DNA from: an uncultured Bacteroidia bacterium
Lineage (GTDB): Bacteria; Bacteroidota; Bacteroidia; Bacteroidales; F082
Assembly: GCA_902769875.1 (NCBI GenBank)
Contig: CACXQV010000013.1
Span: 1-64,000 of the forward strand
Direction: 5' to 3'
Length of the DNA stretch: 64,000 bases
Both the position numbers and the translations under genes were made by a program. Within the stretch, counting starts at the first letter, position 1. Every line of letters begins with the position of its first letter. Under the pieces are notes generated by a model. It did not search any database and was not told the DNA's origin. It saw nothing but the letters and a program-made list of their open reading frames with translations. Positions 1-64,000 of this stretch are shown piece after piece.

Positions 1-3000
1 GCCGTTCTCGCCAAGGCCCGTCTCCAACTGCTCAAGCAGGTCGTCCGCCTCAACATAGAAACTCACCCAGTTCCAGCCTTCACTCAACGCTATCTCCTGT
101 GTCACCGTCGTCTGCTTGGGAGTGGTGAAGAGATATTCATCGCTCCATTCGGTGACACCACCATCGCAGACGGTATTGTTGCCCTGCACTTGGACAGCGA
201 TAACAGATTCAGGGGCAAGACCTGTCATGTCGTAAGAGTTGCCTGTGACATCTTCAACGGTGGTCCATGTGTCGTTGTACAAAGCTATCTTGAGGTTGTC
301 GATTGCGAAGAAGTCGCCCTCAGGATTCTGCGAGCCGTCCTTGGAGTAGGTCCAAGTGAAGGTGTGGGTGCCAGCGGCGAGATAGTAAGCCATGGTGTAC
401 CATTCTTCACCAATTGCGCCGTAGGCGAACTGCTGCGTACCGTCTATGCTAAAGATACACTGGTCCCAAGAGGTACCTTCGCCCATGAACATGGCATCAA
501 ATGAGATAACGCCTTGGGAGGCAAGCGTCGTCGTGAATGAAATGCTGGAGGTTGAGCTAGCCACGCCAGCATTGCCGCTTTGGATGTGGCCGTCAACGAT
601 GGTCCATGGATAAGTTGCATCGTTGGTCATACTTGCAGGAATCACTCCGTCATCAAAGTTAATACTGGTCGCGGTTTCAAATGAACCATATCTCACATTG
701 TAGGACTCTTGAACTCCGGTCCAGTAGACGGTAGCAGTCGTGGCCTCAACATTGATAACACTGTCGATGACAGGAACCATGCAAGCGGAAAGCGTGGTGA
801 AGGTAGCCATGTCGCTCCATACGGTGACACCACCGTCGCAGCCTTCGCTGATGCCTTGCACCTGCCATTCATATTCGGTTTCGTGGGTAAGTCCTGTGAG
901 GTTGTAGGGGGTAGTCACGGTGAGTGTCTGCCAAGGACCTGCCGGGATATCTTCACCGAAAATGCCGAAGTCGTCGATGAAGACGCAGTCAAGATTACCT
1001 GTCTCGCCCTCTGGATCTGGGGTTGTAGCAGTGGCTTTGAAAGCAACATACTTGACGCCTTCGCCAAGCACCTCTTGATATAAGTTATAACTTGTTGTTG
1101 GGGCCTCAATCGGATCGCTCCATGTGAAGGCTTCCGGATCGTTGGTGGTGGTTGAATAACCTATCTGGAAAGTGTTCGCTTGTTGGTAAGCAAAATAGTA
1201 GAATTCAACTATGGCACCTCTTTCGTAGGCAGGCAGTAAGCAAGAAACGAGGGTGTCTTCTGCCGTTGTGTTCCAGCCCATGGGGAGGAAGTAGTTACTG
1301 CTACCGCCAACATTATAAATCGGGTCGCTAATGCCGTAAATGCGGATAGGATATGTCCATCCCGTTTGGTCGGTGTTGAAATCGTTGAAGTAGTAGGTCT
1401 CTCTCGATGCGGGTGTTCTGTACTGGAGGTTGTAGCTTTCGTGGAAGCCTTCCCAACTCAGTGTGGCAGAGGAGATAGTGATGTCGTTGGCAGCCAAATT
1501 GGTGGGGGCGGCGCAGTTGGAAGGTGTAGTGAAACTACCGCCATCAACCCAAACGCTCACGCCGTCGTCACCGCCGCAAGCAGCCTGCACTTGCACTTCG
1601 TACGTCGTCTGCTCGTTAAGGCCGGGCAACGTGTAAGGAGAGGTGACATCGGTGAGGACCACATCCCAAGTGTCGTCGGTGGGGTCGCCCACGAAGAGGT
1701 CGTCGATGAAGAGTGCGAAAGCGTCGTTTGACACGCAGTTGATGGCCAACTGGATGGTTTGACCAGCGTAGGCGGTCAAGTCATAGTTGTATTCCGTCCA
1801 AGCGACGGGCACTTCAACATATTCCTCTGCGCTACCAGCGAAGTAGGTGCTAATAGTACCTTCGCCGCCATAGATGCCGACTTTCATGCGCTCTAAGCCG
1901 TAGGTGGAAGTGAGTGATCTTGCCCAGAAGATGAAATGTTCTCCACTTGCAATGGTGAGTTCAGGAGTGATGAAATAGTCATCGTTGGCACCACCACTAG
2001 CAGCCATAAACATACCCATGGTATTGCCGCTATGGGCAGCCCATAGGCTGTTGTCGGAGAATGCAATGACAGAACCCGTATAGCCCGCATTAGGCATATC
2101 ATAGTCAGAGATTCCATAGGTGGGACGTCCATCGCCGTCATACACGCTGCAAGGCGAGAAGTCGGTAATGGTCCAAGCCTCGGTGGTTTCGAAGCCATAG
2201 TTGAAGCCATGGGGAGTTCTATAGCGCAGGTTGTAGTTCTCCGCAGTGCCATTCCAGCTAATGGTGGCGTTGAAAGGCTCAACATCGCTGACAGCAACAT
2301 TGGTCGGAGCGGCGCAGGCCACGTCGGTGGTGAAGGTGATTTCATCGCTCCAGTCGCTGTAGCCATCGTCGCCACAGTTGGAGCGCACTTTCACGGTGTA
2401 GTCGGTTTCGGGAGTGAGACCCGTAAGGGTGTAAGGATTGGTGTTGGCAGCAATCGGGTTGGCTTCGTCGCCATTGACGCAGATTTGCCAATTGGTGGCA
2501 GTGCCGTTTTCGGTCCAGCTCAGTTCAACGCTGCGTGGCTCAGGGGTGCCGGCAGCAAGGTGGGTGGGCCACATGCAAGCGGGTTCTTCGCCAGGGATGT
2601 AGACGAAGGTGGTCTTGGGCAGGAAGTTCTGCTGGTAAATATCGCTGCCATAGCCGCCCATTGAAGCACCCGTGGCAGAAACGCCGTACCAAGCGCAGCC
2701 ACTCCATGTACCAGAAACCGTTTGGAGGAAGCCAATCATCAGGTTGCCGCCCATGTAGCTAAAAGGAGTATCAAACTGAACCACCATTTGGTTGCCGCTG
2801 ATGCTGAGGCTGCCAGCGTTCTTGACCTTTGTCATGGTGCCGTAGTCGGCGAGTGCAGACAAAGTGGTTTCGTTGGTTTCGGTCATGTAAACCTCAAATT
2901 GGGCAGCGCCCCAATCCTTGTCGGCTTGAGCATAGAAGGTCATCTTGTTGATGGTGCCCCAGGCCATGTCAGCCAAGTTTTCGGCAGGAATGATGAACTG

Positions 3001-3903
3001 GCTCTTGGTGATGTTGTCAACCCATGTACCATAAATCGGCACATAAGCATTGGTGGTGGTGCCGTCGTTCACGGTGAGGGTGTAGACATTGGTGGGGATG
3101 AACTCGCAGGTGGTGCTCCATTCACTTTCGTCGCCACCGCCGCAGCTGGCTTTCACGCGGGCGTAGTAAGTGGTTTCTGGGGTGAGGCCGGTGAGGTCTT
3201 TGGAGGGCGTGCCGCTCACGTTCACCGAAGTGGCGCCCGTGAAGTCGGCGGCCGTGCCGTATTCAAGCACCCATGCGGTTTCGGTGGCGCCTGCACTCCA
3301 GCTCAGCGTGGCGATGGTGCCATTGCCTTGGGTGAGGGCAGCCGTCAATCCGTTGGGCTTCACGCAGGAGGCACCTTGAACGATGTTCACATAATCGATA
3401 CCAAGTCCGTAGCCCCAGTTGTCAATATGCTCGAAAGCGATTTGGTAGGTGCTGCTGAGGTTGGGCAGGACGATGCCGCTTTCAGTTGTCCAGGATTCAT
3501 AAGCATCCGTGTATTCCTCAAGCAGGGTCCATGTTCCGCTTGATGAGGTACGGTAGTAAATCTTTACCTCGTCGTTGTCGCCATACCAATTTTGTTGGAC
3601 ATGCATAAAACTCAATTCTGCCGAAGTGACCGAGGAAAGGTCAATCTCAGGGGTAATGAGTTTGGTGGCGTCGCCGGTGGTTCCGTGCTTGATTTGGGCA
3701 CAATAAGTACCCTCTCCAGCACTTGAGGGGTGCGATGAATTAACGGCGGTGGCAATCGACCAAGAGCCGTTGCCGTCGGTAGTCCAGCCCGAAGGCATAG
3801 TGCCGCCTTCGAAGTCTTCGCTCCAAAGCGAAGTCTGCGCATTCGCTGCCCAAGGCACCAATAGGGCCAAGGCCAGCGCGAGAAGTAATCTTTTACTGTT
3901 CAT
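1..3903 (-). CDS. Large secreted multidomain protein (choice-of-anchor J / fibronectin III), 3' end outside window
   Basis: Reading the minus strand from ATG at 3903 gives one uninterrupted frame of 1301 codons to the window edge, so the C-terminus is missing. Residues 1-22 are a signal peptide ending near AANAQ. Then come about four cleaved-adhesin/choice-of-anchor J type jelly-roll modules (first starts SEDFEGG; others around nt 2190-1690, 1410-970 and 690-270), separated by fibronectin III modules with the typical LTGLTPETxYxxxV motif. The last visible part has a GWNWVSFYV motif, seen before sorting domains in Bacteroidales surface proteins. Family knowledge suggests an exported adhesin-like or carbohydrate-binding protein, probably secreted by T9SS; the sorting domain itself is not visible. 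A TATTTTTG -7 box lies on the minus strand at 4021-4014. No catalytic motif seen. Confidence 0.8.
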   Translation of the reverse strand, partial: MNSKRLLLALALALLVPWAANAQTSLWSEDFEGGTMPSGWTTDGNGSWSIATAVNSSHPSSAGEGTYCAQIKHGTTGDATKLITPEIDLSSVTSAELSFMHVQQNWYGDNDEVKIYYRTSSSGTWTLLEEYTDAYESWTTESGIVLPNLSSTYQIAFEHIDNWGYGLGIDYVNIVQGASCVKPNGLTAALTQGNGTIATLSWSAGATETAWVLEYGTAADFTGATSVNVSGTPSKDLTGLTPETTYYARVKASCGGGDESEWSTTCEFIPTNVYTLTVNDGTTTNAYVPIYGTWVDNITKSQFIIPAENLADMAWGTINKMTFYAQADKDWGAAQFEVYMTETNETTLSALADYGTMTKVKNAGSLSISGNQMVVQFDTPFSYMGGNLMIGFLQTVSGTWSGCAWYGVSATGASMGGYGSDIYQQNFLPKTTFVYIPGEEPACMWPTHLAAGTPEPRSVELSWTENGTATNWQICVNGDEANPIAANTNPYTLTGLTPETDYTVKVRSNCGDDGYSDWSDEITFTTDVACAAPTNVAVSDVEPFNATISWNGTAENYNLRYRTPHGFNYGFETTEAWTITDFSPCSVYDGDGRPTYGISDYDMPNAGYTGSVIAFSDNSLWAAHSGNTMGMFMAASGGANDDYFITPELTIASGEHFIFWARSLTSTYGLERMKVGIYGGEGTISTYFAGSAEEYVEVPVAWTEYNYDLTAYAGQTIQLAINCVSNDAFALFIDDLFVGDPTDDTWDVVLTDVTSPYTLPGLNEQTTYEVQVQAACGGDDGVSVWVDGGSFTTPSNCAAPTNLAANDITISSATLSWEGFHESYNLQYRTPASRETYYFNDFNTDQTGWTYPIRIYGISDPIYNVGGSSNYFLPMGWNTTAEDTLVSCLLPAYERGAIVEFYYFAYQQANTFQIGYSTTTNDPEAFTWSDPIEAPTTSYNLYQEVLGEGVKYVAFKATATTPDPEGETGNLDCVFIDDFGIFGEDIPAGPWQTLTVTTPYNLTGLTHETEYEWQVQGISEGCDGGVTVWSDMATFTTLSACMVPVIDSVINVEATTATVYWTGVQESYNVRYGSFETATSINFDDGVIPASMTNDATYPWTIVDGHIQSGNAGVASSTSSISFTTTLASQGVISFDAMFMGEGTSWDQCIFSIDGTQQFAYGAIGEEWYTMAYYLAAGTHTFTWTYSKDGSQNPEGDFFAIDNLKIALYNDTWTTVEDVTGNSYDMTGLAPESVIAVQVQGNNTVCDGGVTEWSDEYLFTTPKQTTVTQEIALSEGWNWVSFYVEADDLLEQLETGLGENG

Positions 3904-4013
3904 AAGATCAAGTTTTTAATGTTAATGTTATGTTAATTATGAGTTTTTCGATGTCCAACATTCATGATTTTCATATACTTCGCATCCCAAGATACACTTG
4001 AGTCACGAATTGA

Positions 4014-4021
4014 CAAAAATA
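4014..4021 (-). promoter_or_regulatory. Bacteroidota -7 box upstream of the 1-3903 gene
   Basis: The minus strand reads TATTTTTG, a full match to TAnnTTTG, about 110 bp before the start codon. I see no clear -33 TTTG at the usual 19-21 bp spacing, so this is only a probable promoter. Confidence 0.4.
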
Positions 4022-4161
4022 GGGAGTTTCGGCTTTCCCTATCCTTATGCAGGCCAATTAATTACACCGATTAGAAAATATTTCCACAAAATGTGTACTG
4101 CGAGGATAAAACGGGGGACGAGCCATAAACTTGAAATGAATCCATTTTTTATGGTGTAAAT

Positions 4162-4350
4162 ACGAATTGCCATTGAATCAGACCACAAATTCTCCATTAA
4201 TTGAAATTCTTGATAATTCGTGATATATTCTTGGTAATTCGTGTGAAATAAAAAAGGAAAAACACGAATTGCCATTGAATTGAATCACGAATTTTCCATT
4301 AATTGAAATTCTTGAAAATTCGTGTCCAATTTGTGGTAATTCGTGTAAAA
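4162..4350. repeat. Two-copy direct repeat of about 87 bp, AT-rich
   Basis: Two diverged copies (4162-4246 and 4264-4350) share ACGAATTGCCATTGAAT at the start, TCCATTAATTGAAATTCTTG in the middle and GGTAATTCGTGT at the end. The arms CACGAATT and AATTCGTG recur in inverted orientation, so each unit can fold. This fills most of the gene-free 3904-4443 gap between two divergent genes; nothing else is recognisable in that gap. Confidence 0.75.
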
Positions 4351-4443
4351 GAGTAGAAGAAAAGAAATGTGCGTGGGCACCGCCTTGTGCAATATTCGGC
4401 CACAAGTAGCGTTAAACCGTCGAACAAACCATTTACTTTCGTG

Positions 4444-6867
4444 ATGAAACAACACGTTTTTTGCCGGTGGTTTGTCGCCATCGGCTTTCTTTTGGCCTGC
4501 ACACCGGGCCTCGCCCAACGGCGCACCATCAGCGGCTATGTGATGGACGCCGCCAGCAAGGAAACCCTCATCGGGGCGACCGTTTTCGACAAGAACTCAG
4601 GCAAGGGCTGCGCCACCAACAGCTACGGATTCTACACCCTGACCTTGAACCAAGGCGACGTGGACTTGCAGGTTTCCTACGTGGGCTATGTGCAGCAAGA
4701 CAAGCCCCTCAGCCTGAAGGAAAACACGAATCTCAACTTTATGCTCGAAACCAACACCACCTTGGACGAAGTGGTAGTGGAGGCCTCGCGTGCCACGGTG
4801 AGCGCCCGCAGCCCGCAGATGAGCGTGGTGGAATTGCCCGTGCAGCAAATCAAGAGCATCCCGACGCTCTTCGGCGAGGCCGACGTCTTGAAAGCCATCC
4901 AACTGCTGCCGGGCGTGCAAAACGGCTCGGAAGGCTCGGCGGGAATGTATGTGCGCGGCGGCGGCCCCGACGAGAATTTGTTGCTTTTGGACGGGGTGCC
5001 TGTCTACAACGTCAACCACATGCTCGGCTTCTTCTCCGTCTTCAACCCCGATGCCTTGAAAAACGTCACCTTATACAAAGGCAGCTTCCCGGCGCATTTC
5101 GGCGGCAGGCTCTCGTCGGTGGTCGACATCCGAATGAAGGAAGGCGACATGCAGAAGTATCACGGCAACGTCAGCGTGGGCCTGATTTCGTCGAAGCTCA
5201 ACTTCGAAGGGCCCATCGTGAAGGACAAGCTGTCGTTCAACCTGTCGTTTCGCCGCACCTACAGCGACTTGCTGCTGAAGCCCGCCCTCTGGATTGCCAA
5301 GTCGCAAATCGAGGAAATCGGCAAGCTGAAGGCCGGCTACTATTTCTACGACTTCAACGGCAAGCTGAACTGGAAGATTTCGGACAAAGACCGTCTCTAC
5401 CTGAGCTTCTATTCGGGCGACGACGGCGTTTATTTCGGCGTGAAGAACAAGGATTACGCCTACGACGGCATCCAATACCAGAACCACATCAAACTTGACT
5501 GGAGATGGGGCAACAAGGTGGCCGCCTTGCGCTGGAACCATGTGATGTCGCAACAGCTCTTCATGGATGCCTCGGTCAACTATACGCAATACCGCCACAA
5601 CCTTGGCGTGGGCATAACGGAAGAAGATGTCATTCAGACAGATAACGGCCAAAACGTTTCCATCAAAGACGAGTTCAATATGAGCTACAAGTCGGGCATC
5701 AATGACTTCACGGCCAAGGTCGACTTCGACTACACGCCGCTGCCCAACCACGAAATCCGCTTCGGCGGCACCTACACCTACCACCAGTTCCGCCCCGAGG
5801 TGCAGTCGATGAAAGTCGTTGCCGGCAACGAAACCGAAATTGACACCACGGCGGGCTCGCCCAAGGTGTTTGCCCACGAAACCGCCCTCTATGCCGAAGA
5901 CAACATGACCTTCGGCGACATCTTCCGCGTCAACGCAGGCCTGCACTACTCCACCTTCACCGTCGAGGGCAAGACCTACCAAAGCGTGCAGCCCCGCCTC
6001 AGCACAAGCGTGATGCTGGCGTCCAACTTTTCGCTCAAGGCGGGCTATGCCTACATGACGCAATACGTCCACCTGCTTTCGAACAGCAGCCTCAGCCTTC
6101 CCACCGACCTTTGGGTGCCCGTCACGGCGAAAATCGTCCCGATGAACGCCCATCAGGTGTCTATCGGGGCTTTCTACGAGTTGCCGCGCCTGTTCGACAT
6201 TTCGGTGGAAGGCTACTACAAGACCATGGACAACCTGCTTGAATACAAGGACGGAGCCTCGTTTTTCGGCTCCTCGGAGCGTTGGGACGAGAAAGTGTGC
6301 TTGGGCAAAGGCTGGGCCTACGGCGTGGAGTTTCTCGTGCAGCGCAGCTTCGGCAAGACCACGGGCTGGATTGGCTACACTTGGGCTCATGCCAAACGGC
6401 AGTTCGACCGCGAAGGCATGGTCATCAACCAAGGCAAGGTGTTTCCCGCCAAATATGACCGCCGCCACGACTTGAGCATCACCGTGCAGCACAAGTTCAG
6501 CGACCGCTTCGACCTGAGCGGCACTTGGGTCTTCAGCTCCGGCAACTGCGGCACGCTCGGCACACAAATCTACGAAGGCTTCACCAACCAATGGGGCTAC
6601 CTCGACATAATTAACGCATTGGAGCGCAACAACTTCCGTATGGGCAACTACCACCGCTTGGATGTTGGAATGAACTTCCACAAGCAAAAGAAATACGGCA
6701 TCCGCACTTGGAACATCAGCGTCTACAACGCCTACAACCACAACAACCCCTTCATCGTCTACACCGACTACAACTGGGACGAAGCCACGCAGCAAGAGAA
6801 GAAAGCGCTGATGCAGGCGAGCATCTTCCCCATCATCCCTTCGGTGAGCTACAGTTACAAATTCTAA
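4444..6867 (+). CDS. TonB-dependent receptor with carboxypeptidase-like regulatory domain
   Basis: An outer-membrane, energy-coupled uptake receptor of 807 residues. The start at 4444 gives a clean signal peptide (cleavage after GLAQ); the open frame extends upstream but adds no sensible sequence. Residues 27-110 match the CarboxypepD_reg-like domain (SGYVMDAASKETLIGATV; SYVGYVQQ). The plug domain follows (VVVEASRA, then MYVRGGGPDENLLLLDGVPVY), and the rest is the 22-strand barrel ending in an aromatic residue (SVSYSYKF). It is followed after 4 bp by a DUF4249 lipoprotein, a recurring Bacteroidota pairing in which the lipoprotein probably sits on the receptor. There are no SusC-specific features and no SusD neighbour, so a glycan substrate should not be assumed. 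A near-consensus -7 box TACTTTCG ends only 2 bp before the ATG, so the leader may be very short. Confidence 0.9.
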   Translation: MKQHVFCRWFVAIGFLLACTPGLAQRRTISGYVMDAASKETLIGATVFDKNSGKGCATNSYGFYTLTLNQGDVDLQVSYVGYVQQDKPLSLKENTNLNFMLETNTTLDEVVVEASRATVSARSPQMSVVELPVQQIKSIPTLFGEADVLKAIQLLPGVQNGSEGSAGMYVRGGGPDENLLLLDGVPVYNVNHMLGFFSVFNPDALKNVTLYKGSFPAHFGGRLSSVVDIRMKEGDMQKYHGNVSVGLISSKLNFEGPIVKDKLSFNLSFRRTYSDLLLKPALWIAKSQIEEIGKLKAGYYFYDFNGKLNWKISDKDRLYLSFYSGDDGVYFGVKNKDYAYDGIQYQNHIKLDWRWGNKVAALRWNHVMSQQLFMDASVNYTQYRHNLGVGITEEDVIQTDNGQNVSIKDEFNMSYKSGINDFTAKVDFDYTPLPNHEIRFGGTYTYHQFRPEVQSMKVVAGNETEIDTTAGSPKVFAHETALYAEDNMTFGDIFRVNAGLHYSTFTVEGKTYQSVQPRLSTSVMLASNFSLKAGYAYMTQYVHLLSNSSLSLPTDLWVPVTAKIVPMNAHQVSIGAFYELPRLFDISVEGYYKTMDNLLEYKDGASFFGSSERWDEKVCLGKGWAYGVEFLVQRSFGKTTGWIGYTWAHAKRQFDREGMVINQGKVFPAKYDRRHDLSITVQHKFSDRFDLSGTWVFSSGNCGTLGTQIYEGFTNQWGYLDIINALERNNFRMGNYHRLDVGMNFHKQKKYGIRTWNISVYNAYNHNNPFIVYTDYNWDEATQQEKKALMQASIFPIIPSVSYSYKF

Positions 6868-6871
6868 AGCC

Positions 6872-8044
6872 ATGAAAAAGAAAACCAACCGGGATTCAGC
6901 AGCCCAACACTTATTATCATCATGGCGGACAAGGCTCCGTCATCCCTTATTCGCGAAAAAGTCATTCTTGTTTAGGAGATTGCGGGTCAAGCCCGCAATG
7001 AGGGTTGACGGCTGGAGTGCGTCGTTCCTCACGATGACGTTCTGCCTACTCCTCACTTCCTGCGAGAAGGAAATCGAATTCAAAGGCGAGCAGACCGACC
7101 CGAAACTGGTGATTAATTGCCTCGTGGAGCCCGGACAGCCCGTGAAAGCCAGAATCGGCAAAAGCTGTTTCTTTTTGGATCACGAAAGGGACCACTCCAT
7201 GCCAGAAGGCACCGTGGCACAATTGTATGTAAACGACAACTTCGTTGGAAACATGGATATGGTGACAGATTCCATTGAGGTTACGTTTTACACCCTTCAA
7301 GGCGATTCCATCGGATACCAATTTGAAAAGCATTTCCAAAGCGATTATTGTCCACAAGAAGGCGATGTGGTGAAAATCACGGCCTCGGCGCCGGGTTTCG
7401 ACGACGTGGAAGCCACAACGAGCCCGCTGCCCAATGCCGTGGCCTGCTCGGTGACCGACAACAAGATTAATTATTGGGAATCTTACTATTCAACCAATTA
7501 TGACGAATATGGGAACGAGACCGACAGCATATTCCACATCTACTGCGAAATGGAATTGACCATAGAAATCGCCGACCCCAATCCGGAGCAGACAGATTTC
7601 TTCAGGCTTCGTGCCAAAAGCGGAAGCTACGACGATGCCGACATGAACTACCTGTCGTATTTCGCCCAATACGACGACCCTGTCTTCAATCCGTTGGGCA
7701 TTTCCGACAACGATTATGTCGATTTCAGCGATTTCAACATTTCGCCCCAAGGCGTGTTCACCGACTTGCTTTTCGACGGCAAGTCGTACCAAATCAAGAT
7801 GCCGATTAATGTGTCAATGAACAAGAGCGAAGGAGCCGACCCCGACTTCTTCCGCATCTGCTTGGTGGTGGAGCACTTCGGAAAGGATTACTACAACTAC
7901 CTGAACACCTGCGACCAAGGCAACGAAACCACGCAGCTGTTCGCCGAGCCCATCCAGACCCATTCCAACGTGGTGGGCGGCTATGGCATCGTTGACGGGA
8001 ACACGGTCGACACGCTGTGGTTCGCCTTGCCTTTAGAGGAATAA
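6872..8044 (+). CDS. DUF4249 family lipoprotein, partner of the TonB receptor
   Basis: A 390-residue product if read from the ATG 4 bp after the receptor stop. Residues from about 53 match DUF4249 proteins: lipobox LLLTSC, then EKEIEFKG and KLVINCLVEPGQPVKARI. It is likely an outer-membrane lipoprotein acting with the upstream receptor. The first about 45 residues are odd: HLLSSWRTRLRHPLF and the following LRVKPAM come from a stretch containing a perfect hairpin (ATTGCGGG/CCCGCAAT at 6979-6999) and look like a dispersed repeat inserted between start codon and signal peptide. The internal ATG at 6998 gives a compact lipoprotein signal (MRVDGWSASFLTMTFCLLLTSC region) and may be the working start. 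The stop is followed by a strong terminator. Confidence 0.8.
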   Translation: MKKKTNRDSAAQHLLSSWRTRLRHPLFAKKSFLFRRLRVKPAMRVDGWSASFLTMTFCLLLTSCEKEIEFKGEQTDPKLVINCLVEPGQPVKARIGKSCFFLDHERDHSMPEGTVAQLYVNDNFVGNMDMVTDSIEVTFYTLQGDSIGYQFEKHFQSDYCPQEGDVVKITASAPGFDDVEATTSPLPNAVACSVTDNKINYWESYYSTNYDEYGNETDSIFHIYCEMELTIEIADPNPEQTDFFRLRAKSGSYDDADMNYLSYFAQYDDPVFNPLGISDNDYVDFSDFNISPQGVFTDLLFDGKSYQIKMPINVSMNKSEGADPDFFRICLVVEHFGKDYYNYLNTCDQGNETTQLFAEPIQTHSNVVGGYGIVDGNTVDTLWFALPLEE

Positions 8045-8081
8045 ACGTCAGCCGCTTTGCGCCATGGCGAGGAGAAACGAA

Positions 8082-8131
8082 GAAGCAATCCAGACAAACT
8101 GCTTTCAGGTCTGGATTGCTTCCATTTTTTT
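8082..8131 (+). terminator. Rho-independent terminator, convergent junction
   Basis: A perfect 14-bp stem (GAAGCAATCCAGAC with GTCTGGATTGCTTC, 8082-8095 and 8109-8122), a 13-nt loop and a following CATTTTTTTG tract. It lies between the convergent DUF4249 and flavodoxin genes and should end the plus-strand transcript. Confidence 0.9.
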
Positions 8132-8153
8132 GTTCGCGATGATGCGACGCGCG

Positions 8154-8771
8154 TCATTTCAGCCCGGCAGCCCAAGCCTCGATTTCGGCTTTGTCGATGC
8201 TGTTGAGCAGGCGGCCTTCGCCAAACTTGTAGTTCGGGTAGGCGGCTTTCAGGTCTTCGCATGCTTTCTTGATGTTGCTTCCGCCCGAGGTGGCGAAGGG
8301 CACGATGGTCTTGCCTTCGAAGTCGTTGGCTTCGATGAAGGTGTTGATGATGGTCGGGGCGGTGTACCACCAAATGGGGAAGCCCACGAAAACCACGTCA
8401 TAGTTGGCGAGGTTCGCTTTGCCACCGTCTTTGAGCGCCGGACGCGAAGTCTTGTCATTCATCTCGATGGTCGAGCGCGATTGCTTGTCGCGCCAGTCGA
8501 GGTCGGCCTCGGTGTAGAGTTGTTCAGGGGTGATTTCGAAGAGGTCGGCACCGATGATGTCGGCCAGCTGCTTGGCGGCGTTACGGGTCACGCCCGAAGC
8601 AGAGAAATAGGTCACTAATGCCTTCATGGTGTTGTTGTTTGGGGTTTGTTCTTGTTCGGTAACGGCTGCCGAGCCTGCCGGTGCGCCGTTTTGCTTTTCA
8701 TCTTGTTTGTTCTGGGCGTTGCCGCAGCCCACGAGGGCGGCCAACACCATAATAATTGCGAATTTCTTCAT
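8154..8771 (-). CDS. Flavodoxin-family lipoprotein
   Basis: A 205-residue protein. The N-terminus has a lipoprotein signal with lipobox LVGC (Cys16), then a low-complexity linker to about residue 48, then a flavodoxin fold. The FMN phosphate loop is visible as TYFSASGVTRNAAKQ, and the later motifs VVFVGFPIWWYTAP and PFATSGGSNI are typical of the small NAD(P)H-quinone-like flavodoxins common in Bacteroidales. Likely role: an envelope-anchored FMN electron carrier or reductase; substrate unknown. It stands alone, converging on the DUF4249 gene. A second ATG begins the flavodoxin domain itself (MKALVTYFSAS), so an unlipidated form is possible. Confidence 0.85.
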   Translation of the reverse strand: MKKFAIIMVLAALVGCGNAQNKQDEKQNGAPAGSAAVTEQEQTPNNNTMKALVTYFSASGVTRNAAKQLADIIGADLFEITPEQLYTEADLDWRDKQSRSTIEMNDKTSRPALKDGGKANLANYDVVFVGFPIWWYTAPTIINTFIEANDFEGKTIVPFATSGGSNIKKACEDLKAAYPNYKFGEGRLLNSIDKAEIEAWAAGLK

Positions 8772-9073
8772 AGTTGAAACGTTTTAAAGTTAGTTACTTG
8801 ATTGACGGGGGACAAGGGACAAAGGACGGGGGACGAGGGACAGAGGACGGGGCCCTTCGACAAGCTCAGGGGCCTCATCTCGCATCTTGTGGTCTCATGT
8901 CTTTTATGTAAACCGAATTTGCCCATCTGTTTTCATTAATCGAAGTTGCAAAAATAATCAAAAATGGAATTGCAAACGGTTTTTTTGTAATTTTGCCGAT
9001 GGTTTTTCGAAAGAAACTCGATTACCATCCAACAATTCAACAATTCAACAATCAACACTTAAACATATCAACT
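8772..9073. other. Intergenic region with short GGGAC repeats and a palindrome-like element
   Basis: No gene seen. At about 8805-8852 the sequence cycles through GGGGGACAAGGGACAAAGGAC and variants, a purine-rich near-tandem repeat. It is followed at 8856-8870 by TTCGACAAGCTCAGG, a relative of a dispersed element also present near 16241-16290 and 63202. A TAATTTTG -7 box at 8988-8995 probably drives the DUF937 gene. Short AACAATTC repeats occupy the leader. Confidence 0.5.
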
Positions 9074-9634
9074 ATGGACTTAAGCAACATTTTAGGCGCA
9101 CTGACGGGCAATGATGCCGCCGGCGCCATCGCACAAAACCTCAACATCGACTCGAAGCAAGTGTCTTCGGTCATCACCGCAGCCCTGCCGTCGCTCCTCG
9201 GCGCAATGCAAAAGAACGCCTCCACCGAGGCCGGTGCGGCCTCCTTGGCCGAAGCCCTCGGCAACCACGCGGGCAACGCGGGCAACATCCTCAACAACCT
9301 GAAAGGCGCCGACCTGACCGACGGCTCCAAGATTCTGGGCCACATCTTCGGCGGCAACCTCAGCAACGTGTTGGGCGGCATTTCGCAGCAAACGGGCGTG
9401 GCCTCCAACGCTGTGGGCAACATTTTGTCGTCCATCGCTCCCAGCCTGCTTGCCCTCCTCGGCAAGCAAAACGGCAATTCGGGTGCGGCTGGCCTTGTCG
9501 GTTTGCTGGGTGGCCTCCTTGGCGGCCAGCAAAGCGGCGGCCTTGGCAGCATCCTCGGCGCAGCCATGAAGGACAAGGACGGCGACGGCAAGCCCGACAT
9601 CTTGGGCGGCTTGGGAAGCCTGTTCGGGAAGTAA
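9074..9634 (+). CDS. DUF937 domain protein
   Basis: A 186-residue protein rich in Gly, Ala, Leu and Asn. The start at 9074 (MDLSNILGALTGNDAAG) is chosen because upstream codons translate the AT-rich leader. The sequence matches DUF937: IAQNLNIDSKQVSSVITAALP near the N-terminus, and repeated hydrophobic/Gly helices (NVLGGISQQTGV; GLVGLLGGLLGGQQ). Function of the family is unknown. The C-terminus has a DKDGDGKPDILGG motif resembling a dockerin/EF-hand calcium loop. No signal peptide, so probably cytoplasmic. Confidence 0.8.
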   Translation: MDLSNILGALTGNDAAGAIAQNLNIDSKQVSSVITAALPSLLGAMQKNASTEAGAASLAEALGNHAGNAGNILNNLKGADLTDGSKILGHIFGGNLSNVLGGISQQTGVASNAVGNILSSIAPSLLALLGKQNGNSGAAGLVGLLGGLLGGQQSGGLGSILGAAMKDKDGDGKPDILGGLGSLFGK

Positions 9635-9701
9635 ACCCTATTTGAAATGACGTTATTCCACTGCAAGCCCTTTGGGCAGAGTTGACTAATACCTTACCAT
9701 C

Positions 9702-10898
9702 ATGAAAAGCGATTCATCATCATGCAAAAAAGCGGTATGCGCCGTCCTATCCGTTCTTTTTTGGGGCGTCATGGGGGCATCGCATCTGAACGCACAAGAA
9801 GTTTTCCCCGTAGGGAGTTTTTATTACCAAATCAATGAAGACGGTGTCTCTGCAACGATCATGAGCCATATTGACGGCCCTTCAGCGACCGGCGAGATAA
9901 GCATTCCGACAAGCATCAGCCATAACGGGAACGACTATGCCGTGACGAGGATCGGGAAAAACGCCTTCATATCGTGCGGAGGCCTGACCGGTCTCTTGAC
10001 CATTCCCAATTCGGTGACTTATCTCGGTGAAAACGCATTCTTGGGTTGCAGCGGATTGACCGAATTAGACCTTGGCGACTCAGTGGACACCATCTGTTCC
10101 GCCGCTTTCTATGGTTGCAAAGGCCTGACAGGCTCGCTGACCATCCCCAATTCGGTGAAGGTCATTGAGACTGCCGCATTCTATGGTTGCAGTGGATTCA
10201 ACGGTTCATTGACTATCGGAAACGGTTTGAAACGCATCGAAAAGGCTGTGTTTTACAGGTGTACAGGTTTTTCCGGTTTGACCATCAGCAATGCCGTGAC
10301 CTCCATCGGCACTTCTGCCTTTTGGGGGTGCAAAGGTTTCACCGGTTCTCTGACCATCCCTAATTCCGTGACCAGCATTGAACCTAATGCGTTCAACAAT
10401 TGCAGCGGTTTCACTGACACGCTGACTCTTGGAAGCGCATTGGAAAGCATCGGCGGAATGGCATTCTATCAATGCAGTGGTTTCACTGAAGTCGTTTCCT
10501 TGGCCACAGAACCTCCAACGTTTTCGTTTGAAGATGTGTTTGCGGGGTTCAACTGTACTAAGATTACCGTTTCTTGCGGTTGCATCGGCGCCTACGAAAA
10601 CTCGGATTGGCACGGCTATTTCACCACAATCATCGACGATTGCAACAATGTTGCGGAACTTGATGAAAACATGGCAAGCGTCTATCCCAATCCGACCAAC
10701 GGAGCAATCCGGATTGAGGCCGAAAACATCGAATCCTTCAGCATATACAATATGTTGGGCGAAAGGTTGTTTGAGACTTCAGCAAGCGGCAACATTGTTG
10801 TCTATGATTTCAGTCCTTATGAAGCAGGTGCCTATATCGTCAAAATCCAGACAAGGAAAGGGATTTCGACACAACGGGTCATGGTAAAAGGCAAATGA
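9702..10898 (+). CDS. BspA-like leucine-rich repeat surface protein with T9SS sorting domain
   Basis: A 398-residue exported protein. The signal peptide (to about residue 32) ends in LNAQ. About eight 23-24-residue LRR_5/BspA repeats follow (consensus SLTIPNSVTxIGxxAFxGCxGLT) up to about residue 275, then a Cys-containing cap, then a T9SS type A sorting domain of about 75 residues (SVYPNPTNGAIRIE; YDFSPYEAGAYIVKI; QRVMVKGK). BspA repeats mediate host-cell or matrix binding in oral and gut Bacteroidales; here that is inference. Separate promoter and a strong terminator suggest a single-gene unit. Confidence 0.9.
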   Translation: MKSDSSSCKKAVCAVLSVLFWGVMGASHLNAQEVFPVGSFYYQINEDGVSATIMSHIDGPSATGEISIPTSISHNGNDYAVTRIGKNAFISCGGLTGLLTIPNSVTYLGENAFLGCSGLTELDLGDSVDTICSAAFYGCKGLTGSLTIPNSVKVIETAAFYGCSGFNGSLTIGNGLKRIEKAVFYRCTGFSGLTISNAVTSIGTSAFWGCKGFTGSLTIPNSVTSIEPNAFNNCSGFTDTLTLGSALESIGGMAFYQCSGFTEVVSLATEPPTFSFEDVFAGFNCTKITVSCGCIGAYENSDWHGYFTTIIDDCNNVAELDENMASVYPNPTNGAIRIEAENIESFSIYNMLGERLFETSASGNIVVYDFSPYEAGAYIVKIQTRKGISTQRVMVKGK

Positions 10899-10899
10899 A

Positions 10900-10935
10900 A
10901 AAAGGCGGTCGTTGATGTGACCGCCTTTTGTTTTT
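10900..10935. terminator. Bidirectional rho-independent terminator
   Basis: A perfect 11-bp stem AAAAGGCGGTC/GACCGCCTTTT (10900-10910 and 10919-10929), an 8-nt loop and a GTTTTT tail. The A-tract on the left serves as the U-tract for the convergent minus-strand peptidase transcript. Confidence 0.9.
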
Positions 10936-13072
10936 ATTCTACAATTGTCATTTCGTCAATCAAGTGCCCTGCCCCGGCAAACTTGTCGATGATGAAGAGC
11001 ACATAGCGGATGTCGACGCTGATGTTGCGGCAGATGGCGGGGGCGTAGATGAGGTCGCTCATGGTGCCTTCCCAGCAACGGTCGAAATTGAGGCCGAGGA
11101 GCTGGCCTTCGGCGTTCAAAATCGGGCTGCCTGAGTTGCCGCCGGTGGTGTGTACGCTCGCGGTGAAGGCAACGTGCATCTTGCCGTCCTTGTCGGCGTA
11201 GCGGCCATAGTCCTTATTATTATAAAGCTCCTTCAGGCGCGGCTCCACCACATAATCATAAATGTCGGGGTTCTCCTTCTCCATGATGCCTTCAAGCGTG
11301 GTGAAGTGGCGGTAGGTCTTGCCGTCTTGCGGCTTGAAGCCTTCCACCTTGCCGTAGGTGACGCGCAGCGTGAAGTTGGCGTCGGGGAAGAGGCGCTTGT
11401 CGGGCTGCATCTCCATCTGGCCTTTCATGTAGACGCGGCGCAGGCGGTCGTTGTCCTTGGTGATGCTTGAGATGTGCTCATACACCTTGTCGCGATAGAA
11501 GCCAATCAAGCTCTGATACACCTTCAAAGCGGGGTCGTTGGCCAATTTTTTGGCCTTGGCGGGCTTGAAGTCGTTGAGCAGCTCGTTCACCTTTGCCTCG
11601 TCAGTAAACATCGACTTGTCGAAAAGGTTGCCGACGTATTCGTTCACGTCCTTTATGTCGTTGAGGAAAGCCGGACGGAAATCGGCGGGCTGGGCCTTCA
11701 GGTATTCGTTGAGTGCCATGATGGCCACCTCGCGGTCGATGGGCTGGTAATAGTCCTTGAAGAAGCTGGCGGCGGTGCCTTTCAATTGGTTGAGCATTCT
11801 GTCAATGTCTTCTTGTGGGGTGTCTTTGGTCACTTCGGAGAGACGGGCGAAACGCCCTGCAAAGCTGACCAACTCGATGCGCAGTCCGGCCTCGACCATA
11901 TAGGTGTAAGCCAGTTGGTAAGGCTCCAGTTCCTTATAGTTTTTCTTGAAGTCTTTCAGCAGGTCGATGTACATGTAACGGTTGCGCGCACCCAAGGCCC
12001 ATTCCTGGAAATCCTTCTCAAAGGCCTCTTTCTTCTCCACGCCGTGGAAGTGGTTGATGCCTTCGGTCACGCCCATCCATTTCTTCCAGCCATTGCCGAG
12101 GCCTGCGTGCTTCGAAGCGTATTGGATGCGCACTTTGGGGTCTTGCTCCTGATATTTGTTGTAGATGTCGAGCACCTTGCCGCGCAAATCGACGGTGATA
12201 GGGTCGATGAGGTTGGCCTCTTGGTCGACTGCCACGGCAGGCAGGTATTCGTTGGTGCGGGCAGGATAGCCGAACACGAAAGCGAAGTCGCCTTCCTCGG
12301 CGCCTTTCAGTGAGATGTCGAGGTGCTTGGCGGGCTTGTAGGGAATGTTGTCTTTGCTATAGGCCGCCGGATGACCGTCCTTGTCGGCATAGACGCGGAA
12401 CACGCTGAAGTCGCCCGTGTGGCGAGGCCAGACCCAGTTGTCGGTGTCGCCGCCAAACTTGCCGATGTTGCTCGGCGGGCAGCCCACAAGGCGCACGTCG
12501 GTATAGACTTCGTTGAACAGCATATAATACTCGTTGCCCAAGAAGAACGGCTTGATGCTGACCTTGTAAGGCGACTGCTTTTCAAACTCAGCAACAAGTT
12601 TCTTGATGTTCTCGTCGATTTTGGCCTGACGCTCGTCTTCAGGCATATCCACAGTGATGTTGAACAACACCTTGTCGGTCACGTCGCGCATTTCGCGCAA
12701 GAAGATGACGCTGAGACCGGGGCAGGGCAGCTCCTCTCCCCTATTCATGGCCCAAAAGCCATTGGTGAGGTAGTCGTGCTCCACCGAGCTGTGCTTTTGG
12801 ATGTAGTCGTAGCCGCAATGGTGGTTGGTGAGCAGCAGGCCGAAGTCGCTGACGATTTCGCCCGTGCAGCCCCCGCCAAAGAGCACGATGGCGTCTTTCA
12901 GGCTGCTGTGGTTGATGCTGTAGATGTCTTCAGCAGTGATTTTCATACCCATTTCCTGCATTTCCTTCTCGTTGTATTGCAGCAACATGGGAATCCACAT
13001 ACCTTCGCCGGCCTTCGCTATGCCGACCGAAAGCGTGAGGATGAAAGTGACAAGTAATGATAAACGTTTCAT
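10934..13072 (-). CDS. S46 family serine dipeptidyl-peptidase, DPP11-like (Asp/Glu-specific)
   Basis: A 712-residue periplasmic enzyme that removes dipeptides from the N-terminus of oligopeptides. The signal peptide ends near GIAKA. The chymotrypsin-like triad is visible: His85 in LLLTNHHCGYD, Asp221 in WPRHTGDFSVF, and Ser of GGNSGSP near residue 647. The motif GLNFDRCWEG, about 18 residues after the serine motif, carries Arg where DPP11 enzymes have Arg and DPP7 enzymes have Gly; in Porphyromonas gingivalis this Arg sets preference for acidic P1 residues. That makes DPP11 the likely type. It fits an amino-acid-fermenting or peptide-using lifestyle. Monocistronic, ending at the shared terminator. 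Confidence 0.92.
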   Translation of the reverse strand: MKRLSLLVTFILTLSVGIAKAGEGMWIPMLLQYNEKEMQEMGMKITAEDIYSINHSSLKDAIVLFGGGCTGEIVSDFGLLLTNHHCGYDYIQKHSSVEHDYLTNGFWAMNRGEELPCPGLSVIFLREMRDVTDKVLFNITVDMPEDERQAKIDENIKKLVAEFEKQSPYKVSIKPFFLGNEYYMLFNEVYTDVRLVGCPPSNIGKFGGDTDNWVWPRHTGDFSVFRVYADKDGHPAAYSKDNIPYKPAKHLDISLKGAEEGDFAFVFGYPARTNEYLPAVAVDQEANLIDPITVDLRGKVLDIYNKYQEQDPKVRIQYASKHAGLGNGWKKWMGVTEGINHFHGVEKKEAFEKDFQEWALGARNRYMYIDLLKDFKKNYKELEPYQLAYTYMVEAGLRIELVSFAGRFARLSEVTKDTPQEDIDRMLNQLKGTAASFFKDYYQPIDREVAIMALNEYLKAQPADFRPAFLNDIKDVNEYVGNLFDKSMFTDEAKVNELLNDFKPAKAKKLANDPALKVYQSLIGFYRDKVYEHISSITKDNDRLRRVYMKGQMEMQPDKRLFPDANFTLRVTYGKVEGFKPQDGKTYRHFTTLEGIMEKENPDIYDYVVEPRLKELYNNKDYGRYADKDGKMHVAFTASVHTTGGNSGSPILNAEGQLLGLNFDRCWEGTMSDLIYAPAICRNISVDIRYVLFIIDKFAGAGHLIDEMTIVE

Positions 13073-13102
13073 TGGATGTTGAATTGATTATTGTTTAATT
13101 GT

Positions 13103-14725
13103 TTATTTGTTGATTGTTTTGCGATACATTTGATTACGGTGTTTTTTCGATTCTGGATACTTCAGTTCAAGTTTTCCTTCAGCCACCATTTTGGGGAGAA
13201 TCCGATTTAACAAATACTTAATATCTCTATTAACATGGCTTGCTATTTCTGAAGACAATTTCCAATCTGAACAAAACTCTATGATTGCCAACTGCAAGGC
13301 TTTACCTTTTTTAATATCCTCATTTCTTTCCACCTTTTCCTCGTTTCTTTCCACCTTTTCCTCATTTCTTTCCACCTTTTCCTCATTTCTTTCCACCTTT
13401 TCATCGTTTCTTTCCACCTTTTCTCCGTTTCTTTCCATATTTTCCTCGTTTCTTTCCATATTTTCTTCAGAAGTATTGGCATTTGTCAGAATCACATAAA
13501 GCTCCACCTTGTCAGGTTTGTGCTTTTCTTTGATATAAGGTGCTTCCAAGCCAAGCCACTTCCAGCCATTGATGATTTTGGATGTTCCGCCTCCCGCCTT
13601 TTCCGCATCACCCAACATCATGAACATCCTTTGCAGCGAAGGGTTGCGGCACTCGCTCTCGCCTCCCAAATAGAACTGCCCCCGACTAATCAGAAGCGTT
13701 CCCGGATTGGAGAAAACTATCCTGTCGGGCCAGCGCGTGATGACCAAGGCGGCCTCGGTTGAATAATAGGCATGAACGATGAAATTCACCAAAGCCTCCC
13801 GAAGGGCATCGTGGGCGGGACTGTTGTCCATGCGCGTATTGCCCTCCATTCTGAAAGGTCTGGGAATGGCGTTCTGCAACTTGGGCAACACTCGGCGATA
13901 GAACTGAAACAAATTGGCTTCCCAAGTGCCATCGGGATAAACACGGTCAATCCATCTGATTTTGCTGTCGTCTTGGGGAATTTCCCGATAGTCAACCATA
14001 TAGTACGGGCAACATTCTGGGTCGGTGATGCTTTCCGTTTTGCCAAACATCAGCAAGCCCGCCAATGTGAAGCCTTCCCTGCCCGTCCTGTGGTCTTTGC
14101 GGTAACCGCCCAAAAGCCGCATCAATTCTTGGTCGTTGCTGGCCAGCCAAGGATGGTCGGGCTTGGCCACGCCAAACAACAGCCTGAACTGGTTGAACGA
14201 ATCGCGGTCGATGTCGCTCCAACTGTAGCCTTCCAAAATGCGCGAATCGGCAGGCCTCGACTTGTCGGCATCGGCAAACATCCGCCGCACCTCGCCATCA
14301 TCACACACAAAGTCGCCCTCGTCGTAACGCTTGAAAGTGTTTCGATAAGGCTGAGGAGTAAGATACACAGGCCGTTGCTCCCTGTCGGCACGAGGCACAT
14401 AAAACAACAGGAAACGCGCTCCTTCATGCTCACACTCCACTACATCCCTATTGCTCATCAGATTGATGCTCACCGTGTTGCGGTTGTTGACATTGGTCCA
14501 GAAATGCTTCTTGTATTGCTCAATCTGCTCCTCGCTCAGGCCATCCGGAACAAACCGACCTTCTTTTTCGGCCACACCCAAAACGATGGTGCCGCCATCC
14601 GTGTTGGCCAAAGCGGAATAAGATTCCCAAAACGACCTCGGGAAACCACCTTTTGCCGACTTGAACTCCAATTCCGCCGACTCCCTGTCTTGAATCATCT
14701 GGCCAATACGTTCTTTCAATTCCAT
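13103..14725 (-). CDS. AlbA_2/Schlafen-type ATP-binding regulator with tandem-repeat linker
   Basis: A 540-residue protein. I choose the ATG at 14725 (MELKERIGQMIQDRESAELEFK) because a good promoter sits just upstream; the frame is open to 14803. The N-terminal AlbA_2 domain (formerly divergent AAA-4) is clear: ESAELEFKSAKGG and YSALANTDGGTIVLGV. A GHKL-like HATPase_c_4 region follows (LREALVNFIVHAYYS; DRIVFSNPGTL; GGGTSKI). Seven near-identical 7-residue units (EEKVERN and variants) form a charged, probably helical linker, then a C-terminal winged-helix-like segment. The family is usually annotated as transcriptional regulators or defence-associated, with function uncertain. Copy changes in the 21-bp repeat would alter linker length without frameshift. 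Confidence 0.85.
   Translation of the reverse strand: MELKERIGQMIQDRESAELEFKSAKGGFPRSFWESYSALANTDGGTIVLGVAEKEGRFVPDGLSEEQIEQYKKHFWTNVNNRNTVSINLMSNRDVVECEHEGARFLLFYVPRADREQRPVYLTPQPYRNTFKRYDEGDFVCDDGEVRRMFADADKSRPADSRILEGYSWSDIDRDSFNQFRLLFGVAKPDHPWLASNDQELMRLLGGYRKDHRTGREGFTLAGLLMFGKTESITDPECCPYYMVDYREIPQDDSKIRWIDRVYPDGTWEANLFQFYRRVLPKLQNAIPRPFRMEGNTRMDNSPAHDALREALVNFIVHAYYSTEAALVITRWPDRIVFSNPGTLLISRGQFYLGGESECRNPSLQRMFMMLGDAEKAGGGTSKIINGWKWLGLEAPYIKEKHKPDKVELYVILTNANTSEENMERNEENMERNGEKVERNDEKVERNEEKVERNEEKVERNEEKVERNEDIKKGKALQLAIIEFCSDWKLSSEIASHVNRDIKYLLNRILPKMVAEGKLELKYPESKKHRNQMYRKTINK
13323..13469. repeat. Seven-copy 21-bp tandem repeat inside coding sequence
   Basis: Seven contiguous 21-bp units, plus-strand consensus TTTCTTTCCACCTTTTCCTC plus one base, starting at 13323, 13344, 13365, 13386, 13407, 13428 and 13449. 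Copies two and three are identical. The last two differ by a CACC to CATA change, giving EENMERN instead of EEKVERN. Confidence 0.95.
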
Positions 14726-14746
14726 AGCCCAATCTTTTTCGCGCCA

Positions 14747-14777
14747 CAAATTTACGACTATTTCGCAATTCTCCAAA
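14747..14777 (-). promoter_or_regulatory. Bacteroidota promoter for the AlbA_2 gene
   Basis: On the minus strand TTTG (14777-14774), 19 bp, then TAAATTTG (14754-14747), an exact match to the TTTG-N19-21-TAnnTTTG consensus. Transcription would begin around 14742, supporting the start codon at 14725 over the upstream one at 14803. Confidence 0.75.
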
Positions 14778-14792
14778 CCTTGTTTTGTTTGT

Positions 14793-14821
14793 AGGGGGTC
14801 CATTGCATTTCACCTCCAGCC
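14793..14821. repeat. Dispersed repeat, copy 1 (diverged)
   Basis: AGGGGGTCCATTGCATTTCA and the following CCTCCAGCC resemble the copy at 15816-15843 on the other side of the BRO gene. Here the palindromic arms have diverged. Confidence 0.5.
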
Positions 14822-14878
14822 GAATCCCCTTGCCCTCTGTTGAAGTGGGAGTTCTATCGTCACTTCGTGATGACTACT

Positions 14879-15736
14879 TTATTCTTCTAATAATTCATAA
14901 TCGCCTTGTATTTCCAAAGCAGGTTTGTCAGAGGCATTCAAAGGAGAAATGACTGTTTGGCCAATTTGTTTTTCGAGGTTTTTTCGGGCAGTGTGGGCGA
15001 TTTTTCCGCCTTCGTTGGCCACACTTTTGTTCTCGGCAAAGGTCTTTGGCTCGCGAGCCTTCGAAATAGCCGTTGTGGAAACTTCGGCCAACATATTCAG
15101 AACCAATTCGATATTGGTCATATTGTCGCGCAGGTTTTCTTTCTTCAAGCCTTTGAGTTGCTTGTATTCCTTCACAGAGAGGCCGCTCCAAGCCTTGGTC
15201 ATTTCATTGGTGAGTATCGCGTAATCCTTTTCCTCTTCAATGCCACGCGCCTTCCATTCGTCCGTCAGTTCCTTACGCATCTCGATGCTTTGCAGGCGTT
15301 GGTTAATCCAACCTTCGGTGTAGCCTTTGGCACGGTAATAGTCGGCACCACGGAGAATGGCTTTTTCAGGATCAGCAATTTCTTCAAGTCGCTGGTTTCC
15401 CACTTCGGCCAACCATAGTTTGAAAGGCTCCGCCTTGGGCGAAGGGATGGATTGGATAATTCTTAGCAACTGGCGGGTGTTTGCCACATCGGTCAATCGC
15501 ATTTTTCCGTCTGTTGAAACCATTTTCAACTGCTTACAATTTGTAAGCAGTTCGTCAGCACCTTCTTGTTTCAGACGTTTTTTGAGAACTGCCCAATAAG
15601 TACTAGCGTTTCGAGGGGATACTTGTTCGGTCAATACCCCGACAACATCTACCACCGAAAAATACCATTCTTCGTTTTCGGCATCCCAATGGGTTCTAAT
15701 TTGCTTTTGTTCAAATAGTTTTATCTTGTCCGTCAT
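14879..15736 (-). CDS. BRO family N-terminal domain protein (phage antirepressor-like)
   Basis: A 285-residue protein read from the ATG at 15736; an upstream ATG at 15757 overlaps the -7 box and is unlikely. Residues 1-110 match the BRO-N domain: RTHWDAENEEWYFSVVDVVG, TYWAVLKKRL and QLLRIIQSIPSPKAEPFKLWLAEVG. The second half (WKARGIEEEKDYAILTNEMT; SVKEYKQLKGLKKENLRDNM) matches a C-terminal extension common in chromosomal BRO proteins of Bacteroidales. BRO-N domains bind DNA in phage antirepressors and baculoviruses. No other phage genes are nearby, so this is a domesticated or stand-alone copy; its target is unknown. Palindromic repeats lie on both sides. Confidence 0.85.
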   Translation of the reverse strand: MTDKIKLFEQKQIRTHWDAENEEWYFSVVDVVGVLTEQVSPRNASTYWAVLKKRLKQEGADELLTNCKQLKMVSTDGKMRLTDVANTRQLLRIIQSIPSPKAEPFKLWLAEVGNQRLEEIADPEKAILRGADYYRAKGYTEGWINQRLQSIEMRKELTDEWKARGIEEEKDYAILTNEMTKAWSGLSVKEYKQLKGLKKENLRDNMTNIELVLNMLAEVSTTAISKAREPKTFAENKSVANEGGKIAHTARKNLEKQIGQTVISPLNASDKPALEIQGDYELLEE

Positions 15737-15754
15737 AATATCAAATTGTTGGGG

Positions 15755-15762
15755 CAAAAATA
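15755..15762 (-). promoter_or_regulatory. -7 box of the BRO gene
   Basis: Minus strand TATTTTTG. Transcription would begin near 15750, downstream of the ATG at 15757, so it supports the start at 15736. Confidence 0.5.
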
Positions 15763-15813
15763 ATCAATTCTTTGATACGCTCAAAATTTCCGTGTTTTTG
15801 TTCCGTTTTGACG

Positions 15814-15843
15814 GCAGGGGTTCCATTGCATTCCACCCCTGCC
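15814..15843. repeat. Palindromic dispersed repeat, copy 2
   Basis: A 9-bp stem GGCAGGGGT/ACCCCTGCC around TCCATTGCATTCC. A third partial match, AACCCCTGCC, occurs near 15905. Compare copy 1 at 14793-14821. Confidence 0.65.
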
Positions 15844-15924
15844 TAAAACGGGACTAAGCAAGAGCGCAACAAAACCCCATAAAGGTGACAAATATAATTA
15901 GGTGTCAACCCCTGCCGAAAAAGT

Positions 15925-16224
15925 TCAATCCCAAAAATATATCCAACTCACCACCCTGCAAAACAGCTCGCGCCACCACGTTTGTTTCAGTTCGAGGTCG
16001 ACGTCCTTGGTGCGGCTGCGGAAGACATGGAACTTGTAGAAAAAATTGTGCGACCGCCATTCCCTCACCTGCGACTCCAAATCCCTCTGGCAAACGGCCA
16101 TTTCGGGTGCCGATGCCTTGCGCAAGTCCTCCAAATAAGCACGCATTTCGGCCTTGCTTTTCACCAAGCACGAATCGTTGATGTGAGTGCCTGTGGGGGT
16201 TGCTATGGCGTTGTCGATTTGCAT
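15925..16224 (-). CDS. Small hypothetical protein
   Basis: A 99-residue reading frame. I do not recognise a named family. It is mixed charged/hydrophobic with a plausible coiled N-terminal half (KAEMRAYLEDLRKASAPEM; CQRDLESQVREW) and an aromatic C-terminus (FFYKFHVFRSRTKDVDLELK, then WWRELFCRVVSWIYFWD). The composition looks like a real protein rather than a shadow, and no competing frame fits better. The hydrophobic tail may attach to a membrane. It lies in the same direction as the MATE gene upstream, separated by a palindromic element. Confidence 0.5.
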   Translation of the reverse strand: MQIDNAIATPTGTHINDSCLVKSKAEMRAYLEDLRKASAPEMAVCQRDLESQVREWRSHNFFYKFHVFRSRTKDVDLELKQTWWRELFCRVVSWIYFWD

Positions 16225-16240
16225 ATTGTTCCGCAGGTCG

Positions 16241-16290
16241 TTGAGCCTGTCGAAACGCCGTCATTGTCCGATCGGCCCTTCAACAGGCTC
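16241..16290. repeat. REP-like imperfect palindrome (TTGAGCCTGTCGAA family)
   Basis: The left arm TTGAGCCTGTCGAA (16241-16254) is the reverse complement of a sequence close to the right arm TTCAACAGGCTC (16279-16290). Related single copies are at 8856-8870 and 63202-63217. Elements with a TTCGACAGGCTCA core are common dispersed repeats in several bacterial phyla. Confidence 0.65.
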
Positions 16291-16297
16291 GTGAGCC

Positions 16298-17668
16298 CTA
16301 ACTGTTTGTAGGTTTGAACACATGTCGTTGCGTGAGCATCAGCAGGAAGGCAAGCAAGGCGCCAAGGAAGTCGCTGATGGTCATCGAGGCCCAAACGCCC
16401 GTGAGTCCGTTGCCGCCCGCATCAATGAAAATGGTGGGGACAATGTAAATCATCGGGGTGAGGAAAAGCACCTGCCGCGAAAGGCTGGTGACGATGGCAA
16501 TCCAAGGCTTGTCGATGCTTTGGAAGAAGTTGGAGTTGGTGATGGTGAAGCCCACCAAGGGGAACATCACCATCATAAAGCGCATCGCGGGGATGCCGAT
16601 TTGGATGAGCTCCTCTTCCTTGGTGAACATTCGGAGCATGGCATGCGGCAACAGCAAGGCAAGGACAGCCCCAACGAAGCCCACCAAAACGTTGAGCTTC
16701 ATCGTCAGGATGTAGACTTCACGCAAACGGTGGGGATGCCCCGCGCCGTAGTTGTAGCCCGCTATGGGCTGCATACCTTGGCACAGGCCCACCATCAGCA
16801 TCACGCTGAGGCTGGCAAAAGTGTTGACGAGGCCGTAGGCACCCACGGCGAGGTCGGTGCCGTAGCGGATGAGCTGGTTGTTGAGCAGCGCAACCACTGC
16901 CGAGGCCGCCAAGTTCATCGAAAACGGACTCAAGCCAATCATCAGTATGTTGCGGAAGATGTAGAGCTTGGGAGCCCAAGCGTGCCGACGGAAACGGATG
17001 AACGAGCTCCTCTTGACGAAATGGGCGACGGCAAGCACACCCGTACACGACATCGAGATGGTGGTGGCCCAAGCCGCTCCCGCAATGCCCCAGTCAAGGA
17101 CATAGATGAACAGCGCATCCAAGAAAATATTGAGGATGGCGCCGCCCGCCATGATCCACATCGACTTTTTGGGATAGCCCGTGGCACGCATCAAGCCGGT
17201 GAGGTTGAACGACAGCGTAGTCATGAACATGCCAGGCAACACGATGTCCATATACTCGCGGGCGTATGCGATGGTGTCGCTCGAAGCACCAAACATAGTC
17301 AGGATGCGGTCCATGAAGAGATAGCCGCCTGTGACGAACAGGAAACCGAAGAAGAAGGTGAGCAGCATGCTGTTACCAAGAATCTTCTCCGCCCAGTTGT
17401 AGTCCTTCTTGCCCAAGATAATCGACATGCGCGCCGCCGATCCGGCACCCACGAGCGAGCCGAAGGCGTGTATGATGTTCATGATGGGCATGGTGATGGC
17501 CAAGCCTGCGATGGCAAGCGCCCCGACATATTGCCCGAGAAACACGCGGTCGACGATGTTATAGATTGAGGCAATGATGTGGCTGACGATGGAAGGCAGC
17601 GCATAAGCCCACAACAAAGCTCCTATATTCTTGGTTTCTAATTCTTTCGTCCTGTCGAATTGTTCCAT
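16298..17668 (-). CDS. MATE family efflux transporter
   Basis: A 456-residue, 12-helix inner-membrane antiporter that exports drugs or metabolites using a cation gradient. The start MEQFDRTKELETKNIGALLW leads directly into the first half (YALPSIVSHIIASIYNIVDRVFLGQYVG), with the family signature around GLAITMPIMNIIHAFGSLVGAGSAA. The second half repeats the fold (MIGLSPFSMNLAASAVVALLNNQLIRYG; GMQPIAGYNYGA). Length is normal for NorM/DinF-type proteins. Substrate cannot be inferred. A TATTTTTG -7 box lies at 17696-17689. Confidence 0.93.
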   Translation of the reverse strand: MEQFDRTKELETKNIGALLWAYALPSIVSHIIASIYNIVDRVFLGQYVGALAIAGLAITMPIMNIIHAFGSLVGAGSAARMSIILGKKDYNWAEKILGNSMLLTFFFGFLFVTGGYLFMDRILTMFGASSDTIAYAREYMDIVLPGMFMTTLSFNLTGLMRATGYPKKSMWIMAGGAILNIFLDALFIYVLDWGIAGAAWATTISMSCTGVLAVAHFVKRSSFIRFRRHAWAPKLYIFRNILMIGLSPFSMNLAASAVVALLNNQLIRYGTDLAVGAYGLVNTFASLSVMLMVGLCQGMQPIAGYNYGAGHPHRLREVYILTMKLNVLVGFVGAVLALLLPHAMLRMFTKEEELIQIGIPAMRFMMVMFPLVGFTITNSNFFQSIDKPWIAIVTSLSRQVLFLTPMIYIVPTIFIDAGGNGLTGVWASMTISDFLGALLAFLLMLTQRHVFKPTNS

Positions 17669-17688
17669 TTGGTGCGATTTTGAGCCTG

Positions 17689-17696
17689 CAAAAATA
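17689..17696 (-). promoter_or_regulatory. -7 box of the MATE gene
   Basis: Minus strand TATTTTTG about 20 bp before the start codon. It lies just downstream of the terminator of the preceding small gene. No good -33 box seen. Confidence 0.5.
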
Positions 17697-17700
17697 ACGA

Positions 17701-17734
17701 AAAAAACGAGTCGGCTGCGAATGCCGCCGACTCG
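17701..17734 (-). terminator. Terminator of the small exported protein gene
   Basis: On the minus strand a perfect 9-bp stem CGAGTCGGC/GCCGACTCG followed by a run of seven T. It separates the 17755-18006 gene from the MATE gene. Confidence 0.85.
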
Positions 17735-17754
17735 TGACAGAAAATGTCGGTTTT

Positions 17755-18006
17755 TTACTCCTCGTTGCGTTTCTTACCCACAAGGTAAGCCGCGCCAAGG
17801 CCAAGCAACACCACGATGCCGCTGCCTACAGGGGCATCTTGGTTCCCAGTTTCTCCGTGTGTGGGAAGCATAGGCGTGTTTTCGGTACGAATCATACCCT
17901 GCTGGGTGCTCTCACCACGCTGGAACAAACCGCCGCCATTCGGGTCGGCGAAACTCGTCAGACTGAGTCCGAGGACGATTGCGATTGATAATGCTAACTT
18001 TTTCAT
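17755..18006 (-). CDS. Small exported protein with C-terminal membrane anchor
   Basis: An 83-residue protein with a signal peptide (MKKLALSIAIVLGLSLTSFA), a short polar middle (GLFQRGESTQQGM; THGETGNQDAPVG) and a C-terminal hydrophobic helix GSGIVVLLGLGAAYLVGKKR ending in basic residues. This architecture resembles small Bacteroidales proteins with an LGLGAAYLVGKK tail, often found beside large T9SS substrates; here it lies downstream of one. Function unknown. The tail resembles sorting tails processed by exosortase-like systems, but I see no PEP-type motif. Confidence 0.7.
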   Translation of the reverse strand: MKKLALSIAIVLGLSLTSFADPNGGGLFQRGESTQQGMIRTENTPMLPTHGETGNQDAPVGSGIVVLLGLGAAYLVGKKRNEE

Positions 18007-18042
18007 CGTTGGTGTTTAATTGTTGATCGTTTAATTGAATTG

Positions 18043-18124
18043 TTGGCCGTTGGCTGTTGGCTGTTGGCCGTTGGCCATTGGCTTGTTAGTTGCCAAGGGC
18101 CAATAGCCAATAGCCAATAGCCAA
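18043..18124. repeat. Inverted array of TTGGCNN heptamers
   Basis: Six direct heptamers (TTGGCCG, TTGGCTG twice, TTGGCCG, TTGGCCA, TTGGCTT at 18043-18084), then five inverted relatives (TTGCCAA, GGGCCAA and three TAGCCAA at 18090-18124). The two halves can form a long hairpin downstream of the 18146-23167 gene. Confidence 0.85.
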
Positions 18125-18145
18125 AGTGCCAAAAGGCAAAGTCTA

Positions 18146-21100
18146 TCATCTCACCACCACCTTTTGGACCTTCACTTGGTTGCCGTTCACAAGGCGGAGC
18201 ATATACACGCCGGGCATTTGGCTGATGCTGACGGTGGCGTTGCCGCTCACTGTTTCGCTGCTGAGCACGCGGCCCATCACGTCAACCACTTGCAGGGTGG
18301 ACTCGCCGATGTTGCTGACTACCCATTCGCTGCCGTTGAAGTAGGCGAAGGTATTTTGGTTGCCTTCAGCGTCCTCGCTGATGGAGGCAAACACCAAGCG
18401 GAAGCGGCTCTCATAGTCACTCGTCTTGGCCTCGAAGGTGTAGTTCGGGGTGGCCAAGAGGTCGACATCGGCACCGGTCATGTTGTCGACGAGGTGGAGG
18501 TAGTTCATCTCCACATTCTCGGCGTTGACGCTGAGGGTGTAGGAGCCGTCGTTTTCGGCCTTGAAGTTGACGGGCATTTCGCCTTCGGCTTGGACACGGA
18601 CAACGGCCATTTCCTTGCCGCCCACAGGAACGTAAACCTTAGTGGCTTTCTCGTTGAGCATGAGCTTGTTCATCATCGGAGCATTGCCGAAACTGACAAG
18701 AGCATTGTCGATAACCTGACCGCGATTGAGCGTCACCTTGAGGTTGAGCAAACCATGATTGGAATCTGGAATGCCAGGTTCACCTCCCATGCAATTCCCG
18801 CAGAGGAACATATAATTTGCTTCAGGAGCCTGCACAAACATTGCCTCCATCGGGGCAAGGGTTTTGGCCTGGCTGCCATTGGTGTTGCCAACAACGAAGC
18901 CATCGCCGTCCGAATTGAGGGTAAGGTAGTTGAAATCAGCATTCGTACCGTTGTTCGCCACCACAAAGTCGGCTTCATGGAAGAAGGGGTTGCCCACGAG
19001 GGTGAGGCTCTTCAGGGCATCGCCTTCGGCATAATCCAATTCGACACCCTCAAAATCGGTAATGGGCTGGCCCACAAAATTCAGGTTGACAACGGTATCT
19101 TTGGCATAGAGGTAGCCACGACCGGAAACAAGATGGAATTTTGCGGTCTTATGGTTGATCCATTCATCATCTTCTTTGGCATTGTAAGCGTAAAGGTCAT
19201 AGTTGCCGGAGGTCATACCTTCGACGGCAGCAGGATTCACATTGTTGACAGGAGATGCGATGAGGCGATAGCCGGCATTGGTGGGATTCTCAATAGTGCC
19301 GAAGTCTGTGCCTTCGACGACCACATTATCAGCAGTGGGAGCTTCGTTTGACTTCACATAGAAGTAAACCTTGTCTTTCACGCTGCTGTTTTCTGCATAA
19401 CATGAGAATACCGTACTGGTGACATTGTAGCGCATATATTTGCGTGAATTAGTGCCCTGCGCAACCACATCGGCTTGACCATCTTCAGCGATAGTGATGG
19501 CCCATTTTCCATTATTGTCAAGTACTGTTTCCGTCCTCAAATAGTTGCTATTACTGCTGGCTGCATAGAGATAGCCCGTTCCGTCATTCATGGTAAAGAA
19601 ATCACCTGAGCTTCCAATGACGAACTCGGCAACACTCTCATTGGTCACAACGGCGGTATTGCGGTCTTCGCTGATGACAACAGCGGAGCGGTTGTTGCTG
19701 GTCTGTCCACCCATAGCGTATGCATCAATTCCATTAAAGCCTACGATGATATAGCGTTGGCCGGCAACAATGGTGGTGACCTTAGTGTAAAGAGCTGGAG
19801 CGAAAGGAACAACTTCGAAAGCTGTGGCACTGATGGTGACATCCTCGGAAGGCATTACGAAGCTGTAAGTGAAGTCGTCGGCAATGTCGTCGACATGGTT
19901 CACGCCGTTCACCATCAAGGTTTCCATTTCATAGCCCTCAAGTGCGACAATGCTCAACATGATTTGGGCACCTTCAGTCACTTGAATCTGGCCGGCAGCT
20001 TCCATGACCATCGAATCATTGACAAACGTGATGAGTTCGAGGTTCTCGAAAGGATCAACGGTCAGGGTGTATTGCTGAGGAGCGGCCTCTTGGTTGACGG
20101 TGACGAGGTTGGAATAGGTCTCACCACAACTCACTTTAAAATAAGCAGTACGGGCCTCGCCTTGGTTGGCCACAATGGTACAGATTACTTGGTAAACATT
20201 AGCTGACCCAACCACCTGAGCATACATCCATACTTCTCCCGGAACGGGTTCATATTCTACGCCTTCAGCATCATAGTAATGAACAGTGAAACTATTGGCA
20301 GAATCGGCTACGATGTTTTTGTATGTGAGGCTCAAATAATTAACAAGATGCGGTTGGGCATCCACATTGAGTGTGGCAGGAGAGACAGTGATGGACGGTA
20401 CGGTGTCGGGTACATAATAAACCGTGACAGCGGTAAAGCCACAAGTGCCGCCCATTGTGGCAATTATCTCACTACTGCCATCAGTTGGGGTGACGGTAAC
20501 TATCTTTTCCTCTACAGAGGCAGTAGCATTTACCCAAGTGCTATTCTTTAATGCACCAGCATATCCAGCAGTGGTAGCGGTAAATACCACACTCGTAATG
20601 GCATAACCCGAAGTGGGGGTAATGGTCAGAACATTGTTCTTATAAAAACGTGTACTGGTCTGAGTAGGTGGAATAAAATTGTTAACACCAGTGCTACCTT
20701 GTCCCTTCTCATTCGTCATTGTAGCGAAAGCACTCGTCCAAGTAATAAGTTCGGAAGTTGGAGCAACAGGGTCTTCACTTTGGACATAAGAAGCAGCACT
20801 CAAATCCCAAGTGACATTCGGGGCTTCAACAGCGTCTTGGTTCACCGTGACAATGGCATAAACCTCTTCCAATTCTTCATCAAAGGTATAAACCTTGAGG
20901 TAAGCCGTGCGGGCCTCGCCGTCGTTTTCACCGATGAGATAGTATAATGTGTCCTCTTGGATTTCGGCAGCAATCCAATCAGGATAATTGGGATCGGTAT
21001 CTTCAAGTTCAGTGCCTTCGGCATCGCAGAAATAGTAATCGAAACTGATTAATTCGGGGATGTTTTCGTAGGTTATGGCAAGCGTACCTTCGGTTTCCGT

Positions 21101-23167
21101 ATACGGGGCATTGATTTCGGAAGGAGTGACCGTGACGGAAGGAACTACAGGAGTTATGTCCTCAACGCTTTCCATCATGGCAGTGAAAACAGAATTGCCA
21201 TTAGTGCCGCTAATTCCAGCAAAGAAGCCATGCACACGCACCGTCTTGTTCACCAAGGCTGCCAAAGCCGATGTCTGGTCAGTGGTTGGATAGGAGATCC
21301 TGATTTTGCTTTCACCAATTGCCACTTCGTAATTGTTGCCACTTTGTGTGAGGTTGCCTTCAAATTGCAAATAGGTGCTCAAATGATAACCTTCAGAATA
21401 ATCCGGGACTTCGGTGATGACTGTCGGCTGTGGCTCTCCATTGTAATTGGTTTCCGCAACCGTATCGATGGTAGCCGTATTGGTGAATTGGATGACGTGG
21501 CCGTAAGAACCCGTCGTGCCTGAAATGAACAGATTGTCACCTACCGATTGGGTTGGGGCAGCGTTCAGGTAGGTATAAACATAACCCGTACCGTCGCCGA
21601 TGATGAAACCTCTGGCATTGGTGGCCACAACCATACCTTTGACTTGGTAATTGGCGCCAACTTCTGTGATGTCAGAAATGTTGTTCACTGCGTTGGGGTC
21701 GCCGGCTTGGGTGACGGTCACATTCTTGGTGATGGCTTGGTTGTCGCCGTAGGAATATGTCAACGTAACGGTTGCAGTGCGTTCAGTATTGACTTCATTG
21801 GCCGTGCAAGTGAACGAAACCGTTTCACCAACCGTGTCGAGGGTGAGCCAATCGCTTTCGGTGGAAGCCGTCAGCGTGCCAGCCGGATCAGGTTCGTTAT
21901 TGATAGTGTAGGTAATCGAGCCGCTTGTGGCATAGTAGGCGATTTCGACATTCGCGGCAGTAATGCTCGGAGGAACCTCACCGCCCGTCACTTTCTTGTA
22001 GAAAGCGAAGGTTTGGCCTGCTATATTGCTATGAACACCAGATGCAGAAGGTGAATAGCATCTCCAATCTTGACTGTTGTATATACCAATGTGTCTGCTT
22101 GTGGCAGTATTATACAAATAGTCGGAATTAATGACAAAGGATTTATTAGCATTTGTTCCCACACGAACACCATTATTCGTGTTAGTGCAATACAGCCAAG
22201 TCTCAGTCGTGCCATTCGGATAGAAGGTGTAGCCTTCGGTGGCGTTGCCGCTGATGTTCCATTGGATGTTTGCAGCAACCGTGCTGGTGATGGCATCATT
22301 TTCCACAGTCACGGCGACTGCTGTGGGAGCGCTACTCGTACCCTTGTCATTTGCCATTGCATAATTGTTATCATCGTTGCCCACGATGACGAACACATCG
22401 CTTTCGGTGAGGTCGGCAAGGTCGGTGAGAACCCATTGCACGTCGCCGCTGCTTTGTTCTGTCCATTGGGCGGTGAAGGTGACGTCGCCGTTCACGGTGT
22501 AGTCTTCGTTTTCGCCGTAGGTGGTGGTGCCGTCGCTCCAGCCATCAAAATCATAATTGTCTCTTGAGGGGGCATCGGCAAGTTGGATTTGGGTGCCAGC
22601 CTCAATGCCCGTCACGTTTTGGGGGCAGCCGCTTGTGCCGCCGTTGCAGTCGTATGTGACGGTGTAGGTGGTGGGGACAGGAGTACCGCCATTGGAATAA
22701 GTAACAGCCAACACTTGCAAACGAGCATGACCTGTTGTAGCATTGTTTGTCAACACAATAGCATCCGAGGAACTGCCCGACCATGTACCTGTAGTTGAAC
22801 TAAGTGAATAAGTGCCAACTGATGCGCCCAATGTGCCAGTGTTGCTTGTGCCACTAAAGGTCAATGTCATCCCCGTGATTTGGTATCCGGAAGCAGGGGT
22901 AACGGTCAACGAGTTCTTGGAATACAAACGGGCAGCAGAACCCGTAGTATAATATGCGGGAGCATTGCTACCATCATTTTTGTCAAATTGAATCGTGATG
23001 TAATCATCCAATTCAATGGAGACACCATCAAGGCTTTCAGCATTAGAATAACCTTGCGCTGAAGCCGTCCAGGTTACTTCTGTTCGTGTCTGTCCCCTCA
23101 TCCCCAACGGGACGGCGAGGAACGCGAGCAGCGCGAAGGCTGCCATCAATTTCGTAAATACTTTCAT
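18146..23167 (-). CDS. Very large T9SS-secreted protein with BACON-like and InlB-type repeats
   Basis: A 1673-residue exported protein. The signal peptide ends near GMRGQ. In order: a jelly-roll-like N-terminal module (26-160), an InlB B-repeat/Flg_new module (about 165-240; VTYDCNGGTSGCP and FDGWSDGTTTYG), a module of unknown type beginning DLADLTESDVFVIVGNDDN, a BACON-like domain (about 405-500), an OB-fold-like module (about 500-620; GMVVATNARGFIIGDGTGYV), further BACON-like and Ig-like modules, a second copy of the unknown module (TTIVAGQRYIIVGFNGIDA), and a T9SS type A domain ending VVDVMGRVLSSETVSGN to VKVQKVVVR. BACON domains bind glycans or mucin in other proteins; no catalytic residues are recognised. 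Probably a surface-attached binding or matrix protein. Confidence 0.88.
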   Translation of the reverse strand: MKVFTKLMAAFALLAFLAVPLGMRGQTRTEVTWTASAQGYSNAESLDGVSIELDDYITIQFDKNDGSNAPAYYTTGSAARLYSKNSLTVTPASGYQITGMTLTFSGTSNTGTLGASVGTYSLSSTTGTWSGSSSDAIVLTNNATTGHARLQVLAVTYSNGGTPVPTTYTVTYDCNGGTSGCPQNVTGIEAGTQIQLADAPSRDNYDFDGWSDGTTTYGENEDYTVNGDVTFTAQWTEQSSGDVQWVLTDLADLTESDVFVIVGNDDNNYAMANDKGTSSAPTAVAVTVENDAITSTVAANIQWNISGNATEGYTFYPNGTTETWLYCTNTNNGVRVGTNANKSFVINSDYLYNTATSRHIGIYNSQDWRCYSPSASGVHSNIAGQTFAFYKKVTGGEVPPSITAANVEIAYYATSGSITYTINNEPDPAGTLTASTESDWLTLDTVGETVSFTCTANEVNTERTATVTLTYSYGDNQAITKNVTVTQAGDPNAVNNISDITEVGANYQVKGMVVATNARGFIIGDGTGYVYTYLNAAPTQSVGDNLFISGTTGSYGHVIQFTNTATIDTVAETNYNGEPQPTVITEVPDYSEGYHLSTYLQFEGNLTQSGNNYEVAIGESKIRISYPTTDQTSALAALVNKTVRVHGFFAGISGTNGNSVFTAMMESVEDITPVVPSVTVTPSEINAPYTETEGTLAITYENIPELISFDYYFCDAEGTELEDTDPNYPDWIAAEIQEDTLYYLIGENDGEARTAYLKVYTFDEELEEVYAIVTVNQDAVEAPNVTWDLSAASYVQSEDPVAPTSELITWTSAFATMTNEKGQGSTGVNNFIPPTQTSTRFYKNNVLTITPTSGYAITSVVFTATTAGYAGALKNSTWVNATASVEEKIVTVTPTDGSSEIIATMGGTCGFTAVTVYYVPDTVPSITVSPATLNVDAQPHLVNYLSLTYKNIVADSANSFTVHYYDAEGVEYEPVPGEVWMYAQVVGSANVYQVICTIVANQGEARTAYFKVSCGETYSNLVTVNQEAAPQQYTLTVDPFENLELITFVNDSMVMEAAGQIQVTEGAQIMLSIVALEGYEMETLMVNGVNHVDDIADDFTYSFVMPSEDVTISATAFEVVPFAPALYTKVTTIVAGQRYIIVGFNGIDAYAMGGQTSNNRSAVVISEDRNTAVVTNESVAEFVIGSSGDFFTMNDGTGYLYAASSNSNYLRTETVLDNNGKWAITIAEDGQADVVAQGTNSRKYMRYNVTSTVFSCYAENSSVKDKVYFYVKSNEAPTADNVVVEGTDFGTIENPTNAGYRLIASPVNNVNPAAVEGMTSGNYDLYAYNAKEDDEWINHKTAKFHLVSGRGYLYAKDTVVNLNFVGQPITDFEGVELDYAEGDALKSLTLVGNPFFHEADFVVANNGTNADFNYLTLNSDGDGFVVGNTNGSQAKTLAPMEAMFVQAPEANYMFLCGNCMGGEPGIPDSNHGLLNLKVTLNRGQVIDNALVSFGNAPMMNKLMLNEKATKVYVPVGGKEMAVVRVQAEGEMPVNFKAENDGSYTLSVNAENVEMNYLHLVDNMTGADVDLLATPNYTFEAKTSDYESRFRLVFASISEDAEGNQNTFAYFNGSEWVVSNIGESTLQVVDVMGRVLSSETVSGNATVSISQMPGVYMLRLVNGNQVKVQKVVVR

Positions 23168-23554
23168 CTTTTTAATGTTTTGATTGATATTTGATTATTT
23201 ATTGATTATTTATCAAATGCTTAGTTTGCGACCAACCCAAAATCGGGCATGACACTCTGGCCTCTGATAACCAAAAACCGCTGTCGTATGGTCGTTTCGT
23301 TCATACATAATCATATCTGCCAAAATGAAGGCATTCCAGCCTGCAAAGATACGAATTTATTAATATATGTGGGAAAGATAGGGAAAACATTTTTCTGTTT
23401 TTCGGCAAGGTGTTGATAAAATGACAAATAAGGATTTTTTGTGCCAATCGGAAAGATTATTTCTTGACAAGATGTTCCCCAACAACAGATTTTGTGTATT
23501 TTTGCCACTCGTTTTGCAGACTGCCATCATTAAGTCTGAAAACAGTGTAAAATA
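23168..23554. promoter_or_regulatory. Divergent promoter region
   Basis: No gene seen in about 390 bp. Two oppositely oriented -7 boxes: TATCTTTG on the minus strand (23351-23344) for the large T9SS gene, and TATTTTTG on the plus strand (23497-23504) for the O-acetylation operon. No strong -33 boxes. The rest is AT-rich and featureless. Confidence 0.45.
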
Positions 23555-24448
23555 ATGAAAATCAAGGTATTGTTCATAGTTTGGATAAGTTTTTCATGCC
23601 TTATGATGCACAGCGGTTGCGTGTCGTCGGTCAACGACAGCCTCAACCGCAAGCTGAAAGGCGTGGAGAAAACCATTCCTTTGCCTTACCACGACACATT
23701 GGCCGCGAAGGTGCGGACTTTGGAGCAGAAGCGGCTTCCGATCAGCGCCGGCACCTACGATGACCTTATCGAATCGGAGCTGCTGCAACGCGGCATGCCC
23801 ATCGAGCTCAAATACTTGCCCTACGCCCTCAGCGGCTTCCGCCCCACCTATCGCAAAGGCGACCGCTGCGGCTATTGGGCGCTGCCCTCGCTCGTGGCGA
23901 TGCACTACGGCCTGAACATCGAGCCGCACCGCGACGAGCGCCTGTCGGTGGAAGCCTCGACCCGCGCCGCTTTGGACTATCTGCAAGACCTTCACCAACA
24001 GTACGGCGACTGGTGGATGGGCATCTTGGCCTTCGCCAACAGCCCCAACTCGATGAGCCAAGCCATGGTGCGCGCCAAAAACACGCCCCAACTGTGGGAC
24101 TATTACGAACAACACCTGTTGCCCGACACCGAGGTCATCCCCGACTTCATCAGCTGCGTCTATTTGGGCAACCGCAACAAGCTGAACTTCAACCTGAAAG
24201 ACAACGAGCTGCCAGACACGGATGAACATAAGGAAGAAACGGTTGCGCAAGCCTCAGCCACAAGCAATCGCGACGGCGAAGCAAGCGCCTCGGCCAACCC
24301 CGACAGCAACACACACCTCATCAAGAAAGGCGACAACCTGACGAAGATTGCAGCAAAATACCACGTCAGCATCAACGAACTGATGGAATGGAACCATCTG
24401 GAAAACGACAAAATCATAGAAGGACGAACACTGATCATAAAGAAATGA
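23555..24448 (+). CDS. LysM lipoprotein with degenerate MltD-like transglycosylase domain
   Basis: A 297-residue lipoprotein (lipobox HSGC, Cys22). Residues 65-170 align by eye with the MltD/SLT fold: ESELLQRGMPIELKYLPYALSGF, GYWALPSLVAMHYGL, DERLSVEASTRAALDYLQDL and GDWWMGILAFANSP. In active MltD proteins the motif is LPxxESxF with Glu catalytic; here it is LPYALSGF, so the catalytic position is Leu92 and the usual AGLWQ is GYWAL. The enzyme is probably inactive. Residues about 252-297 are a LysM domain (HLIKKGDNLTKIAAKYHVS), which binds peptidoglycan. The stop overlaps the next start (ATGA). Likely role: tethering the operon's acyltransferases to peptidoglycan; that is inference. Confidence 0.85.
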   Translation: MKIKVLFIVWISFSCLMMHSGCVSSVNDSLNRKLKGVEKTIPLPYHDTLAAKVRTLEQKRLPISAGTYDDLIESELLQRGMPIELKYLPYALSGFRPTYRKGDRCGYWALPSLVAMHYGLNIEPHRDERLSVEASTRAALDYLQDLHQQYGDWWMGILAFANSPNSMSQAMVRAKNTPQLWDYYEQHLLPDTEVIPDFISCVYLGNRNKLNFNLKDNELPDTDEHKEETVAQASATSNRDGEASASANPDSNTHLIKKGDNLTKIAAKYHVSINELMEWNHLENDKIIEGRTLIIKK

Positions 24449-25962
24449 AACCCATACGCACAATCATCTTCATCTTTTCCATTATGCTCGTTTTGGGCAT
24501 AATGTGGTACTTTTTCCCCGCCGAGGGAATGACCGTCGGCAACCTCGACCTCAGATTCCCGTCATACGCCGAAGACAAGGCGCCGAGCAAAGAGAAAATC
24601 GATGTCGACAAGGTGCTCTACAAGGTCGACAAGAGCTTCGAAATGACCGCTTCCGACAACCTTCTGGACAGCATACGGTTTTTCCGCGACTACCTGAAGG
24701 AGAACCCCAACCGGATTTACTTGCCCAACGACGACTACACCTTCTTCGACACGCTGTTTGCCCAGTTTGACGATGCCCAAGAGCAAGGCAAGACCTACCG
24801 CATCATGCACTATGGCGACTCGCAAATCGAGATGGACCGCATCTCGTCGGTGCTGCGCGAGAAGCTGCAAGAGCACTTCGGCGGCTCGGGGCCCAACATG
24901 ATTCCGGCCGTACAAACCGTGGCCACCATCTCAGTGGTCCAGAACGAGACAGGGCTGAAGCGCTACATGGTGTATGGCGATGCCAACCGGGCCTCGCACA
25001 ACCGCTACGGCGTGATGTCGCAGTTCGGGCAAGTGATGGGCGAAGGTTCCATCGGATTCACACAAACCAATCATTCACAGGCTTTTGCGAAGGTAAAGGA
25101 GATTTCAACCGTGTCGGTGCTTTTGGGCAAGAACAGCAACGGCTTCAAGGCCACCTTGCATTGCGACAACATCAAGACCGAGCCCAAGGTGCTGAAGGCC
25201 AACGATGGCGTGTCGCTCATCACATGGACGCTGCCCGCCGACGTGAAGCGCGGCACCATCAAATTCCACGGCAGGGCCGAAATCTACGCCGTCCTTTTGG
25301 ATGGCGAAGCAGGTGTGGCCGTCGACAACGTGGCCTTGCGCGGCTGTGCCGGCACCATCTTCACCCGCATCAACGAATCCACGCTGCAACAATCGTTTGA
25401 GCTCTTGGGCACACGGCTCATCATCATGCAATTTGGCGGCAACAACATGCCCAACATCACCACTCCGCAGAAAATCACGCCCTATATGGCCGACTTGGAG
25501 AGGCAAATCCGCTACTTGAAGCGCGTGGCCCCGAAAGCCTCCCTGCTCTTCATCGGGCCCTCCGACATGGGACGGAGATACGGCGGCAAGATGGGGACTT
25601 GGAAATACCTGCCCGAGCTGAACGACTCGCTGCGCGTCATGGCCTTGCGTAACAACGTGGCCTATTGGGACATGTTCCATGTGATGGGTGGCGAAGGCTC
25701 GATGGCGCAATGGGTGAAGCACAACCCGCCCATGGCCGGTCCCGACTACATCCACTTCACCATGAGAGGCGCTCAGCAAATTGGAGCCAACTTGGCCCGG
25801 TCGTTCACCACATATTACGACTTCTACAAGCTGCGCCAACACGTGCCGAGCGACAAGGTCATCGAATTTGTCAACCTCGACCCCGTGGAAGACTCCATCC
25901 GCACCTCGCGGCGCATCAAGCTACCCACCTACAACCCTTACGGAAACAAGACCATATTATGA
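24445..25962 (+). CDS. Membrane-anchored SGNH/GDSL hydrolase-like protein (possible O-acetyltransferase)
   Basis: A 505-residue protein. The start at 24445 overlaps the previous stop by ATGA, indicating translational coupling. An N-terminal membrane anchor (TIIFIFSIMLVLGIMWYFF) places the rest in the periplasm. SGNH blocks: MHYGDSQIEMDR (nucleophile Ser126), FGGNNMPN (Asn333), and PDYIHFT (Asp434, His437). An insert of about 150 residues lies between blocks I and III. In PatB, AlgX and DltD-like systems such proteins transfer or remove acetyl groups on envelope polymers together with an MBOAT protein, which is the fourth gene here. Confidence 0.85.
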   Translation: MKPIRTIIFIFSIMLVLGIMWYFFPAEGMTVGNLDLRFPSYAEDKAPSKEKIDVDKVLYKVDKSFEMTASDNLLDSIRFFRDYLKENPNRIYLPNDDYTFFDTLFAQFDDAQEQGKTYRIMHYGDSQIEMDRISSVLREKLQEHFGGSGPNMIPAVQTVATISVVQNETGLKRYMVYGDANRASHNRYGVMSQFGQVMGEGSIGFTQTNHSQAFAKVKEISTVSVLLGKNSNGFKATLHCDNIKTEPKVLKANDGVSLITWTLPADVKRGTIKFHGRAEIYAVLLDGEAGVAVDNVALRGCAGTIFTRINESTLQQSFELLGTRLIIMQFGGNNMPNITTPQKITPYMADLERQIRYLKRVAPKASLLFIGPSDMGRRYGGKMGTWKYLPELNDSLRVMALRNNVAYWDMFHVMGGEGSMAQWVKHNPPMAGPDYIHFTMRGAQQIGANLARSFTTYYDFYKLRQHVPSDKVIEFVNLDPVEDSIRTSRRIKLPTYNPYGNKTIL

Positions 25963-27230
25963 TAAGACACTTGTTGGCCATAGGGTTCATTCTCGCCTGC
26001 GGACTGCTCAAGGCGCAAGAACGGCTTTTGATGCGTCCCGTGCCGGATTGCGATTTCGCTCATTTCAGCAGCAACCGAATCGTCTATCCATCGGGCGACA
26101 GCGCATTGATGGAGCGGTTTTTCCAGAAGATGGACTCCGTGGTTTTTCGCGGCCAAGGCAACGTGAGCATCATGCACATAGGAGGCTCGCACGTGCAGGC
26201 AGGCATGTTCACCCAGCAATTCCGCGACGACCTGATGAGCATCAGCCCCAACCTGATGGGCGGACAATATTTCGTCTTCCCTTTCAAGGCGGGTGGCACC
26301 AACAATCCTACGCATTTCACCACTTGCTCCACCGGGCAATGGACCTATTGCCGCAACTCCGTCTACCGCGACACCGACAAACGGATGGGATTGGCCGGAG
26401 CCGCCCTCACCACCAACGACCCCGAAGCCTCCATCAGCATCGTCAGCCGGTCGAGAAAGCCAAACCCTTACACCCCTTCTTTCGATTTCAACAAGGTGAC
26501 CCTCATCGGATTTTCGGAAACCCAAAACGTGGTGCCATTGGTGAGCTACGACAGCACGGTCATCGTAGGGGTACACGACGAATGGAAATCGACCTACACC
26601 TTCCACCTCGACGATTTCACCGACTCCATCTGCATCCTGTTCGACTCCGTCCCAGGCGAGTTCACCTTGACGGGCGTGCTCTTGGAGAACGGCTTGCCAG
26701 GCATCAGCCTTCACGGCGTGGGCGTCAACGGTGCCAGCGTGCCATCCTATTTGCGCTGCAACGACTTTGAACGCGACCTTCAGCTCATCCGCCCCGACCT
26801 CATCATCTTCAGCATTGGCATCAACGACGCGGCAGACCAGGATTTCGGGAAAGAATATTTCAAGCGGAACTACGACGAGCTCATCCAAATCGTCCGTCGT
26901 GTCAATCCCGACTGCGCCCTGCTTTTCGTGACCAACAACGACAGCTTCAAACGCCTCAAAGGCCGGAAAAAGCGTTACGAAGTGAATCCCAACGGCAAGA
27001 TTGTGGAAGACGCCTTCATGGAGATGGGCAAGAAATACGATGCCGCCGTGTGGGACCAGTTCGAAATCATGGGCGGACTGAAGTCGATGCTGGAATGGGA
27101 GAAGGCCGGCTTGGCCCAAAAGGACAAGGTACACTTCACCTACGACGGCTACAAGCTGCTTGGCGACTTGCTTTACAACGCTTTGATTGAAAAATACATA
27201 ACCCACGTCAAACTGAACGCAACACGCTGA
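25959..27230 (+). CDS. Secreted SGNH/GDSL hydrolase-like protein
   Basis: A 423-residue protein with a cleavable signal peptide (MIRHLLAIGFILACGLLKAQ). The start at 25959 overlaps the previous stop (ATGA). SGNH motifs: MHIGGSHVQAG (Ser77; the usual GDS is GGS), IFSIGINDAADQ (Gly287, Asn289), and KDKVHFTYDGY (Asp389, His392). It shares the long insert of the preceding gene, suggesting tandem duplication followed by divergence in anchoring: one is membrane-bound and this one is free or periplasmic. Likely a paired acetyltransferase/esterase in the same pathway. Confidence 0.85.
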   Translation: MIRHLLAIGFILACGLLKAQERLLMRPVPDCDFAHFSSNRIVYPSGDSALMERFFQKMDSVVFRGQGNVSIMHIGGSHVQAGMFTQQFRDDLMSISPNLMGGQYFVFPFKAGGTNNPTHFTTCSTGQWTYCRNSVYRDTDKRMGLAGAALTTNDPEASISIVSRSRKPNPYTPSFDFNKVTLIGFSETQNVVPLVSYDSTVIVGVHDEWKSTYTFHLDDFTDSICILFDSVPGEFTLTGVLLENGLPGISLHGVGVNGASVPSYLRCNDFERDLQLIRPDLIIFSIGINDAADQDFGKEYFKRNYDELIQIVRRVNPDCALLFVTNNDSFKRLKGRKKRYEVNPNGKIVEDAFMEMGKKYDAAVWDQFEIMGGLKSMLEWEKAGLAQKDKVHFTYDGYKLLGDLLYNALIEKYITHVKLNATR

Positions 27231-27234
27231 TAAG

Positions 27235-29100
27235 ATGAACCTGAGCCCCGAAATAGCATTGGATTTCCTTGAGAAGGTCTTTTCGTTCGACAAGGCCCAG
27301 CCTTTGCTGTTCACCCAATTCTATTTTTGGGCGTTCTTCGCTTTTGTGTTTGCCCTGTTCAGCCTGCTCAAGAACAAGTGCCTGCTGCGCAACACTTACC
27401 TCTTTTTCGTCAGCCTGTTCTTTTATTACAAGACCAGCGGGCTCTTTGCCTTGATATTGGTTTTCATCACCTTATATAATTTCTTTGCGGGCAAATGGCT
27501 CCATTCGCGAAAGAAAGACGGAAGCCGCAACTTGGCTCTGGCCATCAGCGTGATTGTCAACCTGTCGTTGCTGTTCTATTTCAAGTATGCCTATTTCCTC
27601 ACCGACGTGCTCAACGACCTGACGGGCTACGAATTCCGCGTGTTCGACGTGTTCTCGTGGGTAGGCAACCAAATCACGGGCGACAACCGTTTCAGCGTCG
27701 ACACCATCCTGCTGCCGGTGGGCATTTCGTTTTACACCTTCCAGGCCATCAGCTACATCATGGACGTCTACCGCAAGCGCATCGAGCCCGTCCGCAACAT
27801 CTTCGACTTCGGGTTCTATGTCAGCTTTTTCCCGCAGTTGGTGGCAGGCCCCATCGTGAGAGCCAACGAGTTCATCCCGCAAATCCACAAGAAATACTTC
27901 CTCGGTCGCAAGCAGTTCGGCATTGCCGTGTTTTGGATCATGAACGGATTGGTGAAGAAAATCGTATTGAGCGACTACATCGCCGTCAACTTCATCGACC
28001 GTGTTTTCGACCAGCCAATGCTTTACACTGGTTTTGAGAACCTTATGGCCTTGTTCGGCTATTCGTTGCAAGTCTACGCCGACTTTTCGGGCTACACCGA
28101 CATTTCCATCGGCGTGGCCATGCTGATGGGCTTCTACCTGCCGCGAAACTTCAACTCGCCCTACAAAGCCAAAAACCCCGGAGAGTTCTGGAAACGCTGG
28201 CACATCTCACTCTCCCGTTGGCTGCAAGACTATCTTTACATCCCCTTGGGCGGCAACCGCAACGGCACTTTCGGCTCGTTCTGCATCATCGTCGTGATTG
28301 CAGCCATCGCCGTGTTCCTCTCAGGCAGCATATGGGTGGCTATATGTGTGGGCGTGGTGGCAATAATCGTCGCACTGTTCGCCATCTTCAAGCCCGATTC
28401 ACGCAAGGACATCACCACCGAAATCAACCGAATGGACACGATGCTGCTTGGCGGCTTGTGGCACGGCGCCTCGTGGAACTTCATGATTTGGGGCGGGTTG
28501 AACGGCATTGGGATGCTGTTTTACCGGTTTTGGAAAAACCTGAGTGTCTACGGACGCACCTTATTGGTACTGACAACCACGTTTGGGCTGCGAATCTTGT
28601 GCGTGATGGTTCCAAAACCTGTCTTCAACGTGTTGTTTGTCTGGTGTTTGGTCGTGTTGGCGGGCAATATGGTCAGGATGCTCTACAACCTGATTGGCGG
28701 GCAGAAAACCATGCAATGGCTGCAAGACGCTTGGGCGGTTTTCCAGACTTTCAGTTTCATCACTTTCACCCGACTGTTTTTCCGCAGCGGCTCCAACTTG
28801 GACCCCGCCGAGGCCAACGAAACGGCTTGGAACACGGCGAGGAGCATGGTCAACCAAATGGGCAGCCATTGGCGGCTGGAACAGATTCCGGAAATCATCG
28901 TCCACTATCGCAACGTGTTCGTCCTCATCGTGATAGGTTTGATTATCCATTGGCTTCCTGAGAATTTCAAGCGACGCTACAGGATTTGGTTTGCCAAGAT
29001 GCCCTTGCCGTTGATGGTATTGGTGTGCGCCATCATCGTGTTCATCATCTATCAGTTCATCACTGCTGACTTGCAGGCGTTCATCTATTTCCAATTCTGA
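27235..29100 (+). CDS. MBOAT family O-acyltransferase (AlgI/PatA-like)
   Basis: A 621-residue polytopic membrane protein that moves acyl groups across the inner membrane to periplasmic SGNH partners. Family motifs: LPVGISFYTFQAISYIMDVYR (160-180), FFPQLVAGPI (198-207), YADFSGYTDISIG (281-293), WKRWHISLSRWLQDYLYIPL (319-338), and the conserved histidine in GLWHGASWNFMIWGG (His410). The stretch between the last two motifs carries an extra hydrophobic segment (340-390), longer than in AlgI. It starts 4 bp after the previous stop, making a four-gene operon. Substrate glycan not shown by sequence; the LysM protein in the operon favours peptidoglycan. Confidence 0.92.
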   Translation: MNLSPEIALDFLEKVFSFDKAQPLLFTQFYFWAFFAFVFALFSLLKNKCLLRNTYLFFVSLFFYYKTSGLFALILVFITLYNFFAGKWLHSRKKDGSRNLALAISVIVNLSLLFYFKYAYFLTDVLNDLTGYEFRVFDVFSWVGNQITGDNRFSVDTILLPVGISFYTFQAISYIMDVYRKRIEPVRNIFDFGFYVSFFPQLVAGPIVRANEFIPQIHKKYFLGRKQFGIAVFWIMNGLVKKIVLSDYIAVNFIDRVFDQPMLYTGFENLMALFGYSLQVYADFSGYTDISIGVAMLMGFYLPRNFNSPYKAKNPGEFWKRWHISLSRWLQDYLYIPLGGNRNGTFGSFCIIVVIAAIAVFLSGSIWVAICVGVVAIIVALFAIFKPDSRKDITTEINRMDTMLLGGLWHGASWNFMIWGGLNGIGMLFYRFWKNLSVYGRTLLVLTTTFGLRILCVMVPKPVFNVLFVWCLVVLAGNMVRMLYNLIGGQKTMQWLQDAWAVFQTFSFITFTRLFFRSGSNLDPAEANETAWNTARSMVNQMGSHWRLEQIPEIIVHYRNVFVLIVIGLIIHWLPENFKRRYRIWFAKMPLPLMVLVCAIIVFIIYQFITADLQAFIYFQF

Positions 29101-29104
29101 TTGT

Positions 29105-29368
29105 TGTAGAGACGGTGCATGCACCGTCTCAATACGCGAAAACCAGGGTTCTAAAACGTTTCACACACCTTTAATTATTATAGGGGATTTCTAATTATCA
29201 AGAATTTGAGAATTTAAGAATTTTTATTTTGTTGATTATTTGAATTTTATCGAATTTGAGATAATAATTGTCTGCAATTTTTAGAAATGCCCTATACAAA
29301 ATTCGCCTATTGTTTTTGAGACGAGGTATGCACATTATTCTTGAGACGGTGCATGCACCGTCTCTACA
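29105..29368. mobile_element. MITE-like element with perfect 28-bp terminal inverted repeats
   Basis: The left end 29105-29132 (starting TGTAGAGACGG) is the exact reverse complement of the right end 29341-29368. Each end contains a full palindrome GAGACGGTGCA/TGCACCGTCTC. A degenerate third copy lies at 29318-29333. The interior is AT-rich with no gene. Non-coding, small and symmetrical, so probably a non-autonomous transposable element or a repeat-mediated insertion. I cannot see an obvious target duplication. Confidence 0.7.
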
Positions 29369-29385
29369 GGAGAAACGATTATCGT

Positions 29386-30240
29386 TCAATGCGTCAAGAT
29401 TTCCAGCCCTGTCTCGGTCATCAGGAAAGTGTGTTCCCATTGGGCTGAAGGCAACTCATCGTCGGTGATGACGGTCCAGCCGTCGGCGCTGTCGACGAAG
29501 ACCTTCCAAGTGCCCATATTGATCATCGGCTCGATGGTGAACACCATGCCGGGCACCAGCACCATCCCGACGCCTTTCTTCCCATAATGCAACACTTCGG
29601 GGTCGTCGTGGAACTTGAGGCCCACGCCGTGACCACACAAGTCGCGCACCACGCTGAAACCGTTCTTGTGGGCGTGCTTCTCGATGGCATTGCCGATGTC
29701 GCCGACAAAACCATAGGGCTTGGCCGCTTCCATACCGATGTAAAGGCATTCCTTGGCCACGTCGACCAGTTTCTGCTTGCGGGCCGTGGTTTGCCCGATG
29801 ACGTACATACGCGAGGCGTCGGCATAGAAGCCGTCAAGTATGGTGGTGCAGTCCACGTTGATGATGTCGCCTTCCTTGAGGATTTCGTTGGCTGAGGGAA
29901 TGCCGTGGCAAACCACCTCATTAATCGAGGTGCAAACGCTTTTGGGGAATCCTTCGTAGCCCAAGCAGGCCGGGGTGGCGCCGTGTTCGATAGTGTAATT
30001 ATGAACGAGGTCGTTGATTTCCAAGGTGCTCATCCCTGCATGGATTTTCTCGCCCACGAGGTCGAGGATGGCCGTATTGATGACCCCGCTCCGTTTGATG
30101 CCTTCAATCTCTTCGGGGGTTCGGATGAGGCTTCGTTTGGGCACCAAGGCGCCACGGGCCTCCATCGCCATCACCCTTCTATCCAATGCTGTCGGTTCCT
30201 GTCCGGCCGGCACACGCCATCTTTTACGTCTGGTGAACAT
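29386..30240 (-). CDS. map: Type I methionine aminopeptidase
   Basis: A 284-residue cytoplasmic metalloenzyme that removes the initiator methionine. The start at 30240 (MFTRRKRWRVPAGQEP) is preferred: the upstream extension covers the promoter (TACTTTTG on the minus strand at 30268-30261). All five metal ligands are visible in context: NVDCTTILDGFYADASRM (two Asp), GHGVGLKFHDDP (His), FTIEPMI (Glu) and QWEHTFLMTE (Glu). A short N-terminal extension precedes the pita-bread fold (RTPEEIEGIKRSGVINTAI). It stands alone here rather than in the ribosomal operon, as a second copy often does. Confidence 0.93.
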   Translation of the reverse strand: MFTRRKRWRVPAGQEPTALDRRVMAMEARGALVPKRSLIRTPEEIEGIKRSGVINTAILDLVGEKIHAGMSTLEINDLVHNYTIEHGATPACLGYEGFPKSVCTSINEVVCHGIPSANEILKEGDIINVDCTTILDGFYADASRMYVIGQTTARKQKLVDVAKECLYIGMEAAKPYGFVGDIGNAIEKHAHKNGFSVVRDLCGHGVGLKFHDDPEVLHYGKKGVGMVLVPGMVFTIEPMINMGTWKVFVDSADGWTVITDDELPSAQWEHTFLMTETGLEILTH

Positions 30241-30260
30241 ATTGCTCTGATTTTGGGCTG

Positions 30261-30268
30261 CAAAAGTA
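30261..30268 (-). promoter_or_regulatory. -7 box of map
   Basis: Minus strand TACTTTTG, 20 bp before the chosen start codon. It rules out the upstream start at 30303. Confidence 0.55.
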
Positions 30269-30328
30269 CGGAGATTTTGGGAAAGTATGAATCTCCGGTT
30301 CAAATATCAATCGGAAAAATATCGGAAA

Positions 30329-30559
30329 CTATTGCTTGGCTTGCAACTCCAACATGATTTCATCCACAAGATAAGCGTCGCTCATATTGTGCAGATGGTA
30401 CATCTTTTGGCTCAAATAACGATAAGTGTCAGAATTATAGAACAAGCCAAGGGCGCGTTCTTGGGAAATGTCGAGTGTTTCGGCAAGCAGCAACACCACC
30501 CGCGAATACTTCATCTGAAGCAATGTTTCATTAATCAAATGATTTTCAGCCATTTCCAT
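30329..30559 (-). CDS. DUF3791 family small protein (distal copy)
   Basis: A 76-residue protein, helical, with the family pattern LLQMKYSRVVLLLAETLDIS, ERALGLFYNSDTYRYLSQ and LHNMSDAYLVDEIMLEL. An alternative start two codons in (MAENHL) is equally possible. It overlaps the end of the decayed DUF3990 gene. In intact loci DUF3791 proteins flank DUF3990 genes, whose fold resembles ADP-ribosyltransferases, suggesting a toxin with small partner proteins; the biology is not established. Confidence 0.7.
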   Translation of the reverse strand: MEMAENHLINETLLQMKYSRVVLLLAETLDISQERALGLFYNSDTYRYLSQKMYHLHNMSDAYLVDEIMLELQAKQ

Positions 30560-30774
30560 CCTCCTTCCGTATTACAACCGCTTCCACAAAATGCAGATAA
30601 CGGTCTATCACAGCCTGATTCAAGATACAAATCTGGTTGTTCGGTTTCTCATATTGCAGTCTTTTCAAAGCCACTTCTTTGGGAATCAGTTCGGAGAGAT
30701 AAAGTTCCGTTTAGCCTGCCAACATGCACCAGCGGCTCTTTTACCGTAGCGACAGATCCATGATAGACTTTCAT
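30546..30774 (-). pseudogene. DUF3990 gene remnant with internal deletion and frameshift
   Basis: The start ATG at 30774 overlaps the upstream stop (ATGA) and encodes MKVYHGSVATVKEPLVHVGR, the normal DUF3990 N-terminus. The frame then runs into unrelated codons and stops near the middle. The true C-terminus is present in another frame: LIPKEVALKRLQYEKPNNQI and then DRYLHFVEAVVIRKEDGNG, ending at 30546. Roughly 90 codons between them are gone. With the fold's core missing the product cannot be active. Both DUF3791 neighbours remain intact. Confidence 0.65.
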
Positions 30775-31016
30775 GCCACGGCTCCTTTCTTGCGGACGAA
30801 TGCAGGATTGATTCGGGCGAGATATTGTATGATTTCGTCAACGATATACTCTTTGCTTTGGGTGTGCAGCGTTGGGAAACTGGGATAGAGATACCCCGAA
30901 ATGCCGTTGGCTTGCTGTAGTTCCCGATACACTTCAGCACCCGAAACACCCAACCGCAAGGCTGTGTTTTCTATGCAGAAGATGACAAACTCCGTTTCCC
31001 TTTGCGCCTGATTCAT
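30771..31016 (-). CDS. DUF3791 family small protein (proximal copy)
   Basis: An 81-residue protein starting MNQAQRETEFVIFCIENTAL at 31016; the frame is open upstream without support. It matches DUF3791: LGVSGAEVYRELQQANGISG and LHTQSKEYIVDEIIQYLARI. It is the first gene of the DUF3791-DUF3990-DUF3791 unit, and its stop overlaps the start of the decayed middle gene. The DR of the adjacent insertion sequence starts 92 bp upstream, so the insertion may have separated this unit from its promoter. Confidence 0.75.
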   Translation of the reverse strand: MNQAQRETEFVIFCIENTALRLGVSGAEVYRELQQANGISGYLYPSFPTLHTQSKEYIVDEIIQYLARINPAFVRKKGAVA

Positions 31017-31107
31017 AGATGGTTTGTTTTCGATGGTGCAAAAATAAACAAAATCCAACAAATCCAACCTTCGTTCAGTGATAGTAAAAAAATAACATGT
31101 AACAATG

Positions 31108-31178
31108 AAAGGTAAAAGTGGCAGTTAAAGTGGATAATGTGTTTGTCTACAACATTGTTGCAAAATGTATTGCCCCCT
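31108..31178. repeat. Left 71-bp direct repeat flanking the insertion sequence
   Basis: From AAAGGTAAAAGTGGCAG to TTGCCCCCT, identical along its length to 32914-32984, and directly abutting the inverted repeat of the element. This is a target-site duplication of unusual length. Confidence 0.9.
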
Positions 31179-32913
31179 CCTGACTTTGACAGTCTAAAAT
31201 GGGTGGTTTTATAAAAGATTGATAATCTGATGCTTATGAAATTTGCGTCACTTTTTTTGGGTGACGCGGAGTGAAAAACAGTATTTTTGCTCCATGTATG
31301 TCAGATTAAAGACGAACAGGTCTGGATCGACGACGGTCGTCGTTGTCGAGAAAAAGGCCGGGAGACAGGTCTACGTCAAAAGCATTGGCACCAGTTCCAA
31401 CCCGGCTGAGATAGCTTTTTTCACAGAGCAGGGCGAACGCTACATTGAAGAAGAGAACAGGAAGATGTATCCCGAGCTTGACTTCGAGGGAGCCAGGGAA
31501 CAATCTGCGGAGGCCGAGCTGAAGGCGACCGAGGAGTTCCTCTCGCGTATCGAGAACGTGATCCACGACGCGCCGAAGCGGATACTTGACAGGGTGTTCG
31601 ACGCGGTGGGGTTCCACGCCGTGGGCGACGACACCTTCCGCAGCCTGGTGATGGCGCGCCTGTCGTTCCCGTCGAGCAAGCGGGCGACGGTGGAGTACCT
31701 GAAGTCGTGCTTCGGCGAGGACCACGACCTGCACAGGATATACCGCTATTTGGACAGGCTCAACGACACGAGGCGTGAGGAGATACAGGCCGTCAGCGTG
31801 CGCCACACGATGGAGGTGTACGGCGGGAAGATAGGCGTGCTGTTCTACGACGTGACCACGCTCTACTTCGAGACGGACAAGCCGGACAAGCTGCGCAAGC
31901 CTGGCTTCTCTAAGGACGGTAAGCACTCCAACCCGCAGATTGTGCTCGGTCTTCTGGTGAGCGGCGACGGCTGCCCGCTGGCCTACGCCATCCACGAGGG
32001 GTCGAAGTACGAGGGGCACACGATGCTCCCCGTGGTCACGGCCTTCGTGGAGAAGTACGGCCTGGAGGACTTCGTGGTGGTGGCCGACTCGGGGATGATG
32101 AGCGAGGCCAACCTGTCGGACCTTGAGGCGAGGGGCTACAAGTACATCGTAGGCGCGAGGATAAGGAACATGCCGGTGGAGACCCGGGAATGGATTCTCT
32201 CGCAGGACAAGCGGCAAGACATCGTCAGGGAGCTGGTCTTGGACAAGGACAGGCACAAGAGGCTGCTGGTCGGCTATTCGGAGGAGCGTGCGGCCTTGGA
32301 CAAGAGGAACAGGGAAAAAGGCGTGAAGAAACTGAAGGCGAGGTACGCCACAGGGACAGTCACGAAGTCGAAGATAACCCAGCGGGGCTACAACAGGTTC
32401 CTGAAGGTGACAGGCGGCGACAAGATCACGGTCGCCGTGGACGAGGACCTGATAGCCGCCGACGCGAAGTGGGACGGGATGAAGGGCTATGTCACCAACG
32501 CCGGGATGACCCCGTCGGCCATCGTCGAGGCCTACCACCAACTCTACAACGTCGAGCAGTCGTTCAGGATCTCGAAGTCCAAGCTTGAGATACGGCCGAT
32601 GTTCCACTTCAACCACAACAGGATCAAGGCCCACATCAGCATCTGCTTCGTCGCCCTCAAGGTCTACCGTGAACTGGACAGGCTGCTGAAAAAGAACAAG
32701 ATGGGGTTGAGTGTCGATGCCGTCCTGAATGTCGCCAAGACCATCCCGACCATCAGTGTCAAAATGGCCGAAAGCACCTTGACAAAGACGCTCTTCCTAA
32801 CCAAGCGACAGGAGCAAATCAAGCCCCTTTTTGAGGAAAAATTCTGGGTGACGCAAACTTCTTCTGAAAATCAGTGAGTTAGAAAAACTTTGTTGAAAAG
32901 TGTCAAAGTCAGG
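31179..32913 (+). mobile_element. IS1634-type (IS4 superfamily) insertion sequence, 1735 bp
   Basis: Ends are defined by inverted repeats beginning CCTGACTTTGACA (31179 onward, and its complement TGTCAAAGTCAGG at 32901-32913). It carries one DDE transposase gene. It is flanked by exact 71-bp direct repeats. Among IS families, IS1634 is known for long and variable target duplications, which matches. Both ends and the single long ORF are intact, so it is probably active or recently was. Confidence 0.9.
31294..32877 (+). CDS. IS1634 family transposase
   Basis: A 527-residue DDE transposase. The start MYVRLKTNRSGSTTVVVVEK is the family N-terminus; the longer frame from 31243 is not needed. The N-terminal region includes QVYVKSIGTSSNPAEI. 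The catalytic core shows VLFYDVTTLYFET (first Asp), EDFVVVADSGMMSEANL (second Asp) and YHQLYNVEQSFRISKSKLE (YREK-like motif with catalytic Glu), followed by RPMFHFNHNRIKAHISICFVA. A TATTTTTG -7 box at 31282-31289 lies immediately before the ATG, so the message may be nearly leaderless. The codon use is GC-richer than the surrounding island, consistent with transfer. Confidence 0.93.
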   Translation: MYVRLKTNRSGSTTVVVVEKKAGRQVYVKSIGTSSNPAEIAFFTEQGERYIEEENRKMYPELDFEGAREQSAEAELKATEEFLSRIENVIHDAPKRILDRVFDAVGFHAVGDDTFRSLVMARLSFPSSKRATVEYLKSCFGEDHDLHRIYRYLDRLNDTRREEIQAVSVRHTMEVYGGKIGVLFYDVTTLYFETDKPDKLRKPGFSKDGKHSNPQIVLGLLVSGDGCPLAYAIHEGSKYEGHTMLPVVTAFVEKYGLEDFVVVADSGMMSEANLSDLEARGYKYIVGARIRNMPVETREWILSQDKRQDIVRELVLDKDRHKRLLVGYSEERAALDKRNREKGVKKLKARYATGTVTKSKITQRGYNRFLKVTGGDKITVAVDEDLIAADAKWDGMKGYVTNAGMTPSAIVEAYHQLYNVEQSFRISKSKLEIRPMFHFNHNRIKAHISICFVALKVYRELDRLLKKNKMGLSVDAVLNVAKTIPTISVKMAESTLTKTLFLTKRQEQIKPLFEEKFWVTQTSSENQ

Positions 32914-32984
32914 AAAGGTAAAAGTGGCAGTTAAAGTGGATAATGTGTTTGTCTACAACATTGTTGCAAAATGTATTGCCCCCT
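32914..32984. repeat. Right 71-bp direct repeat flanking the insertion sequence
   Basis: An exact copy of 31108-31178, starting directly after the element's right inverted repeat. Confidence 0.9.
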
Positions 32985-33052
32985 TTACCTCCCTTTTAAT
33001 TTTCAATTATTGTTACACCTTATTTTTTAATCGTTACTTAGTTTTTTATGCC

Positions 33053-33100
33053 AAAATCTATCGAAATCCGGCTGTTTTTCGGGATTTCGCTGGATTTTGA
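33053..33100. repeat. Palindromic element, copy A
   Basis: Imperfect arms CAAAATCTATCGAAATCCG and CGGGATTTCGCTGGATTTTG, related to copy B (34182-34232) and copy C (37039-37088). Here it lies just beyond the 3' end of the Abi gene and may terminate it, but its recurrence at non-terminal sites suggests a dispersed element. Confidence 0.6.
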
Positions 33101-33135
33101 CGGGGAATAGTGCCAAATCACTGCCACAAAGGTTC

Positions 33136-34020
33136 CTACTGCCAGCCTTTTGGGAAACCCATAGCATTGACATCAATGGAATGATAATCGGAGAGCAATC
33201 GAATCAATTTGTCACGCATATCGTTTTGAGGGGAGATTACATCAAGGAAGTATTTGATGATACAAAGGTCAAAGTATATGCGGAGCGAATCTGTAGGGAG
33301 AGTCAACCACGCCCCGTTCAAATGGTTGGGCAGCATTGGGCGAATGGTATTCTGCTTGTTCCACACACGAGCATGGTGGCAACATGAGTTGCGTGTCAGC
33401 GTAACGATGGTGAGCCACGACTCGAAAGGTGCAACCTGCAATCCGAACTTCTGTGAAATGCTTTTCTTTATTCGAGGCACTTTGATGTTATTATAAATGT
33501 TTGTCATCACCCCAAAAGGTAGCACTTCGGCCAAAATCCAAGCTGGCGGATAGGCATCTGAATAAGACAGCTTGAAATGGACGATGAAGTCCTCCCGCGA
33601 GCGATTGATTTCGGCATCTATCAGCGTCATTGTATGTGCAAACTTGCTACGATTAGTGAAGTTGGCCTCATCGGTCATCCAGAAAGGATTGCCTGTTAGT
33701 TCGCTACCCGTGTTGACAATGGCACTACGAACAGCCACTTCAATTTTCTCAATTTCGTTAAAGATAAACAATCGCAGTTTCTTGTCGAAGCGATAGAGTG
33801 TCATCACTTGATCGAATGTAGCTCCTTGTTTGTATTGATGTTGCTCTTTGGGCATCTGAAGCAAGGGGTACATATAAGCAGACAAACGATAGTATCCAAT
33901 GTATTCGAGGTATCGCTCGGCTTTTGTCGGGGCGTCGATAGCAAGTCCCCTTGACCGCAACAAGTTTACGAGGTCATGTGGGTTAGTGTATGTTTTGTGA
34001 AAGGGAACTCGATTAGCCAT
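33136..34020 (-). CDS. Abi_2/AbiF-type abortive-infection HEPN protein
   Basis: A 294-residue protein; the start at 34020 (MANRVPFHKTYTNPHDLVNL) gives the family N-terminus. Signatures of the Abi_2 (AbiD/AbiF) family: RYLEYIGYYRLSAYMYPLL, LYRFDKKLRLFIFNEIEKIE and AVRSAIVN. The C-terminal half carries TRNSCCHHARVWN, an RX4H HEPN ribonuclease motif (Arg210, His215). Published work links AbiF-type proteins to a toxin held in check by a small RNA and to the ancestry of Cas13. Here a promoter and a hairpin leader sit directly upstream, fitting that model. Flanked by palindromic copies A and B. Confidence 0.88.
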   Translation of the reverse strand: MANRVPFHKTYTNPHDLVNLLRSRGLAIDAPTKAERYLEYIGYYRLSAYMYPLLQMPKEQHQYKQGATFDQVMTLYRFDKKLRLFIFNEIEKIEVAVRSAIVNTGSELTGNPFWMTDEANFTNRSKFAHTMTLIDAEINRSREDFIVHFKLSYSDAYPPAWILAEVLPFGVMTNIYNNIKVPRIKKSISQKFGLQVAPFESWLTIVTLTRNSCCHHARVWNKQNTIRPMLPNHLNGAWLTLPTDSLRIYFDLCIIKYFLDVISPQNDMRDKLIRLLSDYHSIDVNAMGFPKGWQ

Positions 34021-34038
34021 AGGTATAAAAACAAAACG

Positions 34039-34080
34039 ACCCGCACATTTGAGCATCGTTGAGAGGCTTGGCGGGTTCTA
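34039..34080 (-). ncRNA. Hairpin leader RNA upstream of the Abi_2 gene (candidate antitoxin RNA)
   Basis: On the minus strand the predicted transcript begins near 34080 and reads AACCCGCCAAGCC, then a loop, then ATGTGCGGGTCGTTTTG followed by TTTTT. ACCCGC (34076-34071 region) pairs with GCGGGT (34044-34039). The T-rich stretch after the stem could stop transcription, leaving a short RNA. Position and size fit the non-coding RNA reported with AbiF toxins, but conservation is not tested here. Confidence 0.5.
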
Positions 34081-34086
34081 GTGCTG

Positions 34087-34116
34087 CAAAAGTACAAACT
34101 TTTTTCCTTTCCGCAA
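34087..34116 (-). promoter_or_regulatory. Bacteroidota promoter for the Abi leader RNA and gene
   Basis: Minus strand TTG (34116-34114), 19 bp, TACTTTTG (34094-34087). Spacing and -7 box match the consensus. Transcription would start about 34080, right at the hairpin. Confidence 0.7.
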
Positions 34117-34181
34117 GCATTTGGGTGAAAAAAGTTTTTCATTCGGTTTCTTCATACATTTGCCAAACATTGGCTTTTTAT

Positions 34182-34232
34182 GCCAAAAACCAGCGAAATC
34201 TGTCTTTTTTTCGACATTTCGCAGGTTTCTGA
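34182..34232. repeat. Palindromic element, copy B
   Basis: Arms CAAAAACCAGCGAAATCTGTC and GACATTTCGCAGGTTTCTG. Like copy A it is preceded by TTTTTATGCCAAAA. It lies between the Abi promoter and the methyltransferase leader. A further inverted pair TGCTGAAAAA/TTTTTCAGCA follows at about 34252-34296. Confidence 0.6.
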
Positions 34233-34351
34233 CAGAATTGTTCGGCGCAATATGCTGAAAAAGTTGAGATTACGCAAGAAACCTATCTATTTTTCAGCAA
34301 CCCCATAAAACCATGTTTTTTAATTAAGTCATAATCAACAAGATTTTTGTG

Positions 34352-34359
34352 TATCTTTG
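34352..34359 (+). promoter_or_regulatory. -7 box for the methyltransferase leader RNA
   Basis: TATCTTTG followed by C, a full match to TAnnTTTG. The -33 region is poor. Transcription would begin near 34364, just before the first hairpin of the leader. Confidence 0.5.
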
Positions 34360-34363
34360 CACT

Positions 34364-34680
34364 CGACTACAGCTGAAAAGCACCAAAATGCAGGATGCTG
34401 TAGGTTTTATGGGAACATAGCAACATTTGCTATTTATTCGATAGAACGTCCTTGAAGTTTGGCCACTAAAAGACGTACTTCATAGAATAGAGAGCAGGTG
34501 TCCACTTGATACGTGGGCATCTGACTTGTCTGTGAAGTACGGGTTAGGCCAAACACCCAAGGACGTGGACGAGGAAGATTGTCCACGTTTTGTGTCTGTA
34601 TGACACAAGGGTGTCTGGCCTAACCGCACGTTTCTTGAAGATGTTCCCCAATTGACATGTCGAATCAAGAAACGTGGACA
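34364..34680 (+). ncRNA. Long structured leader RNA with mutually exclusive helices
   Basis: Hairpins in order: CTACAGC/GCTGTAG (34367-34373, 34397-34403); ATAGCAA/TTGCTAT (34417-34423, 34427-34433). Conformation 1: ACGTCCTTG/CAAGGACGT (34446-34454, 34558-34566) plus GTTTGGCC/GGCCAAAC (34457-34464, 34547-34554). Conformation 2: a 17-bp helix with one mismatch (34542-34558 with 34609-34625) closing two perfect hairpins, ACGTGGAC/GTCCACGT (34563-34570, 34581-34588) and TTGTGTC/GACACAA (34590-34596, 34602-34608). They share 34547-34566 so cannot coexist. Two inner helices (34475-34485 with 34530-34540; 34495-34505 with 34513-34523) fit either. A last helix CACGTTTCTTGA/TCAAGAAACGTG (34627-34638, 34665-34676) brackets the first ATG. 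It could be a riboswitch-like regulator or a functional RNA; no known class recognised. Confidence 0.6.
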
Positions 34681-35703
34681 AACATGGTGAAACGAACAGA
34701 ACGATTGCAAGGCAGCAAGCGGAAACGCGATGACGAATACTATACGCTGTTCAACGACATTGCTGCCGAAGTGAGCCTTTATCTGCCACAACTTCGTGGC
34801 AAACGCATCCTTTGTCCCTGCGATTGGGATGAAAGCTACAACGAGGAAATTGTGTACAAGGAGGAAGGCTACATGCTGGAACGAGACCTGTTTTCGCAGG
34901 AAGGATGCATCAAAAACATTGACATCGCCCAAACCCGTGAAAAGATAGAGAAACGTATGGATTTGGTGAAATGCCAATTCGTCTATTATCTGTTGGGGCA
35001 GGCCGAGGATTGGGGCATCCGCTCCATCAGCGTTAGCGGTTACAATCCTCAAACGGGTCAAGGTGTCCGCTTCCAAGATATTGACTATAGCCATTATGAT
35101 GTTATCATTACCAATCCTCCTTTTAGCCAATTTGATGAGTTTATCGACTTATTGGTGAAAAATGGCAAGCAGTTTCTTGTGATTGGCCCGCAAACGGCTC
35201 CAACAGAGAAAAGCATTATCCGACATTTCCGAGATGGCAACATCCGCATCGGATATCATTATCATTTGAGTGGATTCCGACGGCCTGACGGTTCAGTGTT
35301 GCCCAAACAGCATAACACCCCTCGTAGTTGCTTATGGTACACAAACATGCAAGTAAACGAGAACTCAAAAGAACTTATCCTTTCCTGTTCCTATGCAGAA
35401 AACCCAGAGAATTATCCCAAATATGTGAATTATAATGCCATCGATGTTCGTGCAACAGCAGAAATACCATACGACTATTATGAAGAAATGGGTGTTCCTA
35501 TTACCTTTTTGCAAAAATACAACCCCAAGCAATTTGAAATCATAGGAACAAGTGCAACTTTATGTAAGCCGCTCAAAGATTTCGTCGAAGAAGATGCTGT
35601 CTATACAGGAGGTGGTAACGGGCGTTTTTATCTTGCTCTTGGAAACAAACAATACAGAAGACTTTGGGACCGAATCGTCATCAAACGAAGAAAGGATCAA
35701 TAA
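34657..35703 (+). CDS. Adenine-specific DNA methyltransferase, EcoRI family
   Basis: A 348-residue N6-adenine methyltransferase. Family traits: KRKRDDEYYTLFNDIAAEV near the N-terminus, KRILCPCDWDES (49-60) in place of the usual motif I, and the catalytic IITNPPFSQFDEF (NPPF at 153-156). The later FLVIGPQTAPTEKSIIRHF and CLWYTN segments also fit. Two starts are possible: 34657, inside a helix of the leader, and 34684 (MVKRTERLQGS), just after it; folding could choose between them. The stop is 1 bp before the next start, so the pair is co-translated. Modifying DNA beside a DUF262-HNH nuclease suggests restriction-modification or modification-dependent defence. Confidence 0.87.
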   Translation: MSNQETWTNMVKRTERLQGSKRKRDDEYYTLFNDIAAEVSLYLPQLRGKRILCPCDWDESYNEEIVYKEEGYMLERDLFSQEGCIKNIDIAQTREKIEKRMDLVKCQFVYYLLGQAEDWGIRSISVSGYNPQTGQGVRFQDIDYSHYDVIITNPPFSQFDEFIDLLVKNGKQFLVIGPQTAPTEKSIIRHFRDGNIRIGYHYHLSGFRRPDGSVLPKQHNTPRSCLWYTNMQVNENSKELILSCSYAENPENYPKYVNYNAIDVRATAEIPYDYYEEMGVPITFLQKYNPKQFEIIGTSATLCKPLKDFVEEDAVYTGGGNGRFYLALGNKQYRRLWDRIVIKRRKDQ

Positions 35704-35704
35704 T

Positions 35705-36811
35705 ATGACTGTAAAAGAACTATACGAAAAAGTTGAAAATGGCGACATTATCAGCGACATTGAGTTGCAACGCGCCATCGTGTATGACGATGAAAAGCAA
35801 TCGCTTGTCATCGATAGTCTTGACCACGATATACCTTTGCCCGCTTTTTATATGTGGGACAACAATGAAACAGGAAAACTCGAAGTGCTTGACGGCAAGC
35901 AACGCATTGAGGCTATCAAGAAGTTCAAGCACAACAATCTGAAATATCAGGGCAAGATATGGAAAGCCTTTGCCGATGATGCAACCAACTTTCAGCAAAG
36001 ATTTGACTCAAAAGAACTTACCATAATTATCTGTGGCGGCTCGGAAGAGAAAAAGCGTGAAATTTTCAAGCGTATCAATACGTTAGGTGTTCCACTATCG
36101 AAATATGAAGTACTCAATGGATTATATCACGGTGAGTATTTGGAAGGCCTAAGCGCCTATTTTCTGAACGATGCCAATGTAAGGAAAGTCCTTCCCAATG
36201 ATAGCATTGACCGAGGCAACAACAAATATCGGCTGTTAGAGTATTTATATTATGTGCGTCACAACGGTGTTTTCCCAAAATCGGGCGAACTTGATGATTA
36301 TGTGCAGAAAAACAAAGATTGTTCATTCAACGACGAAATAAAGAAGATAAAGCCTTATATAAGTTTCATAAGGGACGTGTTCGGAGATGCTTCAAAGATT
36401 TCCCCCACTTTGAAATTCAAATTGTCATACAAGTACTTAAAAGACCGTGCAATATGGCTGCAACACAAAGATGACATTTGCAAAGATTGCAATGCCTTTA
36501 TCAAAAGCGAAGGTTATAAACTATCGGTAACAAAAGAGGCTGACATTGAAGCCATGATCTTGGGAATAGTTGGCAATGTTCGCGTGGATCCCAAAAGGCT
36601 GTTCACGGCGGACGATAAGCAACAGTTATTATCAAAAAAAGAACAAGACGAGACCGGGAAATACGAATGTGATGAATGTCACCAACACTTCTATGCTGAT
36701 GAACTGACTGTTGATCATATTAAACCTTGGAGTCTTGGTGGAAGAACCGTTCTTTCAAATGCAAAACTATTATGCAGGGCATGTAATAGCAGATTAGGAA
36801 ACAAGAAGTGA
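35705..36811 (+). CDS. DUF262-HNH nuclease, partner of the methyltransferase
   Basis: A 368-residue protein; the start at 35705 lies 1 bp after the methyltransferase stop, and the longer frame is overlap. Residues 10-110 are a DUF262 (ParB-like) domain: SDIELQRAIVYDDEKQSLVI and VLDGKQRIEAIKKF, where DGKQR (63-67) replaces the common DGQQR. The middle is helical. Residues 320-368 are an HNH domain with two CxxC zinc knuckles (Cys322/325, Cys357/360), Asp337-His338 and Asn352. DUF262-HNH proteins include GmrSD and SspE, which sense DNA modification through DUF262. In this protein the HNH is classical rather than DUF1524. Confidence 0.85.
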   Translation: MTVKELYEKVENGDIISDIELQRAIVYDDEKQSLVIDSLDHDIPLPAFYMWDNNETGKLEVLDGKQRIEAIKKFKHNNLKYQGKIWKAFADDATNFQQRFDSKELTIIICGGSEEKKREIFKRINTLGVPLSKYEVLNGLYHGEYLEGLSAYFLNDANVRKVLPNDSIDRGNNKYRLLEYLYYVRHNGVFPKSGELDDYVQKNKDCSFNDEIKKIKPYISFIRDVFGDASKISPTLKFKLSYKYLKDRAIWLQHKDDICKDCNAFIKSEGYKLSVTKEADIEAMILGIVGNVRVDPKRLFTADDKQQLLSKKEQDETGKYECDECHQHFYADELTVDHIKPWSLGGRTVLSNAKLLCRACNSRLGNKK

Positions 36812-36880
36812 GACAACCTGAAACAAAGTAACATCTGATTATCAACACATTAATTATCCAAATCGGATACAGAAACTGTA

Positions 36881-36930
36881 TCCAAAATGGATAATTCGGG
36901 ATGGAAATGGATGAAATGGATGGGAAAAGG
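36881..36930. repeat. Direct repeat copy 1 flanking the ATPase gene
   Basis: TCCAAAATGGATAATTCGGG followed by ATGGAAATGGATGAAATGG. It matches 38677-38729 with few differences. Confidence 0.75.
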
Positions 36931-37038
36931 GGCGGAATTCGACGGTATCGTATTGGAAGAAGTCGAAAAATGCGGTATAGGAAATGTTCAGAATCCTTTT
37001 TCGGCCGTTTTTTAGTGTCTTGCAGTGCGTAGTCTGTT

Positions 37039-37088
37039 TAAAACTCAGCGAAATCAGAGAAAAAATTCTCGTTTTCGCTGAATTTTAA
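37039..37088. repeat. Palindromic element, copy C
   Basis: Arms TTAAAACTCAGCGAAATCAG and CGTTTTCGCTGAATTTTAA around AGAAAAAATTCT. The shared core with copies A and B is AGCGAAAT with its inverted partner. Confidence 0.6.
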
Positions 37089-37096
37089 GTAAACTT

Positions 37097-37130
37097 TTTG
37101 TTTCTATTTTGCAGAAAAACAGTATTTTTG
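37097..37130 (+). promoter_or_regulatory. Promoter of the AAA ATPase gene
   Basis: TTTG (37097-37100), 22 bp, TATTTTTG (37123-37130). An 18-bp sequence GAAAAACAGTATTTTTGC spanning the -7 box is identical to the transposase promoter region near 31273-31290. Confidence 0.55.
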
Positions 37131-37154
37131 CGGCGAAAACAATTGCACAAAACA

Positions 37155-38615
37155 ATGAAATACAAGAATATTATTGGAAGGGAAACAGAAATAGCCACAC
37201 TCGAAAGGTTGTATAAATCCCAGAAGTCCGAATTTGTGGCCATATATGGACGCAGACGCATCGGGAAGTCGTATCTTGTCAGTGAAGTTTATGGCAAGAA
37301 AATTCTTTTTTCAGCCGTGGGAACATACATCAAAGACGACGACAAAAGCAACGAAACCTATCGCCAACTGCAATTGGACCATTTTTTTGATTCGCTTTTG
37401 CTGGCTGGGCTTGAGGCAAATACACCCAAACCTACTTGCTGGCGCGAAGCGTTTCTGTTGTTGCGAAGACTGCTTGAAAAATCTCGCGCACGCCGCAAAA
37501 TCATCCTAATGGACGAGTTGCCTTGGATGGCTGGGCCCCAATCGTCGGAAATGATATCGGAATTGGGCTATTTCTGGAATTCGTGGGCTGATCGCCAGCG
37601 CAATGTCGTTCTGGTGGTTTGCGGATCGGCTACAAGTTGGATGCTCGACAATGTGATTCACGATTACGGTGGCTTGCATGGACGACTAACCGAAACCATT
37701 CGGTTGGCGCCTTTCACTTTGGCAGAATGTGAAAAATATTATCGGAAAAACGGATTTAGGCTGTCGCGTTATGAGATGTGTGTATGCTATATGGCATTGG
37801 GCGGCATTCCTTTTTATTTGGACAAACTAAGGAATAACTTGACAATCACACAAAACATCGACAATATCTTTTTTTCCGACGAACAGATTCATCAGGAGTT
37901 CAAGGATGTGTACACCGGGCTATATTCCAGCAAAGAAAGATACATGGATGTTGTGAAAGCCATCGGAAGCCAATTTTATGGGATGACCCAATCGGAAATC
38001 AGCAAGGCTGTTGAAGTGAAAAGCGGTGGCACATTGAGCAATTTGCTGGATAACTTGAAAGAATCGGGAATCATCCGCGAATATCCCCGCTACGGCAATC
38101 AGCGTGTTGAAACCGTCTATCAGTTGAAAGACTTTTTCTCGCTTTTTTACCTGCGTTTTGTGAACAGCAGGCAAGCTAAAAAAGGACAATGGAATTCGCT
38201 TCATAGGACACCAGCTTTCTACACATGGGCCGGCGACACCTTTGAATTGTTATGTGTTGAGCATTTGCCACAACTTCAATCCGCTTTGCGCATTGTTTCA
38301 ATTGACAGAAACTATTGTTGGAGAGGAAAAACCTCAGAAGGCAAGGGTGCCCAGATTGACTTATTGTTGGAAAGCAAAGCAAGCCGTACCGACTATGTGT
38401 GTGAAATGAAATTCACAATGGGGAAATACACCATATCCGCTGACTATGAAATAGATTTGAATGCCAAAATGGATGCTTTTTCTGAAAGTAAAATGCACAC
38501 CAAGACACATAGTATTCAATTGGTGATGCTGACAACAATGGGTATTGCTCAAGGCGAGCATTCTGGTGTCGTTAATCAATCCATTGTCATGGACGACTTG
38601 TTCCGAATCGGGTAG
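37155..38615 (+). CDS. AAA ATPase with C-terminal DUF234 nuclease-like domain
   Basis: A 486-residue protein read from ATG 37155 (MKYKNIIGRETEIATLERLY), the family start. Walker A is YGRRRIGKS (31-39), Walker B is KIILMDELPWM, and the sensor is VVLVVCGSATSWM. The middle carries a winged-helix segment (GMTQSEISKAVEVKSGGTLSNLLDNLKESGII). The C-terminus has a PD-(D/E)xK-like motif: GAQIDLLLE followed by DYVCEMKFT. This family (ATPase_2 plus DUF234) is very abundant in Bacteroidales, often in many copies and next to repeats; its role is unproven, with defence or mobile-element links suggested. It is flanked by direct repeats, with a truncated paralogue in the opposite direction. Confidence 0.88.
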   Translation: MKYKNIIGRETEIATLERLYKSQKSEFVAIYGRRRIGKSYLVSEVYGKKILFSAVGTYIKDDDKSNETYRQLQLDHFFDSLLLAGLEANTPKPTCWREAFLLLRRLLEKSRARRKIILMDELPWMAGPQSSEMISELGYFWNSWADRQRNVVLVVCGSATSWMLDNVIHDYGGLHGRLTETIRLAPFTLAECEKYYRKNGFRLSRYEMCVCYMALGGIPFYLDKLRNNLTITQNIDNIFFSDEQIHQEFKDVYTGLYSSKERYMDVVKAIGSQFYGMTQSEISKAVEVKSGGTLSNLLDNLKESGIIREYPRYGNQRVETVYQLKDFFSLFYLRFVNSRQAKKGQWNSLHRTPAFYTWAGDTFELLCVEHLPQLQSALRIVSIDRNYCWRGKTSEGKGAQIDLLLESKASRTDYVCEMKFTMGKYTISADYEIDLNAKMDAFSESKMHTKTHSIQLVMLTTMGIAQGEHSGVVNQSIVMDDLFRIG

Positions 38616-38676
38616 ATAACAAATAATATTATTTTTACAGCCCGCCAATTCAAGAATTACCACGAGGGAAACATTG

Positions 38677-38729
38677 TCCAAAATGGATAATCTTGGCTGG
38701 AAATGGATGAAGTGGATGGGGAAAAGAGG
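38677..38729. repeat. Direct repeat copy 2 flanking the ATPase gene
   Basis: TCCAAAATGGATAATCTTGG followed by CTGGAAATGGATGAAGTGG. Related to 36881-36930. It lies between the convergent ends of the intact ATPase and the remnant. Confidence 0.75.
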
Positions 38730-38743
38730 AAAAACAAATGCTA

Positions 38744-39088
38744 TTACCCAAACAGCGCGTCCATGTCCAATTTGACGGGAATGTCGTCGGAACTGGCGTT
38801 TTCGGCCAATGGCGCGGCGGTAATCAGGGTGAGGTAAAGGCTTTGCTTTGTCCCCGTTTCGCGGCGGAAAGTCTCCAACCGGTAGGCCATCTTCCTCGAT
38901 TCCTCTTCCGATAGGCTGTATTCCTTGCCTGAGTATTTTATTTCGCAAACATTGACCACATCGTCAGCGCGGTCAATAATCAGGTCGATTTGCGCGGCGG
39001 GCGTGCTTTCCTTGCTCCGCCAACTGTATTGCTCCGACGCAATAGTGTCGATGTGCAACGTTTCCTTGATTTGGCCGACATGCAGCAA
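38744..39088 (-). pseudogene. C-terminal remnant of a second AAA ATPase/DUF234 gene
   Basis: About 114 codons survive: HVGQIKETLHIDTIASEQYS, then AAQIDLIIDRADDVVNVCEI, ending MDALFG. They match the C-terminal nuclease-like domain of this ATPase family, including QIDLII and CEIKYS. There is no ATG at the left end; the frame meets a stop (TGA) about three codons before, at the junction with a palindromic repeat. The ATPase core is absent, so the gene was truncated. Confidence 0.75.
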
Positions 39089-39092
39089 ATTT

Positions 39093-39180
39093 CAGCCAAA
39101 ACTCAATAAAACGACGAGTTTTGGCGGAATTTTATATGATTTTCAGCCAAAACTATGAAAATTTTGGAGTTTTGGCTAAA
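39093..39180. repeat. Two tandem palindromes built on GCCAAAACT
   Basis: Palindrome 1: GCCAAAACTC/GAGTTTTGGC (39095-39104, 39116-39125). Palindrome 2: GCCAAAACT/AGTTTTGGC (39146-39154, 39168-39176), with flanking bases extending the pairing. Both start TTTCAGCCAAAACT. They adjoin the broken end of the ATPase remnant. Confidence 0.75.
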
Positions 39181-39228
39181 ATTAAGTTCTTTGAAGACAA
39201 ATGCCATCGATTTGAAGTGGCTGGAAAA

Positions 39229-41184
39229 TCACTTCGCAATCACAATCCCCAACTCCTTATTAATTTGTTTGCGGATGTCGTCGAGGTCTTTCATGCGCTT
39301 CATGAGGATGAGTTGGTCGTCGCTGTCGGTGGTGGTTTTCAGCTCCTCCTCCACTGCCTTGCGACGATCTTCGATGATGAGGTCTTTGTAGCGGTAAATC
39401 GACGACAACATCGTGGCTTTCAGCACATCTTCCTCGCGCTTGACGAAGATTCCATATTTCTCCCACTGGTCGAGTTTGTAGGGCGAGGAGAGCAGGTCGG
39501 CGGCGAGTTGAGCGATGGTTTCATCCTCGTGCGACACGAAAAACGAGTCGTCGGGAATGCGACCCTCGTCGATGGCACGGTCGAAAATGTCGAAAACCTT
39601 TCGGTTGACGGCGTTGGTAAAGACGAAACCGTCGTTTTTCAAGTCGTCGATAATGAATTGGGCCACAGTGACTTGCTCGGAAATCTTTTGTCCGTCCTCA
39701 TCGATGCGCTCATCAGTAATCAACTTGGAGCCGTAAAGCAGCAGCAGTTTCACCAACTCGCGCTCTTGGTAATAGCCAGCAGGCAGTTGGTCTTCTATGG
39801 TTTCCTCTTGCTTGGGCATCGTTGTCGTGGTTTCCGGCTCGGTGACCACATTTTCATCCACGCCCAAAGACTTCTTGAGTTTTGCCCGCAATATCTTGTT
39901 CAACTCATTGGTGAGGGTCTGTTCGGGCATGTCCAACAGTCGGCTGCACTCCTTGACGTATGTGATGCGAAAGATGCTGTCGGGAATCACAGATATGGTT
40001 TCCACAATGTCGCGGATGACTTGTCCGCGCTTGATGGGGTCGTTTTGCGCATCCTTCAGCAGCAATTCCGTCTTGAAACGGACGAAATCTTTGGCGTTGT
40101 CTTTCAGGTAGTTGCTGACATAATCCACCGAAAACTCCTTGCCAAAGGTGTCGGGGTCGTGCTCGGGAGGCAAAACCACCACGCGCACGTTCATACCTTC
40201 GGAGAGAATCATGTCGGTGCCGCGCAAGGCCGCATGAATGCCCGCCGCGTCGCCGTCGTAGAGCATGGTGATGTTTTTCGTGTAGCGCTTGACAAGGCGG
40301 ATTTGCTCCATCGTGAGCGAGGTGCCGCTGCTGGCCACCACGTTCTCAATGCCGATTTGATGCATCCGCAGCACGTCGAAATAGCCTTCCACGAGGATGC
40401 ACTCGTCCTGACGGGCAATGGCGTTTTTGGCGAAATAGATGCCGTAGAGCGTCTGTTTCTTGTCGTAAATCTCCGACTCGGGCGAGTTTTGGTATTTCGG
40501 GCTTTTCTTGTCGTTGGTGAGGATGCGCCCTCCGAAGCCGATGACGCGCCCCGTGAGGCTGTGTATGGGGAACATCACGCGCCCGTGGTAGCGGTCGTAA
40601 AGTCCTTTCTGCCCCTTGATGGACAGGCCGATTTGCTCCAACAGTTCATCGCTGTAGCCGTTTTTTTTGGCGTGTTCGGTGAAAGCGTCCCATTGGGCTG
40701 GGCTGTAGCCGAGGTGGAATTTTTGGATGATGGGGTCGAAATAGCCGCGCTCGCGGAAATATTGCAGTCCGATGGTCTTGCCTTCGTCCGTATTCCAAAG
40801 TGTATCAACGAAATACTTGTCAGCAAACTCGTTGATATTGAACATCTTCTCGCGGATGCTCTGCTGCATGATTTCCTCGGCGGTCTGCTCTTTCTCCTCG
40901 ATTTTGATGTTGTATTTCTTGGCCAAATAGCGCAACGCTTCTGGATAGGAGAAATGCTCGTGCTCCATAAGGAACTTGGCCGAGTCGCCGGCCTTGCCGC
41001 AGCCGAAACACTTGAAGATGTTGCGCGCGGGATTGACACTGAACGACGGCGTTTTCTCGTTGTGGAACGGACAATTGCCCCACATGTTCGACCCGCGCTT
41101 CTTCAGCGTGACGAACTCTCCCACAACCTCCTCGATATGAGCGGCTTGCAGGATTTGCTCCACTGTTTCCCTTGGAATGGCCAT
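39229..41184 (-). CDS. dnaG: DNA primase DnaG
   Basis: A 651-residue replication primase that makes RNA primers on lagging-strand DNA. The N-terminal CHC2 zinc finger is intact (Cys38, His41, Cys59, Cys62 in GNCPFHNEKTPSF and FKCFGCGKAGD). The catalytic RNAP core includes GRILTNDKKSPKYQNSPE and the TOPRIM motifs LVEGYFDVL and MLYDGDAAGIHA. The C-terminal third is the DnaB-binding region (KATMLSSIYRYKDLIIEDRR). Length is typical. A TAGTTTTG -7 box (41208-41201) lies just downstream of the restriction endonuclease gene. A single-copy housekeeping gene inside an accessory region. Confidence 0.95.
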   Translation of the reverse strand: MAIPRETVEQILQAAHIEEVVGEFVTLKKRGSNMWGNCPFHNEKTPSFSVNPARNIFKCFGCGKAGDSAKFLMEHEHFSYPEALRYLAKKYNIKIEEKEQTAEEIMQQSIREKMFNINEFADKYFVDTLWNTDEGKTIGLQYFRERGYFDPIIQKFHLGYSPAQWDAFTEHAKKNGYSDELLEQIGLSIKGQKGLYDRYHGRVMFPIHSLTGRVIGFGGRILTNDKKSPKYQNSPESEIYDKKQTLYGIYFAKNAIARQDECILVEGYFDVLRMHQIGIENVVASSGTSLTMEQIRLVKRYTKNITMLYDGDAAGIHAALRGTDMILSEGMNVRVVVLPPEHDPDTFGKEFSVDYVSNYLKDNAKDFVRFKTELLLKDAQNDPIKRGQVIRDIVETISVIPDSIFRITYVKECSRLLDMPEQTLTNELNKILRAKLKKSLGVDENVVTEPETTTTMPKQEETIEDQLPAGYYQERELVKLLLLYGSKLITDERIDEDGQKISEQVTVAQFIIDDLKNDGFVFTNAVNRKVFDIFDRAIDEGRIPDDSFFVSHEDETIAQLAADLLSSPYKLDQWEKYGIFVKREEDVLKATMLSSIYRYKDLIIEDRRKAVEEELKTTTDSDDQLILMKRMKDLDDIRKQINKELGIVIAK

Positions 41185-41200
41185 ACTGCTTAATTTTCGG

Positions 41201-41208
41201 CAAAACTA
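41201..41208 (-). promoter_or_regulatory. -7 box of dnaG
   Basis: Minus strand TAGTTTTG, 17 bp before the dnaG start codon and in the short gap after the endonuclease gene, so dnaG need not depend on read-through. Confidence 0.5.
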
Positions 41209-41213
41209 CAAAA

Positions 41214-42302
41214 CTAGTCCTTAATGACGAAAATAATGTCGGAAAGGCTTTTGTAGTTATTCTTATTAAATGTAAAGTTTATCGGTTTTAATGTGTTGTT
41301 GTCAAAACTGTCGAGATAATCGTTTACTTTGGGCTCTATCAAAGTAAATGCACGTTTCATCTTCCACGAATCTGCCATCTCATTGGTGTCGACCAATATA
41401 ACAAACAATCTGTTTTCTGCTCCAAACAACCGTGGACTCTGGTTTTCATAAAGCCATTTTATCAATTGTTCCTTGTCTTGTTGTGCCTCAGCTATTATTT
41501 CTTTCCTAACATCTTTCAAATAATCAAGGATGTCGGTATGTCCAACTTCGTTGATTTTTTCTTTCAAGATGTATAATTTTTGGGAATCCGAAAGCGTTTT
41601 GTCAACCTCAATACCTATTGTTTTAGCTTGTTGTTTTAGCCACGTGGTCTCAGAATGCCCCAATTTTTCTTTTAGCTTGTTGTCCATATATTCATTGGGG
41701 AAATAAGTGACTTTCAAATCGATGGGGAAATTGTCGATGAAAAAGTCAACACTTTTTATTTCACCAACAGCAGAAAGAACTCTTTTGTGCTTTTTGAATA
41801 TTGACTCTATCAAAAAAGAAGTCCAGTTATTATACCAACTAGTTTGAACAAAGTTCCACGCATTCCCAGCGATTTCGTCTTTTCTAGCTGTTAGTTCATC
41901 ATACTTGCTGATGACTTTGACATATCTACGCACAAGATATTGATCCAATGAATTCTCTTGGTCGCCGCCCCAAGCATAATTCCTAACCTTATATAAATCA
42001 TTTTTGAGTTGGGTTTCGTCAACACCCATTTGCTTGTACCACTCATTGTTCCTGTCATGCAGATATTGGTCAAGCATTTTCATACCATCAGGTAAAGACT
42101 TTAATAGTTGGAATAATTCAACATTCTGGTCGAACAGTTTGGTGGATTGCAATTCCAAATGGTTTTCGGTCACGAACCGCTTGATTTGTTTGCCTCTACA
42201 TACAGCTCTCACTTTCAACCATAACAATCCATTTTCGTTGTGATTGAAGGCATAAAGGTTTTGTACCCGGAATTCTTTGTCCCATTTTTCGAAATTGCTC
42301 AT
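41214..42302 (-). CDS. Type II restriction endonuclease (predicted, PD-(D/E)xK)
   Basis: A 362-residue protein directly downstream (6 bp) of a DNA adenine methyltransferase in the same direction. I do not recognise a named restriction enzyme family with certainty. A PD-(D/E)xK-like site is visible near residues 181-199: VGEIKSVDFFIDNFPIDLKV, with Asp195 and Lys197 as the DxK pair. The N-terminal half is rich in charged residues (VENHLELQ-type segment omitted here; see SLDQYLVRRYVKVISKYDEL). AT-rich codon use contrasts with dnaG, suggesting acquisition with the methyltransferase. Cleaves unmethylated target DNA if the pairing is right; specificity unknown. Confidence 0.7.
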   Translation of the reverse strand: MSNFEKWDKEFRVQNLYAFNHNENGLLWLKVRAVCRGKQIKRFVTENHLELQSTKLFDQNVELFQLLKSLPDGMKMLDQYLHDRNNEWYKQMGVDETQLKNDLYKVRNYAWGGDQENSLDQYLVRRYVKVISKYDELTARKDEIAGNAWNFVQTSWYNNWTSFLIESIFKKHKRVLSAVGEIKSVDFFIDNFPIDLKVTYFPNEYMDNKLKEKLGHSETTWLKQQAKTIGIEVDKTLSDSQKLYILKEKINEVGHTDILDYLKDVRKEIIAEAQQDKEQLIKWLYENQSPRLFGAENRLFVILVDTNEMADSWKMKRAFTLIEPKVNDYLDSFDNNTLKPINFTFNKNNYKSLSDIIFVIKD

Positions 42303-42308
42303 ATTTAA

Positions 42309-43373
42309 CTATTTAGGAGTGGTGCATATTAATAAAACTTCATTGCTTCCAGCTACGCTTCCTTTGCCTCCTCTACCAGCAAGATAAGATTTTCGTTCTA
42401 TCTTAATTTCGCGATAGGGTTCTATCATGGCAACCATGGTTTCAATGTCAGGAAAACTGCGGTCATTGTAGCTAACAAGCCATGTCGGAATGTTTTTTGA
42501 TAGGTCAAACAGCAGTTGCAAATTGCCAATGGCTTCGCTATTCTTGTCAAAACCACTGTATCGTTTAGGCTCGTATCGCTTGGTTCCATTAATGAACGCC
42601 TTATCTTTCCAGTATTCCACAAAAGTTTCCAACAAATGGTAAAACGATTGATAGTCGGCGTGACTGTTGCAATATGGGGGGTCAAAATAGGCTACGTCAA
42701 CATTATTCAGTTTGGGTAAAAGGTCAAGAATGTTCTCGTTATAGCTTGTGTTTTCCTGACCGTTGTCGAAAACAGCGTTGTTATATTCAGGAAGAAGTTC
42801 CAAAAACAGTGTTTTAAGGGGTCTGATCAAACTGCGATTGCGCTTGATGCGGGCAGGGTCGGCAGCATAAACAAGAGCTTGCGTATGCGCGAAATGTCCC
42901 ATAGTCACCTTTCGCGTCAAGCCGCGGCACATCACCGCGAGAGCCAATGATTGCTTGTACGGATTGTCCAACAGGCAAACATTGCTTCGGAAACTGTCAA
43001 TAAAAGCGGCTTCTTCTTGGGTAAAAAACAAATCAGAATACAATCTCTCCATCAGATTGAACTCTTTTGGATTGCTGTTCTGGCTAAACAAAATCTCGAC
43101 ATCATTTTTGTCAAGTTTGACACTACAATTTTCAATAAGTGCTTTACCAATATGGTTGTTGAAACTTAAGAAATCGTTTGTTATGGTTTGTTTTCCAAGT
43201 TGTTTAAAAAGAAAGGCAATAGATTGTGAACCACCAAAGGCATCTAATGCGACATGAGCCTTGCTGGGAATGAATTGTGCTATCCATCCTCTATGGATAT
43301 GTTTCGCCCCCAAATATTGCGGTTCGGGAAAAACATAGCTCAAATAATCGTTTTCTGAAAACAAATCCCTCAT
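42309..43373 (-). CDS. D12-class N6-adenine DNA methyltransferase (type II R-M)
   Basis: A 354-residue alpha-class methyltransferase. It opens with FPEPQYLGAKHIHRGWIAQF, the substrate/SAM-binding start typical of Dam/D12 enzymes. Motif I is DAFGGSQSIAFLF (44-56) and catalytic motif IV is YFDPPYCNSHADY (DPPY at 231-234). The following TFVEYWKDKAFINGTKRYEP is usual for the group. It is the first gene of a two-gene unit with the predicted endonuclease. A TAGTTTTG -7 box lies on the minus strand at 43409-43402. It methylates adenine in a short site to protect host DNA; the recognition sequence cannot be read from the sequence. Confidence 0.9.
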   Translation of the reverse strand: MRDLFSENDYLSYVFPEPQYLGAKHIHRGWIAQFIPSKAHVALDAFGGSQSIAFLFKQLGKQTITNDFLSFNNHIGKALIENCSVKLDKNDVEILFSQNSNPKEFNLMERLYSDLFFTQEEAAFIDSFRSNVCLLDNPYKQSLALAVMCRGLTRKVTMGHFAHTQALVYAADPARIKRNRSLIRPLKTLFLELLPEYNNAVFDNGQENTSYNENILDLLPKLNNVDVAYFDPPYCNSHADYQSFYHLLETFVEYWKDKAFINGTKRYEPKRYSGFDKNSEAIGNLQLLFDLSKNIPTWLVSYNDRSFPDIETMVAMIEPYREIKIERKSYLAGRGGKGSVAGSNEVLLICTTPK

Positions 43374-43401
43374 TTCTTAAATCCATTCAATTTTTATTCT
43401 G

Positions 43402-43409
43402 CAAAACTA
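43402..43409 (-). promoter_or_regulatory. -7 box of the R-M operon
   Basis: Minus strand TAGTTTTG, about 29 bp before the methyltransferase start codon. No clear -33 box. Confidence 0.5.
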
Positions 43410-43466
43410 CGAAATTTTCTGGAATTGATTTGGATTTTTGTCTTTCGTCCCTACGGGACTTTTTTA

Positions 43467-43474
43467 TACTTTTG
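43467..43474 (+). promoter_or_regulatory. -7 box of the GH92 gene
   Basis: TACTTTTG followed by C, with a TTTCG at about -33 position (20 bp upstream). It drives the gene divergent from the R-M operon. Confidence 0.5.
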
Positions 43475-43496
43475 CAAAATCTAAACTGCATAAACT

Positions 43497-45851
43497 ATGA
43501 AAACTCAACACTTTTTGACGTTTGCTTTGGCAATGATGATGGCCGGTTGCCAAACGGTTCCTGTCAGCGTGGACACTGACAGCGACAATGGAATAGATTA
43601 CCTCCAATACGTCAATCCCATCATAGGAACCAACGGGATGGGGCACACTTTTCCTGGGGCTTGTGCGCCCTTCGGCATTGTGCAACTCAGCCCCGACACA
43701 GACACTGTGCCGCACAACATTGACGGCAAATATCAGCCGCGCGTGTATGAGTATTGCGCTGGTTATCAGCATAAAGATAGCACTATCGTGGGGTTCAGTC
43801 ACACCCATTTCAGCGGCACAGGCCATTCCGACTTGGGTGACATTTTGGTGATGCCTATCACGGGTGAAATCAAATTCAATCCGGGGACGCAAACCGACCC
43901 CGATGCGGGTTATCGTTCCCGTTTCAGCCACGAAACCGAGAAAGCTGAGCCCGGCTATTACGAAGTGTTTTTGCAGGATTATGGCATCAAAGCCCAACTG
44001 ACCGCCACGGAACACGCTGGCATCCACCGCTATACCTTTCCAAAAGGCGAGAGCGGAAGCATCATCCTTGACTTGCAGCACGGCATTTACAATTATGACG
44101 GCAAGACTTTGTGGGCCAACCTTCGCGTGGAAAATGACACTTTGCTGACTGGCTATCGGATTACAAATGGCTGGGCAAGAACGAATTACACCTACTTTGC
44201 CATCAGTTTCAACCAGCCTATCGCCGACTATGGCTACCGCGATTTGCAGAAGCCAAAATACAATGGGATGTGGGGCAAGTTTGATGTCAAGCATAATTTC
44301 CCAGAAATGACGGGGCACAAGATTGTGGCGTATTTCACTTTCAATCAGCCTGAAACTTTGGAGATGAAAGTCGCCCTTTCAGCCACGAGCACCGAAGGAG
44401 CTTTGCGCAACCTTCACGCCGAGACCGATGGGGGCAGTTTTGAGCAACTTTTGGCCGAAACCCAAGCCAAATGGAACAAGGAACTGTCTATCATTCAAGC
44501 AGATGGAACAGAAGACCAAAAGGCGATGCTTTACACTTCACTCTATCACACGATGATTAATCCGTCCGTCTATATGGACGTGGACGGCCAATATCGCGGC
44601 ATCGACCACAACATCCATCGGGCCGAAGGCTTCACGAATTACACCGTTTTTTCGCTTTGGGACACCTATCGTGCCTTACATCCGTTGTTCAATCTTTTGC
44701 AGCCGCAACGCAATGCCGATATGGTCGCTTCGATGCTGAAACACAGCGAGCAAAGCGTCCACGGACTGCTACCCGTTTGGTCGCATAATGGCAACGAGAA
44801 CTGGTGTATGATTGGCTATCACGCCGTTTCCGTTTTGGCCGATGCCTACACGAAAGGCGTTGCAAACCAGAAAGATGCGATGTTGAAAGCGATGCAAAGA
44901 AGTTCCACCTGCCCGTATTACGTCAACCTCGACGATTATCAGCGGCTTGGCTATGTGCCTTTTGACAAAAACAGCGGTTGCGTTTCCGTGACTTTGGAAT
45001 ATGCATACGACGATTGGGCCATCTATCAAGCCGCGCTGAAGTCTGGAAACCAAGAACTTGCGGAGCAATACAAGCATCGTGCCGCCAATTGGCGCAACAC
45101 TTTCGACACCCGTTTGGGCTTCGCCCGACCCAAGATGAGCGACGGCAATTGGAAGGAGCCTTTCAGCCTGTTAGACACTGAGGGTGAGGGCTTTGTGGAA
45201 GGCAACTCGTGGGTGTATTCATTTTATGTGCCGCACGATGTGAAGGGCCTCATCAAGGCGATGGGCGGCGACGCGCAGTTCATCCACAACTTGGACACCT
45301 TATTTATTATGCATCTGCCCGCCGAGTTTTTCGAGCACACGGAGGACGTGACCGAAGAGGGCTTGATGGGCTGCTACAACCACGGCAACGAACCTGCGCA
45401 CCATATCGCCTACCTATACAACTGGACCTCAAAGCCTTACAAGTCGCAATACTGGCTGCGCGAAATCATGAATCGTTTCTACAAAAACAATATCGACGGG
45501 CTTTGCGGCAACGACGACTGCGGCCAGATGTCGGCGTGGTACATCTTCTCCGCGATGGGTTTCTACCCCGTTTGTCCGGGCAGCGACCAATATGTACTCG
45601 GTGCGCCTTATCTGCCTTATCTAAAAGTAAGTTTGGGCAACGGCAAGACCCTCGAAATCAAGGCTTCGAAGGTGAGCGATGAGAACCGTTATGTGCAAAA
45701 AGTAACACTCAACGGACAGGAAATCAGTCAATTGTATTTAACACACGCCCAGCTGATGCAAGGCGGGGAACTGGTTTTTGAAATGGGTTCTGAGCCAAAT
45801 TTTGAACGTGGTTTAAGGGCTGAGGAGAAGCCTTATTCGATGACGGATTGA
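43497..45851 (+). CDS. GH92 family alpha-mannosidase, lipoprotein
   Basis: A 784-residue exo-acting, calcium-dependent alpha-mannosidase of glycoside hydrolase family 92, which trims alpha-linked mannose from N-glycans and yeast mannan. Lipobox MMAGC (Cys18) anchors it at the cell surface or periplasm. Family motifs: YVNPIIGTNGMGHTFPGACA, FGIVQLSPDT, FSHTHFSGTGHSDLGDILVM in the N-terminal beta domain; SLYHTMINPSVYMD, FSLWDTYRALHPLF and EGNSWVYSFYVPHD in the catalytic (alpha/alpha)6 barrel; GNDDCGQMSAWYIFSAMGFYPVCPG near the C-terminus. It stands alone without SusC/D, so not obviously in a polysaccharide utilisation locus. Confidence 0.95.
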   Translation: MKTQHFLTFALAMMMAGCQTVPVSVDTDSDNGIDYLQYVNPIIGTNGMGHTFPGACAPFGIVQLSPDTDTVPHNIDGKYQPRVYEYCAGYQHKDSTIVGFSHTHFSGTGHSDLGDILVMPITGEIKFNPGTQTDPDAGYRSRFSHETEKAEPGYYEVFLQDYGIKAQLTATEHAGIHRYTFPKGESGSIILDLQHGIYNYDGKTLWANLRVENDTLLTGYRITNGWARTNYTYFAISFNQPIADYGYRDLQKPKYNGMWGKFDVKHNFPEMTGHKIVAYFTFNQPETLEMKVALSATSTEGALRNLHAETDGGSFEQLLAETQAKWNKELSIIQADGTEDQKAMLYTSLYHTMINPSVYMDVDGQYRGIDHNIHRAEGFTNYTVFSLWDTYRALHPLFNLLQPQRNADMVASMLKHSEQSVHGLLPVWSHNGNENWCMIGYHAVSVLADAYTKGVANQKDAMLKAMQRSSTCPYYVNLDDYQRLGYVPFDKNSGCVSVTLEYAYDDWAIYQAALKSGNQELAEQYKHRAANWRNTFDTRLGFARPKMSDGNWKEPFSLLDTEGEGFVEGNSWVYSFYVPHDVKGLIKAMGGDAQFIHNLDTLFIMHLPAEFFEHTEDVTEEGLMGCYNHGNEPAHHIAYLYNWTSKPYKSQYWLREIMNRFYKNNIDGLCGNDDCGQMSAWYIFSAMGFYPVCPGSDQYVLGAPYLPYLKVSLGNGKTLEIKASKVSDENRYVQKVTLNGQEISQLYLTHAQLMQGGELVFEMGSEPNFERGLRAEEKPYSMTD

Positions 45852-45920
45852 ATGTAGGGCTGTCACAATGTGGCCGCCACACAACAGGAAAATTTCCTAT
45901 TTTTGCAAAAATTTTGAACA

Positions 45921-46997
45921 ATGAACATAGCCGCATTGGTTTCGGGTGGAGTGGATAGCTCCGTGGTGGTGCCGCTGCTGAAGGAGCAAGGCTACGACCC
46001 GCATATCTTTTATATCAAGATTGGGATGGAAGGGAAGGAGGAATTGTCGAGTTGCCCATCGGAGGAGGATATTGAGATAACGACCTATATTGCAAGGAAA
46101 TACGGATGCCAATTTGATATTGTCGATTTGCAGCACGAGTATTTTGAAACCGTCGGGAAATACACGATGGAGATGGTGCGCAAGGGCCTCACGCCCAACC
46201 CCGATGTGATGTGCAACCGCTGGATCAAACTCGGTGCCTTCGAGGAAAAGGAAGGCCACAATTTCGACAAAATCGCGACGGGGCATTACGCCCGCTCGTG
46301 GGAGGACGAAAACGGCATCTTCTGGCTCGGCACGGCTGCCGACACCTTCAAGGACCAGACTTATTTCTTGGGTCGAATCACCTACGCGCAACTGAGCAAG
46401 GTCATCTTCCCCATCGGCGACATTCCCAAGCCCGAGGTGCGCCAATTGGCAGCAAAATACAAGCTTCCCAGCGCGGAACGCCACGATAGCCAAGGGATTT
46501 GTTTCCTCGGAAAGATTAATTACAACGACTACATCCGCGAGTACCTCGGCGAGATGCCCGGCGACATCGTTGAACTGGAAACGGGCAAGAAATTAGGCCG
46601 TCACAAGGGTTTTTGGTTCCACACCATCGGGCAGCGCAAGGGCTTAGGTCTCAGTGGCGGGCCGTGGTTCGTGGTGAAGAAAGACATCCCGAACAACATC
46701 GTCTATGTGTCGCAGGGCTACGACCCGATTTCGCAATACACTAACATCATCCCCTTGGGCGACTTGCAACCGATGAATCCTGCCTTGCAGTTCGTTGACG
46801 GCCAGCGGATTCGCTTCAAGATACGGCACCAGCCGGAGTTTACCTACGGAACATTGCACCTCACGGAGCGAGGTGCCGACATTGAGTCGGAGGTGGCCAT
46901 TTCGGGCGTGGCACCAGGGCAGTTTGGGGTGGTTTACCACGAGGTGGAGCCGTTTGTGGTGGGGAGTGGGGTAATTTGTGAACCTAAAACTAACTGA
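45921..46997 (+). CDS. mnmA: tRNA 2-thiouridine(34) synthase MnmA
   Basis: A 358-residue cytoplasmic enzyme that thiolates U34 of tRNA for Lys, Glu and Gln. The PP-loop is LVSGGVDSSVVVPLL at the N-terminus. The first catalytic Cys lies in PNPDVMCNRWIK and the second in DSQGICFLGKINYNDY. The C-terminal beta domain includes FWFHTIGQRKGLGLSGGPWFV and the closing GVAPGQFGVVY segment. Length is standard. It is followed after 2 bp by an RluA-type synthase, giving a small tRNA/rRNA-modification operon. Confidence 0.95.
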   Translation: MNIAALVSGGVDSSVVVPLLKEQGYDPHIFYIKIGMEGKEELSSCPSEEDIEITTYIARKYGCQFDIVDLQHEYFETVGKYTMEMVRKGLTPNPDVMCNRWIKLGAFEEKEGHNFDKIATGHYARSWEDENGIFWLGTAADTFKDQTYFLGRITYAQLSKVIFPIGDIPKPEVRQLAAKYKLPSAERHDSQGICFLGKINYNDYIREYLGEMPGDIVELETGKKLGRHKGFWFHTIGQRKGLGLSGGPWFVVKKDIPNNIVYVSQGYDPISQYTNIIPLGDLQPMNPALQFVDGQRIRFKIRHQPEFTYGTLHLTERGADIESEVAISGVAPGQFGVVYHEVEPFVVGSGVICEPKTN

Positions 46998-46999
46998 CT

Positions 47000-47695
47000 A
47001 TGAACACCATCAACAACCGCATCCTCTACGAAGACAACCACCTCATCATCGTCAACAAATTGCCCTCCGAAATCGTGCAAGGCGACAAGACGGGCGACAA
47101 GTGCCTGCTCGACGACGTGAAGGAATACATCAAGGAAAAGTACGACAAGCCCGGCAATGTCTTCGCCGGCCTCGTCCACCGTATCGACCGTCCCGTGAGC
47201 GGCGCAGTAGTGTTCGCCAAGACGAGCAAAGCCCTCTCGCGGATGACCGTCAAGGTGAAAGACCGCGACTTCCGCAAGACTTACCTCGCCCTCGTGAAAA
47301 ACCATCCGCCAAAGCAAGCCGATGTGTTAGAGGACTTCATCGTCAAGAACGAGAAGATGAACAAGTCGTTCATCGTTCCTGAAGGCACAAAAGAAGCCAA
47401 GTTGGCTCGGCTGAGTTATCGCGTGGTTGGGAAATCGGAAACTTTTTATCTGCTTGAAATCGAGTTGTTTACAGGGCGGCATCACCAAATCCGTTGCCAG
47501 TTGGCCCACATCGGTTGCCCCATTCGTGGTGACTTGAAATACGGTTATCCGCGTAGCAATCCCGACGCTTCCATCAGCCTGCACGCTTGGCGCATCGCCT
47601 TTGAGCATCCCGTTCTGAAAACGCAAATTGAGGTGACTGTACCCTTGCCGGAGGTTTCGCCTTGGACGGCGTTCAATTCATCAATTCAACCTTGA
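47000..47695 (+). CDS. RluA family pseudouridine synthase
   Basis: A 231-residue enzyme that isomerises uridine to pseudouridine in rRNA or tRNA. It has the catalytic aspartate motif VHRIDRPVSGAVVFAKT and the fold markers ILYEDNHLIIVNKLPSEIVQ at the N-terminus and TGRHHQIRCQLAHIGCPIRGD toward the C-terminus. It lacks the N-terminal S4 domain of RluC/RluD, resembling the short RluA/TruC-like Bacteroidetes forms. The target base cannot be assigned. Its 3' end overlaps the convergent HdeD gene by 23 bp. Confidence 0.92.
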   Translation: MNTINNRILYEDNHLIIVNKLPSEIVQGDKTGDKCLLDDVKEYIKEKYDKPGNVFAGLVHRIDRPVSGAVVFAKTSKALSRMTVKVKDRDFRKTYLALVKNHPPKQADVLEDFIVKNEKMNKSFIVPEGTKEAKLARLSYRVVGKSETFYLLEIELFTGRHHQIRCQLAHIGCPIRGDLKYGYPRSNPDASISLHAWRIAFEHPVLKTQIEVTVPLPEVSPWTAFNSSIQP

Positions 47696-48233
47696 AGTCC
47701 TTTTCCGCTCGGTGCAGCGTGAAGCCGAACATCATCATAATGATGCCGAAGGCGAGGGCAAGAACGCCCGTAAGCGCCACAAACACCTCGACCGACTCGA
47801 AAGGATTGACCATGAGCAGCACCCCGAAAAGGATGCTCAATATGGCACTGACGATGTAGAAACCGCGATTGCCAAGGCGTGGCATACCCAAGATGGAGCC
47901 TAACATCAAGGCCCCGATGATGACCGACCAAAGCCCTATGACGAAAATGAGCAGTTTCACCGTCTCCTTCGACCAAACGACGGCCACGATGCCCAAAGCC
48001 ACCAAAGCGATGGCCTCGAACAGCAACATGCCCCAAGGCAGTTCCATCTTCTTGCGCCTCAAGCTGAAGATGAGGCAAACCAAGCCAATGACAATCAGCG
48101 CGATACCCGAAACAATCATCACGGTTTTGATGATGTCTTTCGGCAGCAACAAGGCCAACAGGCCGTAAATGATGGCCACCAAGCCGCTCACCATGAACGA
48201 CCACCAGCCCGAGTTTGAAGTTTTTATTTCCAT
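47673..48233 (-). CDS. HdeD/DUF308 family membrane protein
   Basis: A 186-residue inner-membrane protein with six predicted helices in three hairpins, the DUF308 pattern: VSGLVAIIYGLLALLLPKDI, GIALIVIGLVCLIFSL and repeats of this in LFVIGLWSVIIGALMLG and FGVLLMVNPFESVEVFVALT. In enteric bacteria HdeD is linked to acid resistance; in Bacteroidota the role is unknown. It converges on and overlaps the pseudouridine synthase gene. Confidence 0.85.
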   Translation of the reverse strand: MEIKTSNSGWWSFMVSGLVAIIYGLLALLLPKDIIKTVMIVSGIALIVIGLVCLIFSLRRKKMELPWGMLLFEAIALVALGIVAVVWSKETVKLLIFVIGLWSVIIGALMLGSILGMPRLGNRGFYIVSAILSILFGVLLMVNPFESVEVFVALTGVLALAFGIIMMMFGFTLHRAEKDFKVELMN

Positions 48234-48267
48234 AGCGTTATGTATTTATGATTCAGATTCCAAGATT

Positions 48268-48996
48268 TCAAAACAAATGGACTATTCCCCTGAAAATGAT
48301 GAAGTAAGCCCCGCAGAGCATCAGAAGAACACCCGCGATTCTGTTCATTATGGTGGTGCGCTCGGCATCGAGGAATTTCTTCAACTTGGCTGCGCCCCAT
48401 GCCTTCAGCAGTTCCAAAAAGAGCGTGGTGCCGAGAATGATGGCAAAAAACACGAAAGTGCTGAGTTTGTTGCCACCCATGTTGCCCGCCACCATGGCCA
48501 CGGCCGAGAACCAGAAAATCCAGACGAAAGGATTCAAGATGTTGAGGACAAACCCTTTGGCAAGAAAGACGAACCACGCCGGCTTTTGGTCTTGCTTCTT
48601 GATGACCTCGTTGGTGCGTTCTTCTATGAATTCATCACGCTTCTTCTGGTCTTGTACCTTTTTCCGGTAGGTGAAAATGCCGAACAATAGAAGAATGATG
48701 CCCGCCCCGATGCACGCCAAGGCGGCCTCAAACGACGATTTCATCACGATTTGCACCGATGCCATGATGCAAATGGAGATGACCATGGCGTCGTTAAGGA
48801 TCACGCCCGTGGCAAACCAAGCGGCCGAGCGGAAACCACGGTGGAGGCTGGTCTGCACCAAAGTGATGAAAGCCGGCCCCATGTTGACCACTACCGAAAG
48901 GAAAATGCCTATGACGACAGCCCAAAACAAGAAACTGAACGAGCCGATGCGGCTGAATTCGGGAATCCTATCAAAAATAACAGGTGTGCTTTCCAT
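48268..48996 (-). CDS. LysE/RhtB family transporter
   Basis: A 242-residue inner-membrane exporter of amino acids or related small molecules. The fold appears as six hydrophobic segments, with the family motif GPAFITLVQTSLHRGFRSAAWFATGVI (segments 1-2) and FVLNILNPFVWIFWFSAVA later, including the conserved NP. A cytoplasmic, charged loop (RKKVQDQKKRDEFIEERTNE) is longer than usual. It lies 6 bp after the GH3-family gene's stop in the same direction, suggesting one transcript. Confidence 0.88.
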   Translation of the reverse strand: MESTPVIFDRIPEFSRIGSFSFLFWAVVIGIFLSVVVNMGPAFITLVQTSLHRGFRSAAWFATGVILNDAMVISICIMASVQIVMKSSFEAALACIGAGIILLLFGIFTYRKKVQDQKKRDEFIEERTNEVIKKQDQKPAWFVFLAKGFVLNILNPFVWIFWFSAVAMVAGNMGGNKLSTFVFFAIILGTTLFLELLKAWGAAKLKKFLDAERTTIMNRIAGVLLMLCGAYFIIFRGIVHLF

Positions 48997-49002
48997 AGCC
49001 GG

Positions 49003-50556
49003 TCACGATTTCAGGTTTTTCACATATTCTTCCCACATTTCAAGCCGCTTGCCCTTCATCACGCGCGGGAACTTGGTGGCTCCGCCCCATTTGCCGATTT
49101 TCTGTTCCATGAACTCATAGAAGCACTTGGTGGGCAGCACGTCGACAAACAGGGTCTTGATGGCTTGGGTGCGCTCTACGGCGTAGTCGTCGTTGAGCTG
49201 GCACAGGTTCCCGTCAATCAGCCGGAGGGCGGTTTGTGCATCGATGGGGTCGTCGCAACCGAGATACCAATGGTGGGCATACATCGTGTCGTGACGCACC
49301 CCCGCCACGGTAAACTCCGTGATGTTGACCCCCAGCTTTTCGGCCATCATGTCGACGGCGCGGGTCATGTTGTCTTGCGAAAGATGCTCGCCCGTGATGC
49401 TCAAAAACTGCTTGGTGCGCCCCGTGATGACGATTTCGCAGTTCGTGGAGTTGAGGAACTTGATGGTATCGCCGATGAGGTAGCGCCAAGTGCCTGCACA
49501 AGTGGAGAGCAGCAAGGCGTAATCGACATTCTCCTCCACTTCGGAAAGCAATAATGTCTTGGGATTGGCAACAATGTTGCCATCCTCGTCGAAATTCTCT
49601 TCGTTGAATGGCACAAACTCAAAATAGACGCCATTGTCGATCAAAAGCTGCATCACGCGCTTCTTCAGGTCCACCTGATAGGCGACGTAGCCCTCCGAGG
49701 CCAAGTAGCTTTCGACAAAAAGCACTTCTTTTCCGAAAAGTCGTTCGAAGCTCTTCTCGTAAGGCCCGAAGGCCACGCCGCTGTGGACGTAGACCATCAG
49801 ATTGGGCCAGATGTCGTGGATGGTTTTGAGATGATATTCCTCGATGATGCGCTCCAGCAGGATTTGCACCCACGCCGGCACGCCCACGATGACGCCGATG
49901 TCCCAATGTGGCGCTGATTTCACCATCAGGTCCATCTTCTTGGCCCAATCGCGCTCCTTCGAAATCTTTTGCCCAGGCTTGTAGAAGGCCTCAAACCACG
50001 ACGGGATCTTGCTGGCCGAGATGCCCGACAGGTCGCCTGCGTAATAACGGTGTTGGGCGTTGTATTGCAGGTCGGTGCTGCCGCCAATCATCAGGATGCC
50101 ACGGTTGTAGAAGCCTACAGGGAAGTCGTAGCGCGTGGCCGACACCAATTGGCGGATGCCGGCGCGGGTGATGGTGTTGTTCAACGCGCGTGTGATGGGA
50201 ATGTATTTGCTGGCGGCCTCCGAAGTGCCCGAACTCAGGGCGAAATACTTGATTTTGCCCGGCCACGCAATGTTGCGTTCGCCTTCGAGATTGAGATGCC
50301 ACCATTCGTCGTGCATCTTGTTGTAGTCGAACACGGGCACACGCCTGCGGAACTCCGCAAGGATGTCTTTCGAGAAGAGGATTTCGTCGAAATGATAAAA
50401 CTTGCCGAACTCGGTGAACTGCGCCTTGACCAGCAACTTGCGCAGCTCGCGCCTTTGGGCACGCACGGGGTCGGTGTGGTTCTGCCGAATCTCGACAGGT
50501 ATGTTTTTGATCTCAGCGGCGGCTTTCACCAGAACGCCTAAGATGGGTATTGCCAT
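49003..50556 (-). CDS. GH3-family acyl-adenylate enzyme
   Basis: A 517-residue cytoplasmic protein of the GH3 family (named for plant auxin-responsive proteins that adenylate carboxylic acids and join them to amino acids). The ATP/AMP motif is LSSGTSEAASKYIPIT near residues 98-113. A second motif is YLASEGYVAYQ, and a third is TCAGTWRYLIGDTIKF with TGRTKQFLSITGEHL. In Bacteroidota these proteins are widespread but uncharacterised. Transcribed toward the LysE gene. TACCTTTG on the minus strand (50589-50582) is its -7 box. Confidence 0.9.
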   Translation of the reverse strand: MAIPILGVLVKAAAEIKNIPVEIRQNHTDPVRAQRRELRKLLVKAQFTEFGKFYHFDEILFSKDILAEFRRRVPVFDYNKMHDEWWHLNLEGERNIAWPGKIKYFALSSGTSEAASKYIPITRALNNTITRAGIRQLVSATRYDFPVGFYNRGILMIGGSTDLQYNAQHRYYAGDLSGISASKIPSWFEAFYKPGQKISKERDWAKKMDLMVKSAPHWDIGVIVGVPAWVQILLERIIEEYHLKTIHDIWPNLMVYVHSGVAFGPYEKSFERLFGKEVLFVESYLASEGYVAYQVDLKKRVMQLLIDNGVYFEFVPFNEENFDEDGNIVANPKTLLLSEVEENVDYALLLSTCAGTWRYLIGDTIKFLNSTNCEIVITGRTKQFLSITGEHLSQDNMTRAVDMMAEKLGVNITEFTVAGVRHDTMYAHHWYLGCDDPIDAQTALRLIDGNLCQLNDDYAVERTQAIKTLFVDVLPTKCFYEFMEQKIGKWGGATKFPRVMKGKRLEMWEEYVKNLKS

Positions 50557-50581
50557 AGGGTTTTCAGTTTAAATCAGGGTG

Positions 50582-50638
50582 CAAAGGTAAAGATTTTTGG
50601 CCAAATGCGCGGGAAATGGAAAATATCCCTTATTTTTG
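50582..50638. promoter_or_regulatory. Back-to-back promoters for the GH3 and M6-protease genes
   Basis: Minus-strand TACCTTTG at 50589-50582 serves the GH3 gene; plus-strand TATTTTTG at 50631-50638 serves the M6 gene. They are 41 bp apart. -33 boxes would overlap in between but are not clear. Confidence 0.55.
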
Positions 50639-50665
50639 CGCCAACGATTTAATTACGATTCGCTT

Positions 50666-53425
50666 ATGAAAACCAGATTTTTATTGTCCTTCTTGCTTTG
50701 CGGCCTCATCGCCAAAGCGCAAACCATCGAAGTATCGGGCTTACAATCAGGCGTTTGGGATGCCGACACGGTGAAAGTCACCGGCAATGTCATCATTGGC
50801 GACGCCTTGTCCATCCATCCCGGAACGACAGTGCTATTTGACGGCTATTACAGCATTCGCGCCAGCGAAGGCGCCTCGATTACGGCCATCGGCACCAAGG
50901 CCGACTCCATCACCTTCTCGGTGACCGACACGTCGGGGTTCCATCACTTCAACATGGGCCGTGGCGGCTGGAACGGCATACGGCTTGAGAACGCCGGCGC
51001 TTCGCGCTTCGAGTATTGCAGGCTGCAATACGGCAAGGCCGCTTTGGACGACGACCAAGACGGAGGCGCTTTACGCATTTTCGGCTGCAACGAGGTGGAA
51101 ATCGGACACAGCACCCTATTCTGCAACTTCTCGCGCGAACACGGCGGAGCACTGAACGCCGAGCATTCCACTGTGGTGATGCACGACTGCAAGGTCAACA
51201 ACAACCTGACTTACACCAAATTGGATTCGGTTTATTTCATGTATGGCGGCGGGCTGCGTTTCATCAACTGCGAGGTGGAACTCACCGATATGACCTTCCG
51301 CCACAACAACGGGCAGAGCGCCATAGGCGGCGCGCTGAGCTTGGACAGCTGCGAAGTCAGGATAGACCGTTGCAGGTTTGAGCACAACCACGGCGTCAAC
51401 GGCGGCGGGCTCTATCTGATTCGCTGCCACGAGCGTCCGTGCAGCATCACCAACTCGCTTTTCGCCAACAACGTATCAGAGCACTTCGGCGGCGGTTTGG
51501 CCATCAGCGACTCCTCGCCCCTGCTCAGCAACCTCACCGTCGTCGGCAACCTCTCCATCGGTGTCAACTGCGGCGGCATCTTCTTCTACCAATACAGTGC
51601 CCCCACAGTGATGAACTGCATCGTTTACGGCAACCATAACAGCATCCCGCTCGACGAGCCGGTGCAGATGTGGTCGTGGACCTACGAGGGAATGGGGCCT
51701 AAGTTCCACAACTGCATCGTACAGTACGGCTTCGACAACATTTCGGGCAACGAGAACATCACCGTTTACGAAAACTGCACTGAAGACGACCCGCTCTTTG
51801 CCAACCCCGATGCCGAAAACTACCACACAAACGCCGACAGCCCTTGCGTAAACGCCGGCTCACCCGACACCCCCGATGACATCCTCAACGGCTATGACCT
51901 CGACGGAAAGCAGCGCCTCAGCGACAACTGCATCGACATTGGAGCATACGAATACTCCGTCACCGAACTGACCAATCTGGTCATCTTCCTCCGCTTTGCC
52001 GACGACCCCGAAATCACCCATCCGTTTGCTTCAATCGACACGCTGTTCAACGGAAAGACCCCCGGCTATCTCAGCATTTACAATTTCTTCAAAGCCCTGA
52101 CCTACGACAAAATCCATTACAACACGGTGTATACCAACAACATACAAAACGGACAGATCATCTCGTTCCAAGACTCGCATCCTCGTGGCTATTATGAGCC
52201 ATACAGCCCGTCGAATCCCATTGGCTATCAAGGCGAAAACCCGTTTATAGGCATTTCGAGGCGCGAGGCTGAACTGTTGGCCGCCGCCTTCGACTATGTT
52301 GAAGAAAACCATTTGGTGGACGACGATGTGGTTTTGGACGGCGATGGCGATGGCGACATCGACAACGTGAGCTTCGTCGTGAAAGGCGGAACGGGCGAAT
52401 GGGCCTCTATACTTTGGCCACACATGGAGTATTTCCCGCACGACTCCATCGACCATCCCGTGCAAATCAACGGCATCCGCCCCAACACCTTCAACTTCGA
52501 GTTTGAAGGCGCTCCGCAATACTTCAACGCGCATGTGTTTCGCCACGAAATGGGCCATTCGATGGACTTGCCCGACTTGTATCACTACATCAACTACGAC
52601 AATGTGTCGCCGGCGGGCTCGTGGGACATGATGTGCTACAACTACAACTCGAACCACACGGCAGCCATCTACAAGAACAAGATCCTCCACGTTTGCGACG
52701 ACCCGATTGAAATCACCGAAGACGGCGACTACACGCTGTTGAGCGTGGGCTCAAGCCCGACGCAAAACTGCTATTACATCAAGTCGGCCATCGACAGCAC
52801 GCAGTGGTATGTGTTCGAGTACCGGAACCAAGCCGACCTTTTCGACGAGGGCATTCCCGGCACCGGACTCATCGCCGCCCGCTGGAACGACACCGTCCCG
52901 CTCGACTATTCGGGGATGTTCGCCAACGCCTTCTTCGACTTCTACAATGTGGCGCACCAGTATTGGATTTTCCGTCCGGGCAGCAGCCGCGACACCCAAA
53001 ACGGCAACATCAACAACGCCCATTTCAGCTTTGCCTCGGGGCGCACTTCCTTTGGCCCCACCACCAATCCCCACCCATTCCTGACCGATGGCACACCCGA
53101 AAACAGCTTCGAAATCACCGACATACACGAATACGGCGACCATCTCACTTTCCACGTCCATTTCTTCGACGACGGCACCGACGAGCAGCCTTACGAGGCC
53201 TTGAGCGTGCATCCCAACCCCGCCAGCGACCGTTTGCAAATCGACGGTGAAGGCCTGCAACAAGTGGAAATTTTCAATGCCATAGGCCAACAAATGCTCG
53301 TCAAAACCCTTGACAACGAAGACCATACCGAACTTACGATTGGCGACCTTCCATCAGGTATCTATATGCTCCGCATCGCCACAAACGACGGGTCGACCAT
53401 CACCAAAAAAATCATAAAAGAGTAA
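50666..53425 (+). CDS. Secreted right-handed beta-helix / M6 metalloprotease with T9SS tail
   Basis: A 919-residue exported protein; the start at 50666 gives a signal peptide ending LIAKAQ. Residues about 20-420 form a right-handed beta-helix (repeated GGGLYLIRC, GGALSLDSC, GGGLAISDSSP with polymorphic-outer-membrane-type spacing). Residues about 425-840 are an M6-type peptidase: FHVYTNNIQNG-like start, VLDGDGDGDIDNVSFVVKG, and zinc motif FRHEMGHSMDLPDLYHY (HEMGH at 627-631). The last 75 residues are a T9SS type A domain (SVHPNPASDRLQIDGEG; IYMLRIATNDG). Beta-helices usually bind or cut polysaccharides, so this may be a glycan-tethered protease; that is inference. Confidence 0.9.
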   Translation: MKTRFLLSFLLCGLIAKAQTIEVSGLQSGVWDADTVKVTGNVIIGDALSIHPGTTVLFDGYYSIRASEGASITAIGTKADSITFSVTDTSGFHHFNMGRGGWNGIRLENAGASRFEYCRLQYGKAALDDDQDGGALRIFGCNEVEIGHSTLFCNFSREHGGALNAEHSTVVMHDCKVNNNLTYTKLDSVYFMYGGGLRFINCEVELTDMTFRHNNGQSAIGGALSLDSCEVRIDRCRFEHNHGVNGGGLYLIRCHERPCSITNSLFANNVSEHFGGGLAISDSSPLLSNLTVVGNLSIGVNCGGIFFYQYSAPTVMNCIVYGNHNSIPLDEPVQMWSWTYEGMGPKFHNCIVQYGFDNISGNENITVYENCTEDDPLFANPDAENYHTNADSPCVNAGSPDTPDDILNGYDLDGKQRLSDNCIDIGAYEYSVTELTNLVIFLRFADDPEITHPFASIDTLFNGKTPGYLSIYNFFKALTYDKIHYNTVYTNNIQNGQIISFQDSHPRGYYEPYSPSNPIGYQGENPFIGISRREAELLAAAFDYVEENHLVDDDVVLDGDGDGDIDNVSFVVKGGTGEWASILWPHMEYFPHDSIDHPVQINGIRPNTFNFEFEGAPQYFNAHVFRHEMGHSMDLPDLYHYINYDNVSPAGSWDMMCYNYNSNHTAAIYKNKILHVCDDPIEITEDGDYTLLSVGSSPTQNCYYIKSAIDSTQWYVFEYRNQADLFDEGIPGTGLIAARWNDTVPLDYSGMFANAFFDFYNVAHQYWIFRPGSSRDTQNGNINNAHFSFASGRTSFGPTTNPHPFLTDGTPENSFEITDIHEYGDHLTFHVHFFDDGTDEQPYEALSVHPNPASDRLQIDGEGLQQVEIFNAIGQQMLVKTLDNEDHTELTIGDLPSGIYMLRIATNDGSTITKKIIKE

Positions 53426-53456
53426 ACCTATAATGTGCATAAACAACTTGACATCC

Positions 53457-54200
53457 ATGAGAAACACATTAATCATCCTGCCGCTCGTCATCAGCATCAT
53501 GGCTTGCGGACAACAAAGCCAACCGACTTTTGAAGTGGACACCTTCGCCACGAAAAGCGGCAAGACCCTCAAAATGCACGCATTGATGCACGCCAGCATC
53601 CGCTTGGAGTTTGACGGCAAGGAAATCGAAATAGACCCCGTGGGGCAACTCGGCGACCGCACCGTCGACTATGCCGCCTTCCCCAAGGCCGACTATATCT
53701 TCGTGACCCACGAGCACCACGACCACCTTGACCAAAAGACCATCCCCGTCCTGACAAAAGAAGGTACGCAAATGATTACCAACCAACGCTGTGCCGAGAT
53801 GCTTGGCTATGGCACGGTGATGGCCAATGGCGACAAAACGACCATCGACGGCTGGCTTGGCGTGGAGGCCGTTCCCGCCTACAACACCACCGAGGGCCGA
53901 GAGCAGTTCCATCCCAAAGGTCGCGACAACGGCTTCATCCTCACTATCGACGGACTGCGAATCTACATCGCCGGCGACACCGAAGACATTCCCGAAATGG
54001 CCGACATCAAGGACGTGGACATCGCTTTCCTGCCTTGCAACCAACCCTACACGATGACCGTCGAGCAGTTGGTTAGGGCCGCCAAGGCCATCAAGCCGAA
54101 AGTGCTGTTCCCCTACCATTATGGGCAAACCGACGTGAGCGGCATCGCAGGGCAGCTGAAAAACGACGGTGTGGAAGTGCGGATCAGGCATTATGAATAA
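53457..54200 (+). CDS. MBL-fold metallohydrolase, lipoprotein (UlaG-like)
   Basis: A 247-residue protein beginning MRNTLIILPLVISIMACGQQ, a lipoprotein signal (Cys17 region). The metallo-beta-lactamase metal motif is FVTHEHHDHLDQKT, with the downstream ligands in YIAGDTEDIPEM and FPYHYGQTDVSG. It resembles the UlaG-like subgroup, which hydrolyses diverse lactones or phosphoesters; substrate unknown. It lies 31 bp after the M6 protease gene and may be co-transcribed with it and the following gene. Confidence 0.88.
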   Translation: MRNTLIILPLVISIMACGQQSQPTFEVDTFATKSGKTLKMHALMHASIRLEFDGKEIEIDPVGQLGDRTVDYAAFPKADYIFVTHEHHDHLDQKTIPVLTKEGTQMITNQRCAEMLGYGTVMANGDKTTIDGWLGVEAVPAYNTTEGREQFHPKGRDNGFILTIDGLRIYIAGDTEDIPEMADIKDVDIAFLPCNQPYTMTVEQLVRAAKAIKPKVLFPYHYGQTDVSGIAGQLKNDGVEVRIRHYE

Positions 54201-54226
54201 ACCGTTGTACCAAATTGACTTTCAAT

Positions 54227-55171
54227 ATGTCGAGCAACCCAAATCTCGTTCAATACATCGCCGAGCAATGTTCAGGCGCAGGCGAAATCACCGTCAAGAA
54301 AATGTTTGGTGACTATGGCATATATTGCGATGGCAAAATCTTCGGCTTGATTTGCGACGACCGCCTCTTCGTCAAACCTACCGAGGCGGGGCGGCAATTG
54401 CTTCGCTCCGAACGCCATCTCGCTCCCTACGAAGGCGCGAAACCCTATTTTTTCATCGAAGACGTGGACGACAGGGATTATCTTGGCAACCTCGTCAGGG
54501 AGACCTGCAAGGCCTTGCCCGAGCCCAAGCCCAAAAAGAAAAAGGGAGCGAAACAACTCTTGCTGCTCATCGCACTGATGTTTTTGGCCCCTTCGTTGTT
54601 TGCCCAAAGCATAGGCGGAGGCCTGATGGTCGGTCCGGTCTTTTCGACGATGAAAATCAGCGACATGGACACTGCTTCGTTCCGTGCCGACTTCACTGGG
54701 GGCGTGCGCATCGCCCTCATCCCTGAACGTTCCATCATCGGGGGCGAAGTGGACATCATCTACTCGCGTCAAGGCATGAGCACCCCAACCGGCCTCGATC
54801 CCGACGGCAACACCATCCGCTATCTCAGCAAATCGCACTATATCAATGTGCCGCTGTTGCTCAACATCTACCTGCGCCGCTGGACCGAGGACGACGAAGA
54901 CGAGTCGATGATTCCGAGGCTGCGCATAGGGCCGCAAATCGGGTTTTGCATCGGCGGAAACAATGTGCTGGAAGTGAGAGGCAAGAAGAAACAGCAATAC
55001 ATCATCCCGTGGGAGAAAGGCACTTTCAACCGCATCGACTACGGCCTCACGGCAGCCATCAGCTATTGGTACGTCGAAGTGCGCTACACCTTCGGGATGG
55101 GCAACATCTTCAAGGACGGCGAAAAGTCGACCAACCACGTGATTTCGGTGACTTGGTCGGATATTTGGTGA
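54227..55171 (+). CDS. TfoX N-terminal domain fused to an outer-membrane beta-barrel
   Basis: A 314-residue frame read from ATG 54227. Residues 1-98 match the TfoX N-terminal domain (ITVKKMFGDYGIYCDGKIFG; LFVKPTEAGRQLL). Residues 103-127 then form a perfect Sec signal peptide: KKKKGAKQ plus a hydrophobic core LLLLIALMFLAPSLFAQ. Residues 128-314 resemble a PorT-like outer-membrane beta-barrel (GGGLMVGPVFSTMKISDMDT; GGEVDIIYSRQGM; ISYWYVEVRYTFGMG). A cytosolic domain before a signal peptide is illogical for one protein, so this is probably two genes joined by loss of a stop and start, or the barrel is started internally. No internal ATG fits the signal. Confidence 0.8.
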   Translation: MSSNPNLVQYIAEQCSGAGEITVKKMFGDYGIYCDGKIFGLICDDRLFVKPTEAGRQLLRSERHLAPYEGAKPYFFIEDVDDRDYLGNLVRETCKALPEPKPKKKKGAKQLLLLIALMFLAPSLFAQSIGGGLMVGPVFSTMKISDMDTASFRADFTGGVRIALIPERSIIGGEVDIIYSRQGMSTPTGLDPDGNTIRYLSKSHYINVPLLLNIYLRRWTEDDEDESMIPRLRIGPQIGFCIGGNNVLEVRGKKKQQYIIPWEKGTFNRIDYGLTAAISYWYVEVRYTFGMGNIFKDGEKSTNHVISVTWSDIW

Positions 55172-55200
55172 ATCTGGTTTTCAAATTAGTGAAAAAAGTG

Positions 55201-55208
55201 TAATTTTG
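55201..55208 (+). promoter_or_regulatory. -7 box of the MntA-HepT unit
   Basis: TAATTTTG followed by CC, 24 bp before the start codon. -33 box weak. Confidence 0.45.
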
Positions 55209-55231
55209 CCTTCCGAAAAACAAGTCAAAAA

Positions 55232-55531
55232 ATGGACACCAAGCAGCTGCAACAAACCATTGCCAACTATTTCACCACCCAGCCCGTACTGAAAGCATGG
55301 CTGTTCGGATCGTATGCCAGAGGCGAACAAACTCCTGACAGCGACATCGACATCCTTTTTGTTCCCGACAAATCGCAGCATTTCAGCCTGTTCACTTTGG
55401 GAGGCATGTATGAAGACCTGAAAGACTTGTTGGGATGTGAAGTGGATTTGATTACTGAAGGAGGTCTTTTGCCCTTCGCCCGCGAGAGTGCCGACCGTGA
55501 CAAAATATTGATTTATGAGAGAACCGCGTAA
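55232..55531 (+). CDS. MntA-like nucleotidyltransferase antitoxin
   Basis: A 99-residue minimal nucleotidyltransferase with the signature WLFGSYARGEQTPDSDIDIL, i.e. GS-x10-DxD complete. In characterised MntA-HepT pairs this enzyme AMPylates a tyrosine of the HEPN toxin and so neutralises it. It overlaps the toxin gene by 17 bp, with the antitoxin first. Own -7 box just upstream. Confidence 0.88.
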   Translation: MDTKQLQQTIANYFTTQPVLKAWLFGSYARGEQTPDSDIDILFVPDKSQHFSLFTLGGMYEDLKDLLGCEVDLITEGGLLPFARESADRDKILIYERTA

Positions 55532-55862
55532 AGACCCGAAAAGGCTTGCCGACATTTTGGATGCCATCGACAACATTTTCCAATACGTGGGAAATGATGA
55601 TATGGCGGCATTTGTTGCCGACCAGATGCGATATCATGCCGTGGTTTACAACATGATGATTATTGGAGAAGCCGCCAATATGCTCACTTTTGAGTTTCGC
55701 GAAAGCCATCCTCTCACCCCTTGGAAACAAATCACCGGAATGCGGAATTTCCTTATCCATGGTTACCATCAGGTGGAAAAAGACATTGTTTGGAAAGTGA
55801 TTGAGGAAGATTTGCATCTTTTGAGGCTACAAATAGTGAATTATATAGCTGAATTACAATAG
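55515..55862 (+). CDS. HepT-like HEPN ribonuclease toxin
   Basis: A 115-residue helical HEPN (DUF86) protein. The RX4HXY motif is complete: RNFLIHGYH, so the Tyr that MntA modifies and the catalytic Arg/His are present. Also fits ADQMRYHAVVYNMMIIGEAA. In active pairs the unmodified dimer cleaves tRNA or mRNA. Start MREPRKDPKRL overlaps the antitoxin gene. Confidence 0.88.
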   Translation: MREPRKDPKRLADILDAIDNIFQYVGNDDMAAFVADQMRYHAVVYNMMIIGEAANMLTFEFRESHPLTPWKQITGMRNFLIHGYHQVEKDIVWKVIEEDLHLLRLQIVNYIAELQ

Positions 55863-55894
55863 AACTACATTTTGGTTTTCAAACTGCATAAAAA

Positions 55895-57235
55895 ATGAAC
55901 ATAATAATAGCCGGAGACGGAGAAGTAGGGATGCACTTGGCGGAAGCCTTGGTGCGCAGCAACCACAACATCACCATCGTGGACCCGCACGAGGAACTGT
56001 TGAAGATGATGGAATCGCACAGCGACCTGATGACCATCACGGGCGACTCGACCTCGACCGCCGTGCTGCAACGCGCCAACGTGAAACGCGCCGACCTGAT
56101 GATTGCCGTGCTCCACGACGAGCACATCAACCTGCTGACGGGCATCATAGCCAAGAAACTCGGCGCCAAAAAGGTCATCGCGCGGGTCAACACGATGGAA
56201 AACCTGAGCCCCGAAGTGTGGCGCATGTACCAAGACCTCGGCATCGACGGGCTGCTCTCGCCCGAAGACATTGCCGCTCAGGAAATCATCTCGCTGCTGA
56301 AGCAAAACGCCTCGTCGGAAACCTACGACTTCTCTGGCGGAAAGCTGCAACTTTTCATGGTGAAACTCGAATCGGAGGCCGAAATCTTGGGCAAGACCGT
56401 CGATGAGGTGGTCGACCAATACGAACACATCGAGTTCCGCATCGCCGCCATCCACCGCCGCCAAAACACCTTTGTGCCGCAAGGCGACGAGGTGTTCCAA
56501 GTGGCCGACATGGTGTATGTGGTCACCAAGCCGCACGCCATCAAAGACATCATCAAACTGAGCGGCAAGAAGCAAATCAACATCCACAATGTGATGATTG
56601 TGGGCGGAGGCCGTGTGGGACGCATCACCGCCAAACGCCTTGAGAAAGACCTGAACATCAAGATTCTGGAAATCGACAAGGAACGCTGCATGGACCTGAC
56701 CAACTACCTCGAAGAGGCCTTGGTGGTCAACGCCGACGCCCGCAACCTCGACCTGCTCGAGGACGAAGGCATCAAGGACATGGACGCCTTCATCGCCGTC
56801 AGCGACAACACCGAGACCAACATACTGACCTGCCTGCAAGCCAAGTCATTCGGCGTGAAGAAGACCATCGCCCTCGTCGAAAACATCGACTACATCGACA
56901 TCTCGCAAAACATCGGCATCGACTCCATCATCAACAAGAAACTCATCGCGGCCAGCTATATGGTGAAATACACCTTGGGCGCGAAGGTCTCCACCTTGAA
57001 AAGCTTGAGCGGCATCGACGCCGACATCGTTGAGTTTGAGGTGAGGGCCGGCTCGGCGGTCACGCGCAAGCCCATCGGGCAACTGCCCATGCCTCCCGAT
57101 GCCATCATTTGCGGCATCACCCGCGACGGCGAAAGCTACATTGCCACCGACGACTTCCAAATCGAGACCGACGACCAAGTGGTGGTGTTGGCCCTGCCCA
57201 AAGGCATCCCCGCTGTTGAACGCTTGTTCCATTAG
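55895..57235 (+). CDS. trkA: Trk potassium transporter regulatory subunit TrkA
   Basis: A 446-residue cytoplasmic ring-forming protein that gates TrkH by binding NAD(H)/ATP. Two RCK_N Rossmann domains are visible: MNIIIAGDGEVGMHLAEAL (residue 1) and NVMIVGGGRVGRITAKRL (about residue 232), each followed by an RCK_C domain (KLQLFMVKLESEAEILGKTV; DIVEFEVRAGSAVTRKP). It stands 173 bp before trkH in the same direction, the usual functional pair. Confidence 0.95.
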   Translation: MNIIIAGDGEVGMHLAEALVRSNHNITIVDPHEELLKMMESHSDLMTITGDSTSTAVLQRANVKRADLMIAVLHDEHINLLTGIIAKKLGAKKVIARVNTMENLSPEVWRMYQDLGIDGLLSPEDIAAQEIISLLKQNASSETYDFSGGKLQLFMVKLESEAEILGKTVDEVVDQYEHIEFRIAAIHRRQNTFVPQGDEVFQVADMVYVVTKPHAIKDIIKLSGKKQINIHNVMIVGGGRVGRITAKRLEKDLNIKILEIDKERCMDLTNYLEEALVVNADARNLDLLEDEGIKDMDAFIAVSDNTETNILTCLQAKSFGVKKTIALVENIDYIDISQNIGIDSIINKKLIAASYMVKYTLGAKVSTLKSLSGIDADIVEFEVRAGSAVTRKPIGQLPMPPDAIICGITRDGESYIATDDFQIETDDQVVVLALPKGIPAVERLFH

Positions 57236-57274
57236 TTTTTTAGGAATCACAAAACAAACAAAACTTGCAAAACA

Positions 57275-57406
57275 ATGATGAAGCCTAAAGAAAAGCGTGT
57301 AGCGGCACGCAACCGCGTTGCCGCCGGAAAGCGAGCCAGTTGGTCGCTTTCCCCAGCTTTAACAAAAGGTTTTGAGGGTTTTGTAGGTTTTGTGACAAAA
57401 TACTAA
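57275..57406 (+). CDS. Possible 43-residue small protein between trkA and trkH
   Basis: An open frame from ATG 57275 (or 57278), MMKPKEKRVAARNRVAAGKR, then ASWSLSPALTKGFEGFVGFVTKY, ending 2 bp before the trkH ATG. The N-terminal half is very basic. The C-terminal part is encoded by a three-fold GGTTTTG repeat (57368-57394), so the frame may be chance. The tight spacing to trkH would allow translational coupling. No family recognised. Confidence 0.25.
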   Translation: MMKPKEKRVAARNRVAAGKRASWSLSPALTKGFEGFVGFVTKY

Positions 57407-57408
57407 CG

Positions 57409-58872
57409 ATGAATTGGAAAACTAAAATAAACCACCCGTTAGTCCTCAGAATAGAAGGCCAGCTGCTCATCATAGAGGGCCTCTTCATGCTGACGACGCT
57501 CCCCGTGACCTATCTCCACCACGGGCTGTATGCCTTCAGTATGCCCTTCTCGGCCCTCATCACCCTGCTGACGGGCGTCATTTTGCTCATCGCCACGCGC
57601 AAGCACAAGGACGACAAGACCAGCTCGCGCGACGGCGTCTACATCGTTTGCATTTCGTGGTTGGTCATCTCCCTGTTTGGCGCCATGCCCTTTTTGCTCA
57701 GCAAGAGCGTGCCCAACTTCACCGACGGCTTTTTTGAGGCGCTGTCGGGATTCACCACCACGGGAGCCACCATCCTGCCCCACATCGAGGCCGTGCCGAA
57801 AGACATCCTCCTTTGGCGCAGCATGACGCAGTGGATTGGCGGCTTGGCCATCATCGTGTTCACCATCGCCATCCTGCCTTATCTCGGCATGAGCGGAATG
57901 CAACTCTTTGTGGCCGAAATCAATGGCTTGAACTACGACAAGCTGCATCCGCGCATCATGCACACCGTGTGGCGCATTTGGGCCATCTACCTGTTTTTCA
58001 CCTTGTTGGAAACCCTGCTTCTCTATTGGGGCGACATGGATTTCTACGACGCCCTCTGCCATTCGCTGGCCACCATCAGCTCGGGCGGCTTCTCGACACG
58101 CTCAGGCAGCATCGGCGAGTTTTCCAACTATTCGCAGGTGGTGGTCAGCATATTCATGGCTCTTTCGGGGTGCAATTTCTCACTTCTGCTCCTCTCCTTG
58201 AGCTGGCGGTCGTTTGCCATCCTCAAGAACCAAGAGTTTCGGACTTTCCTGCTCTATACCGTTTTCATCAGCGCGGGCATCGGCTTGGTGCTGCTTTTCG
58301 GCTGCGGAAGGAGCCTCGGCTCGGCTTGCCGCGAGTCGTTTTTCAGTGTCATTTCGGCCTTCACCACAACGGGGTTTTTCGTGAGCAAATATACGCTGTG
58401 GCCTTCGTTCCTTTGGGTCATCCTGTTTTTGCTGATGTTCATTGGCGCTTGTTCGGGGTCCACTTCGGGCGGTGTCAAGATTTTCAGGCATCTCATCTTT
58501 GTCAAAAACTCGATGCTCGAACTGAAACGTATCATCCACCCCAATGCCGTGGTGCCGGTGAAAGTCAACGGGAAATCCATCTCGTCAAGCGGCGTTTACA
58601 AAAACATGACCTTCATCTTCATCTATTTCCTCGTCTTCATCGTCGGAACCGTCGTGTTGCTTTCGTTCGGCATCGACTTCGAGACTTCGATAGGAGCCTC
58701 GGTGGCCACGTTGAGCAATGTGGGCACGGGCATCGGGCAGGTGGGGCCTGAGGGTTCCTACGTCGCCTTCCCGATTGCCGTCAAATGGGTGCTCATGCTC
58801 TTCATGCTCCTCGGCAGGGTCGAGCTTTTCTCGCTCATCACGCTGCTCTCGCGGAGCTTTTGGAAGAATTGA
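57409..58872 (+). CDS. trkH: Trk/Ktr-type potassium uptake membrane protein TrkH
   Basis: A 487-residue inner-membrane K+ channel/transporter. Four pore-loop filter motifs are visible in order: GFTTTGATIL, SGGFSTRSG, TTTGFFVSKY and LSNVGTGIGQVG, each with a conserved glycine. Start MNWKTKINHPLVLRIEGQLL leads into the first helix. Family motif WIGGLAIIVFTIAILPYLGMSGM is present. It works with TrkA upstream. Confidence 0.95.
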   Translation: MNWKTKINHPLVLRIEGQLLIIEGLFMLTTLPVTYLHHGLYAFSMPFSALITLLTGVILLIATRKHKDDKTSSRDGVYIVCISWLVISLFGAMPFLLSKSVPNFTDGFFEALSGFTTTGATILPHIEAVPKDILLWRSMTQWIGGLAIIVFTIAILPYLGMSGMQLFVAEINGLNYDKLHPRIMHTVWRIWAIYLFFTLLETLLLYWGDMDFYDALCHSLATISSGGFSTRSGSIGEFSNYSQVVVSIFMALSGCNFSLLLLSLSWRSFAILKNQEFRTFLLYTVFISAGIGLVLLFGCGRSLGSACRESFFSVISAFTTTGFFVSKYTLWPSFLWVILFLLMFIGACSGSTSGGVKIFRHLIFVKNSMLELKRIIHPNAVVPVKVNGKSISSSGVYKNMTFIFIYFLVFIVGTVVLLSFGIDFETSIGASVATLSNVGTGIGQVGPEGSYVAFPIAVKWVLMLFMLLGRVELFSLITLLSRSFWKN

Positions 58873-58895
58873 GGAAAACCTTTAATTTTGCAGGT

Positions 58896-60356
58896 ATGAA
58901 TCGGCAGTTTTTCCTCGGACTTCTCCTTCTCGCCATGGCCTTTGTTTCTTGCGCCAAGCGCAACGAAGCGTGCATGCCACCCCCCGCCAGCGACAAGGAT
59001 GCCGAATACGAACAGCTGATCGACTCCATGACAAGGACCATTTGCGATGCCCGGTACCACACCTTTTCCGATACCACTTTGAAGCCTATTCTGGCTTTTT
59101 ACGAACAATGCGACACGCCCCGCTCGCTGTGGATGCAAGCCTGTTGCCACAACCTTTTGGGAGGCTTGACTTTCGAGCGCAACCATATCTCGGAAGAGGC
59201 GGCCAACCATTACTTGGAAGCCCTGCGCATCTTGGACACCCATTTCGATGCTTCGCAAGCCCAAGTCGGACGGCTTTACAGCAAGGTCCATTTCGTCTTG
59301 TCGCGCATGGCCTACAATTTTTCCGACAAGCCATCCGCCTTGCGGTTCGCCATCAAGGGCTTGGACTATGCCACCGCCATTGGAGACACGTCGTGGGTGC
59401 TGCGCTCGTGCGCCAACCTCGGCATGATGTTCGACCGTTTTGGCAGGGGAGGCGACGGCGACTCGGCCTTTCTCTATTGCGAGGAAGGGCTTCGGTGGTC
59501 CGACACGATTCGCTATCGCTACGAGTCAGCCTTTGTCTACAATGCATTGGCCAACAGCCTCCGCCACAGCCACTTGTACGACTCGGCGCTGTTCTATTTC
59601 AACCGCTGCGAAAGGTTGGTCGACAGCACACATCAGTTTTACCACAAAAACTACACAGAGAAGGCTTTCGTGTACTACCAAATGCACGACTACGCCACGG
59701 CAGCCGCCGATTTGTTGGAGGCTTTCAAGACAAGGGACTATAGCCTGAAAGCGCAAGCGGCCACGGGACTTGCCGATTGTTACGAGAAAATGGGCGACAC
59801 GCTAAGCGCGATGCCTTATTATGCCATCGTCAAGGCGTTTCGGGAGAATGACATTTTGGCGAGCAACCACAATGCGGCAACCATGTCGCTGCTGAATGCC
59901 TATCTGAAAGGAAAAAACGCGCCGAAAAACGGGAAAGTTTGGCTTTGGGTCGCGCTGATGCTGTCGGTTCTCGTGGCTGTTTTGCTCGTCCGTCATCGTC
60001 GCATCAAGCGCCACCTGCAAGAGGCGCACGGCCTTGTGGAAGAACAGGCACAGCAGGCCTTGCTGATGAAAGTGCAGGCCATCTACGACGACAAGCGCAG
60101 CAACACTTTCGGTCGCATCCGGGAAGTGTTCGACGAGGCCTTTCCCGAAGCCGTGGCAAGGCTCAAGGCGGCCTTCCCCGACCTGAACGACACCGAGGTC
60201 GATGTTTGCGTGCTCTCGATGTTTCCTTTCCGCGTGAAGGAAATCGCCGACATCCTCGACCTGCGCGAAAACACCGTTTCGAAATATCGCACAAGCATCA
60301 GGAAAAAGACGCAAGCCGATTCGGTTGAGGTGCTTTGGAAGCGGTTTATAGGATGA
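58896..60356 (+). CDS. Membrane-spanning TPR / LuxR-type transcriptional regulator
   Basis: A 486-residue protein; start at 58896 gives a lipoprotein-type signal (MNRQFFLGLLLLAMAFVSCA, Cys19). Residues about 60-340 are periplasmic TPR-like helices (EEAANHYLEALRILDTHFDA; AATGLADCYEKMGDTLSAMP). A single transmembrane helix (WLWVALMLSVLVAVLLV, about 347-365) follows, then a coiled segment and a C-terminal LuxR/GerE-like helix-turn-helix (FPFRVKEIADILDLRENTVS, then KYRTSIRKKT). It thus could sense something in the periplasm and act on DNA directly. Such Bacteroidota proteins are known as one-component regulators. Having both a lipobox and an internal helix is unusual. It precedes two T9SS substrates. 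Confidence 0.85.
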   Translation: MNRQFFLGLLLLAMAFVSCAKRNEACMPPPASDKDAEYEQLIDSMTRTICDARYHTFSDTTLKPILAFYEQCDTPRSLWMQACCHNLLGGLTFERNHISEEAANHYLEALRILDTHFDASQAQVGRLYSKVHFVLSRMAYNFSDKPSALRFAIKGLDYATAIGDTSWVLRSCANLGMMFDRFGRGGDGDSAFLYCEEGLRWSDTIRYRYESAFVYNALANSLRHSHLYDSALFYFNRCERLVDSTHQFYHKNYTEKAFVYYQMHDYATAAADLLEAFKTRDYSLKAQAATGLADCYEKMGDTLSAMPYYAIVKAFRENDILASNHNAATMSLLNAYLKGKNAPKNGKVWLWVALMLSVLVAVLLVRHRRIKRHLQEAHGLVEEQAQQALLMKVQAIYDDKRSNTFGRIREVFDEAFPEAVARLKAAFPDLNDTEVDVCVLSMFPFRVKEIADILDLRENTVSKYRTSIRKKTQADSVEVLWKRFIG

Positions 60357-60577
60357 AAAATCCACTTGATTCGCCGATGTTTTTGTCGGAGAATGAAACG
60401 AATTCTGCGAATTTTCATTGGATTTTTGATGACTTTTTAGTGGAAAAATTTTTCGTAATCCATTGAAATTCAACACTAATTTTCGAGAAAATAGTGGATT
60501 GGCCGATGGAATTGGGATTTTTGGCGGATTTTTGTTATAGTTTTGCGAAACAAGTGAACATCAAAAATCTCATCATC
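60357..60577. other. AT-rich intergenic region
   Basis: About 220 bp with no gene. It holds a TAGTTTTG -7 box at 60538-60545 for the next gene. Nothing else recognised. Confidence 0.4.
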
Positions 60578-62314
60578 ATGAAAACACGTTTTATGCTAAT
60601 GGTTTTGCTTGCCATCAGGATGGCTTGCGGAGCGCAAGTCCTATGTTGGGACGGAACGGTGGCCGAGGCCTACGCCGGTGGCGACGGCACCACAGAAAAC
60701 CCTTACCAAATCGCCACTGCCGAGCAGCTTGCCCTGCTGGCCCACCAAGTCAACGGCGGGGTGGGCAACGATGCCCATTACATCCTCATGAACGACATCT
60801 GCCTCAACGGTTCCGAGGGATTGGAATGGCCGGTGATTGGCCTGATGCCTTACAGCTTTACCGGAATCTTCGATGGCAACGGGTTCACGATCAATGACTT
60901 TCTGGTGAACGACCACGACATTGCAGGCTTTTTCGGGACGGTCGAGAATGCCACCATCAGCAACGTCAGGTTGACCGGAGCGGCCATTTACGACTATGGG
61001 CTGTCGTCGTTTTCGATGTGTACGGGCATCCTTGCCGGACGAGCCTTAAACACGAATATCATCAACTGCTCCGTCGATGGCGAAATGGATTGCTTGTCGA
61101 GCAAATTGGGTGGCGTTGTGGGCTCTTTTATGGCCAGCTATAACGGCGACACCGTTTTCATCAGGGATTGCGAGAACAATGCCAATCTGTTCAGCTACAA
61201 CAACGTGGGCGGCATTGCCGGCTACACCGACTCGAATTACGGCATCTTGTGCATCGAAGGCTGCGTGAACCGTGGCAACGTGTTGGATGGTACGTTTTGC
61301 GGCGGCATGGTGGGCCAAGGCAGTTTCCATATCAGGCATTGCGAAAACTACGGCACCATCACGGCCTCGGTTTCGGCTGGCGGCATGGTTGGGGAGGGCG
61401 ACTGGGACCGCGCCTTGATAGCGTATTGCACCAACCGCAGCAAAGCCGAGATTAAGGGCGAGTGCGCCGGAGGCATCATCGGGACATCGAGAGGCGCAAG
61501 GATGTTGATGTGTGTCAACCAAGCCACCGTCACGGGAACCAGTTCAAGCATGATTCTCGCAGGAGGAATTGCAGGCTCCGACGGCTCGTTCCTGAATTGC
61601 TACAACCGAGGCGACGTCACCTACGAGTTTCACGGCGGGCTTCCCAGTATCATCCAAATGGGCGGCATAACGGGTACGCCAACCAATGGCTATGTCTACA
61701 ATGTTTACAACACGGGCGCCATCCACAAGTCGGTGAACCCAATGATTCCCAACCAAACCTATGGCATCATCATCCCCGCCATATTAACCGACACCACCAT
61801 CCGCAACTGCTATTGGTTCGGCGACTACGAAATCCCTGAATATGTTTACAATGCAGACAGCCATAGCTATGTTTACCTCCCCGGATCGTGTGCTTTCAAC
61901 GAAGGCCCAACACCCACGACTTGGACGCTCGAAACGATGCAATACGGCACCACCGACTTGGTTGAAGCCTTGAACCTTGGCGCGATGGGCCAATGCGTGT
62001 GGATGGAGGACGAAAGCGGTCTGAACGATGGTTTCCCCGTTTTTGTGCCGCCAACCCCACACGGTTTGGATGACCCCGAAATGGCGCAGTTTGGCCTCTA
62101 TCCCAACCCGACCAACGGCATCCTCTTCGTAGAGACGTGCCATGGCGCATCTCTGCCAGCGGCCAACGAATATCGCATTACAAACCTTATGGGCCAAATC
62201 GTGCAATCGGGCCAAATCGTGGATGACGGCCAGCAAATCGATGTTTCGGCATTGCCCATCGGGTTGTATTTCTTCACCATCGACGGGGCAACAAAGAAAT
62301 TCATTGTCAAATAA
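60578..62314 (+). CDS. Secreted GLUG-motif protein with T9SS sorting domain
   Basis: A 578-residue exported protein; start at 60578 gives signal MKTRFMLMVLLAIRMACGAQ. The N-terminal YAGGDGTTENPYQIATAEQL and DAHYILMNDICL segments are the usual entry to GLUG-type beta-helices. Repeated GLUG-like motifs follow (GGVVGSFMAS; VGGIAGYTDSN; GGMVGQGSF; GGMVGEGDW; GGIIGTSRGA; AGGIAGSDGS). The C-terminal T9SS type A domain reads FGLYPNPTNGILFVETCHGA to KKFIVK. Likely a surface adhesin or shielding protein. Followed after 21 bp by another T9SS protein. Confidence 0.88.
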   Translation: MKTRFMLMVLLAIRMACGAQVLCWDGTVAEAYAGGDGTTENPYQIATAEQLALLAHQVNGGVGNDAHYILMNDICLNGSEGLEWPVIGLMPYSFTGIFDGNGFTINDFLVNDHDIAGFFGTVENATISNVRLTGAAIYDYGLSSFSMCTGILAGRALNTNIINCSVDGEMDCLSSKLGGVVGSFMASYNGDTVFIRDCENNANLFSYNNVGGIAGYTDSNYGILCIEGCVNRGNVLDGTFCGGMVGQGSFHIRHCENYGTITASVSAGGMVGEGDWDRALIAYCTNRSKAEIKGECAGGIIGTSRGARMLMCVNQATVTGTSSSMILAGGIAGSDGSFLNCYNRGDVTYEFHGGLPSIIQMGGITGTPTNGYVYNVYNTGAIHKSVNPMIPNQTYGIIIPAILTDTTIRNCYWFGDYEIPEYVYNADSHSYVYLPGSCAFNEGPTPTTWTLETMQYGTTDLVEALNLGAMGQCVWMEDESGLNDGFPVFVPPTPHGLDDPEMAQFGLYPNPTNGILFVETCHGASLPAANEYRITNLMGQIVQSGQIVDDGQQIDVSALPIGLYFFTIDGATKKFIVK

Positions 62315-62335
62315 CCTATTAAAAACCAAAACGAT

Positions 62336-63253
62336 ATGATTACACAAAAATCCAGTTTCGTTTTCGTGCTCATTTTGGCGCTCGGAACGACGTGCATACA
62401 TGCACAAGACACAAAAAACGATGACACATTCCCCTTCGCCACGCAAAAAGGGACGGCTCCTTCGTCGGGTTGCAACCCGAAATACAGCGATTGGCTGCAT
62501 TATGACGACGGTATGTATTACACCAACCTCGCCTATACGCCTGAAGAAATACCTTTTTCGTGGGCGGTGGCGTTTCCTCCGGCCCTGCTTCAATCATACG
62601 AAGGTCACATCCTCACCACGGTGGCCTTGTTCGAAAACGAATGGAACACCGGCGACCTGCTGTTGAGCGTTTATTATGGAAACAACTATATGCCGCTAAC
62701 CTTGGTGAGCCAGCAAATGGTACACCCTTTGTGCGAATGGTGGTTCCACGAAATAGAGCTTGAGCACCCCATCGACATCGACACCTCGAAACATCTGTGG
62801 ATTGTATTCTCCGAGATTACCGTGACCGAGACCTTTTCGGCCGTATGCAGCGAAAACCTGATTGATGCCGACCCCAATGCAAGATGGGTGCAATTCGAGG
62901 AAAACAAATGGATGGATGTCGGTGATTTCGGATTTGCCGACATACAGTTCATGATTCGAGGCTATGTGACCGACCCTTGGGGTATGGAAGTTCCTTTAAC
63001 CGACGATGTCTTAAATGTTTACCCCAATCCGGGGAAGGGTGTGCTAAACATCCGAACAGCCTTGGGAAACGCTTTCGTTGAAGTGTACGACTTGAACGGC
63101 AGGCTCATCCACAGCCAAGCCCTCACTGAGCCTTTGACGGCGATTGATGCCGTGGATTGGGCTGAGGGCGTTTATGTTTGGAAAACCTACACAACGGACG
63201 TTTCGACAGGCTCAACGTCATTGGTGGAAACTGGGAAATGGGTGAAGGAATGA
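62336..63253 (+). CDS. T9SS-sorted secreted protein of unknown function
   Basis: A 305-residue exported protein. Signal MITQKSSFVFVLILALGTTC ending IHAQ. The middle (about 45-215) is a beta-rich module (HYDDGMYYTNLAYTPEEIPF; WWFHEIELEHPIDIDTSKHL) resembling choice-of-anchor-type lectin-like folds. The C-terminal tail is T9SS type A (VLNVYPNPGKGVLNIRTALG; FVEVYDLNGRLIHSQAL). Near the C-terminus TTCGACAGGCTCAACG (63202-63217) encodes STGSTS within the sorting domain and belongs to a dispersed repeat family. Probably co-transcribed with the GLUG protein. Confidence 0.8.
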   Translation: MITQKSSFVFVLILALGTTCIHAQDTKNDDTFPFATQKGTAPSSGCNPKYSDWLHYDDGMYYTNLAYTPEEIPFSWAVAFPPALLQSYEGHILTTVALFENEWNTGDLLLSVYYGNNYMPLTLVSQQMVHPLCEWWFHEIELEHPIDIDTSKHLWIVFSEITVTETFSAVCSENLIDADPNARWVQFEENKWMDVGDFGFADIQFMIRGYVTDPWGMEVPLTDDVLNVYPNPGKGVLNIRTALGNAFVEVYDLNGRLIHSQALTEPLTAIDAVDWAEGVYVWKTYTTDVSTGSTSLVETGKWVKE

Positions 63254-63276
63254 CGGACCCAAATGACTGTAAAGAT

Positions 63277-63297
63277 ACTTTACACTCACTGTAAAGT
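63277..63297. repeat. Short hairpin after the T9SS protein gene
   Basis: ACTTTACA/TGTAAAGT with a 5-nt loop. No T-tract, so termination is doubtful. It may simply separate convergent genes. Confidence 0.35.
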
Positions 63298-63335
63298 GTT
63301 GCGGCCTCGCAATTGCAAGAGATTGGGATGGGGCT

Positions 63336-64000
63336 TTATTCTTCAATCAACCGCTTCATATCTTCCTCTGGCGGCAACAGTTCGCGCAACCTGTTCTGCA
63401 TTTGCTGGTATGTGGCCACCCCCATCGGTTTCAAATAATCTTGGAGTACATATTCCACGTAAGCCTTGTCCGCTTTCTTGCAAAGTATGATACCTACGGA
63501 AGGGTTCTCTTCTGGAAGTTTTTCCTCGTCGTCAAGAACGCGGAGATAGGCCGCAAGTTGACCCAAATAGGACGGCTTGAACTGGCCTTTTTTCAACTCT
63601 ACAACCACAAGGGATTGCAGCTCACGGTTGAAAAACAGCAAGTCTATCCAATGGTCGTGGCCCAATCTGTCGTAATGAACCTGATGCCCCTTATAAGTGA
63701 ACGACTTACCGAAAGTCATTATGAAGTTCTTTATGTTCATCACAATCTTGCTCTCAATAACTCTCTCATCCACATCGATGGGGTCTGAAACGTCAATGTC
63801 TTCCACGTTGATGTAATCCAACAAATAGGAATCTTTGAACATTTGCAATGTACGGAGGGCAAGTGCCTTGTCGGGAATGGCTTTGAAAAAGTTGTTGGGG
63901 AGAGCCTGACGATGGTTGTAGGTTTTGGCCTTCATTATCTCCTCAAGGTCGTCCACTTTCAAACGCTGTTGGTAAGCCAACTGGATATAATATTTTCGTT
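63336..64000 (-). CDS. YhcG/DUF1016 family PDDEXK nuclease, N-terminus outside window
   Basis: The frame is open to the right edge; upstream of the TTG at 63980 it reads KYYIQLAYQQRLKV, the family continuation, so the true start lies beyond 64000. The visible 220 residues are the C-terminal nuclease domain: FIMTFGKSFTYKGHQVHYDR, DHWIDLLFFNRELQSLVVVE and LKKGQFKPSYLGQLAAYL, with the D-x(n)-ExK site (Asp in WIDLLFF, Glu-x-Lys in VELKKG). Such proteins are common near restriction and mobile elements; function unproven. Confidence 0.88.
   Translation of the reverse strand, partial: RKYYIQLAYQQRLKVDDLEEIMKAKTYNHRQALPNNFFKAIPDKALALRTLQMFKDSYLLDYINVEDIDVSDPIDVDERVIESKIVMNIKNFIMTFGKSFTYKGHQVHYDRLGHDHWIDLLFFNRELQSLVVVELKKGQFKPSYLGQLAAYLRVLDDEEKLPEENPSVGIILCKKADKAYVEYVLQDYLKPMGVATYQQMQNRLRELLPPEEDMKRLIEE

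Follow-up and report, generated by a model that had tools for sequence, protein, structure and literature searches.

A large, apparently undescribed family of structured leader RNAs in Bacteroidota, found ahead of DNA-modification and other genes

The leader of an EcoRI-type adenine DNA methyltransferase gene in the window, by which we mean the whole 64,000-nucleotide stretch of DNA from an uncultured Bacteroidia bacterium analysed here, appears from sequence comparison to be one copy of a large and apparently undescribed RNA leader family in Bacteroidota. We believe that the family probably consists of cis-acting, riboswitch-like attenuator RNAs and is not specific to EcoRI-type methyltransferases. 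Comparison of the copies brought out conserved helices, a pseudoknot, a characteristic promoter-box position, a U-run and, in roughly half the copies that precede genes lacking a signal peptide, a helix (set 2) that excludes another (set 1). Set 1 is predicted to form before set 2 in computed folds. We infer that the RNA would terminate transcription in the cell and regulate the gene behind it in response to a ligand or factor, and that a hairpin near the start codon may lower translation.

The initial annotation had described a long structured leader with mutually exclusive helices behind a -7 box, a reading which the comparative data support. All features of the leader lie on the forward strand. 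The box, TATCTTTG, is of the TAnnTTTG type and was found at 34352..34359. A 5′ hairpin (UAGCAA-CAU-UUGCUA) occupies 34418..34432, followed by the 5′ strand of the pseudoknot (UUAUUCG, 34434..34440), which was recognised by a strand-swap test over representative copies; its 3′ strand (GAAUAG, 34485..34490) consists in relatives of bases common to the inner stem. Set 1 joins 34446-34454 to 34558-34566 and 34457-34464 to 34547-34554, each part being 100% paired, and its 5′ strand (helices P2a and P2b, 34446..34464) is indicated by repeats, covariation, strand swapping and folding alike. The inner stem P2c (34474-34486/34529-34541) is 92% paired, and the apical hairpin P2d (34495..34523) is seen in the alignment of close homologues and in a G-U excess over 90 copies. 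The strand at 34542..34566 is shared: 34547-34554 and 34558-34566 take part in set 1, and 34542-34558 pairs with 34609-34625 to form set 2 (94% paired), whose 3′ strand (34609..34625) is indicated by repeats, by folding and by strand-swap specificity before genes without a signal peptide. A terminator-like hairpin, P3, lies at 34563-34588 (arms 34563-34570/34581-34588), and the U-rich tract after it (34588..34595), defined by the T count across 90 copies, is weak in the window copy (UUUUGUGU). The last element is a 12-bp hairpin, 100% paired (34627-34638/34665-34676), which ends 7 nt before the ATG at 34684. By eye, hairpins like the 5′ one (UAGCGUUUGCUA) stand ahead of the core in many copies, and hairpins resembling the final one precede the ATG in some relatives.

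The helices proposed initially were recovered both in the sequence and in a repeat search of the window, and the stability of the fold is likewise far beyond that of shuffled sequences. For positions 34352-34700 the minimum free energy of the RNA is -147.5 kcal/mol compared with -90.0 ± 5.0 in 100 dinucleotide shuffles (z -11.5), none of which was as good. Sets 1 and 2 exclude each other, as first suggested, with bases 34547-34554 and 34558 common to both. When growing transcripts from 34364 were folded, the predicted optimal fold contained only 8 of the 17 bp of set 1 in the transcript ending at 34560, 15 of 17 at the three ends tried between 34578 and 34606, and set 2 (16 of 17 bp) at the five ends tried between 34626 and 34720. 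Constrained folds to 34690 gave -128.2 kcal/mol with set 1 and -142.9 with set 2, which is ahead by 14.7 kcal/mol.

The final 12-bp helix was also present as described; what needs amending is the start codon. Translation probably starts at 34684 rather than 34657, because 8 of 10 homologous methyltransferases align only from residue 10, the counterpart of 34684 (those of L034 and L044 align from residue 3); the hairpin therefore probably precedes the start by 7 nt and does not enclose it. Several other candidate elements were discarded by eye: a leader peptide, since neither L035 nor L037 has a counterpart of the short ORF at 34388-34420, and the repeats 34579-34590/34670-34681 (perfect) and 34302-34312/34403-34413, neither of which is conserved among homologues. 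A pairing of 34411-34418 with 34641-34648 is partly conserved, in a few homologues only.

The methyltransferase gene (34684..35703, alternative start 34657; PF13651, E 1.4e-56) is followed by a gene for a GmrSD_N (DUF262)-HNH protein (35705..36811; PF03235, PF01844), both on the forward strand. The latter is presumably the restriction enzyme partner, and the two plausibly make up a type II restriction-modification pair. Promoter, RNA and both genes form a cassette on the same strand whose approximate extent, 34277..36827, is given by its match to L033, where DNA identity is 95.5% over 2551 nt from 34277 and the methyltransferase is 100% identical. There the cassette stands at another site: the DNA before it differs, and a 6000-nt query had no match beyond the cassette. 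Just downstream of the cassette in the window lies an ATPase gene (37149-38615, forward strand) of the PADLOC candidate family PDC-S27 (E 1.1e-164).

A scan of genome contigs for the methyltransferase returned 12 loci (L033-L044). The same leader precedes methyltransferases of 80-83% identity at ten of them (L034-L042 and L044), which come from Prevotella, Bacteroidales, Bacteroidaceae or Bacteroidetes, several from ruminants; L035, L036 and L041 are almost identical to one another. Two covariance models were built, R1 from nine of the leaders and R2 from 25 diverse copies. R2 matches even the divergent leader of L037, at 68.7 bits. The leader is absent, with no R2 match, from a spirochaete locus (L043) with a methyltransferase of 46% identity and from a viral contig (L002) with one of 62%. 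The gene pair on L002 is related to that of the window (62% for the methyltransferase, 57% for the GmrSD-HNH protein) and has a promoter box of its own. Among 29 distant order-level EcoRI-type loci (L004-L032), R2 matches occur before four (L005, L007, L019 and L030) and are absent from the other 25, a few of which have little upstream DNA. At L005 a first copy lies at 868-1025 and, by eye, a second similar one follows in tandem from about 1240 onward, before the EcoRI-type methyltransferase.

A covariance-model search upstream of EcoRI-family methyltransferases, which the initial annotation had advised, found homologous leaders, and these differ by many compensatory changes; the lack of such changes, named there as evidence to the contrary, was not seen. 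The alignment A3 comprises nine leaders, 8 of them distinct, with L033, L041 and the divergent L037 left out. In it P1, P2a, P2b, P2c, P2d and P3 are paired in 99.3% of cells, and nine pairs are changed on both sides, seven of them within P2c (7 of its 13 pairs); P3 is invariant. The covariation score is 0.220 compared with 0.120 for shuffled alignments, none of 500 shuffles reaching it, and when the structure was slid along the alignment the covariation was at most 0.046.

For the family as a whole we aligned 90 copies (A7, without the duplicates L045, L046, L080 and L082 and without L033, L036 and L041) and chose 74 representatives less than 75% identical to each other. The pairing energy of each copy's own strands was then compared with that of strands exchanged between copies. 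Set 1 beats the mean swap in all 74 representatives (-11.8 vs -6.2 kcal/mol), the inner stem in 66 (-7.9 vs -4.9) and the pseudoknot joining the 5′ segment to the inner stem in 65 (-9.6 vs -5.9), whereas in a control that paired the shared strand with upstream DNA (n=73) own and swapped strands did not differ (p 0.63). Pseudoknot and inner stem are both strong in 52 of the 74, and in 50 of these 52 they compete for two or more bases (median 7). On these pairing energies, pseudoknot and inner stem appear to be a second exclusive pair beside sets 1 and 2; the initial layout, right as to the exchange between the sets, did not contain this one.

The pattern of mismatches bears on the strand in which the structure acts. 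Over the 90 copies, G-U pairs and A-C mismatches number 80 and 10 in P1, 23 and 9 in P2a, 5 and 3 in P2b, 81 and 15 in P2c, and 164 and 6 in P2d. The G-U excess in P2a, P2c and P2d is as expected for an RNA of the gene's strand. It is absent from P3 (40 vs 49 A-C), in which the alignment seems loose; across the family, only 75% of the P1 cells are paired. A DNA element without any RNA, such as a recombination site, folded single-strand DNA or a mobile repeat, might be suspected from the many copies, the occurrence of the cassette at different sites and the position of several copies near contig ends. We regard this as very improbable given the gene-strand bias in those three helices, though not in P3, and the fairly fixed distance of a promoter box.

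R1 found further copies before two distant methyltransferases (L019 and L005) and matches in 27 of 173 genomes of the taxonomic family, the window's genome included. Owing to the nearly palindromic stem it also hits some leaders on their opposite strand, at 22-34 bits, and weak R1 hits alone therefore prove little. R2, by comparison, gives one match at each of the 90 A7 loci and none on the opposite strand. It finds the RNA in 73 of 295 Bacteroidales genomes (54 of 183 genera), with a highest count of at least 10 copies per genome when 10 candidates were scored for each, and in 19 of 395 genomes (11 of 171 genera) across the phylum with 7 candidates scored; both samples include the window's genome. 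That genome has R2 matches at 15 places, and the completely sequenced Prevotella communis E15-14 at six. As to carriage by phages or plasmids, the window leader had no blastn match, and among viral contigs collected with an unspecific 15-base pattern (80 loci listed, 700,120 bases) the best R2 score was 18 bits (E 0.19). Four copies (L059, L064, L066 and L071) form a subgroup with a shorter R1 match in which P1 and P3 were not aligned by R1; by eye, they precede small HTH-like or other genes.

Promoter boxes and U-runs are motif matches here, and the transcript starts and ends they mark are predictions. Within the 240 nt ahead of the core, 58 of 72 copies have a TAnnTTTG box, where mononucleotide shuffles give an expectation of 10.0, and the nearest such box is a median 86 nt from the core. 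Between core and ATG a box occurs in only 1 of 68 copies. As far as motifs tell, a promoter stands upstream of the RNA and almost none between RNA and gene, which is the arrangement of a cis-regulatory leader. The end of the core has a median of 6 T in 8 positions over the 90 copies against a background of 2.1, so that across the family a hairpin is followed by a U-run as in attenuators with intrinsic terminators, weakly in the window copy. A generic terminator scan of the window left P3 unflagged; the P3 loop has 10 nt and the scan allows 8.

Promoter box, U-run, gene position and folding order fit an attenuator whose core is dismantled after read-through. According to this model, the promoter box about 90 nt ahead of the core would drive transcription, and set 1, the inner stem, the pseudoknot into the inner stem and the hairpin with its U-run would then arise. 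With set 1 standing, hairpin and U-run could end transcription. If the polymerase reads through, the next strand would displace the 5′ strand of set 1 and pair with its 3′ strand to give set 2. In the mRNA that results from read-through the core would thereby be taken apart, and another hairpin would then form directly ahead of the start codon. How often the polymerase reads through, and with it the expression of the gene behind the RNA, would depend on a signal acting on the pseudoknotted core. Because its 3′ strand comes after the U-run, set 2 cannot act on the first decision; it might serve as a latch or have a translational role.

Set 2 was examined by strand swapping in 72 representatives, leaving out L066, which has no downstream DNA. 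Genes were divided with a home-made hydrophobicity rule for signal peptides, which misjudges some of them, such as the Peptidase C10 gene of L116. Before genes without a signal-peptide-like start (n=37), set 2 has an energy of -16.6 with its own strands and -11.8 when swapped, and is better in 30 of 37 (p 5e-7), whereas before signal-peptide genes (n=31) it is unspecific (better in 15, p 0.92). A rank of 0.05 or below is reached by 16 of the 37 and 2 of the 31, and a rank of 0.1 by 19 and 2 (Fisher p 5.6e-5), which leaves 18 of the 37 with no clear set 2 at rank 0.1. Controls within the 37 gave p 0.15 for the set 1 5′ strand against downstream DNA and p 0.92 for the shared strand against upstream DNA, though four rank at 0.05 in the latter. 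In the 19 copies where it is strong, set 2 takes a median fraction of 0.875 of the shared-strand bases of set 1; conserved, mutually exclusive helices of this kind, as the strand-swap tests reveal them, belong to intrinsic-terminator attenuators. From these comparisons the family appears to have two subtypes, one with set 2 (roughly half of those preceding genes that lack a signal peptide) and one without. Set 2 also ranks high before a few non-restriction genes, for instance L088 (rank 0.01).

Folding near the start codon differs between the same groups, with a median of -7.0 kcal/mol before genes without a signal peptide (n=28) and -4.4 before the others (n=29; p 0.001). Together with the perfect 12-bp hairpin 7 nt before the window's start, this difference might speak for a translational switch or mRNA stabiliser, in which read-through is constitutive and the exchange of sets 1 and 2 changes ribosome access or decay through the start-codon hairpin. 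We hold this explanation to be quite unlikely. Start-proximal folding is modest overall (median z -0.6 and about 0 in the two groups), so a start hairpin is not general, unlike the U-run, which nearly is; moreover, sets 1 and 2 do not overlap the start hairpin of the window.

The genes behind the RNA are diverse. An ORF of at least 60 residues on the same strand begins between -10 and +260 nt from the RNA end at 58 of 70 loci (L047-L116), and the other 12 have no qualifying one. Pfam families were tallied for 57 of the 58 proteins, L058 being left out. Counts overlap, and among the best 25 of 47 families they include N6_Mtase 6, MmeI_Mtase 4, PLDc_2 3, N6_N4_Mtase, ResIII, SNF2 and Eco57I 2 each, and EcoRI_methylase, D12 and HSDR_N_2 1 each; secreted-protein families (LRR, Fib_succ_major, Peptidase C10, OmpH) occur as well. 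Among the PADLOC matches listed, nearly all are methyltransferases of types I, II, IIG and III, and 9 of 10 selected downstream proteins scanned singly match methyltransferase, type IIG or defence-helicase models. Examples that are neither secreted nor linked to restriction are L076 and L077 (no Pfam match), L088 (HAD-like) and L118 (weakly a response regulator). In P. communis E15-14, three of the six copies precede proteins matching DNA-methyltransferase models. The genes behind the six encode an EcoRI methylase, an SNF2/ResIII helicase, an N6_N4 methylase, a protein without a Pfam match (L249), a D12 methylase followed by a second one, and a leucine-rich-repeat protein. In the window's genome, three of ten downstream proteins are an N6_N4 methylase (L105), a PLD-SNF2 protein (L106) and an N6 methylase (L072); another is a Peptidase C10 (L116) and six have no Pfam match. 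This genome has 12 N6_Mtase and 4 N6_N4_Mtase matches, of which only those on contigs C12 and C101 stand behind the RNA; the RNA is carried by only some restriction genes. By eye, three copies from other taxonomic families of the class (L117, L120 and L121) precede or adjoin similar secreted proteins, and these neighbours share a YEYFD..GNM.GY-like stretch.

As an upstream control we took the longest ORF of at least 100 residues, whichever its strand, within 1500 nt of the RNA; 84 of 89 loci had one. With such a choice of ORF the control is imperfectly matched to the downstream census. It was compared by Pfam tally, the PADLOC tally being set aside. Among the families listed for the 84 neighbours (best 25 of 99), no DNA methyltransferase family has two or more members. 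The commonest neighbours listed are YhcG and DUF1016 nucleases (6 each of 84), with Fic 3 and AbiEii 2, and some copies therefore lie in defence-rich regions.

Nuclease and toxin-antitoxin genes among these neighbours, the terminator-like end and the presence of several copies per genome would suit a separate small RNA that ends at the U-run and acts in trans, with the downstream gene a mere neighbour or expressed by leaky read-through. Such an RNA is unlikely in our view: a same-strand ORF follows closely at most loci and is almost never preceded by a box of its own, set 2 and the start-proximal hairpin come only after the U-run, and the type of gene correlates with set 2. The assignment of the window's RNA as the leader of an adenine methyltransferase gene is right here and at the ten homologous loci but too narrow for the family, which is not an EcoRI-methyltransferase leader as such, since many unrelated genes have this RNA before them. 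There are methyltransferases that repress their own genes, and a private autoregulation in which the enzyme binds its own leader could be imagined on that ground; with the same RNA before unrelated enzymes and secreted proteins it is hardly conceivable. The diverse gene set points to no particular ligand or factor for the attenuator that we favour.

We put forward a wider picture tentatively, as possible but somewhat short of probable: a phylum-wide RNA regulon of mobile DNA-modification genes in Bacteroidota, in which type I, II, IIG and III systems and helicases of defence type would have recruited one leader class independently, as would secreted proteins with a second subtype that lacks set 2, and in which read-through would dismantle the sensor and make the transcriptional decision one-way. 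Protein controllers are the main explanation of how mobile restriction-modification systems spare a new host, and C (controller) proteins are regulators of type II systems. Like them, the leader would time or set the expression of a mobile restriction-modification operon; unlike them, it is an RNA and not a DNA-binding protein, and one family stands before type I, II, IIG and III systems. If the picture is true, the leader would be the RNA equivalent of a C protein and would delay or tune restriction once the genes have been transferred, or in response to a common cell signal. A single RNA class across unrelated systems points to such a signal, and it would offer another route to sparing the host in a major gut and rumen phylum. 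The large orphan family is in any case a candidate addition to Rfam.

With regard to known classes, the initial statement that no described RNA has this layout agrees with Rfam 15, in which no family reaches its gathering score over the leader in the window, at eight homologous loci or at twenty family loci. At loose thresholds the window leader has only weak matches to eukaryotic families, and L249 has a weak STnc420 match on the opposite strand at the RNA edge. DUF3800-I RNA (RF02969), the one bacterial family to match over the core at relaxed thresholds, was considered and rejected: it scores 34.9 bits over the core of L075, below its gathering score of 44.2, matches at relaxed thresholds in one of 28 loci, being unlisted for the other 27 including the window, and aligns there to helices that differ from set 1. 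Judging from Rfam only, the leader is presumably absent from a 2017 survey that reportedly comprises 224 motifs. Riboswitches and transcription attenuators with intrinsic terminators, such as T-box and yybP-ykoY, resemble it in the 5′ leader position, the conserved pseudoknotted core, the exclusive helices, the U-run hairpin and the occurrence of several copies per genome before diverse genes. The leader departs from them in that its competing set 2 strand follows the terminator-like hairpin and would take the core apart upon read-through, in its gene set of restriction-modification, secreted and other proteins, and in the lack of an Rfam match at gathering score. We therefore place the RNA as a new family among structured cis-regulatory leaders, unusual for its gene set and for the predicted strand exchange past the terminator-like hairpin. 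No description of it was found in the literature searched, which included parts of PMC2864571, PMC11109978, PMC7366714 and PMC6429828.

The only match in the window at an Rfam gathering score is abiF RNA (RF03085) at 34039-34075 on the reverse strand, at the start of an Abi_2/AbiD-like gene (33136-34056, reverse strand) that stands back to back with the leader. Like the leader, abiF RNA is a structured RNA beside a phage-defence gene, here about 280 nt upstream; it differs as a 37-nt motif on the other strand, before AbiF, and its model does not match the leader. At two loci a DUF805b RNA comes after the leader (L074:1731-1765, 39.7 bits; L050:1688-1722, 22.1 bits, below the cut-off), so two cis-RNAs may stand in series.
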